Shown: positions 1 through 45,560 of the stretch, piece after piece
How the letters are laid out: each line of letters opens with the position of its first letter
How positions within the stretch are numbered: position 1 is the first letter of the stretch
Origin: a virus
Strand: one strand, 5' to 3'
Length of the DNA stretch: 45,560 nucleotides
Virus record (IMG/VR): IMGVR_UViG_3300044951_000866
Location: 1 to 45,560 of that record
Made by a program: the position numbers and the translations under genes
Notes under the pieces: model-generated
The model's input: only the letters and a program-made list of their open reading frames with translations
What the model was told of the DNA's origin: nothing
Databases searched by the model: none

Positions 1-233
1 GCAATAGTTTTATAAGCAATTGCAGTCTTACCGGATGATTCATCCCCAATGATTTCAGACCACTGATTCATAGGCCAGCCACCACCAAGCATTAAGTCAT
101 AGGCAAGGATGCCAGTTGTAATGCGGGGAAGTTCTTCTTTTACACGGTTACCTTGTACAACAATGTCTTCGCCGTACTTCTTGTTAATGGATGCAATAAT
201 AGACGCAAGCGTCTCATGCTCTTCGGTTTTCAA
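1..233 (-). CDS. recA: RecA-like recombinase, N-terminal part (cut by window edge)
   Basis: The frame read leftward from a TTG codon at 233 is open to the window edge and gives 77 residues. It contains the segment DLMLGGGWP and the Walker A motif GDESSGKT, which match the RecA core (GPESSGKTT in bacterial RecA). RecA polymerises on single-stranded DNA and drives strand exchange; in phages it supports recombination-dependent replication and repair. The TTG start is chosen because AGGAG lies six bases upstream and no in-frame ATG precedes the core fold. The gene ends the replication cluster, 13 bases after the zinc-ribbon gene. The C-terminal two thirds lie outside the window, so intactness cannot be judged. 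Confidence 0.9.
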   Translation of the reverse strand, partial: MKTEEHETLASIIASINKKYGEDIVVQGNRVKEELPRITTGILAYDLMLGGGWPMNQWSEIIGDESSGKTAIAYKTI

Positions 234-246
234 TTTGTTCTCCTCG

Positions 247-648
247 TTATGCTGACCAAGAAATTTGGTCTGCCTGTTCGTACATACCATTCCACCCACA
301 TGAAAAACATCGTGGTGCTGGGGCGTTACCATTAACTGTTGTACCACTTCTACCTGTTCTAGAGAAGACTAGCCCGCTTCCGCATGATGGGCAACTAGAG
401 TTACCATCACGTCTGTGGGCTTCTCCGCCTTTCCATAAACGGATTGCGTCACTCATGCCAATTTGATCTGTTGCAGATCGGCCTTCATCAAGCACTTGTT
501 GCTGGGCAACATCTTGACTATGCAAGGGGGTAACAGCCATGGTGTTTTGCCGTATACCAATTGGTGGTGTAGAAACTGGGGTGTTAAAAGTACGAGCAGG
601 GGCTGCTGGAGCGTTACCTGTAAGTTTACGTGACCACCAATCACTCAT
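247..648 (-). CDS. Zinc-ribbon protein of unknown function
   Basis: A 133-residue protein with a low-complexity Ala/Pro/Thr-rich N-terminal half and a C-terminal zinc ribbon formed by two CxxC pairs (C86/C89 in CPSCGSG and C114/C117 in CFSCGWN). Such ribbons bind zinc and often mediate nucleic-acid or protein contacts. The start is the ATG at 648, preceded by AGGAGG at six bases; it overlaps the stop of the upstream gene in ATGAGTGA, implying translational coupling. It lies between an acidic unknown protein and recA, so a replication or recombination accessory role is plausible but is inferred from position only. I do not recognise a named family. Confidence 0.8.
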   Translation of the reverse strand: MSDWWSRKLTGNAPAAPARTFNTPVSTPPIGIRQNTMAVTPLHSQDVAQQQVLDEGRSATDQIGMSDAIRLWKGGEAHRRDGNSSCPSCGSGLVFSRTGRSGTTVNGNAPAPRCFSCGWNGMYEQADQISWSA

Positions 649-1072
649 CGTCTTCCTCCTCATCATCTTCACTGTCGGTTCTAAACGACAATAAGTTTAG
701 TAATGCTTCTCTGTTTAATTCTGAAACTGGGGCATGCGTAGTTTCTGGAAGTTCAAGTAATTCATTGTCTACCAGGTGGGATATTAAAGACATGCCAAAG
801 GACATCAACACGTTTTGGGTGCTTTCTAATTCGTCGTCATCTAAATCATTGTGCACTTTAACAACTTCTAGCATCCAATCAGAGCATTGTTTTACATTGT
901 CAAAAATGCCTAAACCTGTAAGGATGACCCATTTACTAATAGTGTCTACTATTTCGCTTTCCTGCACTTCTGCAGAAGGAACAGCAAACCCTGCGTTTGA
1001 AGCAATCTTTTGTCCTTCCATAATAGATAGGGATAAATAAAAATTGCGTTTGTCTATTGGGCTCATTGCCAT
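641..1072 (-). CDS. Hypothetical protein with acidic C-terminal tail
   Basis: A 143-residue protein of unknown function. It is predicted to be mostly helical and ends in a strongly acidic tail (SEDDEEEDDE). Acidic C-termini of this kind are typical of phage single-stranded-DNA-binding proteins and DNA mimics, but there is no recognisable OB fold here, so this is only a suggestion. The start at 1072 follows the polymerase stop (TAG at 1077) by four bases and has GAAAGG eight bases upstream; a further in-frame ATG lies two codons in. It overlaps the following zinc-ribbon gene by eight bases, so the two are probably co-translated. Confidence 0.75.
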   Translation of the reverse strand: MAMSPIDKRNFYLSLSIMEGQKIASNAGFAVPSAEVQESEIVDTISKWVILTGLGIFDNVKQCSDWMLEVVKVHNDLDDDELESTQNVLMSFGMSLISHLVDNELLELPETTHAPVSELNREALLNLLSFRTDSEDDEEEDDE

Positions 1073-1076
1073 AGTG

Positions 1077-3152
1077 CTAACCTTTCGCCTCAGACCAACT
1101 ACCTGCTGAGTCACACGATACCTTTAATGGTATACCTTCGTAAACGACCCCATCACCCATTGATGACATAAGCAAGGGCATAAACTCATCTACGTCTGAA
1201 TCCTTTACGAGTACAACTAATTCGTCGTGTACTTGCACAAGCATTTTTGCCCCTTTTGGTGTTAGGTCATCATACACATCAATCATTGCTTTTTTGCAAA
1301 TGTCTGCTGCAGAACCTTGAACAACTGCATTTACCGCTTGTCGTTCTGCACGGGAACGTAAAGTGTTGTCTGATGCAGATAGGTCAGGCAAATGGCGTCT
1401 ACGGCCAGAAATTGTCTGCACATAACCCTTGCGCCTACCCTCTGCAATGACATCTTGCTTCCATTTTGTAATGCCAGAGAACTGTCTGTAATACTGATCA
1501 ATCACAAATCGGGCATGTTCTTCGTCAATACCAGTAGTCCTGGCTAGCTTCTGTGACCCCCCACCGTAGGCAGTCAGGAAGTTGACGCCTTTGCCAAGCT
1601 GCCTCTCTTCTGAGGTAACTTCCTCTATTGGCTTGCCTAGGACCAGCGCCGCAGCACCCGAGTGGATGTCCGATCCCGTCAAGAAGAATTCGCTCATTTT
1701 GGGATCATGAGAAAACATGCACATAACACGAAGCTCAATTTGGTCGTAGTCAGCAACAAGTAGTTGGTAACCCTCGGGGGCAACAAACAGGCTTCGTACG
1801 CTGCTCTCTCGTGGAATGTTTTGAAGATTAGGGTTGCTTGAAGACAATCTTCCAGTTGCGGTTCTGTGCAAGTGAAAAGAGGGGTGAAGCCCACCGTGAT
1901 GAAGTTTGGGGAGCAACCCGTCAACGTAAGTTGACACGAGCTTTTTAGTTTCAGACCACTCAATCATCATTGGAACGATTGGATGTTTGCTTTCAAGATT
2001 GTGAAGACTTTCTTCATCTACTGAAGCAGTACCCTTGGGGGTTGTCTTGGTTGGCTTTAGACCCAACCCACCCTCACGCTTCTTGTTAAATAATAATTGT
2101 TGTTTGTGTTTAACGCTATCCGGGTTGAAACCAGGAGGGGCGTAGTCCATCATGCCAAGCAGAAGCTCACTAAGGCGTATTTCTAGTTGCTTTCCAAGAG
2201 CAACCATTGCTCTGTGATTAACAGGAATCCCAGTGTCTTCCATCTCCATTAGTACATGAAGCACTCGCATATCTTGCCTTAGGCAGGAGAGTAGCTCAGG
2301 TACAGAAGAGATCTTGCGCCATAGTGTCTTGTAAAGCAACCATGTCCAACGAACATCTAGGTGCACATACTTTGTGGCTTTTGAAAATGGCACATCCATA
2401 ATGATTGCGCCAAGCTTCCCATCTGCATGATAAGCGTTGTGCCCCTCAAAGTTATGAGAGATGATATGGGTCAAGCTGTACTCAGAAAGGTTCTCATTGA
2501 CTATGTGCTGCATAATCATTGTGTCTAAGAAAGGCTCTGCGGGCAATTTACCGTCAAAGTATTTTCTGACAGACCGTGCGTCAAACTTTACGTTGTGGCC
2601 AATCTTAACAATGTCGCTAAAGAACAAAGGTTTAAGGACGTCAAAAACCTCTGCGCAAGTTAGCTGACTTGGTGGGTCGCTGAATACTGCAGGTTTAAAG
2701 TACCTTGACTTAGCCATGGACTCTTTTCCACTGGCCGTAAATTTCCTGTAGCCCTCCGGTGGGATAGTTGTACCATCACCACGTTCTTCGGGAATGATGA
2801 TTTCACCATTTGGGTGCCCCATAGGGATAGCCCAAGATTTACCCTCTGTAGCAATACCCAACCAAAACACGCTATTGCGCATAGGGTCAAGAGCAAGGGT
2901 GTTTCTCCACCGACCACAAACAATGTCCCTTGATCTAGCAAGGATGTCATCATTCTTTGTAGTAAGGGTGGCAACATGGCTTTGCCATTCTTTTTCAATA
3001 TGTTTTAAAACGTCAGGATGCCTGTCTACGGCACCAAAGGTCTCAACGTCAAAAGCAAAAGCACCTACTCTTGTCACTTCTGCAACAATGTCGTGTAGTT
3101 CTTCTATCGTAGAGACAACGTAGGGGGCCGTTAAGCCCCCTACGTTAGACAA
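1077..3152 (-). CDS. polA: Family A DNA polymerase with 3'-5' exonuclease domain
   Basis: This is the replicative polymerase of the module, about 691 residues, with no 5'-3' exonuclease domain. The proofreading exonuclease is present: Exo I DVET near residue 36, Exo II GHNVKFD near 186, Exo III YVHLD near 263. Polymerase motifs follow in order: TATGRLSS, motif A DYDQIELR near 470, the O-helix RxxxKxxxFxxxYG near 518-530, and motif C VHDE near 643. The O-helix carries Phe, the type that discriminates against dideoxynucleotides. The start is the TTG at 3152 because GGAG lies exactly six bases upstream; an earlier in-frame TTG at 3164 has no such site. A 12-bp perfect hairpin begins six bases after this start codon. 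Confidence 0.95.
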   Translation of the reverse strand: MSNVGGLTAPYVVSTIEELHDIVAEVTRVGAFAFDVETFGAVDRHPDVLKHIEKEWQSHVATLTTKNDDILARSRDIVCGRWRNTLALDPMRNSVFWLGIATEGKSWAIPMGHPNGEIIIPEERGDGTTIPPEGYRKFTASGKESMAKSRYFKPAVFSDPPSQLTCAEVFDVLKPLFFSDIVKIGHNVKFDARSVRKYFDGKLPAEPFLDTMIMQHIVNENLSEYSLTHIISHNFEGHNAYHADGKLGAIIMDVPFSKATKYVHLDVRWTWLLYKTLWRKISSVPELLSCLRQDMRVLHVLMEMEDTGIPVNHRAMVALGKQLEIRLSELLLGMMDYAPPGFNPDSVKHKQQLLFNKKREGGLGLKPTKTTPKGTASVDEESLHNLESKHPIVPMMIEWSETKKLVSTYVDGLLPKLHHGGLHPSFHLHRTATGRLSSSNPNLQNIPRESSVRSLFVAPEGYQLLVADYDQIELRVMCMFSHDPKMSEFFLTGSDIHSGAAALVLGKPIEEVTSEERQLGKGVNFLTAYGGGSQKLARTTGIDEEHARFVIDQYYRQFSGITKWKQDVIAEGRRKGYVQTISGRRRHLPDLSASDNTLRSRAERQAVNAVVQGSAADICKKAMIDVYDDLTPKGAKMLVQVHDELVVLVKDSDVDEFMPLLMSSMGDGVVYEGIPLKVSCDSAGSWSEAKG
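3117..3146. repeat. Perfect 12-bp inverted repeat at the 5' end of the polymerase gene
   Basis: The arms AACGTAGGGGGC (3117-3128) and GCCCCCTACGTT (3135-3146) are perfectly complementary around a six-base loop. In the leftward transcript the stem starts six bases after the TTG start codon of the polymerase, within its first codons. No U-run follows, so it does not look like an intrinsic terminator. A stem this stable inside the ribosome footprint could throttle polymerase translation or act as an RNA processing site between the ssDNA-binding-like gene and the polymerase gene. Confidence 0.85.
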
Positions 3153-3166
3153 GTTTGTCTCCAACT

Positions 3167-3874
3167 TCAGCTATCCAGGTCGTCAAGAACGATCTGCTGA
3201 AGATCCTTGCGTGAAGGAATCTGAATAATCTCAGGACCGTAAGCTTTTGACTTAAGAAGCTTAAAGGTCTCTGTTGTTAACTGGTCAATGTTCCATTCCT
3301 CAAGGTCACGCTCTTTAACCAACTGATGATTGGTGGCTGAGGTGGCACCCTTGCCTGAACGGCTAACTGCCCAAAAATGCTTGGACAATGGGCCTTGGCG
3401 TGGGTCGTTATGGAAATTCTTAAGTTGGTCAATAACTCGTGGGCCAACTTCGTAGGACTTCAAAGTGGGTTCACCATCTGAGGTCATTTGAATTACGTTG
3501 AACGCAAAGCGAGTTGAGGGGCGCATACCAGCGTCACAAAGTGGGCACCCTTTGGGGTCCGACTCGGCAATACAAGTAAATGACTTCTGCCCCGAACGCT
3601 CTACCCAGTGTTGGCGGTAAGAAGCGTAAGGCTCGTCTTCAACAAATTTAATAATTGTTGGTTCTTCGGTAACTCGTAGGCGCTGGGCAAAAGGAGAATC
3701 GGCGTGCTTGACTGTTTCAGCAGCACCCCAACCACGGCGGATTGAACTAGCCGCAGGGGCTTCGTCCGCTTCGGGCTCTTCTTCCTTGTCCTCTACTACT
3801 AACTTGAGGTTAGAAGTAGCACGCACTGGTGCTTCTTCCATGGTCTCTTCGTCATCATCATCATATCTGCTCAT
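3167..3874 (-). CDS. Probable single-stranded DNA-binding protein
   Basis: A 235-residue protein with a highly acidic N-terminal 40 residues, then a domain containing YRQHW and a C-x8-C-x2-C cluster (C101, C110, C113), with the His of YRQHW as a possible fourth zinc ligand. This arrangement and the position next to the polymerase resemble T4 gp32-type zinc-containing ssDNA-binding proteins. The acidic tail is N-terminal rather than C-terminal, although the C-terminus also ends DDLDS. Two ATG codons occur in tandem; the second (3874) is better spaced, with AGGA seven bases upstream. Its stop is followed by the polymerase start region. Function is inferred from motif and context, not certain. 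Confidence 0.65.
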   Translation of the reverse strand: MSRYDDDDEETMEEAPVRATSNLKLVVEDKEEEPEADEAPAASSIRRGWGAAETVKHADSPFAQRLRVTEEPTIIKFVEDEPYASYRQHWVERSGQKSFTCIAESDPKGCPLCDAGMRPSTRFAFNVIQMTSDGEPTLKSYEVGPRVIDQLKNFHNDPRQGPLSKHFWAVSRSGKGATSATNHQLVKERDLEEWNIDQLTTETFKLLKSKAYGPEIIQIPSRKDLQQIVLDDLDS

Positions 3875-3883
3875 CATTTTTCC

Positions 3884-4327
3884 TTAATCGTTGGGCCATT
3901 CGTTTTTGATGTGTTGTCTGAAGCCGTCCCAGTTGGCCTTAGCTGGGTTGTCTATCTCATACCGCGACAACGCGGTAATTAGAAACTCTACCTGATTCAA
4001 AGAGTAAAGCCTACGTCCTTTTTGAACTTTTCCAGGAATTTGTGTTCCCTTGGGAGAAGTTGTCCGGTATTTAGCTTTTGGTAACCACCCGTTAAGCTCC
4101 CACTTCCGGATTGTAACCGGTCTCCTATTAAGGGCTTTTGCTAAATCCCCTACTAAAAAGAAGTGCTGCTCAACACCGTTAATTACAAAAATGGTTGGCT
4201 TTGCCCCATTTAGCCGGTCTTCGGCAATGGGTTTAAATTTCTTTGTTGTTTCTTGTCTGTTTTTAGGCGGCGTCTTTCCCGGATAATCCGGAAGGGAGTT
4301 AAAAAGATCAAGAGGGTCTTTTGACAT
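3884..4327 (-). CDS. MerR/excisionase-type helix-turn-helix DNA-binding protein
   Basis: A 147-residue protein. Residues 55-115 form a winged-helix unit of the MerR/HTH_17 type: FLVGDLAKALNRRPVTIRKW, then GWLPKA and a GRRLYSLNQVEFLI wing. Such proteins bind DNA as regulators or, in phages, as accessory replication or recombination factors. The N-terminal 45 residues are basic and proline-rich and probably disordered. Its ATG overlaps the stop of the preceding gene by one base (TAATG), so it is co-expressed with replication genes. A regulator of the replication operon is the simplest reading. No second domain such as a drug-binding or integrase domain is seen. Confidence 0.75.
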   Translation of the reverse strand: MSKDPLDLFNSLPDYPGKTPPKNRQETTKKFKPIAEDRLNGAKPTIFVINGVEQHFFLVGDLAKALNRRPVTIRKWELNGWLPKAKYRTTSPKGTQIPGKVQKGRRLYSLNQVEFLITALSRYEIDNPAKANWDGFRQHIKNEWPND

Positions 4328-4782
4328 TATTCGTCGTCGTAGCTTTTTTGATCAACTAATTTAAAAGCCCAAGTTTCACGTTCTGTGTAAAACCTTGCAA
4401 CTGTGTCTTGATGCTCGGGGTGTTCCCATGAGTACCGCAAGATTAAGTCTTCATTGGTTGTTTCAACAATTTCTTTTACGGCATCCCAAATTCCAGTTTG
4501 TTTTGCCCAATCAATTGCTGAAGCTAGGTCAAAGGCTTTACCAACACGACGCTCATGCTTTAATTGCATATTGCCGGCGGCCATCCATTTGTGTCCCTTG
4601 TCGTCTGGGGTACCGTACTGGGAAACCTGGCGAACAAGTTCTTTCTTTAGTTCATCGGCACGCTTGGCAGTGCTTTCGGCAAATTCTTTTGCCTTTTTGT
4701 ACTCCTCAGCAATCCGCCCAAGAAGCTCTTTTGTAGGAATGTTGGCATCTTCTCTATCTGGAAGTTTTGGTTTGTTGGTCAT
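4327..4782 (-). CDS. Hypothetical replication-module protein
   Basis: A 151-residue protein I do not recognise. The first 60 residues (ELLGRIAEEYKKAKEFAEST and following) have heptad character and should form a coiled coil. The C-terminal part is mixed, with conserved-looking aromatic residues (ERETWAF). AAAGG precedes the ATG at 4782 by about seven bases, and the gene begins two bases before the helicase stop. It lies between an SNF2-type helicase and an HTH protein, so an accessory role in replication or repair is plausible from context only. Confidence 0.7.
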   Translation of the reverse strand: MTNKPKLPDREDANIPTKELLGRIAEEYKKAKEFAESTAKRADELKKELVRQVSQYGTPDDKGHKWMAAGNMQLKHERRVGKAFDLASAIDWAKQTGIWDAVKEIVETTNEDLILRYSWEHPEHQDTVARFYTERETWAFKLVDQKSYDDE

Positions 4783-4783
4783 T

Positions 4784-6331
4784 TTAAACCTTTGAGTCTC
4801 GTAGGAATGTTGTTAGGCTACCTAATGTAATGTCAAAACCACCACGTACGTCGTGATGTTTTCCATCAATAAACGCTTCACTAATAGAACGTTTCTGTTG
4901 GAGCATTTCGTATTGTCGTTCCTCAATTGAACCTTGCATGACAAATGTAGCAATGGTTACGTGATCAAAAGTGGATGACAAACGAATAATTCGAGCTTCT
5001 CTTTGTTCAAGCTTTCCGCTGCTCCAAGGAAGGTCATAGGAAATAAGGTAGTTGGCCATTGGAAGGTCAACGCCGTATCCACCAGCATCTGAAGATAGGA
5101 AAAGGCGTGTGTTGGGGTCATTAGAGAATAACTGCTTAGCTTCGTCTTTTTCTTCGGCGTTCATACCACCCATGAATAAGACTGAGTTTGTTATCTTAGA
5201 AGTGGCTTTTTGGATGTAACGAAGGTTGTCTTTAAAGAAAGAAAATAAAACAACTTTGTTAATTGGATCTTCAGCCAGAACTTCTTCAATGTAATCTAAA
5301 ACAGCAGACAATTTTGGAGTTTCAGATACTCCGGTTAACATGCCTTTACTATCTAGGAGGTCGGCATATGCGCTGCCTTGATCTGGCTTTGATGGGTCTC
5401 TGTATAGCAAAGCAGAATGTTTTACTAATTCTGGGTTGTCACAAAGCATTCTTAATGTTGTCAACCTAGACATAATTTGGCCTTGCGCAGCATTTGACTC
5501 TGGGTCGTTGTAATGGTTCCATAAGCTAAATGAACCACCATGACTACTCATGGCCTGTTGTAGCTGATGCAATAAGTCAGCAGAAATAGCTTTGTATAAA
5601 ATTGCACCTTTTGCATCAAAGGGAACTGGAATGGTTTGATGAACAATCTTTGGAAGTTGATCTGCAATGTCTTCTCGTGTCTTGCGGATTAGGCATTCAG
5701 ATAACGAAGCGTGCATGCTGTCCAAATTCCTGTACCTAGTAGGTCTACCAAAGTGGTCCCTAACAATAAAGGTACGGTCAAACAAATCAAACTTACCCAG
5801 GATGCTTGGGTCAACAAATTCCATAATTGAAAACAATTCTTCTGGCCGGTTTTCAATTGGCTGCCCTGTAAGAGCAAACCGGTAGTTAACTTTTTTGCCA
5901 ATGCGTTTAATTAACTTAGATCTTTTGCTTACCCTTGATTTAATGATGGTTGCTTCGTCAACAACAACTGCTTGAACATTTAGCCGGTTTAAATGTTCAA
6001 CATCTTTTGTAAGGCTTTCTGGATTGGCAACAATGTATCTTGCTGATATTGCTACTCTCCACAGTTTTTCACGGGCTTTTGGTGTGCCGTCAATGACTAT
6101 TACGCGAGAATCAGTAAATCTTTCTATTTCCCGTTTCCATTGGTATTTTAATGAAGCTGGGACAATAATTAAGCACTTGTCAATCTCATTGAGAACAAAC
6201 AACTCTTCAACGGCTGCAATAGTAGTTACGGTTTTGCCAGCACCCATTACAAGGCCTAAAAGCATTTGCCCACGGTCAACCATTTTGGTTACCGACTCTT
6301 CTTGATATGGGTAAAGCTTTCCTTTAAACAT
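4784..6331 (-). CDS. SNF2-type DEAD/H helicase
   Basis: A 515-residue superfamily 2 helicase/translocase. Seen in order: the Q-motif-like YPYQEESV, Walker A MGAGKT (29-34), motif Ia VPASL, motif II DEAT (125-128), motif III LTGQPIEN, then the C-terminal RecA lobe with SSDAGGYGVDLPMANYLISY (motif V) and REARIIRLSS (motif VI). The SNF2-like insertion LFSIMEFVDP after motif III supports the SNF2 rather than the UvsW or RecQ family. Phage SNF2 proteins are thought to remodel DNA-protein complexes or recombination intermediates. The ATG at 6331 overlaps the primase stop (TAATG). The motif VI arginines are present, so it should be active. Confidence 0.92.
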   Translation of the reverse strand: MFKGKLYPYQEESVTKMVDRGQMLLGLVMGAGKTVTTIAAVEELFVLNEIDKCLIIVPASLKYQWKREIERFTDSRVIVIDGTPKAREKLWRVAISARYIVANPESLTKDVEHLNRLNVQAVVVDEATIIKSRVSKRSKLIKRIGKKVNYRFALTGQPIENRPEELFSIMEFVDPSILGKFDLFDRTFIVRDHFGRPTRYRNLDSMHASLSECLIRKTREDIADQLPKIVHQTIPVPFDAKGAILYKAISADLLHQLQQAMSSHGGSFSLWNHYNDPESNAAQGQIMSRLTTLRMLCDNPELVKHSALLYRDPSKPDQGSAYADLLDSKGMLTGVSETPKLSAVLDYIEEVLAEDPINKVVLFSFFKDNLRYIQKATSKITNSVLFMGGMNAEEKDEAKQLFSNDPNTRLFLSSDAGGYGVDLPMANYLISYDLPWSSGKLEQREARIIRLSSTFDHVTIATFVMQGSIEERQYEMLQQKRSISEAFIDGKHHDVRGGFDITLGSLTTFLRDSKV

Positions 6332-7251
6332 TACCGAATCCAGGGAGGAACAACGGTAGCAGTTAGTAGTCCGGTTTCTATTTCGTCGTCTGTCATGTCG
6401 CCAATATCTTTAGCACTAGTAGTGGAGTAGTTCCACCACTTTATACCCTTACGGGGAGTCCCGAGGTTCTTGTACAGGCGTTTGCTGGATTCAATCCCAG
6501 CCTCGTCATTGTCCATGGCTATAACAATCGTGTCTGACATGTGCAAAAGCAGGTCCATTTGGCTTTTTGAAACTTGAGCGCCAAAAGATGCAACAGCTTG
6601 GGGTTTAGAAAACACCATGGCAAAACGAATTACGTCTAATGGAGATTCAACAAGGACCGAAGTCTTGCTCCTAAAACGTTCTACACCAAATAAGGTCTTG
6701 GACTTTTCAATGCCAACAGGAAAGTTACGTACCCAACCCGGTCGTTTTTCTTGCCACCCCATGAGGCTACCCATGCTTGAGATTATAGGAATGCACCATG
6801 ACTTGTTGATTGGGTTCCACCTAACGCCGTAACGGTAGATGATGTCGGGATCAAGGTGTTTTGAAAAGCAATGCTTATCGGAGACTCTTTCAAACTTAAA
6901 AAAAGCTTCAGTATCTAGCTTCTGTGGGACTTGGTAAGTAGACGCGTCGGAGCTAGTAAGCCGCTGCATGCCAGCGTTAATTAAAAACTGTTGAGCTGAT
7001 ATGCCTGCTTCTCCCGATAATTCGGAAAGGAGCATAGAAAGAGTGCCACGTGCTCCACATGAAAAGCAAAGCCAAAGTCCGGTAGATGCGTTCATGCTCC
7101 AAGAAGGGGAGTTGTCTGCGTGGCCAGTAACCCTTTCGTGGACTGGGCACCTACCTGTTATTTCCCGATCACTAACACGGAGTACTTCTACCCCTGAGAC
7201 TTTTAGAATGTCACTAAGATCAGTCAAATGAGGGGTCAGTTGCTTCTGCAT
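6331..7251 (-). CDS. DnaG-type primase (zinc finger plus TOPRIM)
   Basis: A 306-residue primase that makes RNA primers for lagging-strand synthesis. The N-terminal CHC2-like zinc finger is C35/H38 (CPVH) with C62/C65 (CFSC). The TOPRIM core has the catalytic Glu E202 (VLVESPLD) and the DxD pair D247/D249 (AMDNDEAG). It lacks the long C-terminal helicase-binding region of bacterial DnaG. It overlaps the end of the helicase gene by about 32 bases. AGGAGG lies nine bases before the ATG at 7251 and six before an adjacent GTG at 7254; either could be the start. A TTG further upstream overlaps the Shine-Dalgarno site itself and is unlikely. Confidence 0.92.
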   Translation of the reverse strand: MQKQLTPHLTDLSDILKVSGVEVLRVSDREITGRCPVHERVTGHADNSPSWSMNASTGLWLCFSCGARGTLSMLLSELSGEAGISAQQFLINAGMQRLTSSDASTYQVPQKLDTEAFFKFERVSDKHCFSKHLDPDIIYRYGVRWNPINKSWCIPIISSMGSLMGWQEKRPGWVRNFPVGIEKSKTLFGVERFRSKTSVLVESPLDVIRFAMVFSKPQAVASFGAQVSKSQMDLLLHMSDTIVIAMDNDEAGIESSKRLYKNLGTPRKGIKWWNYSTTSAKDIGDMTDDEIETGLLTATVVPPWIR

Positions 7252-8473
7252 CACCCATAACCTCCTCAAACTCCATGGTTGTCCAATCCCATTTAACGTG
7301 TACTTCTCCAGTAGGGGCTGTACGAGCTAAGACAACTCTAATAATTGCTTGGTCATCAATGTCTGGGTTGCGCTCTACACCAAGAATCAAGTCGGCATCT
7401 TGAGCAAATGAAGAGGTGTATCCAATTGCGTCAGCAGTAACTGCACGAGTCTTGCGGTTCTGTAGCTTCCAAGACAAAACCTGAGTTGTAGCAACAACAG
7501 GAATGTCAAAACGCTGGGCCATACGCTTTAGTGCACGCGTAATATTAGTCAACGCTTGGGGGCTACCTTTTGCTTCACCCTCTTCATCATCCATCAAATA
7601 CACACCGTCAACAAATAGCACGTCTGGGGAATACTCCTGCACCTTGCTTGCTAATGCACTGACTGTAGTCAACGACGCGGTGTCTTCACTGAATACAAAA
7701 GGCTGCATGTGTTTGCGGATAGATAAAGCTTTGTGAATCTTGGTCATGTCCTTTGTATTTAGATCTCCTGACAAAATCCTGTCATACGGAACTTTGGCAA
7801 TCAAAGAGTCATAGCGAGCTTCTTGCTCTTCAATGCTCATTTCAAAAGAAACAAACAACGGGCGTTTACCATGAACGTGCGCTGAGTTGGCGAGGATCAA
7901 AGCAAATAGAGATTTACCACGTTTTGGTTCTCCAGCAAACACAATGAATTGTTGTGGGCGCAGTCCGTGAGTGATTTTGTCAAGACCATAGAACCCAGTA
8001 GGAATACCACGTAAAGCGTTTGGTTGTAAACGCATCTCTTCGTAGCGGTTAATACGGTTTTCCCAGTTTTGAATAATGTCAACATCACGTAGGCGTGCCG
8101 CTTCCACTGAAGCTTTTTGAATGCCTGAAGTAAGGGATGCTAAAGCAGCGTTTACATCGTCAGCGTTTAAGGCGTTGATTGCTGGTTGTAGTGCATCCAA
8201 CAAACAGCGTTTTCTATACGCCTCAAAGATTTCATCAAGCAGCCTCGAAAATGGCTCATCTTTTACGTCTTGGAGTGTTACCCCACCGTACTCTCGTAGT
8301 AGTACGCGTTCCGTAGGTACGGAACCGTGTGTTTGTTGGAACTCTAAAATCCAACGCCAAATGTCTGACCACTCACCCGTTAAGTGATCTGGCTTAAGTC
8401 CAGCCTTGACTGGAGCAGAGGCATCTTTTTCGTGAATTACTTTTGAGATTAGATAGAGCTCGCTGGATGCCAT
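7220..8473 (-). CDS. dnaB: DnaB-like replicative helicase
   Basis: A 417-residue hexameric helicase expected to unwind DNA at the fork. The N-terminal 130 residues are helical, as in the DnaB primase-interaction domain. The RecA-type core has GIPTGFYGLD, Walker A GEPKRGKS (181-188), SFEMS, Walker B VLFVDGVYL and the sensor-like ATTQ. The start at 8473 is supported by GGGGAAG upstream and a one-base overlap with the preceding stop (TAATG). The loader-like ATPase lies one gene upstream and the primase directly downstream, so helicase, loader and primase form one set. Confidence 0.93.
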   Translation of the reverse strand: MASSELYLISKVIHEKDASAPVKAGLKPDHLTGEWSDIWRWILEFQQTHGSVPTERVLLREYGGVTLQDVKDEPFSRLLDEIFEAYRKRCLLDALQPAINALNADDVNAALASLTSGIQKASVEAARLRDVDIIQNWENRINRYEEMRLQPNALRGIPTGFYGLDKITHGLRPQQFIVFAGEPKRGKSLFALILANSAHVHGKRPLFVSFEMSIEEQEARYDSLIAKVPYDRILSGDLNTKDMTKIHKALSIRKHMQPFVFSEDTASLTTVSALASKVQEYSPDVLFVDGVYLMDDEEGEAKGSPQALTNITRALKRMAQRFDIPVVATTQVLSWKLQNRKTRAVTADAIGYTSSFAQDADLILGVERNPDIDDQAIIRVVLARTAPTGEVHVKWDWTTMEFEEVMGDAEATDPSFD

Positions 8474-8916
8474 TAAAATCTTCCCCACTGAGTGTTCGGA
8501 CTTACGACTGTAGACCGAGGGCCAAGTATAAGTGCATCTTCTTGTTTTGCTACATAGACGGTTGTTATTGATCGGTTATACCGGAGGTCAACGCTGTAGT
8601 CCTCTACGCTTTCGTAGTATTCAACATTAGTCATAACGCCTTTGCGAACTAACCATTGGTAAATGGGTTCTACGGCATCGGGACTTAAAAAAGTTATAAC
8701 TTCAGTTGAGACATGCAACCTTTCAACTGTGTCAATTAAAGACTTTAAAGGAAGGTCATTTGGTTTCCAAAGTTTTAACGCAGATTTCCAGTCACCTGTT
8801 TTTTCGTAGTATTTTGACTTTATTAAAGAAGCGCCTGTAGGTCGGGAAACAAGTAAGTCTTCAAAAAAACAAGCTTGTCCCGAACGGACACTTTGGGAAA
8901 TGTTGCCGCCTTCCAT
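8473..8916 (-). CDS. Hypothetical protein between helicase loader and helicase
   Basis: A 147-residue protein I cannot assign. The first 50 residues include a possible zinc or basic segment (SGQACFFEDLLVSRPTGAS). The second half alternates strands and helices (VITFLSPDAVEPIYQWL, then ITTVYVAKQEDALILGPRST), suggesting a small alpha/beta domain. No catalytic motif is evident; the pattern recalls the C-terminal part of HAD-like proteins, but the DxD nucleophile motif is absent, so I do not claim that family. The start at 8916 lies one base after the upstream TAG. Its place inside the loader-helicase pair suggests a replisome accessory factor. Confidence 0.7.
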   Translation of the reverse strand: MEGGNISQSVRSGQACFFEDLLVSRPTGASLIKSKYYEKTGDWKSALKLWKPNDLPLKSLIDTVERLHVSTEVITFLSPDAVEPIYQWLVRKGVMTNVEYYESVEDYSVDLRYNRSITTVYVAKQEDALILGPRSTVVSPNTQWGRF

Positions 8917-8917
8917 G

Positions 8918-9505
8918 CTACGACACCTTTTCTTCGTGCATGTCAATGACAGCACTCTTTACACGCTCTCCGTACCTGCGAGTGAAATCAGTTGTGCCTA
9001 ACGTAGTCGTGATAATGGTTGTGCGCATGTCTTCGTAGCGGCGGCGGATAAGGCTCCCAATCTCGTGGATAGAAAAGTCTGTTTCCCTTTCTTGGCCAAC
9101 CCCGTCAAGAAGCAAGATGTCAAATACGCCTTGAATGTACTTAACCAAGTAAGGGCTTGAGTACATGGATGGAAGAACGTTCTCGCTGTCAAACTGATCT
9201 TTGAGCATCTCAAGGTAACGATCAGAAGTTACAAACCTGCCTGACAACTTGTGGGAAGAAATTAACTCACGAAGAATTGCTTGAGCAACAGTAGTTTTGC
9301 CAGTGCCTGATTTGCCGTGGAGAATCAAGCTGTCGCCTGGTTTGTAATTAGCAAGCCACTTGCTAACGCTAGAAGTAACCGAAATGTCTTCAACACTGTA
9401 AAAGCGTGGTGGAACCTTTGCGTGAAACACGCGTTCTTCAGGTGAACGATTACGCCACCATGCTGCTGACTTCCAATCAGTCGGGGTCTGAAATTCCTTT
9501 GTCAT
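8918..9505 (-). CDS. DnaC/IstB-like ATPase, probable helicase loader
   Basis: A 195-residue AAA+ ATPase with Walker A GKSGTGKT (64-71), Walker B DILLLDGVG (D134) and a TTTL sensor segment. The length and lack of a large N-terminal domain match DnaC/phage helicase loaders rather than DnaA. It should open the DnaB ring and load it onto melted origin DNA. It lies two genes downstream of the initiator and two upstream of the helicase, which parallels lambda O-P logic. GAGGA stands five bases before the ATG at 9505. Confidence 0.88.
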   Translation of the reverse strand: MTKEFQTPTDWKSAAWWRNRSPEERVFHAKVPPRFYSVEDISVTSSVSKWLANYKPGDSLILHGKSGTGKTTVAQAILRELISSHKLSGRFVTSDRYLEMLKDQFDSENVLPSMYSSPYLVKYIQGVFDILLLDGVGQERETDFSIHEIGSLIRRRYEDMRTTIITTTLGTTDFTRRYGERVKSAVIDMHEEKVS

Positions 9506-9845
9506 TAGTTTCCTCTTGGTGGTTCTCGTAGGAGTTGTTTACAATCTCCCAAAACTGCTTTTGGATCTTCTTCTTACTCTTATGAACTACTTTTTGATGG
9601 ACGTCTAACCCAGCTCGTGTTAGGAACTGGGCTTTGCAATCTACACAGGAGTGTAGGGGTTGTTCAACCTTTTTCCCTCTTGTGCAAAAAGTTGTTGGAG
9701 GAATGTCATCGTCCATGGCGTACAAAAACCATGTTTCGTATTCCTCAGCGTCATCAAAATTGGCCCTAACCCACTCAACAAAGACAAAGATGTCTTCTAC
9801 GCTGTTAAAAATGTATTCGTGGTAGGTGTCGTCGTCATCGTCCAT
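9477..9845 (-). CDS. Small protein with a classical C2H2 zinc finger
   Basis: A 122-residue protein. Residues 67-88 (CVDCKAQF...L..H....H) fit the eukaryote-style C2H2 consensus C-x2-C-x3-F-x5-L-x2-H-x4-H (C67, C70, F74, L80, H83, H88), followed by a basic run HKSKKKIQK. The N-terminal 50 residues are very acidic (MDDDDD start) and probably helical. This suggests a DNA- or protein-binding factor with an acidic partner surface. The ATG at 9845 is chosen because AAGGG lies six bases upstream; it overlaps the end of the initiator gene by 11 bases. It is co-transcribed between the initiator and the helicase loader, so a role in origin firing is possible. Confidence 0.75.
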   Translation of the reverse strand: MDDDDDTYHEYIFNSVEDIFVFVEWVRANFDDAEEYETWFLYAMDDDIPPTTFCTRGKKVEQPLHSCVDCKAQFLTRAGLDVHQKVVHKSKKKIQKQFWEIVNNSYENHQEETNDKGISDPD

Positions 9846-11076
9846 GGGTTGCCCTTCGGTAGTTGTAGACCGCTTCAACAATGGAATCCGCTGGTAGACG
9901 TAGATTGGAACTTGAAAGTTTAAGTATTTCTTCTGGTAAACCCAAGTGCGCAACTTCTTTTAAAAGCAACGCTGAGTCTTCTTGTTCTTCTCCGGATATA
10001 ACTCTTATAAGAGAGTTTAGCGCAGACAAAGAAGTATTAAATTCATCTGAGTAAAACGCACCGTTGTGGATTGTTATTAACTCAGCAACAATTTCCGGAT
10101 ACCTGTAGCAAACATCCATGCCGTGACGAATGACAACTTTTTTAAGAACTAAGTCCATTGCTGCTGGCCAGGGGATATCAAGGTCTAGGCGCTCAAAGTC
10201 ATTCATCATCAAGGACAGCACAGGGTTGTCTGAAACTACGGTTGTTTCAACCTGCTCCATCAATTTCTGTTGAATGTCTTTGGTACAAAACAACAAAACA
10301 GTGTTGTCTGCTTCTCGCCAACGCTGTACTGAAAAGAACTTTGTGACCATTTGCATGATGGTGAACTCTGTTAAGCCTGAGTCAATCAAGGTGCTAAACG
10401 TTTTTCTTAAAATCATGACATCTTTTGGACTGTGTGAGCTGGACATGATTGAGTGTTTGTTGCTAAGGAAATGGTTAACAAACTGATTTGTTTTTCTAGG
10501 TACTTTTTTCTTTGGGGGAAGTTCAAAACCACTAACTGGATCGTCTGGATCTGAACCTAAAATCATCTCGCCCTCCGTGCCGCTTGCGGCTTTCTTTACT
10601 ATCTCTTTAGTACTTCTATTTAGTATCTTTATATTGAAATTTGAAAAAGGTTCATCATGCTGGTCTTTTGTTGTTGTAGATAGGGTCACCCGTGACCCCA
10701 CCATAGGGTCTTCTGTGACCCCATATAGGGTCTCTCGTGACCCCATCATAGGGTCACCCATGACCCTATCTCCGTGTTTAACGGGCGGTGTGTAATGCAA
10801 TGTGTAAACGTTTACTAATGGTTTTTGCCTGTGGATAACTGTGATTACTTTGTGGTCTGCCAACCACTTTAGTGACCGTTTTGCGGTCTCTTTTGAGACA
10901 CCAACATACTCGGCTATCTGTATTACAGAAGCTGCAATTTCTTTGGTTCGGCGTTCCATAAGGGCGACCAACCCAAGCAAGACTTGTAAATCTCGGGGCT
11001 GTCCGTAATCCCTAATTTCCCCAACAGCCCAAACTGGGACTGCTAAGAAAGGGCCGTCAAAAACGTTGGTGGTCAT
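9835..11076 (-). CDS. Replication initiator with winged helix; carries origin iterons inside the gene
   Basis: A 413-residue protein opening the leftward replication operon. Residues about 28-95 form a winged helix-turn-helix (LLGLVALMERRTKEIAASVI, then VGVSKETAKRSLKWLADHKV and a VIHRQKP wing). Residues 102-132 are encoded by four palindromic iterons, and about 142-162 by an AT-rich tract. The remainder is a helical C-terminal region that may contact the DnaC-like loader. This is the architecture of lambda O-type initiators, where the origin lies in the middle of the gene. The ATG at 11076 has only a weak Shine-Dalgarno site and sits inside a 16-bp palindrome; a TTG at 11115 is an alternative start. 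Confidence 0.75.
   Translation of the reverse strand: MTTNVFDGPFLAVPVWAVGEIRDYGQPRDLQVLLGLVALMERRTKEIAASVIQIAEYVGVSKETAKRSLKWLADHKVITVIHRQKPLVNVYTLHYTPPVKHGDRVMGDPMMGSRETLYGVTEDPMVGSRVTLSTTTKDQHDEPFSNFNIKILNRSTKEIVKKAASGTEGEMILGSDPDDPVSGFELPPKKKVPRKTNQFVNHFLSNKHSIMSSSHSPKDVMILRKTFSTLIDSGLTEFTIMQMVTKFFSVQRWREADNTVLLFCTKDIQQKLMEQVETTVVSDNPVLSLMMNDFERLDLDIPWPAAMDLVLKKVVIRHGMDVCYRYPEIVAELITIHNGAFYSDEFNTSLSALNSLIRVISGEEQEDSALLLKEVAHLGLPEEILKLSSSNLRLPADSIVEAVYNYRRATHGR
10591..10650. other. AT-rich tract beside the iterons, candidate DNA unwinding element
   Basis: Only 13 of these 60 bases are G or C, well below the surrounding gene. Within it are two tandem 13-mers, TTTAGTACTTCTA (10606-10618) and TTTAGTATCTTTA (10619-10631), preceded by the related TTTACTATCTC (10595-10605). 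Tandem 13-mers beside initiator sites are the classic form of a DNA unwinding element. The tract lies downstream of the iterons in the direction of the gene, as in the lambda origin. Confidence 0.65.
10681..10768. repeat. Four palindromic iterons (probable replication origin)
   Basis: Four units begin with TAGGGTC at 10681, 10704, 10726 and 10749 and contain TGACCCCA or TGACCCTA at the same offset. The units are spaced 23, 22 and 23 bp apart, about two helical turns. Each is a dyad; the rightmost (10749-10768) is perfect, TAGGGTCA-CCCA-TGACCCTA. The period is not a multiple of three although the repeats lie in a coding region, so selection acts on DNA rather than protein. They are the likely binding sites of the initiator encoded by the same gene. 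Confidence 0.85.
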
Positions 11077-11087
11077 GGGTCCATGAC
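11072..11087. promoter_or_regulatory. 16-bp palindrome over the initiator start codon
   Basis: GTCATGGGTCCATGAC is a perfect palindrome of 7-bp arms around a 2-bp centre, and the initiator ATG (11074-11076 on the minus strand) lies inside it. It shares GGGTC and CATGAC elements with the iterons but with a shorter centre. It could be an operator for autoregulation by the initiator, or an mRNA hairpin that hides the start codon. Confidence 0.55.
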
Positions 11088-11123
11088 TGTACACGAGATC
11101 TTGTGGCTTTTGCAACAGCCGGG

Positions 11124-11153
11124 TTGTAATCTTTTAAAAAGACCCTCTATACT
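11124..11153 (+). promoter_or_regulatory. Sigma70-type promoter for the Dps operon
   Basis: TTGTAA (11124-11129) and TATACT (11148-11153) are separated by 18 bp, a good fit to bacterial -35 and -10 elements. Transcription would begin near 11160 and run through a hairpin-rich leader into the Dps-like gene. The spacer end carries GACCCTC (11141-11147), a half-site resembling the iterons, so the initiator might influence this promoter. Confidence 0.55.
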
Positions 11154-11159
11154 GGGGCT

Positions 11160-11245
11160 GCCAGGTTAGTTGGTGGTTCTTCAGCCTGGCGTTTTTACAA
11201 AACGCTGGGGTGTGTGGGGTATACTTCACATACCCCAGTATTTTT
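11160..11245 (+). promoter_or_regulatory. Structured leader with three inverted repeats ahead of the Dps-like gene
   Basis: Three inverted repeats follow one another. GCCAGG/CCTGGC (11160-11165 and 11185-11190) is followed by GTTTTT. GCGTTTT/AAAACGC (11189-11195 and 11199-11205) has a 3-base loop. TGGGGTAT/ATACCCCA (11215-11222 and 11230-11237) is followed by GTATTTTTG. CTGGGGT at 11205-11211 can also pair with ACCCCAG at 11232-11238, giving a competing stem. The last stem ends just before the Shine-Dalgarno site of the next gene, so the leader may act as an attenuator. Confidence 0.5.
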
Positions 11246-11257
11246 GTAGGAGACAAA

Positions 11258-11692
11258 ATGGAAGCCCTTGTTAAAGCTCTCAAAGTGCTTGTTTCAGATG
11301 TAGTCACTTTTTACTTTATGGCCCATGGATACCATTGGAATGTAGAAGGTTCTGATTTTAGCCAATATCACGCTTTGTTTTCAGAAATCTACGAAGATGC
11401 CTATGGGTCAATTGACCTCATTGCAGAAAACATCCGTAAACTTGACGATTACGCTCCATTTAGCCTGCAAAAGTTCTTAGATCTTCGCACCCTTGATTTT
11501 AAAGATGTACAACCTAATCCAAAAGCAATGGCCAAGTCCCTGTTGACGGCAAATGAAGCCCTTCTTAAATCTCTTAAAAAAGCATTTGATGAGGCTCAAA
11601 AGAAAGACGAACAAGGAATTATGAATTTCCTTGCTGATCGCATTGACAACCACAATAAATGGTCCTGGCAACTTCGGGCCTCAACCAAATAA
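11258..11692 (+). CDS. Dps/ferritin-like protein
   Basis: A 144-residue protein of the Dps branch of ferritins, which form dodecamers that oxidise and store iron and protect DNA. The motif YHWNVEG with H26, then H38, D53 and E57, reproduces the spacing of E. coli Dps H51, H63, D78 and E82. The position equal to D67 is S42, so one ferroxidase ligand appears changed. There is no lysine-rich N-terminal tail, which in E. coli Dps is needed for DNA binding; the next genes encode lysine-rich peptides instead. AGGAG precedes the ATG by seven bases. It is the first gene of the only plus-strand operon. Confidence 0.85.
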   Translation: MEALVKALKVLVSDVVTFYFMAHGYHWNVEGSDFSQYHALFSEIYEDAYGSIDLIAENIRKLDDYAPFSLQKFLDLRTLDFKDVQPNPKAMAKSLLTANEALLKSLKKAFDEAQKKDEQGIMNFLADRIDNHNKWSWQLRASTK

Positions 11693-11702
11693 AGGAGCCA
11701 AT

Positions 11703-12002
11703 ATGGCAGCAAAGAAAAAAGCCCCAGCAAAAAAGACAGCCGCTTGGTCTCGTGCCGAAGGCAAGGACCCTAAGGGTGGTCTTAATGAAAAGGGACGCAA
11801 GTCTTATGAAAAGGCAAACCCTGGCAGTAACCTTAAGCCACCGGTGAAGAAAGAACAAGCAGCTAAGTCTGATAAGTCAGCAGCTCGTCGTGAGTCGTTT
11901 TGTGCTCGCATGGAAGGTATGAAGAAAAAGAATACTTCAGCCAAGACAGCTAATGACCCAGATTCTCGTATTAACAAATCTCTTCGTGCTTGGGACTGCT
12001 GA
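11703..12002 (+). CDS. Small basic phage protein (family I recall as DUF6321)
   Basis: A 99-residue protein starting MAAKKKAPAKKTAAW, a histone-like basic tail, followed by EGKDPKGGLNEKGRKSYEK and a C-terminal signature RRESFCARMEGMKKK...SRINKSLRAWDC. I recall this signature from small proteins common in aquatic phages and labelled DUF6321; the number is from memory. Function is unknown. The start has GGAG eight bases upstream and lies ten bases after the Dps stop. Its composition suggests binding to DNA or RNA. The conserved Cys residues (SFCARM and the terminal DC) could bind metal or form a disulfide. Confidence 0.8.
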   Translation: MAAKKKAPAKKTAAWSRAEGKDPKGGLNEKGRKSYEKANPGSNLKPPVKKEQAAKSDKSAARRESFCARMEGMKKKNTSAKTANDPDSRINKSLRAWDC

Positions 12003-12046
12003 TGGCTGCTAAAAAGACAAGCAAATATAGGAAGGGAGGTAAATAA
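12002..12046 (+). CDS. Possible lysine-rich micro-ORF (14 residues)
   Basis: An ATG overlapping the upstream stop (TGATG) opens a 14-codon frame, MAAKKTSKYRKGGK, ending TAA one base before the next ATG. The peptide resembles the N-terminus of the upstream protein. It may be a real coupled micro-protein or simply a reinitiation spacer; it is too short for codon evidence. Confidence 0.35.
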   Translation: MAAKKTSKYRKGGK

Positions 12047-12047
12047 T

Positions 12048-12164
12048 ATGTGCACAGCATGTGGATGTGGTTTGAAAGATAAGAAGGATCCCGGCTTTGG
12101 CAAGGGCCCCGCTAAGAAGAAGGCGGCTCCTGCAAAGAAGAAGGCAGTTGCTAAGAAGAAGTGA
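12048..12164 (+). CDS. 38-residue Cys-knuckle and Lys/Ala/Pro-tail peptide
   Basis: A 38-residue protein starting MCTACGCGLKDKKD and ending in AKKKAAPAKKKAVAKKK. GGGAGG lies eight bases before the ATG, a strong ribosome-binding site. The N-terminal CxxCxC cluster could bind zinc or iron; the C-terminal repeat resembles the (P)AKK tails of histone H1 and of actinobacterial HU. It is the last gene of the Dps operon and is followed by a terminator. A DNA-compaction or DNA-protection role alongside the Dps-like protein is an inference from composition and operon membership. Confidence 0.7.
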   Translation: MCTACGCGLKDKKDPGFGKGPAKKKAAPAKKKAVAKKK

Positions 12165-12197
12165 ACTCACTAACTAGTGGTAGTTATCACTAGAAAT

Positions 12198-12230
12198 GAA
12201 AAAGCCCCCGCAAGGGGGCCTTTTCTTTTA
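12198..12230. terminator. Bidirectional intrinsic terminator between convergent operons
   Basis: GCCCCC (12204-12209), a GCAA tetraloop and GGGGGC (12214-12219) form a strong stem, with A-runs on the left and TTTTCTTTT on the right. It therefore works for the plus-strand Dps operon and for the leftward tail operon ending at 12242. A smaller hairpin, CTAGTG/CACTAG (12174-12193), precedes it. Confidence 0.9.
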
Positions 12231-12241
12231 TGTAAGTAGGT

Positions 12242-12970
12242 TTACCATTGCACAGAATGCTTGGCCACAATCTTAAACATTTCTTTAAGGATTGTTTCAG
12301 TACCATTAAACCCAATCTCAGAACCGTCATTCATTAGGAAGATGATAGAACCAATAACTTTTTCGTCTTCTTTAGTTGGGGAAAGCATCTCTACAGCTTC
12401 TTCTTTTGACTTTGGTTCAAAACCTTTGTCTTTTGCCATTCGCTTAACTAATGCAGTTGGCATGATTTCAAGAGTTTCTCTGTCATACGCAGCTTCATCA
12501 ATATCTGGCAACTCATCACTTACAACAACCTGAACATCCGGCGAGTCATCAAGCATAATAGGAACAAGACCATTAGTAAGTTCAAGGGTTGGCAATTGCA
12601 TACCAATTGACATTGCTGCAAGTCGCGTTGATGAAGGTTCATCTTCTTCATCCCAAAGTACTAATGACATACCAGGAACTTCTTTACCTTTAAGGTCCCA
12701 CAGAATGTAATCATTTACATCTTCAACACTCACAATATCTCCTGCTTTTTCAGCTAAAGATTTGGGAACTTTTTTAACACCCTCTAAAGCAGCGATAATA
12801 AAAGACACGTCATTGTCAAGAACCCAGTCGTACACAACTTCTAAACCTTTAGACATGCTTCCGTACCACGGAATAATAAATGAGGATTGAGTGCCAATAT
12901 CATTTAATGCGGCATCAATTACTTTCTTTGGCGCAGATCCAGCACCAACAATTCCGTAAAACTCTTTCAA
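12242..12970 (-). CDS. Hypothetical protein with Rossmann-like N-terminus
   Basis: A 242-residue protein at the end of the tail operon. The N-terminus FYGIVGAGSAPKKVIDAAL looks like a strand, glycine loop and helix, as in nucleotide-binding or SLOG-like folds; this is a weak hint. The middle contains acidic stretches (LWDEEDEPSS, ELPDIDEA). The C-terminal 80 residues look like a separate small domain. The start is a TTG at 12970, with AGGAG six bases upstream and no competing ATG. It is followed by the bidirectional terminator. I cannot assign a function; it need not be structural despite its position. Confidence 0.65.
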   Translation of the reverse strand: MKEFYGIVGAGSAPKKVIDAALNDIGTQSSFIIPWYGSMSKGLEVVYDWVLDNDVSFIIAALEGVKKVPKSLAEKAGDIVSVEDVNDYILWDLKGKEVPGMSLVLWDEEDEPSSTRLAAMSIGMQLPTLELTNGLVPIMLDDSPDVQVVVSDELPDIDEAAYDRETLEIMPTALVKRMAKDKGFEPKSKEEAVEMLSPTKEDEKVIGSIIFLMNDGSEIGFNGTETILKEMFKIVAKHSVQW

Positions 12971-12980
12971 GTGGTTCTCC

Positions 12981-13235
12981 TTAACGTAGGGTTTTTCTCT
13001 CTATTGAGTCGCCCAACAATGTTGTCAACCTCAATACTAACTGGACGCTACCAGCAATAGTGGCAACTACCAACCCGGCCACATACCACTTGTCAATGTC
13101 AACTATCAATGCTGCCGCATACCCAAGAATAACCCCAGCAATGTTTTTAACCCATGGCATTGGTTCTCTTGGTAGTAAAGAGTCAATTACTTGAAGCAGC
13201 TTGTAAACAGCTAATGCACTAATTATGTAGTTCAT
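12981..13235 (-). CDS. Small membrane protein, possible holin-like
   Basis: An 84-residue protein with probably two membrane segments (NIAGVILGYAAALIVDI and WYVAGLVVATIAGSVQLVL) and charged ends, REPMPW between them and a basic C-terminus IERKTLR. Size and topology would suit a holin or another inner-membrane protein. A better holin candidate lies beside the endolysin at 42.8-43.0 kb, so this may be a second membrane factor, for example for tail or entry functions. The ATG overlaps the stop of the gpI-like gene (ATGA). Confidence 0.65.
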   Translation of the reverse strand: MNYIISALAVYKLLQVIDSLLPREPMPWVKNIAGVILGYAAALIVDIDKWYVAGLVVATIAGSVQLVLRLTTLLGDSIERKTLR

Positions 13236-14959
13236 GTGTCTCCTGGAACATAGTTAAATCTAATTGACCACAAAGGGCTTGGGATACTAGCTTGATTACT
13301 GTATTGAGTTGCGCTAGTACTAAGTTGTGTAATTGGAAGTATATCCATTAGAAGCCTGTTTGCTACTACCTTAGTTTTTTGGTAGTTGGCGTTGTACACA
13401 GAAAAAGAGTTGTTTCTTAAAGTGTCTTGAGTTGCGTCTGGTCTGGCCGAGTCATACCAGCGGTAATCAGACACGTTTGATCCACTTACAAGCCACCCAC
13501 CCAAAACTGTGTCGCCATCAAAGTACTGCCCATTAATAAACCTTTCAAGCAGCATTCTTCTAAATGCCGTCGCAGGGTCAGTAATTAAAGCGTTTTGATA
13601 AGTAATACCTAGAAAAACAGGAGTGTTAGCAGAAACAGAGCTTGGAATTACAAATTTCCAATATTTTGTACCACCAATAGTTTTTGGTGCGGAATCTTCA
13701 ATAACCGGAGTAGCCCCAGAGGTGTATAGACCAACTTTTGTAATAGCTGCTTGTGCACTTACGGTTGCTGAATCTTGCACTGAAAAATAGAAAGTATCTC
13801 CAAAACTAACTTTTACGTCATCGTTTGTGGTTGACAACAATGAAGTTGTAGTCCCATAAGATATTGTCCATTTTGCGTTTGGGTTAGTTCCAACGGAACC
13901 AGTAGCTGAGGCAGAACCACCATCAACTGAAGCAGAGTATGATGTAGTGTCATAGTACTCAGCGTCATATGACGTTGTAAATGTACCCGCAGGTGAACCC
14001 ATGTCAAAAACACTGTCAAGGCCAAAATATATGTTTGGGTCTTTAATTAAGTTAATTCTTTGAGCGTGCACTTTTATAACTTTGTTTACAGTATCAACTG
14101 TTACGTTAGAGCCGGTTAAAGCAGTCATAAACGTTTCAATTCCGGAAACAGTTCCAATTGATCTGCGGAGTATGCCAATGCTACCTAGGATATTTCTAAG
14201 GCGATAAGCACCTAATTCACGACTTTCTAAATTAACTCCAAAGTCTTTTGCTAAGTAATCTAATGCTTGATCATCTGCAATCTGCGGGTCTTTAAAAGTC
14301 ATTAGATAATCAATTTCAGTTCTTACTTTGTCAATGTCCCAACCAATAGTTGAAATATATTTATTAAGCGGGCCGCCATTCCCAAAATCCATGTTGCCAT
14401 CTAAAATTCTGTAATACAAAGGAATTTTTGAATACAAATCACTAGAACTTCCGTAGTTTTTAGGTACTAAAACAGACAAAGATTCAGCAGCTTCATAAAA
14501 TGTTCCACCAGCAATAGATTCATACTTTACAAATATGGTGTAATAAGCCCATACGCCTTCAGGAACAGTGTGTGTGTACGTGGTGGTGTTGTTAGTGTCT
14601 ACAAGAATGTTCCCATCACTAATAGTTGGAGGTTCCCCAAAAGGAGAATAAACAATAATTACTCTTGTAGCAGCCGGTATTGAAGATGGGATTGTTTCAA
14701 CAAGCGGGGCTTCCCAAGATAAATCAACACTTGTGTAATCTCTTACTTCAGCATCAAAAAAACCAACTAATGAGCCAGGAGTTCCTGGAATTAAATTAGA
14801 TGTAAGTACTGGGGCTAATTGAATATCATCAGAACGAAGACGCGTGTCATCATCTGCCCTAGCAGCCATTCCAGGTGCTGAAGCTCCGTTAGACGGGTAC
14901 GCTAGGTAAGAACCATACGGGGAGTTAGGGTTTCTAAGAGTAAAAGATTTACGTGTCAT
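13232..14959 (-). CDS. Baseplate/tail protein I-like (P2 gpI family)
   Basis: A 575-residue protein. The central region (about 170-280: YSKIPLYYRILDG, then DKVRTEIDYLMTFKDPQ and ALDYLAKDFGVN) matches the P2 gpI / phage tail protein I fold that joins the baseplate wedge to fibres. The N-terminal 170 residues contain a fibronectin III-like strand pattern (VDLSWEAPL and WAYYTIFVKYES). The C-terminal half is rich in Ser/Thr/Ala and probably forms a beta-rich fibre-attachment or carbohydrate-binding part. The start overlaps the stop of the gpJ-like gene (ATGA). The order gp25, gpJ, gpI is the usual baseplate order. Confidence 0.82.
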   Translation of the reverse strand: MTRKSFTLRNPNSPYGSYLAYPSNGASAPGMAARADDDTRLRSDDIQLAPVLTSNLIPGTPGSLVGFFDAEVRDYTSVDLSWEAPLVETIPSSIPAATRVIIVYSPFGEPPTISDGNILVDTNNTTTYTHTVPEGVWAYYTIFVKYESIAGGTFYEAAESLSVLVPKNYGSSSDLYSKIPLYYRILDGNMDFGNGGPLNKYISTIGWDIDKVRTEIDYLMTFKDPQIADDQALDYLAKDFGVNLESRELGAYRLRNILGSIGILRRSIGTVSGIETFMTALTGSNVTVDTVNKVIKVHAQRINLIKDPNIYFGLDSVFDMGSPAGTFTTSYDAEYYDTTSYSASVDGGSASATGSVGTNPNAKWTISYGTTTSLLSTTNDDVKVSFGDTFYFSVQDSATVSAQAAITKVGLYTSGATPVIEDSAPKTIGGTKYWKFVIPSSVSANTPVFLGITYQNALITDPATAFRRMLLERFINGQYFDGDTVLGGWLVSGSNVSDYRWYDSARPDATQDTLRNNSFSVYNANYQKTKVVANRLLMDILPITQLSTSATQYSNQASIPSPLWSIRFNYVPGDT

Positions 14960-16401
14960 GACGAACTAGTAATTCCTCCAGTAGGAACAATTGTAATACT
15001 TCCTTTTTTCATAAATTGAATAGAAGTAGGGTCACTCCCAGATAATGCAACAGTTGAGTATTCAACTCCTTCAATTCCATGAATTGTCTTATAAACAACA
15101 CCTAAATTTAATGATTCACCAAAATCTAAGTTGTCTAGTTCAAATAAGTAAGTTAAAGCAGCGGTAACTGCAGAAACAACAGAAGATTGTACATAAGAGT
15201 TGTTAATTGTTACTGATGCAGAAATAGTTTTAGGTACAAAACTGACCGACGCGCCAGTGTTTACAGTCACCCCCAAAGTTGCTACCGCTTGCAATGAGGT
15301 GTTGATGTTTGTTTTTGTTTCCGTTTCTAATGCGTAAGACGTTGCTGAAGCAGAAGTAAAATCAGCAATATAAGGAATTGCATAAACAGTTACGCTACCC
15401 CCTCCGGCATTTGGAGTAAACGTGCACATTGCTTTGTAAACCCCATCAACTAACAAGGCTCGGTTTGTAAAATCGTTTAAAGTAACAGCACGATCTTGAG
15501 ATTTAATAATTGATTTAATTGAAGTTTTTAACGATGCAACTGTTTCTCCGTCCGTACCGCCTACAGCAGAAGTAGAAGAAGCAACAGAAAGACCAGAAAT
15601 TGCTGTTTTAAAAGAAGTAATAGAGTTTACGCCAACGTTTCCAGAAGACCCGCTAGTAGTTTTGTATTTTGCTTGTATCTTTACTCCAGTTGGAGGAATA
15701 CGACCGCTTAATCTGTTACCAAAAACAACTTCAGTTGCATTTGCAGAGTTTACGTAAATCGCGTAAGCGTTAACTCCAGAAGCAACAATGTTGGTGTCAT
15801 CAACTCTTGTCCAATTTATGTATGAAAGACCGTCTTCGTTTACTGAAACTTGAACGGTATTTGGAATAACATTTGTTTTTGAAAGGGAGTACCTTTGGCC
15901 AATTTGACCAGAAGCTGAAGTAGTTAATTGTTCTGCGTAAACAATAGAACCTTCTTTTACCGTAACTGCTACCGTGCCACCACCAGCTACCGACGCTTCA
16001 GTTTCTGAATAGAAGTTATACAATGTGTTATTAAATGACCCAGAAAACATAGTTTCAGCTGGGATTACAATAGGAACTGATGATGCAGTGGAGTTTGATA
16101 CATAGACTGTGGCTCTTGCTGCAGACCTATTGCGTGGTTTGTAATCAAAAAGGTTAGCTAAGGCTAAAACGCTTTCGCGTTGAGTTGCAGTATCTAGGAA
16201 AGACTCTCCGGCAGCCCTGTCAATGTAATAATGGAGGATGTCTCCCATGTACGCCCACATGTCAACTAGGACCATAGAAAAGTCAGACGGGTCTCTGTCC
16301 GTCCATTCCGGTATAGTCCGTTCTGCTCTAGCTAATAGATCACGTCTAATGTTTGAGTAGTCTCTGCTAGCAAAGTCAAATCCTGGTCTTTCAAGTGCCA
16401 T
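14956..16401 (-). CDS. Baseplate J-like wedge protein (P2 gpJ / T4 gp6 family)
   Basis: A 481-residue wedge component. The N-terminal signature DPSDFSMVLVDMWAYMGDIL and YYIDRAAGESFLDTATQRES, with LANLFDYKPR, is typical of baseplate J-like proteins, where it packs around the hub. The central part is beta-rich, and the C-terminal segment (FELDNLDFGESL) is the usual dimerisation end. GGAGTAAGAA precedes the ATG at 16401. It lies directly after the gp25-like gene and before the gpI-like gene. Length fits the family. Confidence 0.9.
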   Translation of the reverse strand: MALERPGFDFASRDYSNIRRDLLARAERTIPEWTDRDPSDFSMVLVDMWAYMGDILHYYIDRAAGESFLDTATQRESVLALANLFDYKPRNRSAARATVYVSNSTASSVPIVIPAETMFSGSFNNTLYNFYSETEASVAGGGTVAVTVKEGSIVYAEQLTTSASGQIGQRYSLSKTNVIPNTVQVSVNEDGLSYINWTRVDDTNIVASGVNAYAIYVNSANATEVVFGNRLSGRIPPTGVKIQAKYKTTSGSSGNVGVNSITSFKTAISGLSVASSTSAVGGTDGETVASLKTSIKSIIKSQDRAVTLNDFTNRALLVDGVYKAMCTFTPNAGGGSVTVYAIPYIADFTSASATSYALETETKTNINTSLQAVATLGVTVNTGASVSFVPKTISASVTINNSYVQSSVVSAVTAALTYLFELDNLDFGESLNLGVVYKTIHGIEGVEYSTVALSGSDPTSIQFMKKGSITIVPTGGITSSS

Positions 16402-16410
16402 TTCTTACTC

Positions 16411-16821
16411 CTAAATAAAAGAATCTTCAGTAAGATTCGTTGGGGAAACTACGTCAAATTTTACTAATTGGGGGGAACCTAAAGGTAGTTTGTAAACTAC
16501 TGTTATACCTAGTGTAGTATCTGGTGACCCAAAAGCCGCTATAGAATTTGTTGGGGCCAGCTTTACATCAAGAATAGACACATCGCTTACTGCTGCTTGA
16601 ATATCAGACTTTGCTTCTACAATATGGTCTGTAAGCTCAATTTCATCTATTACATCAAATAGTAAAGTTTGGATACCAAAGCCGTATTTGTGGCGCATAA
16701 CACGTTCATACTTTTGGGTCACAAGAACGTTTACAATTTTCTGCTCTGTAGCCACAGACATAGATGAAGTTGTAGCAGTCTTACCACCGCTAAATTGAAA
16801 TGGAATTTTAATAGCTTTCAT
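16411..16821 (-). CDS. gp25/gpW-like baseplate wedge protein
   Basis: A 136-residue protein matching the GPW/gp25 family. Characteristic segments are IVNVLVTQKYERVMRHKYGFG (the EPRRP-like region at the sheath contact) followed by LTDHIVEAKSDIQAAV and a terminal beta hairpin. In contractile systems this protein links the baseplate wedge to the first sheath ring and triggers contraction. GGAGTAAC precedes the ATG. Its place between the spike gene and the gpJ-like gene is canonical. Confidence 0.85.
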   Translation of the reverse strand: MKAIKIPFQFSGGKTATTSSMSVATEQKIVNVLVTQKYERVMRHKYGFGIQTLLFDVIDEIELTDHIVEAKSDIQAAVSDVSILDVKLAPTNSIAAFGSPDTTLGITVVYKLPLGSPQLVKFDVVSPTNLTEDSFI

Positions 16822-16823
16822 AG

Positions 16824-17588
16824 TTACTCCGTTAGTAATATCATTGATAACATTGCTGTGTATGATCTGCTCAAACTGCTGTTTGAATTAACAACTTTAA
16901 GTGAAAGTACCTCTGTGCCATAAAAAAACATATTACATGTAAGTACTATTGACAAAGCTCCCGCAAAAGACGTTACCGGAGTAGCAGACACAAAATTATC
17001 TACTGTAAGCATTGCGGTTTGCGTTCCAGCAGCAGCACTTGTAGTTATTGTTACACTAATTGCGTATAATCCAGATTGGGGAAAAATTGCCTGACTTGGA
17101 AGCCCCCCAATCCATGAGTTATTATTGTATTTTTCAAAATCTAAAGTGTCAAATTCAATAAGACCAGTTGATAAAGGGCCTACAGTTTGTGGGGCCACCC
17201 GACTAACTCTCATGCGGTACATGTCAAGGTTTTCGTTTACTACTGAATCATGGGCTAATTTATCTGTAGTAACAGACGCATTGGCTAATTTATCTGTAGT
17301 AACAGACGCATCTGCGATTACTGGAGGCTCAACTGCGATTACTGGAGGCTCAACTGGGTACAACAAAAACACATTAGAAAACTTGTCGTCTTCTACTGCT
17401 ACAAGGACTTGTTCCCCAACATTAGGAACAGCCCATACACCAGATACTGCTGCTCGGCCAATAGTAGATACAGCGATGCTTGTGCTTGTGCCAAGCACTG
17501 ATGGAATAGAAACGTAAAGAGAACCAGTAGTTGAAGACGACGCAGTTACTACTGCTCGATATATTTGCATCCCGTTATACATACGCAT
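16824..17588 (-). CDS. Baseplate spike-type protein with OB-like N-terminus and C1q-like C-terminus
   Basis: A 254-residue protein. The N-terminal 80 residues (VWAVPNVGEQVLVAVEDDKF and FLLYP) fit the OB fold of gpV/gp5 spike proteins. A short repeat zone follows: VEPPVIA twice and DASVTTDKLA-type units twice. The C-terminal 130 residues (FPQSGLYAISVTITTS, LTVDN, then paired strands) resemble a C1q/TNF-like jelly roll, a trimeric receptor-binding or stabilising fold. It overlaps the hub gene by 14 bases. The usual needle-like beta helix of spikes is missing, so the C-terminal domain may be a decoration or a binding head. Confidence 0.65.
   Translation of the reverse strand: MRMYNGMQIYRAVVTASSSTTGSLYVSIPSVLGTSTSIAVSTIGRAAVSGVWAVPNVGEQVLVAVEDDKFSNVFLLYPVEPPVIAVEPPVIADASVTTDKLANASVTTDKLAHDSVVNENLDMYRMRVSRVAPQTVGPLSTGLIEFDTLDFEKYNNNSWIGGLPSQAIFPQSGLYAISVTITTSAAAGTQTAMLTVDNFVSATPVTSFAGALSIVLTCNMFFYGTEVLSLKVVNSNSSLSRSYTAMLSMILLTE
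17251..17352. repeat. Two adjacent tandem duplications in the spike gene
   Basis: A 30-bp unit is repeated at 17251-17280 and 17281-17310 with one mismatch. Immediately after it a 21-bp unit is repeated at 17311-17331 and 17332-17352 with one mismatch. Both are multiples of three, so they lengthen the linker in frame. The near-identity at DNA level points to recent slippage or duplication. Confidence 0.9.
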
Positions 17589-18738
17589 TTACTCTTTCTG
17601 AACTTGCGCGCCATTCTCCTGCAACAAACTCAGGTTCTGGGGCTGCTTGTGCTAGTTGTGTTGGAGGAATAACAAATGATTCAGATGTATTAAAATCTCT
17701 GCTTATTTCTAGTTTTGTAAAATAACTAGATCCACCAATAGTGTGCGTTACGTCCCGGACATACCACAAACCGTCAAAGTGTGAGTTGTAACCAGTTACT
17801 TTAACAACTCCACCAGGCACAATTCCAGAACCTGCACTAATTTCTACGCTTGCGTTAAATGGGAATGTGCGGCGTTCTTTTGCCCCAATTATCTTCTCAG
17901 CTTCCGCAACAGTTTGGACAGCTTCTAAAACTACGTTGTTAAATTTAGACGGGTGGTCAACTCCAGACCATGACTCCGTAGAAAACGCGGTGCTATAAAC
18001 AGTGTGCGAAACGCCATCACCATCTAAAGAGCTAACTTCATAATTGGTTGAGTACCCTTGTGGGGTTACATATCCAAAAGTACCTTTAAAACTAAGAATG
18101 TTTCCTGGTGCAGCAGCAATATTTGAAGAAACTGACGTTAGTTCTTCATATGAAGGGCGTCTTCCAATAGCTTTAAATGGGTCCCAAATGTGCATGTGAG
18201 TTCCGTGGACAGTAATTGAATACCCATATTTTTCGCATATACGAATTAAAAATGCCCAATCAGATTCACCCTTTTGCATAAGCCTAGGCAACACAAAACT
18301 GTCGTCAATAACATCAAGACTAAACCTATACGTATCACACATCTGTTCAGCAATAGATTTAATGCTTACATTTTCCCAAAGTTTACTTTTTGCCCCCATC
18401 ATTGACATAGAAGCTCCAAAACATACTAAACGAACTGTTTGAAATGGGCTGTTATTAACAATAGGAGCACGACTATCTGATTCTGGTTCAACATACAAAA
18501 CACGCCCACAAAAGTCTTGTGATCGTCCAGGTCCAGAAGAAAGTGTGACTCGTACTGGTGCGTCAATGTAATCGGTAATATATTTTGAAGGAATACCGGC
18601 AAGTTTTAAAACAACCATGTCGTGTTTATTAACACAAAGATCTATAGTTACTTGTTGAATTGAATGGTAATTAACTTCAACATTGTGCAGGGCAATATGT
18701 GTTTTTGGAGAAAGTGGATTGCCACTATTAATAATCAT
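17575..18738 (-). CDS. Baseplate hub protein (P2 gpD / T4 gp27-like)
   Basis: A 387-residue hub protein of the phage late control gene D/VgrG N-terminal family, which forms the trimeric hub joining tube to spike. Supporting segments are the repeated beta-barrel strands in residues 1-110, SIKSIAEQMCDTYRF and the signature QKGESDWAFLIRICEKYGYS (compare Q.ES.dfl.RL.e..G), then a second barrel ending GLWYVRDVTHTI. It overlaps the stop of the LysM gene (ATGA) and runs into the spike gene. The order LysM, hub, spike is the usual order for contractile tails. Confidence 0.88.
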   Translation of the reverse strand: MIINSGNPLSPKTHIALHNVEVNYHSIQQVTIDLCVNKHDMVVLKLAGIPSKYITDYIDAPVRVTLSSGPGRSQDFCGRVLYVEPESDSRAPIVNNSPFQTVRLVCFGASMSMMGAKSKLWENVSIKSIAEQMCDTYRFSLDVIDDSFVLPRLMQKGESDWAFLIRICEKYGYSITVHGTHMHIWDPFKAIGRRPSYEELTSVSSNIAAAPGNILSFKGTFGYVTPQGYSTNYEVSSLDGDGVSHTVYSTAFSTESWSGVDHPSKFNNVVLEAVQTVAEAEKIIGAKERRTFPFNASVEISAGSGIVPGGVVKVTGYNSHFDGLWYVRDVTHTIGGSSYFTKLEISRDFNTSESFVIPPTQLAQAAPEPEFVAGEWRASSERVNAYV

Positions 18739-18977
18739 CTAGGTATCCGAAGTGTTGTTCCAATAGGAATTACATCTGGCCATTGTATTTGCGGGTTAAA
18801 ATCTGCTATTTCCCAATAACGCGTACCATCATTTAATATTTTTGATGCAATAATTTGAAAAGTGTCGCCACCTCTTGATGTGTATTGGTAATAGCTACGT
18901 GTTGAGTACTCAACTCTATTAGCTGTTGTATTAGATACTGATAATCGGTAACGGTTAGAACTAGTGTAAGTAGCCAT
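18735..18977 (-). CDS. LysM-domain tail protein (gpX/gp53-like)
   Basis: An 80-residue protein whose C-terminal half is a LysM motif: YTSRGGDTFQIIASKILNDG, then WEIADFNPQI and IPIGTTLRIPR. In contractile tails small LysM proteins sit on the tube-hub junction and bind the baseplate rather than peptidoglycan. The ATG at 18977 lies three bases after the preceding TAA, with GAAGG upstream; a longer frame would overlap the previous gene without a ribosome-binding site. Confidence 0.85.
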   Translation of the reverse strand: MATYTSSNRYRLSVSNTTANRVEYSTRSYYQYTSRGGDTFQIIASKILNDGTRYWEIADFNPQIQWPDVIPIGTTLRIPR

Positions 18978-18979
18978 TT

Positions 18980-20719
18980 TTATGAACCTTCCGACCAATT
19001 TAAATTGTAATTTACGTACAAACCTTCTGTATGACCTTTTACTTGAGCAATGTATTGAACAGACGTTGCAGGTCGTTTGTGTTCTTGCAACCCAATAACA
19101 ATAGCTGTAACTTCAAGTTGCCAAATAACAATGAAATACCCCTCTCCCCTTACATTGTTTCTAGCAACAGCTGCACCGTTTGTTAATTCTGGTTTACTAC
19201 CTCTTTCACCTTTTATTAAAAGTCTACGGGCACCAGCTTTTTCGCCACTTCCCCATTCACTTTTACTTGAAGCACTTTTACTACCTTGATAGTACCCAGC
19301 TAATGATACGTTAGGAGTGTCATCTAATTTTGTTATTATTTCTTCAGAAAGACCTTTTGTGTAATTGTTAGAACCAGCGGCTGTTGCCAATACAGCAGTT
19401 GCCTCATTTTTGGTAGACCATCCGTTTACACCATAGGCACCATATATTTTGCATTGCCAATTGTAACTAACTGTAAATTGAGTATCCAATTCATAAAGGT
19501 TTAGAATATCGTCAGTGTCTTCCCCACTGCCTACTTTAGGTTTAACATTGTCAAATCTAAAAATAAAGTTATCTTTATGTGTTTGAACGTTATCTAAATT
19601 ATTACCACTTTGATATGTTCCACCATTTTTCATGGTGGCGTAACCAACTGGTGTTGGATTGCTTGTAAAAGTATCAACACTTGGATTGTTACCTCTACCA
19701 AACCCAAAAGTAATTGAATTTGCTGTTGTTTTTAATGCGGCAATTAATTCTCTACTACCTTCTGCATCTTCTCTAATTGCATCTTCTTCTGCTTCTCGTG
19801 CAGCCGCAAATTGATGAGTTAAAAATGTGTCTGTTCTTGCAAAACCAATGTACACAGCCATCATTGAAACGCTTACTTTGCAAGTTACAGGAACCATTTT
19901 TGTACTAAATTTTAAGAAATCAACGTTAGTACCAGTAATAAAACCATCAAGCATAAATAATGATGAAAACATTAACCGCACTGGGTTTGGCATTAAAAAT
20001 GCAGCATTACCGTCGTTCATACTTTGAAATTCAGCTCCGTTTGCTACAGATGCTGGGTCATAAGCCGAGAAGGCTGTTGATGGAGTTGTAGTTTCGTCAG
20101 TTGTACCAGTGTCTTCTTCTGCTGCTGGGTTAGCGTTACCATACACGCGCGTAGCATTATTTTGAATACCTTTTAATTGACTATCTATCATATTTTTAGA
20201 TAAGCCTTGACCAATGACTGTGTACAAAACATTTAAATCAGCTAAAACACCAATTTGATCAACAAACTTTAAATCAGCGTGTTGGCTGTCCACCCCACCT
20301 TCTCCTCGTGCTACTTCCATTTGCCGATCAAACAACAAGTCAAATTGAAAGTTCATTTGTGCGCCAATTGGCTGAGCTAACTGAGCCGGGTCTTGAAGTA
20401 CAGCCAAATACATGTCTTCGCGCATTTGAACACTTTGACGAATATCTTGTGGATTAAATTGAAAGTTACATCTGTTAATAGGAGTGTTACCCAAAGATGG
20501 TTGTTGTAAGTTCCTAATGAAACCACGTTGTATTTTGTACGGAGGAAAAAGAACTGGAGTAACACCACGATTATCTAGTGCTTCTTGGGCTGATAAAAAC
20601 CTAATATTGTTAGGTGGGTATAAAAACTGGCTGTTAGATACACCTCCGTCTCTTACCCCTTCAGCCATTTGGTCAACTTTAAAAAACCCATTATTCCTAT
20701 AACCATCTATATTAGGCAT
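18980..20719 (-). CDS. Tail/baseplate protein with CIS-tube-like motif
   Basis: A 579-residue structural protein. The segment CNFQFNPQDIRQSV near residue 85 resembles the FQFNP signature of contractile-injection-system tube-initiator proteins that bind LysM partners, and the next gene is indeed a LysM protein. A low-complexity Glu/Thr-rich insertion (about 200-220) and a helical stretch (AAAREAEEDAIREDAEGS) split the protein into domains. It probably sits between tube and hub. It starts one base inside the tape measure stop (TAATG). The large size, compared with about 230 residues for simple CIS tube initiators, implies added domains of unknown role. Confidence 0.6.
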   Translation of the reverse strand: MPNIDGYRNNGFFKVDQMAEGVRDGGVSNSQFLYPPNNIRFLSAQEALDNRGVTPVLFPPYKIQRGFIRNLQQPSLGNTPINRCNFQFNPQDIRQSVQMREDMYLAVLQDPAQLAQPIGAQMNFQFDLLFDRQMEVARGEGGVDSQHADLKFVDQIGVLADLNVLYTVIGQGLSKNMIDSQLKGIQNNATRVYGNANPAAEEDTGTTDETTTPSTAFSAYDPASVANGAEFQSMNDGNAAFLMPNPVRLMFSSLFMLDGFITGTNVDFLKFSTKMVPVTCKVSVSMMAVYIGFARTDTFLTHQFAAAREAEEDAIREDAEGSRELIAALKTTANSITFGFGRGNNPSVDTFTSNPTPVGYATMKNGGTYQSGNNLDNVQTHKDNFIFRFDNVKPKVGSGEDTDDILNLYELDTQFTVSYNWQCKIYGAYGVNGWSTKNEATAVLATAAGSNNYTKGLSEEIITKLDDTPNVSLAGYYQGSKSASSKSEWGSGEKAGARRLLIKGERGSKPELTNGAAVARNNVRGEGYFIVIWQLEVTAIVIGLQEHKRPATSVQYIAQVKGHTEGLYVNYNLNWSEGS

Positions 20720-23100
20720 TATCTTCCTCTCAAACTTTCCAACTCTACTTCATGCCGCATTAAAGCGATAAGCTCATTTGCAATCTTTTTTAAATCTGCT
20801 TTTGAACCAGCACCAGAAATATTTATTGTTGGACTTAAATTTATAGTAGTTCCGCTTTTTACTACTGAAACGCCTTGCCCACCTTGACCAGAGTTTGATC
20901 TAATCATTCTGGTTGTTTCAAGAGTTTGAATTGGATCTGGATCCCCTAATTTGATTGACGAAGATGCTGGCATAGCCATAGAAGGTGTTCTGCTAGCGTT
21001 TATTGACCCACCCACATCAGCAGCAACTCTTGTAGAAATTGTTTGATAAGGCATGTGCTCCATTCCAGCCGAACCATAACCTTCTGCAACGGAAGGTTCT
21101 AAGGCGCTAACACCTGAGCCACTGGCTGCAATAGGTGTAGCACCTACTGAACCAGCATCCGAACTTGAATCTTTAGGAGTTGGGCCATCTGTACCGTAAC
21201 CCCATGTTGCACCACGTGCTTCGTATGTCTCTCTTGACTCTGGAAGGTCAGAAGGGCCTACGTGGTAGACTTCATTACGAGCACCAGCATGTCGCAATTG
21301 ATAGTTTGCTGCAAATTTACGAATTGCGTCTTCTGCAGCTTTAGAACTTCCTAAGTCAACTGCTAACCCAAGTTTGTGCATAGAGCGGCCAGGAGCAGCA
21401 ACATCATGCCCGCCTGCTTTTTTAACCCAGTAAGTGCCGCCCCATTGTTTGTAATCTTTTTTAGAAGCAGCGTCTAAACCGTCATATTCAGCTTTTGACA
21501 AAGACGTTTTGCTGTAGTTGTTTTTAAACAAAACTTCTTGGAAATCGTCATCTCTGTACCCACCACCATACCCAACTTCTGGGTGGGCTCGTAGTAGACC
21601 AAGTACTCGTTCTTGTAGTTTTGGGTGTACTTTTTTAAAATCTTCACGTGATTTAAGTTTTGAAATAGAAACACGGCCAGCACCTTCAATTGGTACGTAA
21701 ATACTGTCGTCGCTCTTGTTGCTACTTTTAACTTCTTTTTTAGCGTTTGAAACAGCAGGTTTAGTACCTCCAGTTTGAACATTGGGAGGGTCACCTAAAA
21801 AACCTGTTGCTCCAGTAAAAATAGAGGTTGCAATTTTCTGAGAACCAATGCCACCAATTAAACCTGAAAGCTTGTCTTCCAAAGCACCAAACATTTTTGT
21901 AAGGCTTTGTGTTTGTTTTTCAAGTTCAGCGTAGTTGTCTACTTGCCTGCGGGAGTAATTTTCACTTCTTTTAGTTTCTAACCGTTGCGTTTCTTCTACT
22001 TGAGTAGCAAAGTTTCCTTCAATACCCATAGTTTCACGTTGGGCTTTTACACTAGGGTCGTACAGGCCCTTACCGCCCTTTTCTTTATAGGTAAGGTTTT
22101 CTTTAGCGTATTGAAGGACTTGAGTAACCATTGACTCAGGGACACCCATTTGCTTTAATTTTGAACGGGTAACAGAACCTGGAGCAAAAGCAGAATCAAC
22201 CATTTTTTTGTTAGTAAGTCCAGCACTTTTTACAATGCTCTTCATTACTTCCATCATTGACTTTTGTTTTCCACCAGGACCAATTAAACCAATACCACCC
22301 ATCATAAACATTTGATTGGCAGTTCCAGGGCTAGCAAGGTTGCTAATCATCCCAGTAACATCTCCAGTGCTCAATCCATACCCACTAATAGTACGCATGG
22401 CTTCAATACTGGAGGCTTGTTGAACACCACTAATGCCAGTTGCTGATTCCATAGCCATGATGTCTTCAATACCACCAGCACCAAGGCGGTAATTGGTTAA
22501 TGGCATGCGGTATTTAGTACTAACACCAAGTTGGTCTAAACCATGCATTTGTTGATATAAAACTGAGGTACGGTCTGCTTGTAGTGTGTAGTCTCGGTTG
22601 TTAGCCATGCTTTTATTTGCTGCACTAATAGCCATATTGGCCATTTTGGTGCCAGCAGCAGCAGCAGCTACATAAGGGTTAGCTTTAGCAAAACCTTGAA
22701 CACCTAGTGCAGAGGCTGCTTTTGCAAGAGGGTCTCCACCGATACCCAAAAATTCTGAACCAGCACTTTTTAAAGTGCTAATCATCTTTGTTGCTTTAGA
22801 CCCACCACCAGAAGAGATGGGTCCACCAGCTATGTTGGTGCCAGCAGCACCTTGGGTGGTTGTTGCTGTTGTGGTGTTTACCCCAGAAAGAGCTTGCCCA
22901 GCAGCAGCAGCAGATTTGTTAATGCTGTCAAGTTGAGCTTGTACTTTTTTAAGTCTTCCTAAGAGAGCATCAATACTCTTGTCTGCACTTGACAAAGACT
23001 GTGGATTAATAGAGAGGCCTTGACCAACAGCTTTCATTAGACGGCTACCAAAGCCGCCAATTGAACCTTCAGCACCAGACTGGGATAAGTTGTTACTCAT
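20719..23100 (-). CDS. Tape measure protein with M15 peptidase domain
   Basis: A 793-residue protein directly after the tail chaperone, the standard tape-measure position. The N-terminal 430 residues are Ala/Gly/Ser/Met-rich and helical with hydrophobic patches. Residues about 480-620 form an M15 (VanY/D-Ala-D-Ala carboxypeptidase-like) domain: SMHKLGLAVDLG with H575 and D582, and EVYHVGPS with H613 as the third zinc ligand. It would cut the peptide part of peptidoglycan during genome injection. The C-terminal 170 residues are flexible. The ribosome-binding site is strong (AGGAGG at seven bases). Confidence 0.88.
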   Translation of the reverse strand: MSNNLSQSGAEGSIGGFGSRLMKAVGQGLSINPQSLSSADKSIDALLGRLKKVQAQLDSINKSAAAAGQALSGVNTTTATTTQGAAGTNIAGGPISSGGGSKATKMISTLKSAGSEFLGIGGDPLAKAASALGVQGFAKANPYVAAAAAGTKMANMAISAANKSMANNRDYTLQADRTSVLYQQMHGLDQLGVSTKYRMPLTNYRLGAGGIEDIMAMESATGISGVQQASSIEAMRTISGYGLSTGDVTGMISNLASPGTANQMFMMGGIGLIGPGGKQKSMMEVMKSIVKSAGLTNKKMVDSAFAPGSVTRSKLKQMGVPESMVTQVLQYAKENLTYKEKGGKGLYDPSVKAQRETMGIEGNFATQVEETQRLETKRSENYSRRQVDNYAELEKQTQSLTKMFGALEDKLSGLIGGIGSQKIATSIFTGATGFLGDPPNVQTGGTKPAVSNAKKEVKSSNKSDDSIYVPIEGAGRVSISKLKSREDFKKVHPKLQERVLGLLRAHPEVGYGGGYRDDDFQEVLFKNNYSKTSLSKAEYDGLDAASKKDYKQWGGTYWVKKAGGHDVAAPGRSMHKLGLAVDLGSSKAAEDAIRKFAANYQLRHAGARNEVYHVGPSDLPESRETYEARGATWGYGTDGPTPKDSSSDAGSVGATPIAASGSGVSALEPSVAEGYGSAGMEHMPYQTISTRVAADVGGSINASRTPSMAMPASSSIKLGDPDPIQTLETTRMIRSNSGQGGQGVSVVKSGTTINLSPTINISGAGSKADLKKIANELIALMRHEVELESLRGR

Positions 23101-23113
23101 TTATAATGCCTCC

Positions 23114-23278
23114 TTACTTGCTTCTCCATTTTGCCATATGGAACCAAAAGTCCCGTTGGCGGACAGTCATTGACCGTAAATCCGTAAGGTTAAACCCTTT
23201 GTAAACAGAGGCTATGAGTTCGTATTCCCAATAAGTGTATTTAAGATTAACCAAGTAAAAGGGATATCCAATCAAGCA
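23114..23278 (-). CDS. Frameshift-expressed extension of the tail assembly chaperone
   Basis: A 54-codon open frame overlapping the end of the chaperone gene in the +1 (or -2) frame and ending TAA just before the tape measure Shine-Dalgarno site. It encodes KYTYWEYELIASVYKGFN, then LTDLRSMTVRQRDFWF and HMAKWRSK, a coding-like sequence typical of the second half of phage tail chaperones. It has no start codon with a ribosome-binding site. The zero frame reads TCC CTT TTA CTT GGT TAA; a +1 slip of the CTT tRNA to TTT (as at the RF2 site) enters this frame and gives a fusion of about 309 residues. Confidence 0.75.
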   Translation of the reverse strand, partial: CLIGYPFYLVNLKYTYWEYELIASVYKGFNLTDLRSMTVRQRDFWFHMAKWRSK

Positions 23279-24044
23279 TTACGGAGATGTCTCCCCCACA
23301 ATGGGCGCATTGGATATTCACCCCTTCAATTTTGGGCCCTGCTTCAACACTAAGCAAGGCATTTACAAGCATACTACGATCTGCAACGTTAAGTGATTTA
23401 GCCCAATCTTCAGCGTTAGCTGGGCGATCAGATTCATCCCAAACAGCACATCTAGAAAGCATCAAAGTGTTTTGAACAGCAGATAACGTACTGTTTTTAC
23501 CTACGTGGATGCTGTCTCCAGTATTGGGTAAACGTAGTTTTACAACTTTACCGTTTTTAAGAGTTTTGGTAATTGTAGAACGTAAATTTACATTTGGTTC
23601 TTGAATTGGAAAATCGTCAATTAAACTCATAACTACATCATTGCTCTTGTTGCAATTTGGGCAAGTTGCTTGAAACTTCTTTGAAGAACCATAGGTAGCT
23701 TTGATTACCCCAAGAAATAGGATGTCACGATCACCAATTGTGATGGTGTCCAAAATAGCTGGACTATCTGAAATAACACATGAACCGATACGTACAACCG
23801 CTCGTTTTAATAGGGCAGCCATGTATTCGGCGTAAGTGATATTGCCTTTAGATTCAATGGTAGCTAGGTACTCTTCGTCGCCACCGTTCATTTCCCGAAC
23901 CTCAGCGTCAACTTGCCATTCTCCAGTTTCGGAGTCAATGACGCCCCTCTGAAGGGTAACTAGTGGGCTTTCTGGTTCTTGTAAAGATGGTACTGGATCT
24001 GAAATAGCTAGATTTAACGAATTGGCTTCTTGTTGTGTACTCAA
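23247..24044 (-). CDS. Tail assembly chaperone (zero-frame product)
   Basis: A 265-residue protein between tail tube and tape measure genes, the position of tail assembly chaperones. It contains two CxxC knuckles (C128/C131 in CPNCNKS and C246/C249 in CAHCGGD), suggesting zinc binding; the general look also recalls T4 baseplate-hub assembly proteins of the gp26/gp51 type. The central segment YAEYMAALLKRAVVRIG is helical. The start is a TTG at 24044 with AGGAG six bases upstream. Its 3' end overlaps a second frame that continues to the tape measure gene, so a longer fusion form is expected. Confidence 0.75.
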   Translation of the reverse strand: MSTQQEANSLNLAISDPVPSLQEPESPLVTLQRGVIDSETGEWQVDAEVREMNGGDEEYLATIESKGNITYAEYMAALLKRAVVRIGSCVISDSPAILDTITIGDRDILFLGVIKATYGSSKKFQATCPNCNKSNDVVMSLIDDFPIQEPNVNLRSTITKTLKNGKVVKLRLPNTGDSIHVGKNSTLSAVQNTLMLSRCAVWDESDRPANAEDWAKSLNVADRSMLVNALLSVEAGPKIEGVNIQCAHCGGDISVMLDWISLLLG

Positions 24045-24064
24045 GTACTTCTCCTAATAGTTAA

Positions 24065-24679
24065 TTAGCCACCTAATGTAGCTAGTGCTTCAACATCTTC
24101 CTTGTTCCAAGCTACCACAAAGCCTTCGTGATGGACGGTCATTTGTTGGACCATCAAACCACTATCCGCCGCGTTAAGGTCGCTCAATGAATAAGCGCCG
24201 GGAAAACAGTTAAAAAGTTTAAAACCAAGGCGGGCATCTCCTGGAGCAATGTTTGAAGTGTCAACGTCACCTGGGTTTGAGTATGAACCAGAAGAAATAG
24301 GATGATCAAAGATTTTTACAAGGATGTCGCAACGATAATCGTTTCCTTTTGCGGTTAGTTCACCACTTGATGAACCGCTAGAAGCTTGGTTCCAAGAATG
24401 AAGGAACTGCTGCCAAGCGTACATTTGGTCTTGACCAGAAAACACACCACGACTAAAAGTAACAGGTGCAAAGTCGGATTGACCAATAAACTTGTGTGGG
24501 TGAGTATTCATTCCACCTTCGCGGTATCCAACCATTTCATTTTGTACAGAAAGGCCAGACATAACTGCAAATCCAAGTTTGTCTAGCCCTTTTGCTGCTG
24601 TACCAAGAGCGCCACTAGCAACAATTGAAACTTGGAATTTAAAGTTACGAACCGGATCGGTAACAGTAGAACGTGCCAT
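24065..24679 (-). CDS. Tail tube protein (T4 gp19-like)
   Basis: A 204-residue protein of the gp19/Hcp-like tube family that stacks as hexameric rings inside the sheath. Signature segments are RNFKFQVSI at the N-terminus, FAVMSGLSVQNEMVGYREGG, and the C-terminal strand VQQMTVHHEGF. Length is close to T4 gp19 (about 160) with a loop insertion of Ser/Gly near 100-110 (SGSSSGEL). GGAGAATT precedes the ATG. It directly follows the sheath gene, as in nearly all contractile tails. Confidence 0.92.
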   Translation of the reverse strand: MARSTVTDPVRNFKFQVSIVASGALGTAAKGLDKLGFAVMSGLSVQNEMVGYREGGMNTHPHKFIGQSDFAPVTFSRGVFSGQDQMYAWQQFLHSWNQASSGSSSGELTAKGNDYRCDILVKIFDHPISSGSYSNPGDVDTSNIAPGDARLGFKLFNCFPGAYSLSDLNAADSGLMVQQMTVHHEGFVVAWNKEDVEALATLGG

Positions 24680-24693
24680 TTATAATTCTCCTA

Positions 24694-26280
24694 TCAGAGG
24701 GTCGAAACGGTGTTAGAGCCACCGGTCCATTGGCTTAGATTGATAACAATAAATTCGGCTGGGTATTGCAAGGCAACTCCAACCTCAACATGTACTTCCC
24801 CATTGTTAATCGTCGTAGACGTGTTATTAGTACTGTTACAAACGATGTAGAACGCTTGGTTAGCATTAGCGCCCTTTAAGCCACCCGAACGCCAAAATTC
24901 GCTAAGCAACGAAGATACGTTCATGTTAATGCGAGTCCACAAACGCTCATCGTTGGGTTCAAACACTGCAAAAGCTGTTTCTGCTTTAAGTGCTTGCTTT
25001 AAGTAGTTTAGTGAACGACGAATTGGGATGTATTTTGCGGGAGTAGCCTTGCTCATTGTACGAGCACCGTTAATTACAATGCCAGCTCCTGGGATTGTTT
25101 TAAACAAGTTAACGTTGTGGGTGTCATACAATGAACCAGCTTCTGACTCGGTAAACGAACCAGTAAGGCCCAAAGCATTACGAATATCTAAGTCATAACC
25201 GGCAGGTGCTTTTGCAACCGTGCGAGCTACTTCACTACGAATATATGCGCCAGCAACAGCACCACCTGGGAAGGTATTGCGCACTGCAGCAGGCCCAGTT
25301 TTTGTTGGGTCAGCCATAACCAATTGCGGGTAATAGACTGCGCCGTAAGAAGACTTAGGATACGAAGCAATAGCGCCAGTAACACCATTAAAAGTAGTAC
25401 CACTGGCTGCAGGGTCAATGATTACAAATGAATCACCGCGAGCTTCTGCTGTGTTTAGCAAGGAAGTAACAACACTTGAGTTAGTTTGTCCAGGTGCATT
25501 GAGAAGCAAAGAACCTTGGATTGCATCAACCTTTGTAATTGCAGCTTGGTAATCTGCGACATCAACATCTGTACCATTGGTAGCTACGCTGGCAGAAATT
25601 GTAGTAGATCCAAAAGGAGTTGAGTAGGCATTAAAAGTAAAAATGTCAGCAACATCTTCTTTAATTGCCCAACCAACTGTTGCTCCAGCAGGTGAGGCAA
25701 CAGTGATGTACTTTGAATAAGTGTTAACTACATCAAGGAGGTAACGGTTGTTTGCGGGATTTAATGAAACTTCGTTCCAGTTTTCAACTTCAACTGCGTT
25801 AAGTTTTACAGAAACGTTAAACGTTGGGTATGAAGAAGTTGCATTAGATGGGGCAGCGGGGCTGCTTGAAGTAGTAACAGTTAAACCAGTACCCCATGCA
25901 CCGGGGTTTGCTGCAGTAGCGGTAAACATTACTGAAGCACCAACGCTACTTCCACTTCCAGCCGGGAAATACTGAATGTATGAGGAAGCAGAACGAGCTA
26001 GCGGGGCAGTACCTGAGGTGTGCAAGGTGCGGATGATATAAGCATCACGACCACCGTTAGCAAAGTAATGATAAACAGAGTAACCCAGCTCGTTATCTAA
26101 CGTGATATCTCCGTATAAAGCTTTAAATCCACTCCATGAGTTAATCAACGTAGGAGTCATGGGACCACGAGGTGCAGTGCCAATGAAGACTGCAACTGAC
26201 TGGGCCGTATTTGCACGTTGTACGTTGTTAACCAATGTTGATTCACTAACGTACACACCTGGGTTTGTATAAGTTGCCAT
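24694..26280 (-). CDS. Tail sheath protein
   Basis: A 528-residue sheath subunit. The N-terminus TNPGVYVSESTLVN followed by FIGTAPRGP, and GYSVYHYFANGGRDAYIIRT, is the classical sheath N-terminal domain. The C-terminal region (LWTRINMNVSSLLSEFWRSG, then YIVCN and VHVEVGVALQYPAEFIVINL) is the conserved extended-arm domain. The central 200 residues are a variable insertion facing outward. GGAGGATT precedes the ATG at 26280. It proves that the virion has a contractile tail. Confidence 0.96.
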   Translation of the reverse strand: MATYTNPGVYVSESTLVNNVQRANTAQSVAVFIGTAPRGPMTPTLINSWSGFKALYGDITLDNELGYSVYHYFANGGRDAYIIRTLHTSGTAPLARSASSYIQYFPAGSGSSVGASVMFTATAANPGAWGTGLTVTTSSSPAAPSNATSSYPTFNVSVKLNAVEVENWNEVSLNPANNRYLLDVVNTYSKYITVASPAGATVGWAIKEDVADIFTFNAYSTPFGSTTISASVATNGTDVDVADYQAAITKVDAIQGSLLLNAPGQTNSSVVTSLLNTAEARGDSFVIIDPAASGTTFNGVTGAIASYPKSSYGAVYYPQLVMADPTKTGPAAVRNTFPGGAVAGAYIRSEVARTVAKAPAGYDLDIRNALGLTGSFTESEAGSLYDTHNVNLFKTIPGAGIVINGARTMSKATPAKYIPIRRSLNYLKQALKAETAFAVFEPNDERLWTRINMNVSSLLSEFWRSGGLKGANANQAFYIVCNSTNNTSTTINNGEVHVEVGVALQYPAEFIVINLSQWTGGSNTVSTL

Positions 26281-26981
26281 TAAAAATCCTCCGAAAACGA
26301 GTGGGTGAATATTGTGGGATTCTCGTTATCTGCGTTATTAATACTACCAACAACCGATGTAACTTGCTTGACTGCGGCAAGGTCGGATGTAGGTATCTCA
26401 GCAGACATTTGTACTGTGTACACTTTCCTAAATATACGCTTACGATATCCAGTTTCTCCGTCAAGAAGGTCCGAGTTACCCCATGACAAAAGATCAAAAC
26501 GACGAATTGTACCGTCTTCAGGAACATCAATAAACCCACGACGGAATGGGGTTACCCTGCGTAACATTTTAGAAGTTAATTGCCTGTCATGTAGAGCAGT
26601 TCTGGCATACGTAGAAATTTGATAAGTAAGCATAACTGGAACAAATGATTCCATTTTAAGGAAATTGCCAGCACCAAGTGCCGTTGTCATGCCAGAATTA
26701 TCTAATTCTGAAGGGTAATAATTAACATAATCTGGAGATAAAGAAGCACCAGCAGCGTTAGAAAAATAGTAATTAGTTTCAGAAAGCTGACGGGATCGGT
26801 CGTGTTGTAATCCAACATTTTCAATTGTTATAAAAGGGTATTCTTTTTCTGTTTCACCTTCTGGGTAGCGGAAAAAGACTTTGGCAATACGCGTGGCATT
26901 TCGATCATCAGAAACAGAAATGTTTGATAAACGCCTTTTAATTGCAGCGTCTTCAGCAAGGAGGAATCCCTGATTAGTCAT
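26280..26981 (-). CDS. Probable tail completion or neck protein
   Basis: A 233-residue protein directly upstream of the sheath gene. Segments such as KVFFRYPEGETEKEYPFITI and VMLTYQISTYARTALHDRQL have the look of tail-terminator proteins, where strands alternate and an aromatic-rich core is seen (compare pPfV.l and YqidvYa). The position between the gp10-like gene and the sheath fits a tail terminator that caps tube and sheath. Its ATG overlaps the upstream stop (ATGA), and its stop overlaps the sheath start. The family assignment is from context and pattern, not a clear motif. Confidence 0.6.
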   Translation of the reverse strand: MTNQGFLLAEDAAIKRRLSNISVSDDRNATRIAKVFFRYPEGETEKEYPFITIENVGLQHDRSRQLSETNYYFSNAAGASLSPDYVNYYPSELDNSGMTTALGAGNFLKMESFVPVMLTYQISTYARTALHDRQLTSKMLRRVTPFRRGFIDVPEDGTIRRFDLLSWGNSDLLDGETGYRKRIFRKVYTVQMSAEIPTSDLAAVKQVTSVVGSINNADNENPTIFTHSFSEDF

Positions 26982-27373
26982 CGGCTGTACTTATTTACAA
27001 GTAGCTGAACTTCTTGGGCTGACTCTGTTGTAAATTTACGATATAAAGGTGCAGGTGGTACAACTCCAGTGCCATACTCAACTTCTGCAATTTTATCTAA
27101 AAGATCGTCTGTACCATTAACACCAACAACAACTTTGTTGTTTTTTTCATCAAAAGTTACATATAGATTGTTTGCAAAAGGTGCCCATGATTTGTCACTA
27201 GCTGCTTCGGAACGAATACGCTTTTGGTACTCACGTGTAGCCCTTTTAGCAGCAGTTTTAAAATCTTCTTGCAATGCTTGAACAATTTCAACGCATCCGG
27301 TAGCAAAAGATTTGGGATCAAAAAAAGGTGCAGAACTCTGGGATGAAGCAGGTTGTGAATTGGCCTTTTGCAT
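26978..27373 (-). CDS. HK97 gp10-like head-tail joining protein
   Basis: A 131-residue protein. The C-terminal segment DDLLDKIAEVEYGTGVVPPAPLYRKF matches the G.....A..vEfGT..(m)PpaPf.RpA pattern of HK97 gp10-like neck proteins, which join connector and tail. The N-terminus is Ser/Gln-rich and likely disordered, followed by a helix (VEIVQALQEDFKTAAKRATR). The ATG at 27373 is chosen because GGAG lies seven bases upstream. It is followed by the putative tail terminator with an ATGA overlap. Confidence 0.7.
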   Translation of the reverse strand: MQKANSQPASSQSSAPFFDPKSFATGCVEIVQALQEDFKTAAKRATREYQKRIRSEAASDKSWAPFANNLYVTFDEKNNKVVVGVNGTDDLLDKIAEVEYGTGVVPPAPLYRKFTTESAQEVQLLVNKYSR

Positions 27374-27431
27374 GGCAATTCTCCAAAGTTCTAGGCGGTA
27401 GGCCCTCAACGCACGTTGAGTTACTTTTATT

Positions 27432-27968
27432 TTAGCCTAAACTGGGAAGCTGTGCTGGCCATGGGTAGTTGGTGGTAACCAATGCTGGGATGCCTGGATC
27501 GTTTGTGTATTCTTGGTTTATGTATATTTCAATACCTTGAACCAATACAAACACATCGTCTTTCAAACGGCCTCTAACCTTATAATCAAACACTTGGTAA
27601 TAACGGCCATCGTAGACAAACATGTCATTTAAATGGTAACGGTATTCCCATGGGGCAGATATCCCCGCTTCTCGCATGTCTTTAATTGCAATAAACATGT
27701 CAATTGTTTGGACAACTTGACGACCCTCTGGGATTGACCGCCGTTGATCTTCGGTTTCACTAACCAACATAACGGGTAAGGTAATACCAGGTCCGTAGCT
27801 TTTACCGCCAGCACCCTTGACGCCTTCGTCGTACACATCATCATAGATGCTTCCTGCGCTAGATGAGCCTAATGGCAAAAACTCATACCAAGTTACAGCT
27901 TCGCTAGCAATTTCACGATGCCTGCGAAAGTGCTTGTTAATTAAATCAAGCTCTCGGCGTACGTCCAT
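27432..27968 (-). CDS. Head completion/connector protein (putative)
   Basis: A 178-residue protein of the neck module. It starts at an ATG overlapping the upstream stop (TAATG). The central segment RQVVQTIDMFIAIKDMREAG and VYDGRYYQVFDYKVRGRLKD looks like the strand-rich barrel of head-closure proteins, in which DGRYYQV is a recurring pattern. No defining motif is present, so the call rests on position between the adaptor-like and gp10-like genes. A 58-base gap separates it from the next gene, unusual in this tightly packed operon, but I see no promoter or terminator there. Confidence 0.55.
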   Translation of the reverse strand: MDVRRELDLINKHFRRHREIASEAVTWYEFLPLGSSSAGSIYDDVYDEGVKGAGGKSYGPGITLPVMLVSETEDQRRSIPEGRQVVQTIDMFIAIKDMREAGISAPWEYRYHLNDMFVYDGRYYQVFDYKVRGRLKDDVFVLVQGIEIYINQEYTNDPGIPALVTTNYPWPAQLPSLG

Positions 27969-28765
27969 TAGTAATAAGCACTCGTGGTTTGACCAGATGG
28001 CGGAGTGGTATCAACATACACTGTTTCTCGCAAATTGTCACCCTTAATTTCAGAGTCAACAATTCCACTGTCAATTTCAGGCCACAGGCGTTCCATTGGC
28101 GAGAAGTCACCCAGTTCTTTGGATTTGTACAAAGGCACAAGCCTGTTGGTGTTTCTAGAAACCCTACGAAGGTTAAATACCTCAAGCCTGTCAAACCCAA
28201 TGTTTAGGGCTGTGGCGTGACGCTTGTATTCAGCTTCCCATTGAGCCAAAAGTCCTTGAACCATCCTAAAACGCTGACTGGCAGGGATGTGGACTGATTC
28301 AGATGTAATAACATCAATATCACGACTGTATTCAGTCATAAGAGCCCATAAGCACTCTGTAATGGCTGCTATACCAATAGCGTTGATTACAACATCAGAC
28401 AGTTGGTCAATAGCTAGGTTTAAATTATGAACGTGTTTTTCAACCGCCCGCCTAGTATAAAAGTCCAAGTCAGTGGGGGTAACCCACTCGTAGTAGTACC
28501 CTTCAATAAGAAGTTTAGTATTTGCCGCCGGCAATGTTGCCAAACGCAAAACACCATTGCGCTCATCAAGAGAGTAGTCAGAAGGGGTTAGTTCGGTAGT
28601 TGCACCATTTACTACATACCTTGCAACCCAAATAGTAGAAGCATCTACGTTGGTGTGCCCAAGTTCGTAGGTGCGGCCAGAAATATCAAAAGTTGTCTGG
28701 AAAAACCTTGGGAAGTCACGAAGGTAAGTTCGTGCAATTGTTTTGATGTCTTCAAGAGTAGCCAC
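27968..28765 (-). CDS. Head-tail adaptor-like neck protein
   Basis: A 265-residue protein. The beginning (IKTIARTYLRDFPRFFQTTF) and the central helical region (RAVEKHVHNLNLAIDQLSDV, ITECLWALMTEYSRDIDVIT) are consistent with a connector adaptor. A strand-rich insertion lies at 25-90 (STIWVARYVV, NGVLRLATLPA). The start is a GTG at 28765 with no convincing Shine-Dalgarno site, so coupling to the small upstream gene may be needed; the upstream stop is 12 bases away. The C-terminal tail (PPSGQTTSAYY) is probably disordered. Function is inferred from gene order. Confidence 0.6.
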   Translation of the reverse strand: MATLEDIKTIARTYLRDFPRFFQTTFDISGRTYELGHTNVDASTIWVARYVVNGATTELTPSDYSLDERNGVLRLATLPAANTKLLIEGYYYEWVTPTDLDFYTRRAVEKHVHNLNLAIDQLSDVVINAIGIAAITECLWALMTEYSRDIDVITSESVHIPASQRFRMVQGLLAQWEAEYKRHATALNIGFDRLEVFNLRRVSRNTNRLVPLYKSKELGDFSPMERLWPEIDSGIVDSEIKGDNLRETVYVDTTPPSGQTTSAYY

Positions 28766-28777
28766 GTAAGTAGTTTA

Positions 28778-28924
28778 CTACGAATCGTTAGAGCTAACAC
28801 CGGGGAGGGTGTCTTGGGTTGGCTGGTTATACGCAGGTTGTTGTTCTCGGTGCCGTGCTACATCAGTTGACCGCTTTAAAAGCACTTGTGCTGCTGGGAT
28901 ATTAGTAGGCTTATCTAGGTTCAT
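28778..28924 (-). CDS. 48-residue hypothetical protein
   Basis: A small gene between the collar fibre and the adaptor gene. The ATG overlaps the stop of the fibre gene (ATGA) and has AGGG four bases upstream. It encodes MNLDKPTNIPAAQVLLKRST, a polar Gln/Arg-rich middle and a C-terminus ending SSNDS. No membrane segment or known motif is present. The good junctions and the compactness of the operon argue that it is translated. It could be a small head or neck component. Confidence 0.6.
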   Translation of the reverse strand: MNLDKPTNIPAAQVLLKRSTDVARHREQQPAYNQPTQDTLPGVSSNDS

Positions 28925-30270
28925 AGCGCCCTAATGTAATACTTTACGTACATTGTCCGAGGTTGGATATCTACTGCAATTGGTGTAGTTAAACCAGCCG
29001 CAGCAGACAGTAAGCCACTCGTAGTTGGAACACTGACATTGGTGTGGGCATGATCTGGTTGAAAAGCAGTTCTTCCAACCCAAAACATAGACATGCCCTG
29101 AATCGGTAGTTCACCGGCAGCAAGTACATACTTGTCAGCAAAACCATCTGAAGGTGTTGTAAGGCCACCAGAGTCGGTAGGAGCTACATATCGCTGTGTA
29201 CCAGCTTCAGCGTAGGTCTGACGACGTGTTGCAAAGTCCTCGCCAGTAACACCGGTACCGTGGTCGTGGCCACCAGCGTTGCCAGTAGATCCACCTGCGT
29301 GGCCATGGTCAATACCGTGTTGGTGTAAAGGCAAGTTATTTGAAACCAATTTAACTTCATGGTTTACATTGCCATCCGCTGTTCCAATTACTCCAGCAGA
29401 AGCTGAAGACGGCTGTCCAGCTAAATACATTCCTGCAAAGTTAGGAAGTGTAAAAGTGCTTACATCTTTTGGACCGTAAGTGGTACCAAGCAAGTCAGAA
29501 AGAGTTTGATATGTGCTAATAGATGCAGTATTACCGTTGCATTCAAGCCATAGAGAGGCGTCTGGTGGTGTAGATACAACCCAAGTAATTACCGTACCAA
29601 TAGGTACTCCAGGAGACACAGGTGCTGTTGCAAGCTGGACCCAGGTAGAACTATCCTTTTTAACGTAAAGGCCAGATTCTCCATTAGGCAAAGTTCCTGT
29701 ACGAAAATACAAGTCACCTTGGCTACCATCAGTAGTTAAAGGTGCACTAGAAGAACGATAAGGGATAGCAGTTTGCACCAGTTTACGTTTGTCAACAATG
29801 TTCTTTTCAGTAATAGCCGTGCTACCATTTCGGTAAACTGCTGCTAACAAAACATCTGTAGCGGGGTTAAACGACGACGCAGAAGTAGTAATGCTGCTAC
29901 TTAATGAAGTTGGAAAAGCTGGGTTTGTAGCACTAGAGGTACCAAGCAAAACTGTCGGGACCATTACGCCACTAGTTAACCTAGCTACAACTAGTTCAAA
30001 TGTTGGGTCGGCACTCAATCCAGTTGAAAGTGCCAAAGCGGAGTTTGTTTGCACTGTGTAAACAGTGCCTTTTAACAAAACTACCCCAGCGTTAACGTCT
30101 ACTGCCAGACCACCAATAGATGCCTGATACGTGACTTCACAATCAAAAATTACACCAGTAGTGTTATCCCCAAGTACCTCAAAGTCAAGTGAATCTGGTT
30201 CGGCTTGATCAAGAGTGAGGTACTTGGGGTTAGTTACTGTATCAACAGCATTAGGAACTACATAGGGCAT
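28921..30270 (-). CDS. Tail-collar-domain fibre protein in the head-neck module
   Basis: A 449-residue protein. The N-terminal 170 residues are beta-rich. Residues about 215-300 carry a tail-collar domain: VPIGTVITWVVSTPPDASLW, ECNG, YQTLSDLLGTTYG and FTLPNFAGMYLAG. A His-rich stretch (LHQHGIDHGHAGG and GHDHG) follows and could hold iron or zinc, as in long-fibre tips. The C-terminus has more strands and ends PRTMYVKYYIRAL, typical of collar-domain proteins. GAGG precedes the ATG. It lies between capsid and connector genes rather than with the other fibres, so it may be a neck whisker or head fibre. Confidence 0.82.
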   Translation of the reverse strand: MPYVVPNAVDTVTNPKYLTLDQAEPDSLDFEVLGDNTTGVIFDCEVTYQASIGGLAVDVNAGVVLLKGTVYTVQTNSALALSTGLSADPTFELVVARLTSGVMVPTVLLGTSSATNPAFPTSLSSSITTSASSFNPATDVLLAAVYRNGSTAITEKNIVDKRKLVQTAIPYRSSSAPLTTDGSQGDLYFRTGTLPNGESGLYVKKDSSTWVQLATAPVSPGVPIGTVITWVVSTPPDASLWLECNGNTASISTYQTLSDLLGTTYGPKDVSTFTLPNFAGMYLAGQPSSASAGVIGTADGNVNHEVKLVSNNLPLHQHGIDHGHAGGSTGNAGGHDHGTGVTGEDFATRRQTYAEAGTQRYVAPTDSGGLTTPSDGFADKYVLAAGELPIQGMSMFWVGRTAFQPDHAHTNVSVPTTSGLLSAAAGLTTPIAVDIQPRTMYVKYYIRAL

Positions 30271-30278
30271 TTAAAACC

Positions 30279-30536
30279 TCAGAGGGTGTCGTAGATGTTT
30301 CCACTATTGCGCAAATACGCAAACAATTCCTTTGGCAAGTTATAACGCTTACCATCAACAAAATCAAAACTTTGAGTTCCCCAGTACATCTTCCATGTAC
30401 CCTTAACTCGTGCACTCACTACATCGGAATCCTTAGCCATTACAACTACGGGCTCCTCAATTACTGCACTATCTTCGCCTTCGTCATCTGTAGACTCATC
30501 AACAAAAACTTGTGGGACTTGTTTCTTAACGGCCAT
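30279..30536 (-). CDS. Small head-region protein
   Basis: An 85-residue protein immediately after the major capsid gene and its terminator. The N-terminal 35 residues are acidic (DESTDDEGEDSAVIEE). The C-terminal half (VKGTWKMYWGTQSFDFVDGK, then YNLPKELFAYLRNSGNIYDTL) is a compact pattern (F.dGk.y.lP.el..yL...g.i) seen beside capsid genes in many phages; function is unknown. The ATG at 30536 is chosen for AAGGAG six to seven bases upstream. Because a terminator lies just before it, it must be read by readthrough or from a weak local promoter. Confidence 0.7.
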   Translation of the reverse strand: MAVKKQVPQVFVDESTDDEGEDSAVIEEPVVVMAKDSDVVSARVKGTWKMYWGTQSFDFVDGKRYNLPKELFAYLRNSGNIYDTL

Positions 30537-30556
30537 TGCTACTCCTTGTTCAGTGG

Positions 30557-30590
30557 TAAAAATAAAGTGGGGGTGGTTTCCCACCCCCAC
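30557..30590 (-). terminator. Intrinsic terminator after the major capsid gene
   Basis: In the leftward direction GTGGGGGTGG (from 30590), a GAAA tetraloop and CCACCCCCAC form a perfect 10-bp stem (30581-30590 with 30567-30576), followed by TTTATTTTT. This is a strong terminator that would cap the capsid transcript and reduce expression of the downstream neck and tail genes. Confidence 0.9.
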
Positions 30591-30616
30591 AATACTACAT
30601 CATTATTGATGTCAAC

Positions 30617-31705
30617 TCAGGTTGAGCCAATTGCTCCACCCTTGGTGTTGATAATCACACGCGATTCGTGCGTGATAACACCAAAGCCCCAAATTGCATA
30701 CCATGCCAAGCCGTGCTCACGACCGAAGTCAATGACACCGCCGTCACGGAGTTCAACTGGGAGGGCAATAGCATGACCAAATGAGTTGTCACCGATCATA
30801 ATTGCGCTGAATGACGACGCGTCAGGAGCCTGAGCGCCTGCGGTCACTGAGTCCAAGTCAGCCGGGATCGTAAGACCCTGCTTGACCTGGGTGGTTTCAA
30901 TGAACACTACGTCGTACAAACGACCGATTTCACCGAGCATGAAGTTGCCGGGAGCGGCGTACTTCGTGACTTCAATGAATTCCGGCCAGTCACGGAGCGA
31001 GCGGCTCTGCGACGGGTGGACGAAACACACGTAGGTGTCGCCCAAACGAGGGATGTTCTGACCAGCAAGGACTTCAACTGCGTCCTTGATTGATGCGGGG
31101 CTGAGGTAGCCGGGTGAGCTTGCGCTTCCCAAAACACCAGCGTCGTACGGAGCAATTGAGCCACGGGTTGAACCCAAGGTCTTGCGACCAAAGACAACGT
31201 TCGGGGCTACTGCTGAACCACCAGCGAACGGAACACCGTTTGCGTAGAGGGTGTTACGGGCCTGGATGTCCATGCTCTGTGCCATGTGGCGACCGAGCAA
31301 ACGTGAAGACGAAGCCATGACGTCATCAAATGCTGCGTTGAGCAACAATTCGGTAACGGCGACAGCCTGACCGTGTTCAGTCACTGTGATCTGGATCTGG
31401 CTGGCCGAAAGGGCAACCGGCTCCATACGCACACCTTCTGACAAGGTAGCTCCTGTGGTTTCGTTAACTCCAAGGTTGGTGTAACGCATGAAGTTGATGG
31501 TCAAACCAGGCTGAACGCCAAGCTCGGTCTTCTTAACAGCGAACTGTTCAAAGCGAAGAACCGGCATAGCCTGGAACAAGATTTCCTTGGACCAAATTTG
31601 CTGGATTGCGGGTGAAAGGGTTGCGTCACTGGAGTAACCGGTCGTGGTAATTGAACCAAGACCTGCTCCGGTAATCGCACCTCCTTGTGGGGCGGGTAAT
31701 GCCAT
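30617..31705 (-). CDS. Major capsid protein (N4-gp56 family)
   Basis: A 362-residue capsid subunit. The pattern IQQIWSKEILFQAMPVLRFE, KTELGVQPGLTINF, TLSEGVRMEPVALS, VTEHGQAVAVTELLLN and MAQSMDIQARNTLYANG matches the N4-gp56 major capsid family, an HK97-fold coat protein. GGAGG precedes the ATG. The gene is visibly richer in G+C than its neighbours (36 of 60 bases at 30961-31020, against 23 of 60 at 20701-20760), consistent with codon choice for very high expression. It is followed by a strong terminator and preceded by the scaffold gene. Confidence 0.88.
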   Translation of the reverse strand: MALPAPQGGAITGAGLGSITTTGYSSDATLSPAIQQIWSKEILFQAMPVLRFEQFAVKKTELGVQPGLTINFMRYTNLGVNETTGATLSEGVRMEPVALSASQIQITVTEHGQAVAVTELLLNAAFDDVMASSSRLLGRHMAQSMDIQARNTLYANGVPFAGGSAVAPNVVFGRKTLGSTRGSIAPYDAGVLGSASSPGYLSPASIKDAVEVLAGQNIPRLGDTYVCFVHPSQSRSLRDWPEFIEVTKYAAPGNFMLGEIGRLYDVVFIETTQVKQGLTIPADLDSVTAGAQAPDASSFSAIMIGDNSFGHAIALPVELRDGGVIDFGREHGLAWYAIWGFGVITHESRVIINTKGGAIGST

Positions 31706-31746
31706 ATTAATATCCTCCGATGGATAGGGTTGTTGGTTTAGTTAAA

Positions 31747-32526
31747 TTAGAAACGACCCCGGGGGGATCGAGCCTGTAATAGCCGGTCACGCATCTTGAC
31801 ATATTGATCCATCGGCATGTTACGGATGTCTTCCGCACTTAACGTCTGGTATTCCTGTTGGTTATCCATTGGCCCAGTTGGGGGCGCAGTTACCTGCGAT
31901 CCCCTAGGACGAGCTGGCTGACTCGTTCTCTGGATTGCTTCAATTATAGCACTACTCCGTTCACGAAGTACTTTAATGCTATTCTCGATATCTTCTTCAC
32001 TATTACCAGTTACCAAGTCAATCAGTTCTGGAATAATATTTTCTTGCTCGGCTTGGATTCTCCGCTGACGGTAGGACTCAAGCTGTTGCATTTGACGCTC
32101 TTTTTCGAGCATAGCGTCTTGCGCTTGGCGCTGCTTTTCAAGATCAGAAAACTTCTGACCCCACTCTTCTTCCACCTGATTAATTCGTTGGTTGAATTCA
32201 TCTTCTCTTTTTAGAAGAAGATCCTTGGCAGACATTTCCTCAACTTCTCGCTGACGAAGTAATTCAGCTTCTTTGCGAGCACGAGTTTCGGCATCTTTAA
32301 TAGCTGATTCACGCTCACGACTCAAAACTGAAAGTTGTTCTTCCATGGTCTTAACACGCGTATCGGCATCTTCTAGACGCTTGTACATCTTGCCCTTTTC
32401 TTGCTGACGAATCTTCTGGACTTCTTCTTCAGAAAAGTATTTCTCTTCGGGTCGTGGGCTCTGTACAGGGGCCGGGGCCTCATCTACAGGAACTTGGATA
32501 CCGTCTTCATTGGCTTGCATTGACAT
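31747..32526 (-). CDS. Capsid scaffolding protein
   Basis: A 259-residue, highly charged protein between portal and major capsid genes, the scaffold position. Residues 28-170 are a long coiled coil (EEEVQKIRQQEKGKMYKRLE and onward, with Gln/Glu/Arg heptads). The C-terminus is basic (QARSPRGRF), as in scaffolds that contact the coat protein through a short basic helix. No protease motif is visible. AGGAG precedes the ATG at seven bases. Confidence 0.82.
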   Translation of the reverse strand: MSMQANEDGIQVPVDEAPAPVQSPRPEEKYFSEEEVQKIRQQEKGKMYKRLEDADTRVKTMEEQLSVLSRERESAIKDAETRARKEAELLRQREVEEMSAKDLLLKREDEFNQRINQVEEEWGQKFSDLEKQRQAQDAMLEKERQMQQLESYRQRRIQAEQENIIPELIDLVTGNSEEDIENSIKVLRERSSAIIEAIQRTSQPARPRGSQVTAPPTGPMDNQQEYQTLSAEDIRNMPMDQYVKMRDRLLQARSPRGRF

Positions 32527-32578
32527 TGCTGGACTCCTATTGGTTGGGCTTATCTTTTCTCAAATTTATAAAAACAGA

Positions 32579-34270
32579 TTATTCTTCGTCTGGCACACGA
32601 CGCTGGGCGAGCCTAGCTCCATATGCCTTTGCAACTATATTGTTAATCATAACATCTGCAGGACCACCTGTTGCAGCAGTGCCCGGTAAGGGGCCTTGCT
32701 GTTCTTGAGGTTCTCCTGCGCTTGTTACATTACCATCTGGAGCAGGAGTGCTGCTGCCATTAGGTCCGGGTAACAATCCGGTTGCAAGCATTACAGCTTG
32801 ATTTATTTGTGCACGAAGCATGTCTAGTGCTCCCTGCTCAAGTGCATCATCTCGCAATTCTTCAAAGATTTCAGCAAGCTTCTCTCTTGGGAATTCTTCA
32901 CCAAGAAGGCGCATTGCTCCCTCTTTAGATTCAAGGCCCATTGCCATTTTGGCTTGAGCTTCGTTAAGCTTGATAAGAACATCAACAGGAAGCGGCTCAG
33001 GCCAATGAACAGTAGTTCTATAGGTAAGTGGATCTGCTGGGTCTAGTTGAGTTAATTGGTCTGGTTCTGGTTGCTCAGATTTTGAAGGATCATACACAAG
33101 CAATTCTGGTTCAAATACAGCAACTGTACGAATAATAACTTCGTTAATCTTTTCAAGGCCTTTTGTAAAGTGAATACGTTTCATATGGAAACGGTTCATC
33201 ATTGGCTGGTATTGAATAGCCAAAGCTACGCCTGATGTATTAGACACTGGCTGGAACTGCCCAAGTGCTGTTTCAGGTACGCCAGTAATTTCATGCATAG
33301 AACGTTTAATAAACGTAATGTATTCCAAAGCCCCAGCCATGTTTCCGCTGGATTCAAGGTTAAATACATTGGCTTCTTTAGGAAGACCAGCCCAAACCTT
33401 CTTGGGTCCACGTTCTAATTGGCTTGCCTTAGCACCGGTAATGATTGTTACAGGAGCAGCGTGATAGTTAATGATGTCCGATACTTCGGTCATTTTTTCG
33501 TTCAATTCACGGTTAAGCGGAATGATGTCCCAGATGTCTGACTGTCCCCAAGGTGATGACGAGATAGTCATATTAGGAATGTGAACAATCGGAATAACAC
33601 CAATAGGATTAGGGTATTGGTCAATTAACTCGTCGTTAATGTACTGCTCAACTGTGTCATCTGTAAGGATTTCAGTAAAGGTGTAGACCTGGCGAGTACC
33701 TTCAGAAGAAGTTCCCCAAAAGCGGTACTTAAGTTTAAAACGCAAAAGACGGTCACGGTCGTGAGGGTGGTACTCAGGAAAACAGTGTGCTGGGTTAATT
33801 GGGATAACTCGCACGCGACCTGAATGATAGATACCTAGGCTGTCTTCATACGGTTCTTCGTAAGCAACCTTAACAAAGCAGTCACCAGTAACACTGGCAA
33901 GCTGACCCATTTCCCAAAGGACGTAATGTTTTGAGTTGTCTTCTTCCCAAACTTTATGCAACAGGTGCGGAACAATTGCTCCGTTTTGAGGAGGAACCCG
34001 CCATTGGACGCTTTTGCCAAAACAGAAGTTTGTGATGTAGTCCGACATAGTACGTACGTAGTTAAGGGTGATGTTTTGCTCACCCATCTCACGACGGTAC
34101 GACCAGTGGTGACCAAGATACCAAGCCCAGCATGCGCTGTAACGGTTAAGGCGTGGGCCGTGTACTTCAAACTCTTCGTCAGCAAGCTCAACTAGGCCAA
34201 GAGGAGAGATAGCGACAGTTAAGTCGCTAGACGAAGCACGATAACTTGGTGACCAGAAATCAACGGGCAT
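32579..34270 (-). CDS. Portal protein
   Basis: A 563-residue portal, the dodecameric DNA channel at the capsid vertex. Supporting segments are YRREMGEQNITLNYVRTMSD, WEMGQLASVTGDCFVKVAYE, IGVIPIVHIPN, ELNEKMTEVSDIINYHAAPV and the channel-region SMHEITGVPETALG with SGVALAIQYQPM. These resemble the SPP1 gp6-type portal family. The C-terminal 100 residues are Gln/Pro/Gly-rich. The ATG overlaps the stop of the upstream gene (TAATG). Scaffold and coat genes follow directly. Confidence 0.92.
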   Translation of the reverse strand: MPVDFWSPSYRASSSDLTVAISPLGLVELADEEFEVHGPRLNRYSACWAWYLGHHWSYRREMGEQNITLNYVRTMSDYITNFCFGKSVQWRVPPQNGAIVPHLLHKVWEEDNSKHYVLWEMGQLASVTGDCFVKVAYEEPYEDSLGIYHSGRVRVIPINPAHCFPEYHPHDRDRLLRFKLKYRFWGTSSEGTRQVYTFTEILTDDTVEQYINDELIDQYPNPIGVIPIVHIPNMTISSSPWGQSDIWDIIPLNRELNEKMTEVSDIINYHAAPVTIITGAKASQLERGPKKVWAGLPKEANVFNLESSGNMAGALEYITFIKRSMHEITGVPETALGQFQPVSNTSGVALAIQYQPMMNRFHMKRIHFTKGLEKINEVIIRTVAVFEPELLVYDPSKSEQPEPDQLTQLDPADPLTYRTTVHWPEPLPVDVLIKLNEAQAKMAMGLESKEGAMRLLGEEFPREKLAEIFEELRDDALEQGALDMLRAQINQAVMLATGLLPGPNGSSTPAPDGNVTSAGEPQEQQGPLPGTAATGGPADVMINNIVAKAYGARLAQRRVPDEE

Positions 34271-34572
34271 TAAAATCCTGACTTGTTAAGTCTTTTGGGT
34301 TTCTTAATATTAGCAGGTATATCAATGTAAGTTAACGATTTAACCATGCCAGAAGGTACGTGCATCATGTTGCTATACAAATCAGCTTTGTTTTTAAACT
34401 GACAGAATGTAGAAACCAAAGACACATACCCTTCTTGTAAGTCTTCAAGAATCCAACCAACAGTGGTTGGAAGTACTGGATTAAAGTCATATTCGTCTTT
34501 GTATACCCATGTTTCATCACCATCAAATGCGTCAATCCATTCAATAATGGCAAGTTTGTATGGGTAAGTCAT
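34270..34572 (-). CDS. Hypothetical protein upstream of portal
   Basis: A 100-residue protein starting MTYPYKLAIIEWIDAFDGDE, with an aromatic-rich N-terminal half (TWVYKDEYDF) and a basic C-terminus (KKPKRLNKSGF). The start at 34572 leaves a 16-base gap after the phosphoesterase stop; the frame stays open further upstream but would overlap that gene heavily. Its Shine-Dalgarno site is poor (AAGAAG at 12 bases). Its stop overlaps the portal start. Function is unknown; similar small W-rich proteins are found near packaging genes, but I cannot name a family. Confidence 0.65.
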   Translation of the reverse strand: MTYPYKLAIIEWIDAFDGDETWVYKDEYDFNPVLPTTVGWILEDLQEGYVSLVSTFCQFKNKADLYSNMMHVPSGMVKSLTYIDIPANIKKPKRLNKSGF

Positions 34573-34588
34573 ACAACAATCATACTTC

Positions 34589-35722
34589 TTACGAAGTGTA
34601 CAACTTACCTCTGTACATAGCGGATCTGTTATGGAAAGGAACTTGTTCATACCAGAATGGTCCATCCCCAGGTTGGAAAGTAACAACACCAATACCTTGT
34701 TGCCAATCTTCCACAATGGTCATAGGTCTACCGTCCAGGTCGATGGATCCTTTGGTAGATGGGACGGCCCCGTCGCATCTGGCCAACGTACCAGGGGATG
34801 CGGCCATGATGGTCTTTGCACCATCCCAATCTTCACGGGACCGCTCAGCCCATTCACGCCTGTGGATGTGCCCGTAAAGGACAGAGGTTTTTTCGCTACC
34901 GAGGTACGCGTGCGCTGTCGACCCGTTACTCCGTACTTTTGTGCCGTGGATGATGCGGAGGCGTTCGTTGACCCAGAATTGTCCAGCCGGATAGCCAGGT
35001 ATGTAAGTAACCCCGTAATCGTCGAAACGACAGAGATAAGGAATGCTAAGAACAGGCCAGGACTCAGGCGTATTGCCTTTACGGATACCAAAAGCAGCTT
35101 TCGCGTTATCAAGAACAAAATTCACCAATCTTTCTTCGTGGTTTCCTGCAAGCCAAATAATCTTAGCGTTAGGTGCCGCTGCCCTTACTTGAGCGCACAA
35201 CGTTGTAGCTCTATCAATAGAGGCTTGAGTTGTTAGGGCGTAAGCACTACTAAGTCTGTATTTACCAAACTCAGGAAAGTCAAGGTTGTCCCCAACCATT
35301 ACAACCAAATCTGGGTTAAGGCTCTTAGTAATAGACAAAGCAATGTCCATTGCTGCTTCATCATGGGTGGCCTCTAATTCACCGTTTAAGGCACGGAAAT
35401 AACCAATTTGCATATCTGGTAAAACTACGCAAATTTGATGATCTGAGATCTTTTCAGCTTTTGCTTTAATTGCTGGGATTTTTACAGAAGGACCTGGTTG
35501 AACTACTGGCCACGCTGGACCAGATTCCCATGCAGGACTAAACTGGATACCAAACAAGTCATGAATTTCTGCATGACCTTCTTCGTTCTTTGTTAACGAC
35601 TGGTATACAGACACCCTCTTTACTGAACCTACTTCAGCAAGATCAATGTCATTGCGCTTTAGTAATTCAGCAATTTTTCCTAATGAATAGTTGTTATTGA
35701 GGTCATTTGATAGTTCACTCAC
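34589..35722 (-). CDS. Calcineurin-like metallophosphoesterase
   Basis: A 377-residue protein with the metallophosphoesterase motifs in order: PDMQIGY (D103; the usual DxH has Gln instead of His), MVGDNLD (144-148), LAGNHEER (193-196), IIHGTKV and LYGHIHRREW. It should hydrolyse phosphoesters of nucleic acids or nucleotides with two metal ions. The N-terminal 90 residues contain an HTH-like region (LGKIAELLKRNDIDLAEVGS) that may bind DNA. It lies between terminase and portal genes, so it may process DNA ends during packaging or degrade host nucleotides; this is inference. The start is a GTG at 35722 with AAGG upstream, overlapping the previous stop. Confidence 0.88.
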   Translation of the reverse strand: MSELSNDLNNNYSLGKIAELLKRNDIDLAEVGSVKRVSVYQSLTKNEEGHAEIHDLFGIQFSPAWESGPAWPVVQPGPSVKIPAIKAKAEKISDHQICVVLPDMQIGYFRALNGELEATHDEAAMDIALSITKSLNPDLVVMVGDNLDFPEFGKYRLSSAYALTTQASIDRATTLCAQVRAAAPNAKIIWLAGNHEERLVNFVLDNAKAAFGIRKGNTPESWPVLSIPYLCRFDDYGVTYIPGYPAGQFWVNERLRIIHGTKVRSNGSTAHAYLGSEKTSVLYGHIHRREWAERSREDWDGAKTIMAASPGTLARCDGAVPSTKGSIDLDGRPMTIVEDWQQGIGVVTFQPGDGPFWYEQVPFHNRSAMYRGKLYTS

Positions 35723-35990
35723 AACCGCACCTTCCTGATAGATGACGAGATATTGTGCTTGAACTTATTTTGTAACCGTGCTTGTTAAGTACCTCAGTAA
35801 GCCACTGGCATGAATACACTTTGGCTTTACCGGATCCATTATCAAGTTTAATAAGTTCTACTGCTCGGTCTAGTGCCTCTAGTTCAACTTCTTGCATACG
35901 CGTTCGTAGTCTTGAAAAACCACAATCATTACGAACCGATACTAAGTTTCTCTCTAGAAGATCACTGACCAGGTTTGATACCTGCTCCAT
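35715..35990 (-). CDS. Small helix-turn-helix protein
   Basis: A 91-residue protein. The second half, YSCQWLTEVLNKHGYKISSS and TISRHLSGRCGC, is a helix-turn-helix, with two Cys at the end that might bind metal. The first half is helical and charged. It could be a DNA-binding regulator or a small terminase-like recognition factor, since no other small terminase is evident nearby, but the large terminase is 0.8 kb upstream and separated by a terminator. GGAGC precedes the ATG. Its stop overlaps the GTG of the phosphoesterase gene. Confidence 0.68.
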   Translation of the reverse strand: MEQVSNLVSDLLERNLVSVRNDCGFSRLRTRMQEVELEALDRAVELIKLDNGSGKAKVYSCQWLTEVLNKHGYKISSSTISRHLSGRCGCE

Positions 35991-36014
35991 ATTGTGCTCC
36001 TTGTGTGATTGGGT

Positions 36015-36185
36015 TTATGCAACCTTGTCGCCCACCTTACTATATGTAATCGTGCTTGTGTTGGAATTATTGATTTGCTTATAAACTTTATTAATTAAAT
36101 CAAGCAGTTCAGCTTCTTCCTGGTATCCGCGTACAGACACTCTTGAAAGAAAATGGGCGATCATTGACAGATCTTGACGGTTCAT
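36015..36185 (-). CDS. Hypothetical small helical protein
   Basis: A 56-residue protein, mostly helical (QDLSMIAHFLSRVSVRGYQE and ELLDLINKVYKQI), ending with a Thr/Ser-rich tail (TSTITYSKVGDKVA). The ATG at 36185 has GGAG five bases upstream. It is the first gene after a strong terminator, so its promoter must lie in 36186-36244; I see no convincing -35/-10 pair there. Function unknown. Confidence 0.6.
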   Translation of the reverse strand: MNRQDLSMIAHFLSRVSVRGYQEEAELLDLINKVYKQINNSNTSTITYSKVGDKVA

Positions 36186-36244
36186 AGACACTCCATGCAC
36201 TAGGGGGGGAGTAGTCACTCTATCAAGAACCTTAGATTACAAAA

Positions 36245-36285
36245 TGCAAAAAGGACGGAGCTTTCTTAAGGCTCCGTCCTTTTAT
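36245..36285. terminator. Intrinsic terminator after the 133-residue gene
   Basis: AAGGACGGAGC (36251-36261) pairs perfectly with GCTCCGTCCTT (36271-36281) around a nine-base loop. In the leftward direction the stem is followed by TTTTTGC, and on the other strand by TTTTA. It separates the highly expressed gene at 36305-36706 from the small genes downstream. Confidence 0.92.
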
Positions 36286-36304
36286 TCCCTGTCGGGGACA
36301 ACAA

Positions 36305-36706
36305 TCAGTCGTAAACGACAGTCGGATTCGGGCGATTCGCACGACCACCCGAATTATAAGCATATTCCCAAACGGGCATGCCTTCACCTGACATGGAACC
36401 TTGAACAAAGTCACTGAGCATTGCGGGTGCTTCAATCCAGGTAGCTGAACCTACGTGAGCACGCTCACGCAAGGTCTCTTCCGGATACTTGTAAAACATC
36501 TCAGGGTTGTTGTGGTTCTGACGCATAGGCGACGGAGCCGTGTCTTCGTAAGCACCAATACCAAAGTCGTTAGGAACGTCAGTGTCTGTAGCAATGCCTT
36601 CTTCAAAACGAAGAGGGCCACGATTGCCAGGAATACTGGGTGCCATTGAACGTTCAAAAACATTCTGCTGGGCTTCGGGGAACATGGGGTTTGGAGATAC
36701 TGCCAT
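36305..36706 (-). CDS. Unknown protein, probably abundant structural component
   Basis: A 133-residue protein, Pro/Asn/Met-rich (MAVSPNPMFPEAQQNVFERS at the start, HNNPEMFYKYPEETLRERAH, WEYAYNSGG). It has no membrane segment or enzyme motif. A strong ribosome-binding site (AGGAGG at about eight bases), higher G+C than the terminase beside it, and its own strong terminator suggest high expression, as for a capsid decoration or head protein. I do not recognise the family. A possible promoter in the 56-base gap upstream is too weak to assert. Confidence 0.7.
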   Translation of the reverse strand: MAVSPNPMFPEAQQNVFERSMAPSIPGNRGPLRFEEGIATDTDVPNDFGIGAYEDTAPSPMRQNHNNPEMFYKYPEETLRERAHVGSATWIEAPAMLSDFVQGSMSGEGMPVWEYAYNSGGRANRPNPTVVYD

Positions 36707-36762
36707 TTTTAGATCCTCCTAAAGGAACCGGGGGTATATGTACAGATTAGCATCTTTTTTGG

Positions 36763-38352
36763 TCATCGTCCGAAGAACGGGGATTCACTCACGGTAACCA
36801 TAGGCATAGTGTCTAAAGTTGATAGGGAACAGGCAATAGCCAGGGAATCTGGGTAGTCATCAAATGCTCCCTTTTCATCAGGAGCAGCAGCCAGTAGGTA
36901 TGGGCCTCTATAAACCTTTTCCAAATCGGACATCTGTTGATTAAACTTTTTCCAAGTTTTATTCCTTTTAGCTTTTGAATGACCAGGAATAATTAGCTGG
37001 TTTCTTTGAATAAGTTCTGTTAAATGGATCCAACGTTCGTTTTGAGTTTTGGTGTCTGAAGAAACACCCGTTACTTCAATGTTGGGTAGTAAGACCTGTA
37101 GGCGTTCTGCAACAGCCCCACCAACGCCCTGGGAATCTACACCAATACGATATACATCATAATTTCTAAGGAAGTCAATAATCTCAAAGTACTGCTGTTC
37201 CCATTCAGTGTTATTGATTTCTAACCAGTTAAGGATACGGTGTTCGTAAAACCCAAAACCGTCAGGGTGGTCCCAGTCAACCCAACACACAGTAACAACC
37301 GTAGAGTCATTTGTTCTGGCAACGTCAATACCCACTACAACTGGAGTTCTCCACCATTGTTTAATCAAGTTCATTGACGGGTCGTACAGACTGTTTAACC
37401 GATCATCTGTAACAAACATTCCCTTTTCAAGGATCCATTTGTTACAATAAGACATCTGAAATTCATCTGAGTCTTCGTTGATGCGCACTTTTTCTTTAGA
37501 AATAAACTTTGCGTAGTTAGTATTGTACTTTGCCGCAACTCGCCAATCGTATTCAAAATGGCATTGCCTATGGCTCCGCTTACCATTGATATCTCTACGC
37601 TTATTGTATTGGATCATCTTATAGAAATACGATTTATTTCTAGTTGCTGTTCCAGTAAGAACAATGGTTCCGTTATTGAACGCAAGCATTGGCTTGATTG
37701 ATTTAGCAATCATGTACTCATCAGCTTCTTGAGCTTCGTCAACCATTACAAAGTGGTAAGTTTTTGATTCAATCTTTGCCTTAGGGTTACAAGTCTGCAT
37801 ACGGCAAAGTGAGCCAGAACGTTTCAAACTGATAATACGGCCTTTACCGCGGGCTCCCCCAGACGTGGCCTTGTCATCAATTTCAGGATCTAGCAGGAAT
37901 TCAAGAGCGTGATCGCTAGTAAGTTTACTTACAATACGACTAAACACAGTATCTGCTTGATCTTCAACTGGGGCAAACACCCCACACCAAAAACCCTTTT
38001 CGTATTTACCAAGCCAGGTTGGGTACACCGGTGCAAGCTTTGGCAAAATAACCATCATTGAGGCAAGAACGTTTGAAAGAACTTCTGATTTGCCAGACTG
38101 ACGAGTAGCAATCAGAGTCATTTCTTCGCCGTCACCAATAACTATTGACTCAATAATTCTGTATGCAATAGGTATTTGGTACGGGAACAATTTAATATTA
38201 CAAAATTCTTCTGTAAAAAGAATTAGTTTGAGTACTAGGTTGTCAATAAATTCAGCTGAAGTTTCATCAAGGTCGTTAGACTCGTCTAAAAATTCTTCAC
38301 CTTGGTCAGATATCTCTTGTTCAGAAGGTTGATCGTATTCTTCATCTACCAT
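36763..38352 (-). CDS. terL: Large terminase subunit
   Basis: A 529-residue packaging motor. The ATPase domain has Walker A ATRQSGKS (82-89), Walker B VMVDEAQE (D205, E206) and the coupling segment LTGTATRNKS. The RNase H-like nuclease has D343 (GIDVARTNDS), D406 (GVDSQGVG) and D498/D499 (FDDYPDSLA). The N-terminal 40 residues are acidic and probably disordered. The order terminase, phosphoesterase, portal, scaffold, capsid is a normal head module. The ATG overlaps the upstream stop (TAATG). Confidence 0.95.
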   Translation of the reverse strand: MVDEEYDQPSEQEISDQGEEFLDESNDLDETSAEFIDNLVLKLILFTEEFCNIKLFPYQIPIAYRIIESIVIGDGEEMTLIATRQSGKSEVLSNVLASMMVILPKLAPVYPTWLGKYEKGFWCGVFAPVEDQADTVFSRIVSKLTSDHALEFLLDPEIDDKATSGGARGKGRIISLKRSGSLCRMQTCNPKAKIESKTYHFVMVDEAQEADEYMIAKSIKPMLAFNNGTIVLTGTATRNKSYFYKMIQYNKRRDINGKRSHRQCHFEYDWRVAAKYNTNYAKFISKEKVRINEDSDEFQMSYCNKWILEKGMFVTDDRLNSLYDPSMNLIKQWWRTPVVVGIDVARTNDSTVVTVCWVDWDHPDGFGFYEHRILNWLEINNTEWEQQYFEIIDFLRNYDVYRIGVDSQGVGGAVAERLQVLLPNIEVTGVSSDTKTQNERWIHLTELIQRNQLIIPGHSKAKRNKTWKKFNQQMSDLEKVYRGPYLLAAAPDEKGAFDDYPDSLAIACSLSTLDTMPMVTVSESPFFGR

Positions 38353-38579
38353 TACTTTTCACTTCTAGATTTTATCTCTGACCACAATTGGACCAGTGTT
38401 TCAAGGTGTATTGATACTTCATCAGGAGCATCATGGTGTTTCCATTTGTCAAAAGACATACCCAGGCCCATTAAAGTTGTGTTAAACCAATTAGAAAGTT
38501 CAGACACATCAAGCTTTGCCAATCGGGGAATTGAAGGCGCTTTGGGTGCGTCATACTTTGAACGCATAAACAGTTTCAT
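38352..38579 (-). CDS. Hypothetical protein preceding terminase
   Basis: A 75-residue protein with the helical segment LDVSELSNWFNTTLMGLGMS and a second helix (VSIHLETLVQLWSEIKSRSE). The ATG at 38579 has AGGAG seven bases upstream; another ATG two codons earlier is too close to it. It overlaps both neighbours by one base. The size and helical content would be compatible with a minimal small terminase, but no HTH is visible and this remains a guess. Similar short W-rich helical proteins often precede large terminases. Confidence 0.6.
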   Translation of the reverse strand: MKLFMRSKYDAPKAPSIPRLAKLDVSELSNWFNTTLMGLGMSFDKWKHHDAPDEVSIHLETLVQLWSEIKSRSEK

Positions 38580-38845
38580 TACCATTCTCCTATTTCTGCA
38601 ACAGATGCATCTAACACGCGACCTTGCATAGCATACAGTAAGCCTTCGGTGTCATCTGTTTTACTTGACTTTTTACTCAAGCCAACTTGAAAGCTGTACT
38701 TACCAAAGCGTATGTGCAACCCTCTACCAACCCGCCAAGGTGGGGAAGTTTGGCGCATAAAACCAATTGCTAGGATTCTGTCTTGGTAAGTTCCGGTGTC
38801 TCTGGTAATCCAATACAACGGTCCAATTGTGTACAAATTATTCAT
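38579..38845 (-). CDS. Hypothetical protein
   Basis: An 88-residue protein starting MNNLYTIGPLYWITRDTGTY, with strand-rich content (LHIRFGKYSFQVGLSKK). It has no motif I can name. The ATG at 38845 lacks a clear Shine-Dalgarno site and stands 14 bases after the preceding stop, so translation may rely on coupling. Its stop overlaps the next start (TAATG). The position before terminase suggests a packaging or DNA-metabolism accessory role. Confidence 0.55.
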   Translation of the reverse strand: MNNLYTIGPLYWITRDTGTYQDRILAIGFMRQTSPPWRVGRGLHIRFGKYSFQVGLSKKSSKTDDTEGLLYAMQGRVLDASVAEIGEW

Positions 38846-38859
38846 AGTTGATTAGTATA

Positions 38860-39696
38860 CTACTCGGTAGTTTTTTTACCCTTTGTAGTTCTTGCTCTTT
38901 CTGCCGCTCGTGCTGCAACCTCAGCCTTACGTGCAGCCTTAAGTGCTTCAAATTCTGCAGCATCTCGATTGGTGGTAAAACCGATAGTCCAAATCCATCT
39001 AACAGTGTCTTCAGCACCCTCATCCATTTCATCATGTGCTGAGTGTTCTTCTGTGTACACTGCAATACGCCTTGGGTCAAACTGGTCCCCATCACCCAAA
39101 ACTTCTACTTGTTTACCAAAAGATTCTGCTGTTTTAAAGTTTTCCCAAATAGCCTCGTTTTGACCCACCCAATAGTAGAGGGCTCCATACCCTGAACTTT
39201 GCGCCCTTGATGGTCTTGCAAATCCAATCAAAATGTCACCAAAACCGCTGTATGTTTGGTTTCCCTGTTCATCTGGGTCAATGTCAAATGTTGGAATCCA
39301 CTGAGCTGCTGCTACACGTGTTGATTGTTTTGACGCAGCTTGCCCATGGTAGTCAGAATATTTATCTTTTCTAGTGGTTGGAAGACCATACCTATCTGTT
39401 GCCCCAAAAACTGAAGATTGAGTAATTGGGTAAATTAACTCAGGTGGGGGGAGGATGGGGGCACTTGTTGCTTCAGGCTCCTCAGATTCTTCAGATTCTT
39501 CATCTTCTTTTGCTGCTTCTTCATCCGCTTCACGTTCTTCATCAGGAGGAAACGGTGTTGACTGGCCAATACCTAATGTCCATCCTGAGTATGGTTCAGG
39601 ATCTATATCAAAAGGTTTTAAAACCCGTCGTGTTTTTTTAAGAAAAGCAAGACGGTCTTTTTCAGCCTGCGACATTGGCCGTTCTTTACGAGCCAT
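38860..39696 (-). CDS. KTSC-like domain protein with acidic linker and basic tail
   Basis: A 278-residue protein. An acidic low-complexity stretch lies at about 50-80 (DEEREADEEAAKEDEESEES). The core (STRVAAAQWIPTF, then GDILIGFARPSR, ALYYWVGQNEAIWENFKTAE and SFGKQVEVLG) resembles the KTSC domain, whose hallmark is a strand, tyrosine and (a)ES.G pattern; some KTSC proteins bind RNA-polymerase-like or lysyl-tRNA-synthetase partners, though most are unknown. The C-terminus is a long basic helix (EALKAARKAEVAARAAERAR). GGAGT precedes the ATG. Its role here is not known. Confidence 0.62.
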   Translation of the reverse strand: MARKERPMSQAEKDRLAFLKKTRRVLKPFDIDPEPYSGWTLGIGQSTPFPPDEEREADEEAAKEDEESEESEEPEATSAPILPPPELIYPITQSSVFGATDRYGLPTTRKDKYSDYHGQAASKQSTRVAAAQWIPTFDIDPDEQGNQTYSGFGDILIGFARPSRAQSSGYGALYYWVGQNEAIWENFKTAESFGKQVEVLGDGDQFDPRRIAVYTEEHSAHDEMDEGAEDTVRWIWTIGFTTNRDAAEFEALKAARKAEVAARAAERARTTKGKKTTE

Positions 39697-39705
39697 TTGT
39701 ACTCC

Positions 39706-41202
39706 TTAAGCGTAGGTAGTTGCTGTAGTTTGGTAGCCCTCTACGTATAAAGAAGACATGATTAAAGCGTATGCGTAGACGGTTTCAAAAGACCCGGCGT
39801 TGTACCCAATCAGTGTGCCGTAGCTTTGTGTTGCATCATTGGGGTCTGGAGCAGACGATAAAGAACTCCAACTTGCACCTAAAGCAGCAACAGAGAATCT
39901 TTTACCGCTAAGAGCGGTTCCCCCAGTAGAGATATAACAAAAGTAGTTGTCTCCTAGAGCTTTGTTGATTGCGTTAGTTCCACTAATGTTGGTCGTGTTA
40001 AAACCACTACCCCAACCATTTCCTGAAAGTGTTGCATCTGTTTTCCAAGCCGTAGTTCTACCTGAACCAGCAAAAGAATAAATTGCTGAATATTTACTAG
40101 TTGTGTAGCTAGGTGTTCCAGCAATTCCAGGTGCCTGCATCCACGCAAAAGTTGCACCCATAGAATTTATGTAAATGTAACCAGCGGTATTTGGGTCGTT
40201 AGTAGGTATATTTGGAAGTGTTACCGTTGACACAACATCGCTGTTGTACGCATCCCCACCATAATTAAACGTTGGGTCAGCTACGTACCTAATTGAATTA
40301 TTTCTTTTTGTGTATTCAACGTTTGTTTGACCCGTAGTCATGTACTTAAAATTAGAAACATTAGAAAAATTACCAAGTCTGTTTCCAGCAAACACATGAA
40401 AAATCCAACTAGACCCAGGGGACACTGCAACAGTCATTGCTGTTGAACTAGTTGCTGCATAATATGCATTGTTTCTGTATACATGGTAAGTCGTTGCATA
40501 GGAAACAGCCCCCCATGAAAGGAAAGCGTTAGCACGATCACTACTGCTAGTGCTAGCAAAGCTTAATGCAGGTGCTGCGGGGGTTTCTGGATTAACTTGT
40601 GCTGTAACAAGGTTGTTACTGCTGGGGGTTGTTGTAACAGAAGCAATAGCTCGTACATACACTGTGTATGTGGCATCAGCAGTTAAACTACTACGAATAA
40701 ATGTTTCACCAGGGCCAGTAGGAGTTGTTGCCCAGTCACCAACAGGGCTACCACCTGTGTACAAAAGGTATTGATAACTAGCAATTGGGTATGTTCCAGC
40801 AGTAGCTGCCGTAAAGTTAATACTTAAAGTAGTTGATGAACTAGAACTGGCAGTAACTGAAGCTGGGGCGGAAGGTGCAGTTTCAGTGTTGGTGACAACC
40901 ACTGACGAAGACTCAAGGCTAGTTTGCCCAGCTAGGTCAGTTGACCTCATTGTAATGGTGTAAGAAGTGTTTACACTTAAACCTGTTAAGGTAAATGACC
41001 CACCTGTAATAGTAATAAACGCACCACTATCAAGTTTGTACTGGGTTGTTTGAATAGGGAACGCACCGCTGTTTAAAGTGTACGTAACAGTAATTGTAGT
41101 TGCAGTTTTAGTAGTGCTAATGGTGGGCGCAGAAGGTGGTTCAGCATTAGAGAAACCTAATGCCCTGCTACTTGCTCCGGTAAAGCTATTGAGTAGTGCC
41201 AT
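39706..41202 (-). CDS. Tail fibre protein with fibronectin III domains
   Basis: A 498-residue protein. Three fibronectin type III domains are visible at about 20-110 (PPSAPTISTTKTATTITVTY), 110-205 (APSAPASVTASSSSSTTLSI) and 205-295 (TPAAPALSFAS, FLSWGAVSYATTYHVYRN). The C-terminal 200 residues form a separate beta-rich tip. Such domains act as spacers or carbohydrate-binding units on phage tails. It overlaps the upstream fibre stop (TAATG). Position after the lysis genes and before terminase places it at the end of a fibre group. Confidence 0.82.
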   Translation of the reverse strand: MALLNSFTGASSRALGFSNAEPPSAPTISTTKTATTITVTYTLNSGAFPIQTTQYKLDSGAFITITGGSFTLTGLSVNTSYTITMRSTDLAGQTSLESSSVVVTNTETAPSAPASVTASSSSSTTLSINFTAATAGTYPIASYQYLLYTGGSPVGDWATTPTGPGETFIRSSLTADATYTVYVRAIASVTTTPSSNNLVTAQVNPETPAAPALSFASTSSSDRANAFLSWGAVSYATTYHVYRNNAYYAATSSTAMTVAVSPGSSWIFHVFAGNRLGNFSNVSNFKYMTTGQTNVEYTKRNNSIRYVADPTFNYGGDAYNSDVVSTVTLPNIPTNDPNTAGYIYINSMGATFAWMQAPGIAGTPSYTTSKYSAIYSFAGSGRTTAWKTDATLSGNGWGSGFNTTNISGTNAINKALGDNYFCYISTGGTALSGKRFSVAALGASWSSLSSAPDPNDATQSYGTLIGYNAGSFETVYAYALIMSSLYVEGYQTTATTYA

Positions 41203-42020
41203 TACGCAAACTTTGTTTTAGAGCCAAATACCACATAAGTAGGAGTGTCAGCTGTTTTAAGAATTGTAAAAGTGTACACATCAATAGCACTAGCACTACC
41301 ACCGGTAGTTGCTGGGGTCAATCCGTTGTTCCACTTTACGGTTTGGTTTGTACCTTCAATTTGCAATTGAGATTGGTAGTAACCAGTCGTACCATTAGTC
41401 ACCGCCGCCGAAACCGTTATAGTCTGTCCAATTGCTAGTAATGAAGCAACGTTAGTTACATTCAAAGTCCAGTTTGCGGTTGTGTTGGAAGTAAAGTACC
41501 AGGCAGACGCAGTGGTGGCATTAAGAGTCCCAGGCACGGTGGCTGCAATGCTCCATTGTTCTAATGGGGCTTTTAAGATGCCGTTAGTAAGGGTGTTTGA
41601 CCAAGCTAAGTTGGAAGATGTAACGCTAGTGTCTACAGTTAGGAACTTATTATTTGTACCCTTTGCAAGGTGCACATACGTTGCGCTGCCAGAACCAACA
41701 ATCATGTCACCTTTGGCGGTGATAGTGCTAGCCATAAGAACTGCTGCTGGGTTAACTTCAAGTTCAACAATACCTGCCGAACCAGAAGATGCTCCTCCAG
41801 CGTTAGTTAAAGCACCGTAAATTAAACCCGTTCCAGCGTATACAGCGTTAATGTCACCAGCTGCAGCAATTGCTGAGTTATTCCATATGCTTCCACCAGC
41901 TGCACCGAATCTAATTTGGCCATTGTCCGTGGCATAACCAAGTTCACCCTCAGCAAGTGGGGCGGTACTTGCAGCCCATTGCGCAGCAGTGCCTCGTCTA
42001 AATTGAACTCTTACAGCCAT
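41202..42020 (-). CDS. Tail fibre protein with RRGT-type N-terminal adaptor domain
   Basis: A 272-residue protein. The N-terminus VQFRRGTAAQWAASTAPLAE and GELGYATDNGQIRFG is the short adaptor domain common to fibres and to the Bordetella phage Mtd N-terminus. The C-terminal part (YQSQLQIEGTNQTVKWNNG, then YTFTILKTADTPTYVVFGSK) is a frequent aquatic-phage fibre tip. The related adaptor occurs again in the fibre at 43261-44790, implying the same docking site. GGAGCC precedes the ATG. Adhesion to the host is inferred. Confidence 0.78.
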   Translation of the reverse strand: MAVRVQFRRGTAAQWAASTAPLAEGELGYATDNGQIRFGAAGGSIWNNSAIAAAGDINAVYAGTGLIYGALTNAGGASSGSAGIVELEVNPAAVLMASTITAKGDMIVGSGSATYVHLAKGTNNKFLTVDTSVTSSNLAWSNTLTNGILKAPLEQWSIAATVPGTLNATTASAWYFTSNTTANWTLNVTNVASLLAIGQTITVSAAVTNGTTGYYQSQLQIEGTNQTVKWNNGLTPATTGGSASAIDVYTFTILKTADTPTYVVFGSKTKFA

Positions 42021-42033
42021 TAAGGGCTCCTTA

Positions 42034-42846
42034 TCAGCCGAACATCTTCTTCCATGTTACAGGACCGACGGAGCCGTCCGCAGTTAGACCATTAGCAGTT
42101 TGCCATGCCTTGAGAGAAGCAACAGACTTGGGGCCAAAATCACCATCGGCTTTTGCACCAATAATTGCTTGAACCAAAGAAGCGTGTACTCCCTTAGAAC
42201 CAAGACCTACTGGAGCACCTGGGTAATCAAACTTCATGCCACCACCAGCAGGTGCTGGGGCGGCTGGGGCTGCTGCTGGAGCGGCCTGAGCTGAACCATC
42301 TGGTGAAGCGTCACCGAGAGCGTACTGCCAGTGCCAAGCTTCAAACTCTTTAGAAGCAGGGTTATTGCCCTGAAGGTAAAAACCATACTTGGGGGCGTTA
42401 GCACACATCCACTGGAAAGCAGGAACGTTTACACCAAACGAAGCGGTCTTACCACCCTGGTCGTAACCAAGGTCAATGGCAAGACCCCAACCGTGGTTAG
42501 AACCCTTAAGGCCAGTTGGGTCTGGGGCAGCTGAAGGAGCTTTGCCCTTCTTTAACCACCAGGTCTTACCCTCATATTGACGGGTTACACCCGTACCAGT
42601 ATCGGTGGTTACATAACGATCCATAAACATTGTTAACTGACCCTGGAATGAGCGGTAGTCACCAACGTTCTTTAGCTTGATGCCAGCGGCAATTGCTGCG
42701 TCATATAGCTTATTGAACTCTGCCGCAACTGGTGCGTACATCTTTCCACCAGTTTTAATAGGCGCAAGAACGTTGTCAGCTAACTGACCATTCTTATACT
42801 GCTTAAGGGCGGTGGGGACAACAAGTTTAATAAAGGGTAAATTCAC
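42034..42846 (-). CDS. Endolysin: M15 peptidase with peptidoglycan-binding domain
   Basis: A 270-residue lysin. Residues 1-180 are an M15 (D-Ala-D-Ala carboxypeptidase/L-Ala-D-Glu peptidase) domain: KGSNHGWGLAIDLG gives H118 and D125, and EFEAWHWQ gives E169 and H172 for zinc and catalysis. An Ala/Pro linker (about 188-205) leads to a PG_binding_1 repeat (GLGSKGVHASLVQAIIGAKA, DGDFGPKSVASLKAWQ, GLTADGSVGPVTW). It cuts the peptide stem to lyse the host. The start is a GTG at 42846 overlapping the holin stop (GTGA), with AAGG upstream. There is no signal peptide, so holin release is expected. Confidence 0.92.
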   Translation of the reverse strand: MNLPFIKLVVPTALKQYKNGQLADNVLAPIKTGGKMYAPVAAEFNKLYDAAIAAGIKLKNVGDYRSFQGQLTMFMDRYVTTDTGTGVTRQYEGKTWWLKKGKAPSAAPDPTGLKGSNHGWGLAIDLGYDQGGKTASFGVNVPAFQWMCANAPKYGFYLQGNNPASKEFEAWHWQYALGDASPDGSAQAAPAAAPAAPAPAGGGMKFDYPGAPVGLGSKGVHASLVQAIIGAKADGDFGPKSVASLKAWQTANGLTADGSVGPVTWKKMFG

Positions 42847-43046
42847 TTTTCACCTTTACCAAAAGCCGTGTCATTGGGGTTAAAGAAACGCATAGCCACA
42901 GGCAAAGCAGCAGCCCAGAGAGCATTTAGGGTCAACTTCCAGTCCTGTGTAGCTGTGTAGGTAGCCACGGCGGCTCCGAGGACGCTACGGGCATAAGAGG
43001 CAATCAAAGCCTTATTTTGTTTTGTAAGATACATGCGCGTAATCAC
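42843..43046 (-). CDS. Holin
   Basis: A 67-residue protein with the hydrophobic segments ASYARSVLGAAVATYTA and LTLNALWAAALPVAMRFF and the ending NPNDTAFGKG. Small two-segment holins with this RSVLAA...NP.D.AFG layout occur beside endolysins in aquatic phages. It permeabilises the inner membrane at the programmed time. The start is a GTG at 43046 with AGGAGG four bases upstream; it overlaps the stop of the coiled-coil gene (GTGA) and its own stop overlaps the endolysin start. Confidence 0.82.
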   Translation of the reverse strand: MITRMYLTKQNKALIASYARSVLGAAVATYTATQDWKLTLNALWAAALPVAMRFFNPNDTAFGKGEK

Positions 43047-43192
43047 TCTTCCTCCTGATAACCAGGTGTTAATTGGGTTTTCTGTATAGCATCAATTGTA
43101 GCCTCTAGGACAGCAATACGCTGAGCCTGCTGTGAAATCTGGTTTACCAGTGATTCCACAATTTTGTTTACGTCTAACTGAATGTCGGCCAT
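43043..43192 (-). CDS. Small coiled-coil protein of the lysis cassette
   Basis: A 49-residue protein, MADIQLDVNKIVESLVNQIS followed by heptads (QQAQRIAVLEATIDAIQK) that should form a coiled coil. Similar short coiled-coil proteins often precede holins, but function is unknown. AGGAG lies five to six bases before the ATG at 43192; it is the first gene after a 68-base noncoding gap. A weak TTGATG and AT-rich -10-like region lies in that gap but is not convincing enough to call. Confidence 0.7.
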   Translation of the reverse strand: MADIQLDVNKIVESLVNQISQQAQRIAVLEATIDAIQKTQLTPGYQEEE

Positions 43193-43260
43193 TTTGTCTC
43201 CTAAGTTTTTAATTTTCTTTATTAGTGACGCCACTCTAGCATCAAGTTATTATTTTTAAA

Positions 43261-44790
43261 TTAAGAATTTTCCAATAGTGATAGTCTTCGTGAAAATTCT
43301 TCCCCCTGAAGAACTAAAAGTTTAACTGCATCAAGCAATTGTGCCGTAATGATACCCATGTCAGTACCATTTGGTTCTCCTTCTGAGTTAAACGTAGACG
43401 CCTTTGGAAAAACCTGTGCAACCGTTTCGGCGATAAAACCCTCTCTATCAAAGTGATTTGACTGAATGGGTTCCGAACGGTGTTCTTGAGATAATTCAGA
43501 AGTCGGCACGTAAGTCCATTCATCATCAACTTTAATTGGCTCACCATATTTGTCATTAAATTTAACTACCGGAATTGAGAGTGCAGCCAGAACGTCATTT
43601 AAAATTTCAGTGTCATTTTTTATTCTAACATCGTCCTTCCATTCAATTGAACAACGAGTTATAAACGATGAGGCCCCTAACCAGGCATAACCAGTTCCAG
43701 GGTTATTGCCACAGTCAAGCCCTTCTCCGTGACCGTTCCAGCATCGTAAGACCGGCGCAATACCATGTAAAATTGGCCAAAAAGACAATCCCGCAATTGT
43801 TCCGGTTGATATAATTTGCAATCCTTGAGCGCCGTGTTGCGACGAAGTACTACTAGTATTTACTTGGACGTATGATGCAGAAACAGTTCCTCCGCTCTGG
43901 TTGGTTGCAGTAGTGGCAGAATCAGCAAAGCCAGCGTGAGTATCAGCATGCGCAGTGTCGTTGAGGTAGCCATACAGTCTCCAACGAGAACCAGTCCAGT
44001 ATGTTTGAATATTGTAAGCGTCGTCAGAATCACGGCGGTACAACCTATATGCTCCAGGCCTATTAGCACTAGTCCACATACCTGTCTGGCCAGTGAGCAA
44101 ACTAGATGGTATAGCACCAGCAGACAGGGTACCAACAGTGGTAATGCTAGACAAGTTTCCTGTAGTAATCATTGTCCCTGTTACATTGGGCAACGTATAA
44201 GTTCGGCTAGCACTCAATGTGGCAGGCGTAAATATGGCACGATAAGACCCAGTACCACCAATGCGAGGCGCAAGAATAATTCCATCTTCTTGTGATGAGT
44301 TAAAGAATGTTCCTTGGCCGCCAACAACAAAGTTGCCACCTAAAATTTGTACGTTTCCGCTAACTTCAAGTTTAGTAGAAGGACTACTAACACCAATACC
44401 AACATTTCCTGAAGCGTCAATAACAAAAGGCGAAGTGTCTGTACTAGCAGAGTCCTCAACAAGAAACGAGTTGCCACTGCCAGTATTAGTAATACGCATA
44501 GCAGTACCACTAGTTGCTGTAACGGTTGCTGTTCCAGTTACGGTAAGTCCTGTTAGGGTACCAACACTAGTTAAAGACGACCCAGTAACATTGGAAGCAA
44601 GTGTTGTTCCAGTAATGTCAGAAGCATCAGTTGCATAAAGTAAAGATGTCCATGCTGTAGAACCATTACCAATTTTTAATTTTCCTGTATCGGTCTCAAA
44701 CCCCTGCTCACCAGCGGCAAGAGTCGGGTTAGTTGAGGTCCAGTTAGCGGCGGTATCACGCCGTAATTGAATGAGTGCGTTACGAGCCAT
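43261..44790 (-). CDS. Tail fibre with C-terminal S74-type chaperone domain
   Basis: A 509-residue fibre. The N-terminus LIQLRRDTAANWTSTNPTLA and GEQGFETDTGKLKIG is the same adaptor type as in the fibre at 41202-42020. The middle is a Thr/Ser/Gly-rich shaft with LEVSGNVQILGG and TLSASRTYTLPNVTGT units. Residues about 382-509 form a peptidase S74 intramolecular chaperone-like domain (KDDVRIKNDTEILNDV, then GFIAETVAQVFPKA and a helical end). D386 replaces the serine that performs self-cleavage, so the domain may stay attached. The start at 44790 overlaps the upstream stop (TAATG). Confidence 0.85.
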   Translation of the reverse strand: MARNALIQLRRDTAANWTSTNPTLAAGEQGFETDTGKLKIGNGSTAWTSLLYATDASDITGTTLASNVTGSSLTSVGTLTGLTVTGTATVTATSGTAMRITNTGSGNSFLVEDSASTDTSPFVIDASGNVGIGVSSPSTKLEVSGNVQILGGNFVVGGQGTFFNSSQEDGIILAPRIGGTGSYRAIFTPATLSASRTYTLPNVTGTMITTGNLSSITTVGTLSAGAIPSSLLTGQTGMWTSANRPGAYRLYRRDSDDAYNIQTYWTGSRWRLYGYLNDTAHADTHAGFADSATTATNQSGGTVSASYVQVNTSSTSSQHGAQGLQIISTGTIAGLSFWPILHGIAPVLRCWNGHGEGLDCGNNPGTGYAWLGASSFITRCSIEWKDDVRIKNDTEILNDVLAALSIPVVKFNDKYGEPIKVDDEWTYVPTSELSQEHRSEPIQSNHFDREGFIAETVAQVFPKASTFNSEGEPNGTDMGIITAQLLDAVKLLVLQGEEFSRRLSLLENS

Positions 44791-44921
44791 TATTTGGCCT
44801 GCCATTCTTCGGGGGTGTTACCTTCAGCGAGCCATCCACCAGCAAGAAGTTCAGCGTATTCTTCGTCGGTCATGGGTCGAACGAGGTCGTCGATTTGGAT
44901 GTTTGGTCGTTCATTTTCCAT
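44790..44921 (-). CDS. 43-residue small protein between fibre genes
   Basis: A small gene with the ATG at 44921 overlapping the previous stop (TAATG) and its own stop overlapping the next ATG. The sequence includes LVRPMTDEEYAELLAGGWLA and ends EEWQAK. The segment DEEYAELLAGGW looks like a helix with exposed acidic face; proteins like this follow fibre genes in other phages and might be fibre-assembly factors, but there is no direct evidence. Frame, overlaps and coding-like sequence make it real. Confidence 0.72.
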   Translation of the reverse strand: MENERPNIQIDDLVRPMTDEEYAELLAGGWLAEGNTPEEWQAK

Positions 44922-45560
44922 TATGAGTTCCTGTATCCATAGACACGAATTGTTCCGCCCGTCATAGTGCCCGTAAGAACTGCTAACGCAAACGATGTGT
45001 AACTAGCCGCTACTCTATGTTCGCCTTGAACAGTACCGTAGTTGTCTCCATTTTGATATGAACCGTTCCTAATTTTTGTGTAAGCGGTTGTAAACGGACC
45101 CATTATTTCAACATTGACATGACTGCCTTGACCAGCAGCGCCGCCACCAGCCCACGCAAAAGAGTTCGCGTTATTTCTCCCTGCGCCCAAAGGAGTGTTA
45201 TTGCTTGAAAGACCGTAAGTCAAAAAGCCGTAATAGCCAGTTGTTGAACCGCCTATAGTCATTTCAATATCACTGTTTGCAGACATTGTTCCGCCGATAT
45301 ATGTGATTTTGTAGTTGTCGTAGGCAGCCGAAAAAGCACCTGTCACGGTCACGCTAGACACGCCAGTGCCGACAGTCTGAGTCTTGATAAGTATTAAACC
45401 TGGATCGCTAGTAAGCGCAACCGTCCCTGTAGCGTCAGGCAAAGTTAAAGTACGGTCAGCAGTTAAAGTAGTTGGTGTTAGTGCTACATCATAAGATGAT
45501 GAACCACCAGCACGACCAACAAGTGCTATACCGTCTTGTGTAGCCGCCGCTCGTGTTTCA
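44921..45560 (-). CDS. Tail fibre protein, C-terminal part (start beyond window)
   Basis: The frame is open through the right window edge, giving at least 213 residues of the C-terminal end. It contains the fibre unit LTADRTLTLPDATGTVAL, close to the unit LSASRTYTLPNVTGTM in the next fibre, and a beta-rich tip (YDNYKITYIGGTMSANSDIE, SSNNTPLGAG, YTKIRNGSYQNG). This tip pattern is common in phage fibres that bind surface glycans, but the target is unknown. An internal TTG could look like a start but lies inside the shaft repeat. Its stop overlaps the following small gene. Confidence 0.8.
   Translation of the reverse strand, partial: ETRAAATQDGIALVGRAGGSSSYDVALTPTTLTADRTLTLPDATGTVALTSDPGLILIKTQTVGTGVSSVTVTGAFSAAYDNYKITYIGGTMSANSDIEMTIGGSTTGYYGFLTYGLSSNNTPLGAGRNNANSFAWAGGGAAGQGSHVNVEIMGPFTTAYTKIRNGSYQNGDNYGTVQGEHRVAASYTSFALAVLTGTMTGGTIRVYGYRNS

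Follow-up and report, generated by a model that had tools for sequence, protein, structure and literature searches.

The 45,560-base virus sequence IMGVR_UViG_3300044951_000866, called the window below, very probably carries a phage theta-type replication origin; judging from sequence comparisons, this origin lies within the linker-coding part of the replication initiator gene. This is probably the only origin of these phages, which form an uncultured group whose replication is unstudied. The phage itself is presumably a myovirus, because a tail sheath and a Baseplate-J protein are encoded in the window.

The initiator is encoded in an open reading frame at 9835-11115 on the minus strand, with PHROG 270 among its replication-initiation matches. 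Comparison with relatives places the likely start codon at the ATG at 11074-11076, giving a protein of 413 residues (9838-11076, minus strand), and its function was assigned from PHROG replication-initiation families, an AlphaFold model and fold matches of the wHTH domain, among them numerous wHTH proteins as well as O-like models from viruses. The AlphaFold model contains an ordered wHTH domain (residues 9-96), a disordered linker (101-191) and an ordered, all-helical C-terminal domain (194-413). The disordered stretch coincides with the origin-coding part of the gene, and among relatives the linker peptide shows little conservation. Since the iterons described below encode this disordered linker, they would be free to sit inside the gene. 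The C-terminal part (243 residues from 9838-10566, minus strand) is confidently folded, and searches of Pfam and PDB with Foldseek and HMMs returned no relative of this domain; it is therefore the gene neighbourhood only that ties the domain to the helicase loader.

The neighbouring genes are those of a replication module. Downstream of the initiator gene and on the same strand are genes for a DnaC-like AAA+ helicase loader (8918-9505; phrog_50, E 3e-24) and a DnaB-like replicative helicase (7220-8488; PF03796, E 1e-36; phrog_19, E 6e-65), both of which are probable partners of the initiator, together with a primase, a SNF2 helicase, an SSB-like protein and a family A DNA polymerase (PolA). 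The preliminary description of this DNA had credited the phage with its own loader, DnaB, primase and polymerase, and all four were recognised here.

Four iterons, which are probable sites of initiator dimers, are located at 10683-10766, about 310-390 bp inside the initiator gene and after the wHTH-coding part; they were characterized by a repeat scan, a synonymous null and comparison with relatives. The repeat ATAGGGTCnnnnnTGACCCYAT occurs four times at 10680-10770 with start-to-start distances of 23, 22 and 23, and the cores (10751-10766, 10728-10743, 10706-10721 and 10683-10698) are 16-bp near-palindromes with the consensus GGGTCA-N4-TGACCC. The four dyad iterons, their spacing and their location within a winged-helix gene are all as had been described from the sequence. 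For the synonymous null, codons were redrawn from each gene's own usage in 2000 draws; in the window's gene, four exact palindromes are present against 0.06 expected, and four were reached in 0 of 2000 draws.

Relatives were collected in two ways: 64 related viral contigs were obtained with the DnaB protein as a query, and a scan for tandem pairs of the palindrome yielded 63 stretches, of which 45 contain an initiator relative as well. After removal of duplicates and grouping of initiators at 85% identity, 18 clusters were obtained, the relatives having about 25-99% amino acid identity to the window's protein. The order of wHTH, iterons and AT tract recurs across these 18 clusters, and nearly all of them have three or four iterons behind the wHTH, at about codon 105-145, with spacings of 22, 23, 33-34, 45 or 57 bp; their frames are mixed, two reading frames being used. 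Palindromes in an open reading frame right after a wHTH were also found by eye in at least eight stretches that have no detectable homology to the initiator.

The iterons are conserved beyond what coding needs. In the clusters, 52 palindromes with up to one mismatch and 43 exact palindromes were observed, while the synonymous null gave 10.6 and 1.3 (draw maxima, 20 and 6), respectively. Between related gene pairs, none of 116 third codon positions at shared half-sites was changed against 1234 of 3651 (34%) elsewhere, in a test that is somewhat biased by its need for near-matches in both genes; iteron bases are thus frozen at synonymous sites, which was a test put forward in the preliminary description. 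In ten contigs of 58-94 kb, some of which may be incomplete, each contig has three or four exact copies of the palindrome, all of them within the initiator gene. When bacterial genomes were scanned for paired iterons, no more than seven stretches came up, most of them unrelated. An Amphibacillus cookii contig (L158) encodes what appears by eye to be a RepA_N-like plasmid initiator, with three intragenic repeats of the GGGTCA-N4-TGACCC type spaced 24, which show in the protein as EGSNMTPH repeats.

The wHTH domain and the iterons change together. Where the recognition helix (S-x-x-T-x-K-R) has K, the half-site is GGGTCA, except that L120 and L127 mix GGGTCA and AGGTCA; Q occurs in a single cluster, together with AGGTCA, and I likewise in a single cluster, together with GTGTCA. 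The GTGTCA-type palindrome is confined to the initiator gene in the phage with the I variant, and the contig with the Q variant has two exact copies 45 bp apart and no further match at up to one mismatch. L108 and L109 have the same C-terminal domain with a different wHTH, and their iterons are three AACGGGCGGACAT-like sequences at 22-23 bp, found only in that gene. The two single-residue cases, although few, and the whole-domain swap fit what would be predicted for a DNA-binding partner. The relatives thus offer a natural data set of dozens of intragenic origins with joint change of initiator and iterons, which is enough to begin a recognition code (helix K, Q and I for GGGTCA, AGGTCA and GTGTCA, respectively) and allows base-by-base separation of coding constraint from origin constraint.

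The AT-rich tract at 10591-10648 (58 bp) adjoins the iterons and is a probable DNA-unwinding element. Recounting bore out both features previously noted in it, namely 13 G/C in 60 bases, which is true of stretches starting at 10589-10593, and tandem 13-mers, which are adjacent at 10606-10618 and 10619-10631 and alike at 10 of 13 bases. In 16 of the 18 clusters, the 45-base stretch of the gene with the highest A+T comes immediately after the iterons, and A+T in the tract exceeds the synonymous null with a combined Z of 12.6 across 18 related clusters. Since the clusters share ancestry, this and the other combined Z values overstate independence and are upper limits. At matched A+T, TAG is about twofold enriched in the tracts of the clusters (55 against 26 expected), and AGTA and AGTAYTA are also enriched. 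Runs of TAG/TAA triplets are visible in the AT tracts of the 18 clusters, e.g., AAATAGTAATAATAG in L048, and are reminiscent of DnaA-trios.

A short GC hairpin, GCCG-CAAG-CGGC (10579-10590, minus strand), abuts the AT tract. Folded as a single sequence, the window's hairpin is not significant (z -0.9) with a stem of only 4 bp, so that the claim of a hairpin derives from the relatives only. There, a stem-loop past the tract was found in nearly every cluster (GACCG-CGAG-CGGTC, GTCG-CAAG-CGAC, GCTCCC-TGC-GGGAGC and others) with compensatory changes, including a 14-bp perfect stem with compensated double changes in the group of L120, L127 and L005, and the combined Z against the synonymous null is 8.6 (related clusters; upper limit). 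On the plus strand, the hairpin and the T-rich side of the tract (10575-10589) resemble an intrinsic terminator for antisense transcription.

A probable promoter is located at 11086-11115 on the minus strand, consisting of TTGCAA (-35), 18 nt and an extended -10 box, TG-TACAGT. Its -10 box ends 9 nt before the ATG, from which a near-leaderless mRNA is predicted. In about 13 of the 18 clusters, inspection by eye showed a TTGC/TTGT box and a TAnnnT-like box whose distance from the ATG is constant; a generic sigma-70 scan did not pick this conserved promoter. As a rule, no Shine-Dalgarno sequence precedes the first ATG (mean, -1.8 kcal/mol). At the other end of the origin, past the hairpin, there are a Shine-Dalgarno-like GGAGG (10572-10576, minus strand) and a conserved in-frame ATG (10564-10566, minus strand; Met171 of 413), from which a 243-residue C-terminal product ending at 9838 could be started. 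The hairpin, the leaderless-type promoter, and the Shine-Dalgarno sequence with its in-frame ATG/GTG had been overlooked in the preliminary description, which delimited the element to 10591-10770; the element is larger and reaches the ATG at 10564 on one side and the promoter at about 11086-11115 on the other.

We lean slightly towards the internal start being real and producing the C-terminal domain alone, in which case the initiator gene would have a second product that had escaped notice. The internal start codon is kept in 18 of the 18 clusters, as ATG or, in one lineage (L108), as GTG, and the mean Shine-Dalgarno energy before it is -7.7 kcal/mol against -1.5 kcal/mol at other in-frame ATGs. 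It may also be, with a probability that we put a little under even, that the origin is correct and no second protein exists, GGAGG and ATG past the hairpin being due to chance or to a role in the DNA element. Consistent with this, the Shine-Dalgarno sequence is weak in several clusters (L036, L087, L008, L022 and L048), its excess over the synonymous null is moderate (combined Z of only 3.4; related clusters, upper limit), and Met171 belongs to a conserved MILGADPD motif. The energy difference argues for a real start, and so does the fact that the start shifts by one residue in L120, L127 and L005 and becomes GTG in L108, yet a start codon and the upstream purine-rich sequence are kept. A truncated initiator from an internal start has been shown experimentally for RepR/RepR' of pIGRK (PMC6854812); pIGRK is a plasmid of another family, and the internal start is experimental there and predicted here.

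Other functions of the palindromes have also been considered. It is improbable that they are a transcriptional operator or road-block, with the wHTH protein repressing its own operon and no origin present: the wHTH resembles regulators of the Crp/MarR/ArsR type and palindromic sites fit a repressor dimer, but the sites lie well within the gene and away from the conserved promoter, the AT tract, TAG repeats and hairpin accompany them in a fixed order in relatives, and the operon codes for a loader, helicase, primase and polymerase. Even more doubtful is a partition (centromere-like) site of a TubR-like wHTH protein; iteron arrays are typical of centromeres and TubR is among the weak fold matches, but the proteins scanned included none recognisable as ParA/TubZ-like, the surrounding genes serve replication, and the combination of AT tract and hairpin is characteristic of origins. 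That the repeats in the DNA simply follow from a repeated peptide in a low-complexity linker is scarcely credible and has been largely refuted by the synonymous null and the absence of third-base changes (0/116), the linker peptide being poorly conserved and predicted to be disordered. The preliminary description had denied that the repeats are protein repeats, and this holds because neighbouring iterons occupy different frames; it does not extend to every second copy, since these are 45 nt (15 codons) apart, share a frame and give a weak 15-residue echo in the protein (DPMMGSR.../DPMVGSR...).

The origin most likely works like those of lambda, SPP1 and P22, which provide precedents. The lambda origin is within gene O, where inverted-repeat iterons are bound by O dimers and an adjacent 40-bp AT region opens (PMC5043065). 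As in lambda, the origin in the window lies in the middle of the initiator gene past the wHTH, with four dyad iterons at a spacing of about 20-24 bp, an adjoining AT tract and a hairpin right after it; the hairpin of lambda is an imperfect one of 11 pairs, and hairpins are likewise present in P22 and a Pseudomonas phage. The lambda-like order proposed earlier for a complete intragenic origin, with tandem dyad iterons after the DNA-binding domain and the AT tract adjoining, is therefore retained. No similarity to O had been noticed and an independent origin had been considered; however, 70 columns of the wHTH match the lambda-O-family profile (hhalign 75%, E 2.4e-5) and O-like PHROGs are matched in many relatives of the initiator, so that a diverged relative of O is more likely than an independent invention. 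By tblastn against named phages, the initiator gave no O match and a single weak wHTH match.

On these comparisons, the initiator does not belong fully to the lambda O protein family: there is a remote relationship in the wHTH and none in the C-terminal domain, the profile comparison aligning the wHTH only, and the loader also differs. Lambda uses P and the host DnaB, while this phage has a DnaC-like AAA+ loader (phrog_50) and its own DnaB; the lambda iterons are TCCCTC..GAGGGA instead of GGGTCA-N4-TGACCC; and no Shine-Dalgarno sequence with an internal start past the origin was seen in lambda. In SPP1, oriL lies in gene 38, before the genes of the loader gp39 and the DnaB-type helicase gp40 (PMC6316719). 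By this published description, SPP1 resembles the window in that its initiator gene contains repeats and an AT-rich element and precedes the genes for a loader and a phage helicase of DnaB type; SPP1 has a second origin, oriR, whereas here the palindrome is found at one place only. P22 gene 18 likewise encodes an O-like initiator with an internal origin and adjoins a phage DnaB gene, but no loader-type AAA+ gene is present in the P22 stretch examined, and its iterons and C-terminal part are different. A lambda-like origin beside the phage's own loader and DnaB, which had appeared surprising, is thus not so, since SPP1 (loader and DnaB) and P22 (DnaB) already combine these.

In the mechanism that we propose, a dimer of the wHTH domain would bind each palindromic iteron, and the joint occupation of three or four phased iterons by dimers would strain the DNA and open the AT-rich, TAG-rich tract, whose far edge the hairpin would mark. 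The helical C-terminal domain would then recruit the DnaC-like loader and the phage's DnaB, and the helicase would be loaded. Less certainly, the full-length protein would be made from the near-leaderless mRNA and the C-terminal domain alone from the internal ribosome-binding site past the origin. A further and rather speculative idea is that the origin is the boundary of two proteins, a full-length one from a leaderless mRNA and a separate helicase-recruiting C-terminal domain; coupling might then exist between the melting of these 200 bp and their transcription and translation, the isoform ratio might tune initiation, and a dedicated protein might read the TAG-rich tract as a single strand, in the way that DnaA-trios are read. 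A check of GC skew, which the preliminary description had advised, found no extremum at the locus in four long contigs; this gives the origin no support and is weak counter-evidence.

Several other features were observed in the window. A Ferritin/Dps-like gene (PF00210, E 9e-17), an unusual cargo for a phage, is located at 11210-11692 on the plus strand, divergent from the initiator gene. The gap between these two genes has a strong inverted repeat with a T run at 11204-11239, forming a terminator-like hairpin of 16 pairs. At 43261-44805 on the minus strand, a tail protein with a Major tropism determinant N-terminal domain (PF18454) is encoded.
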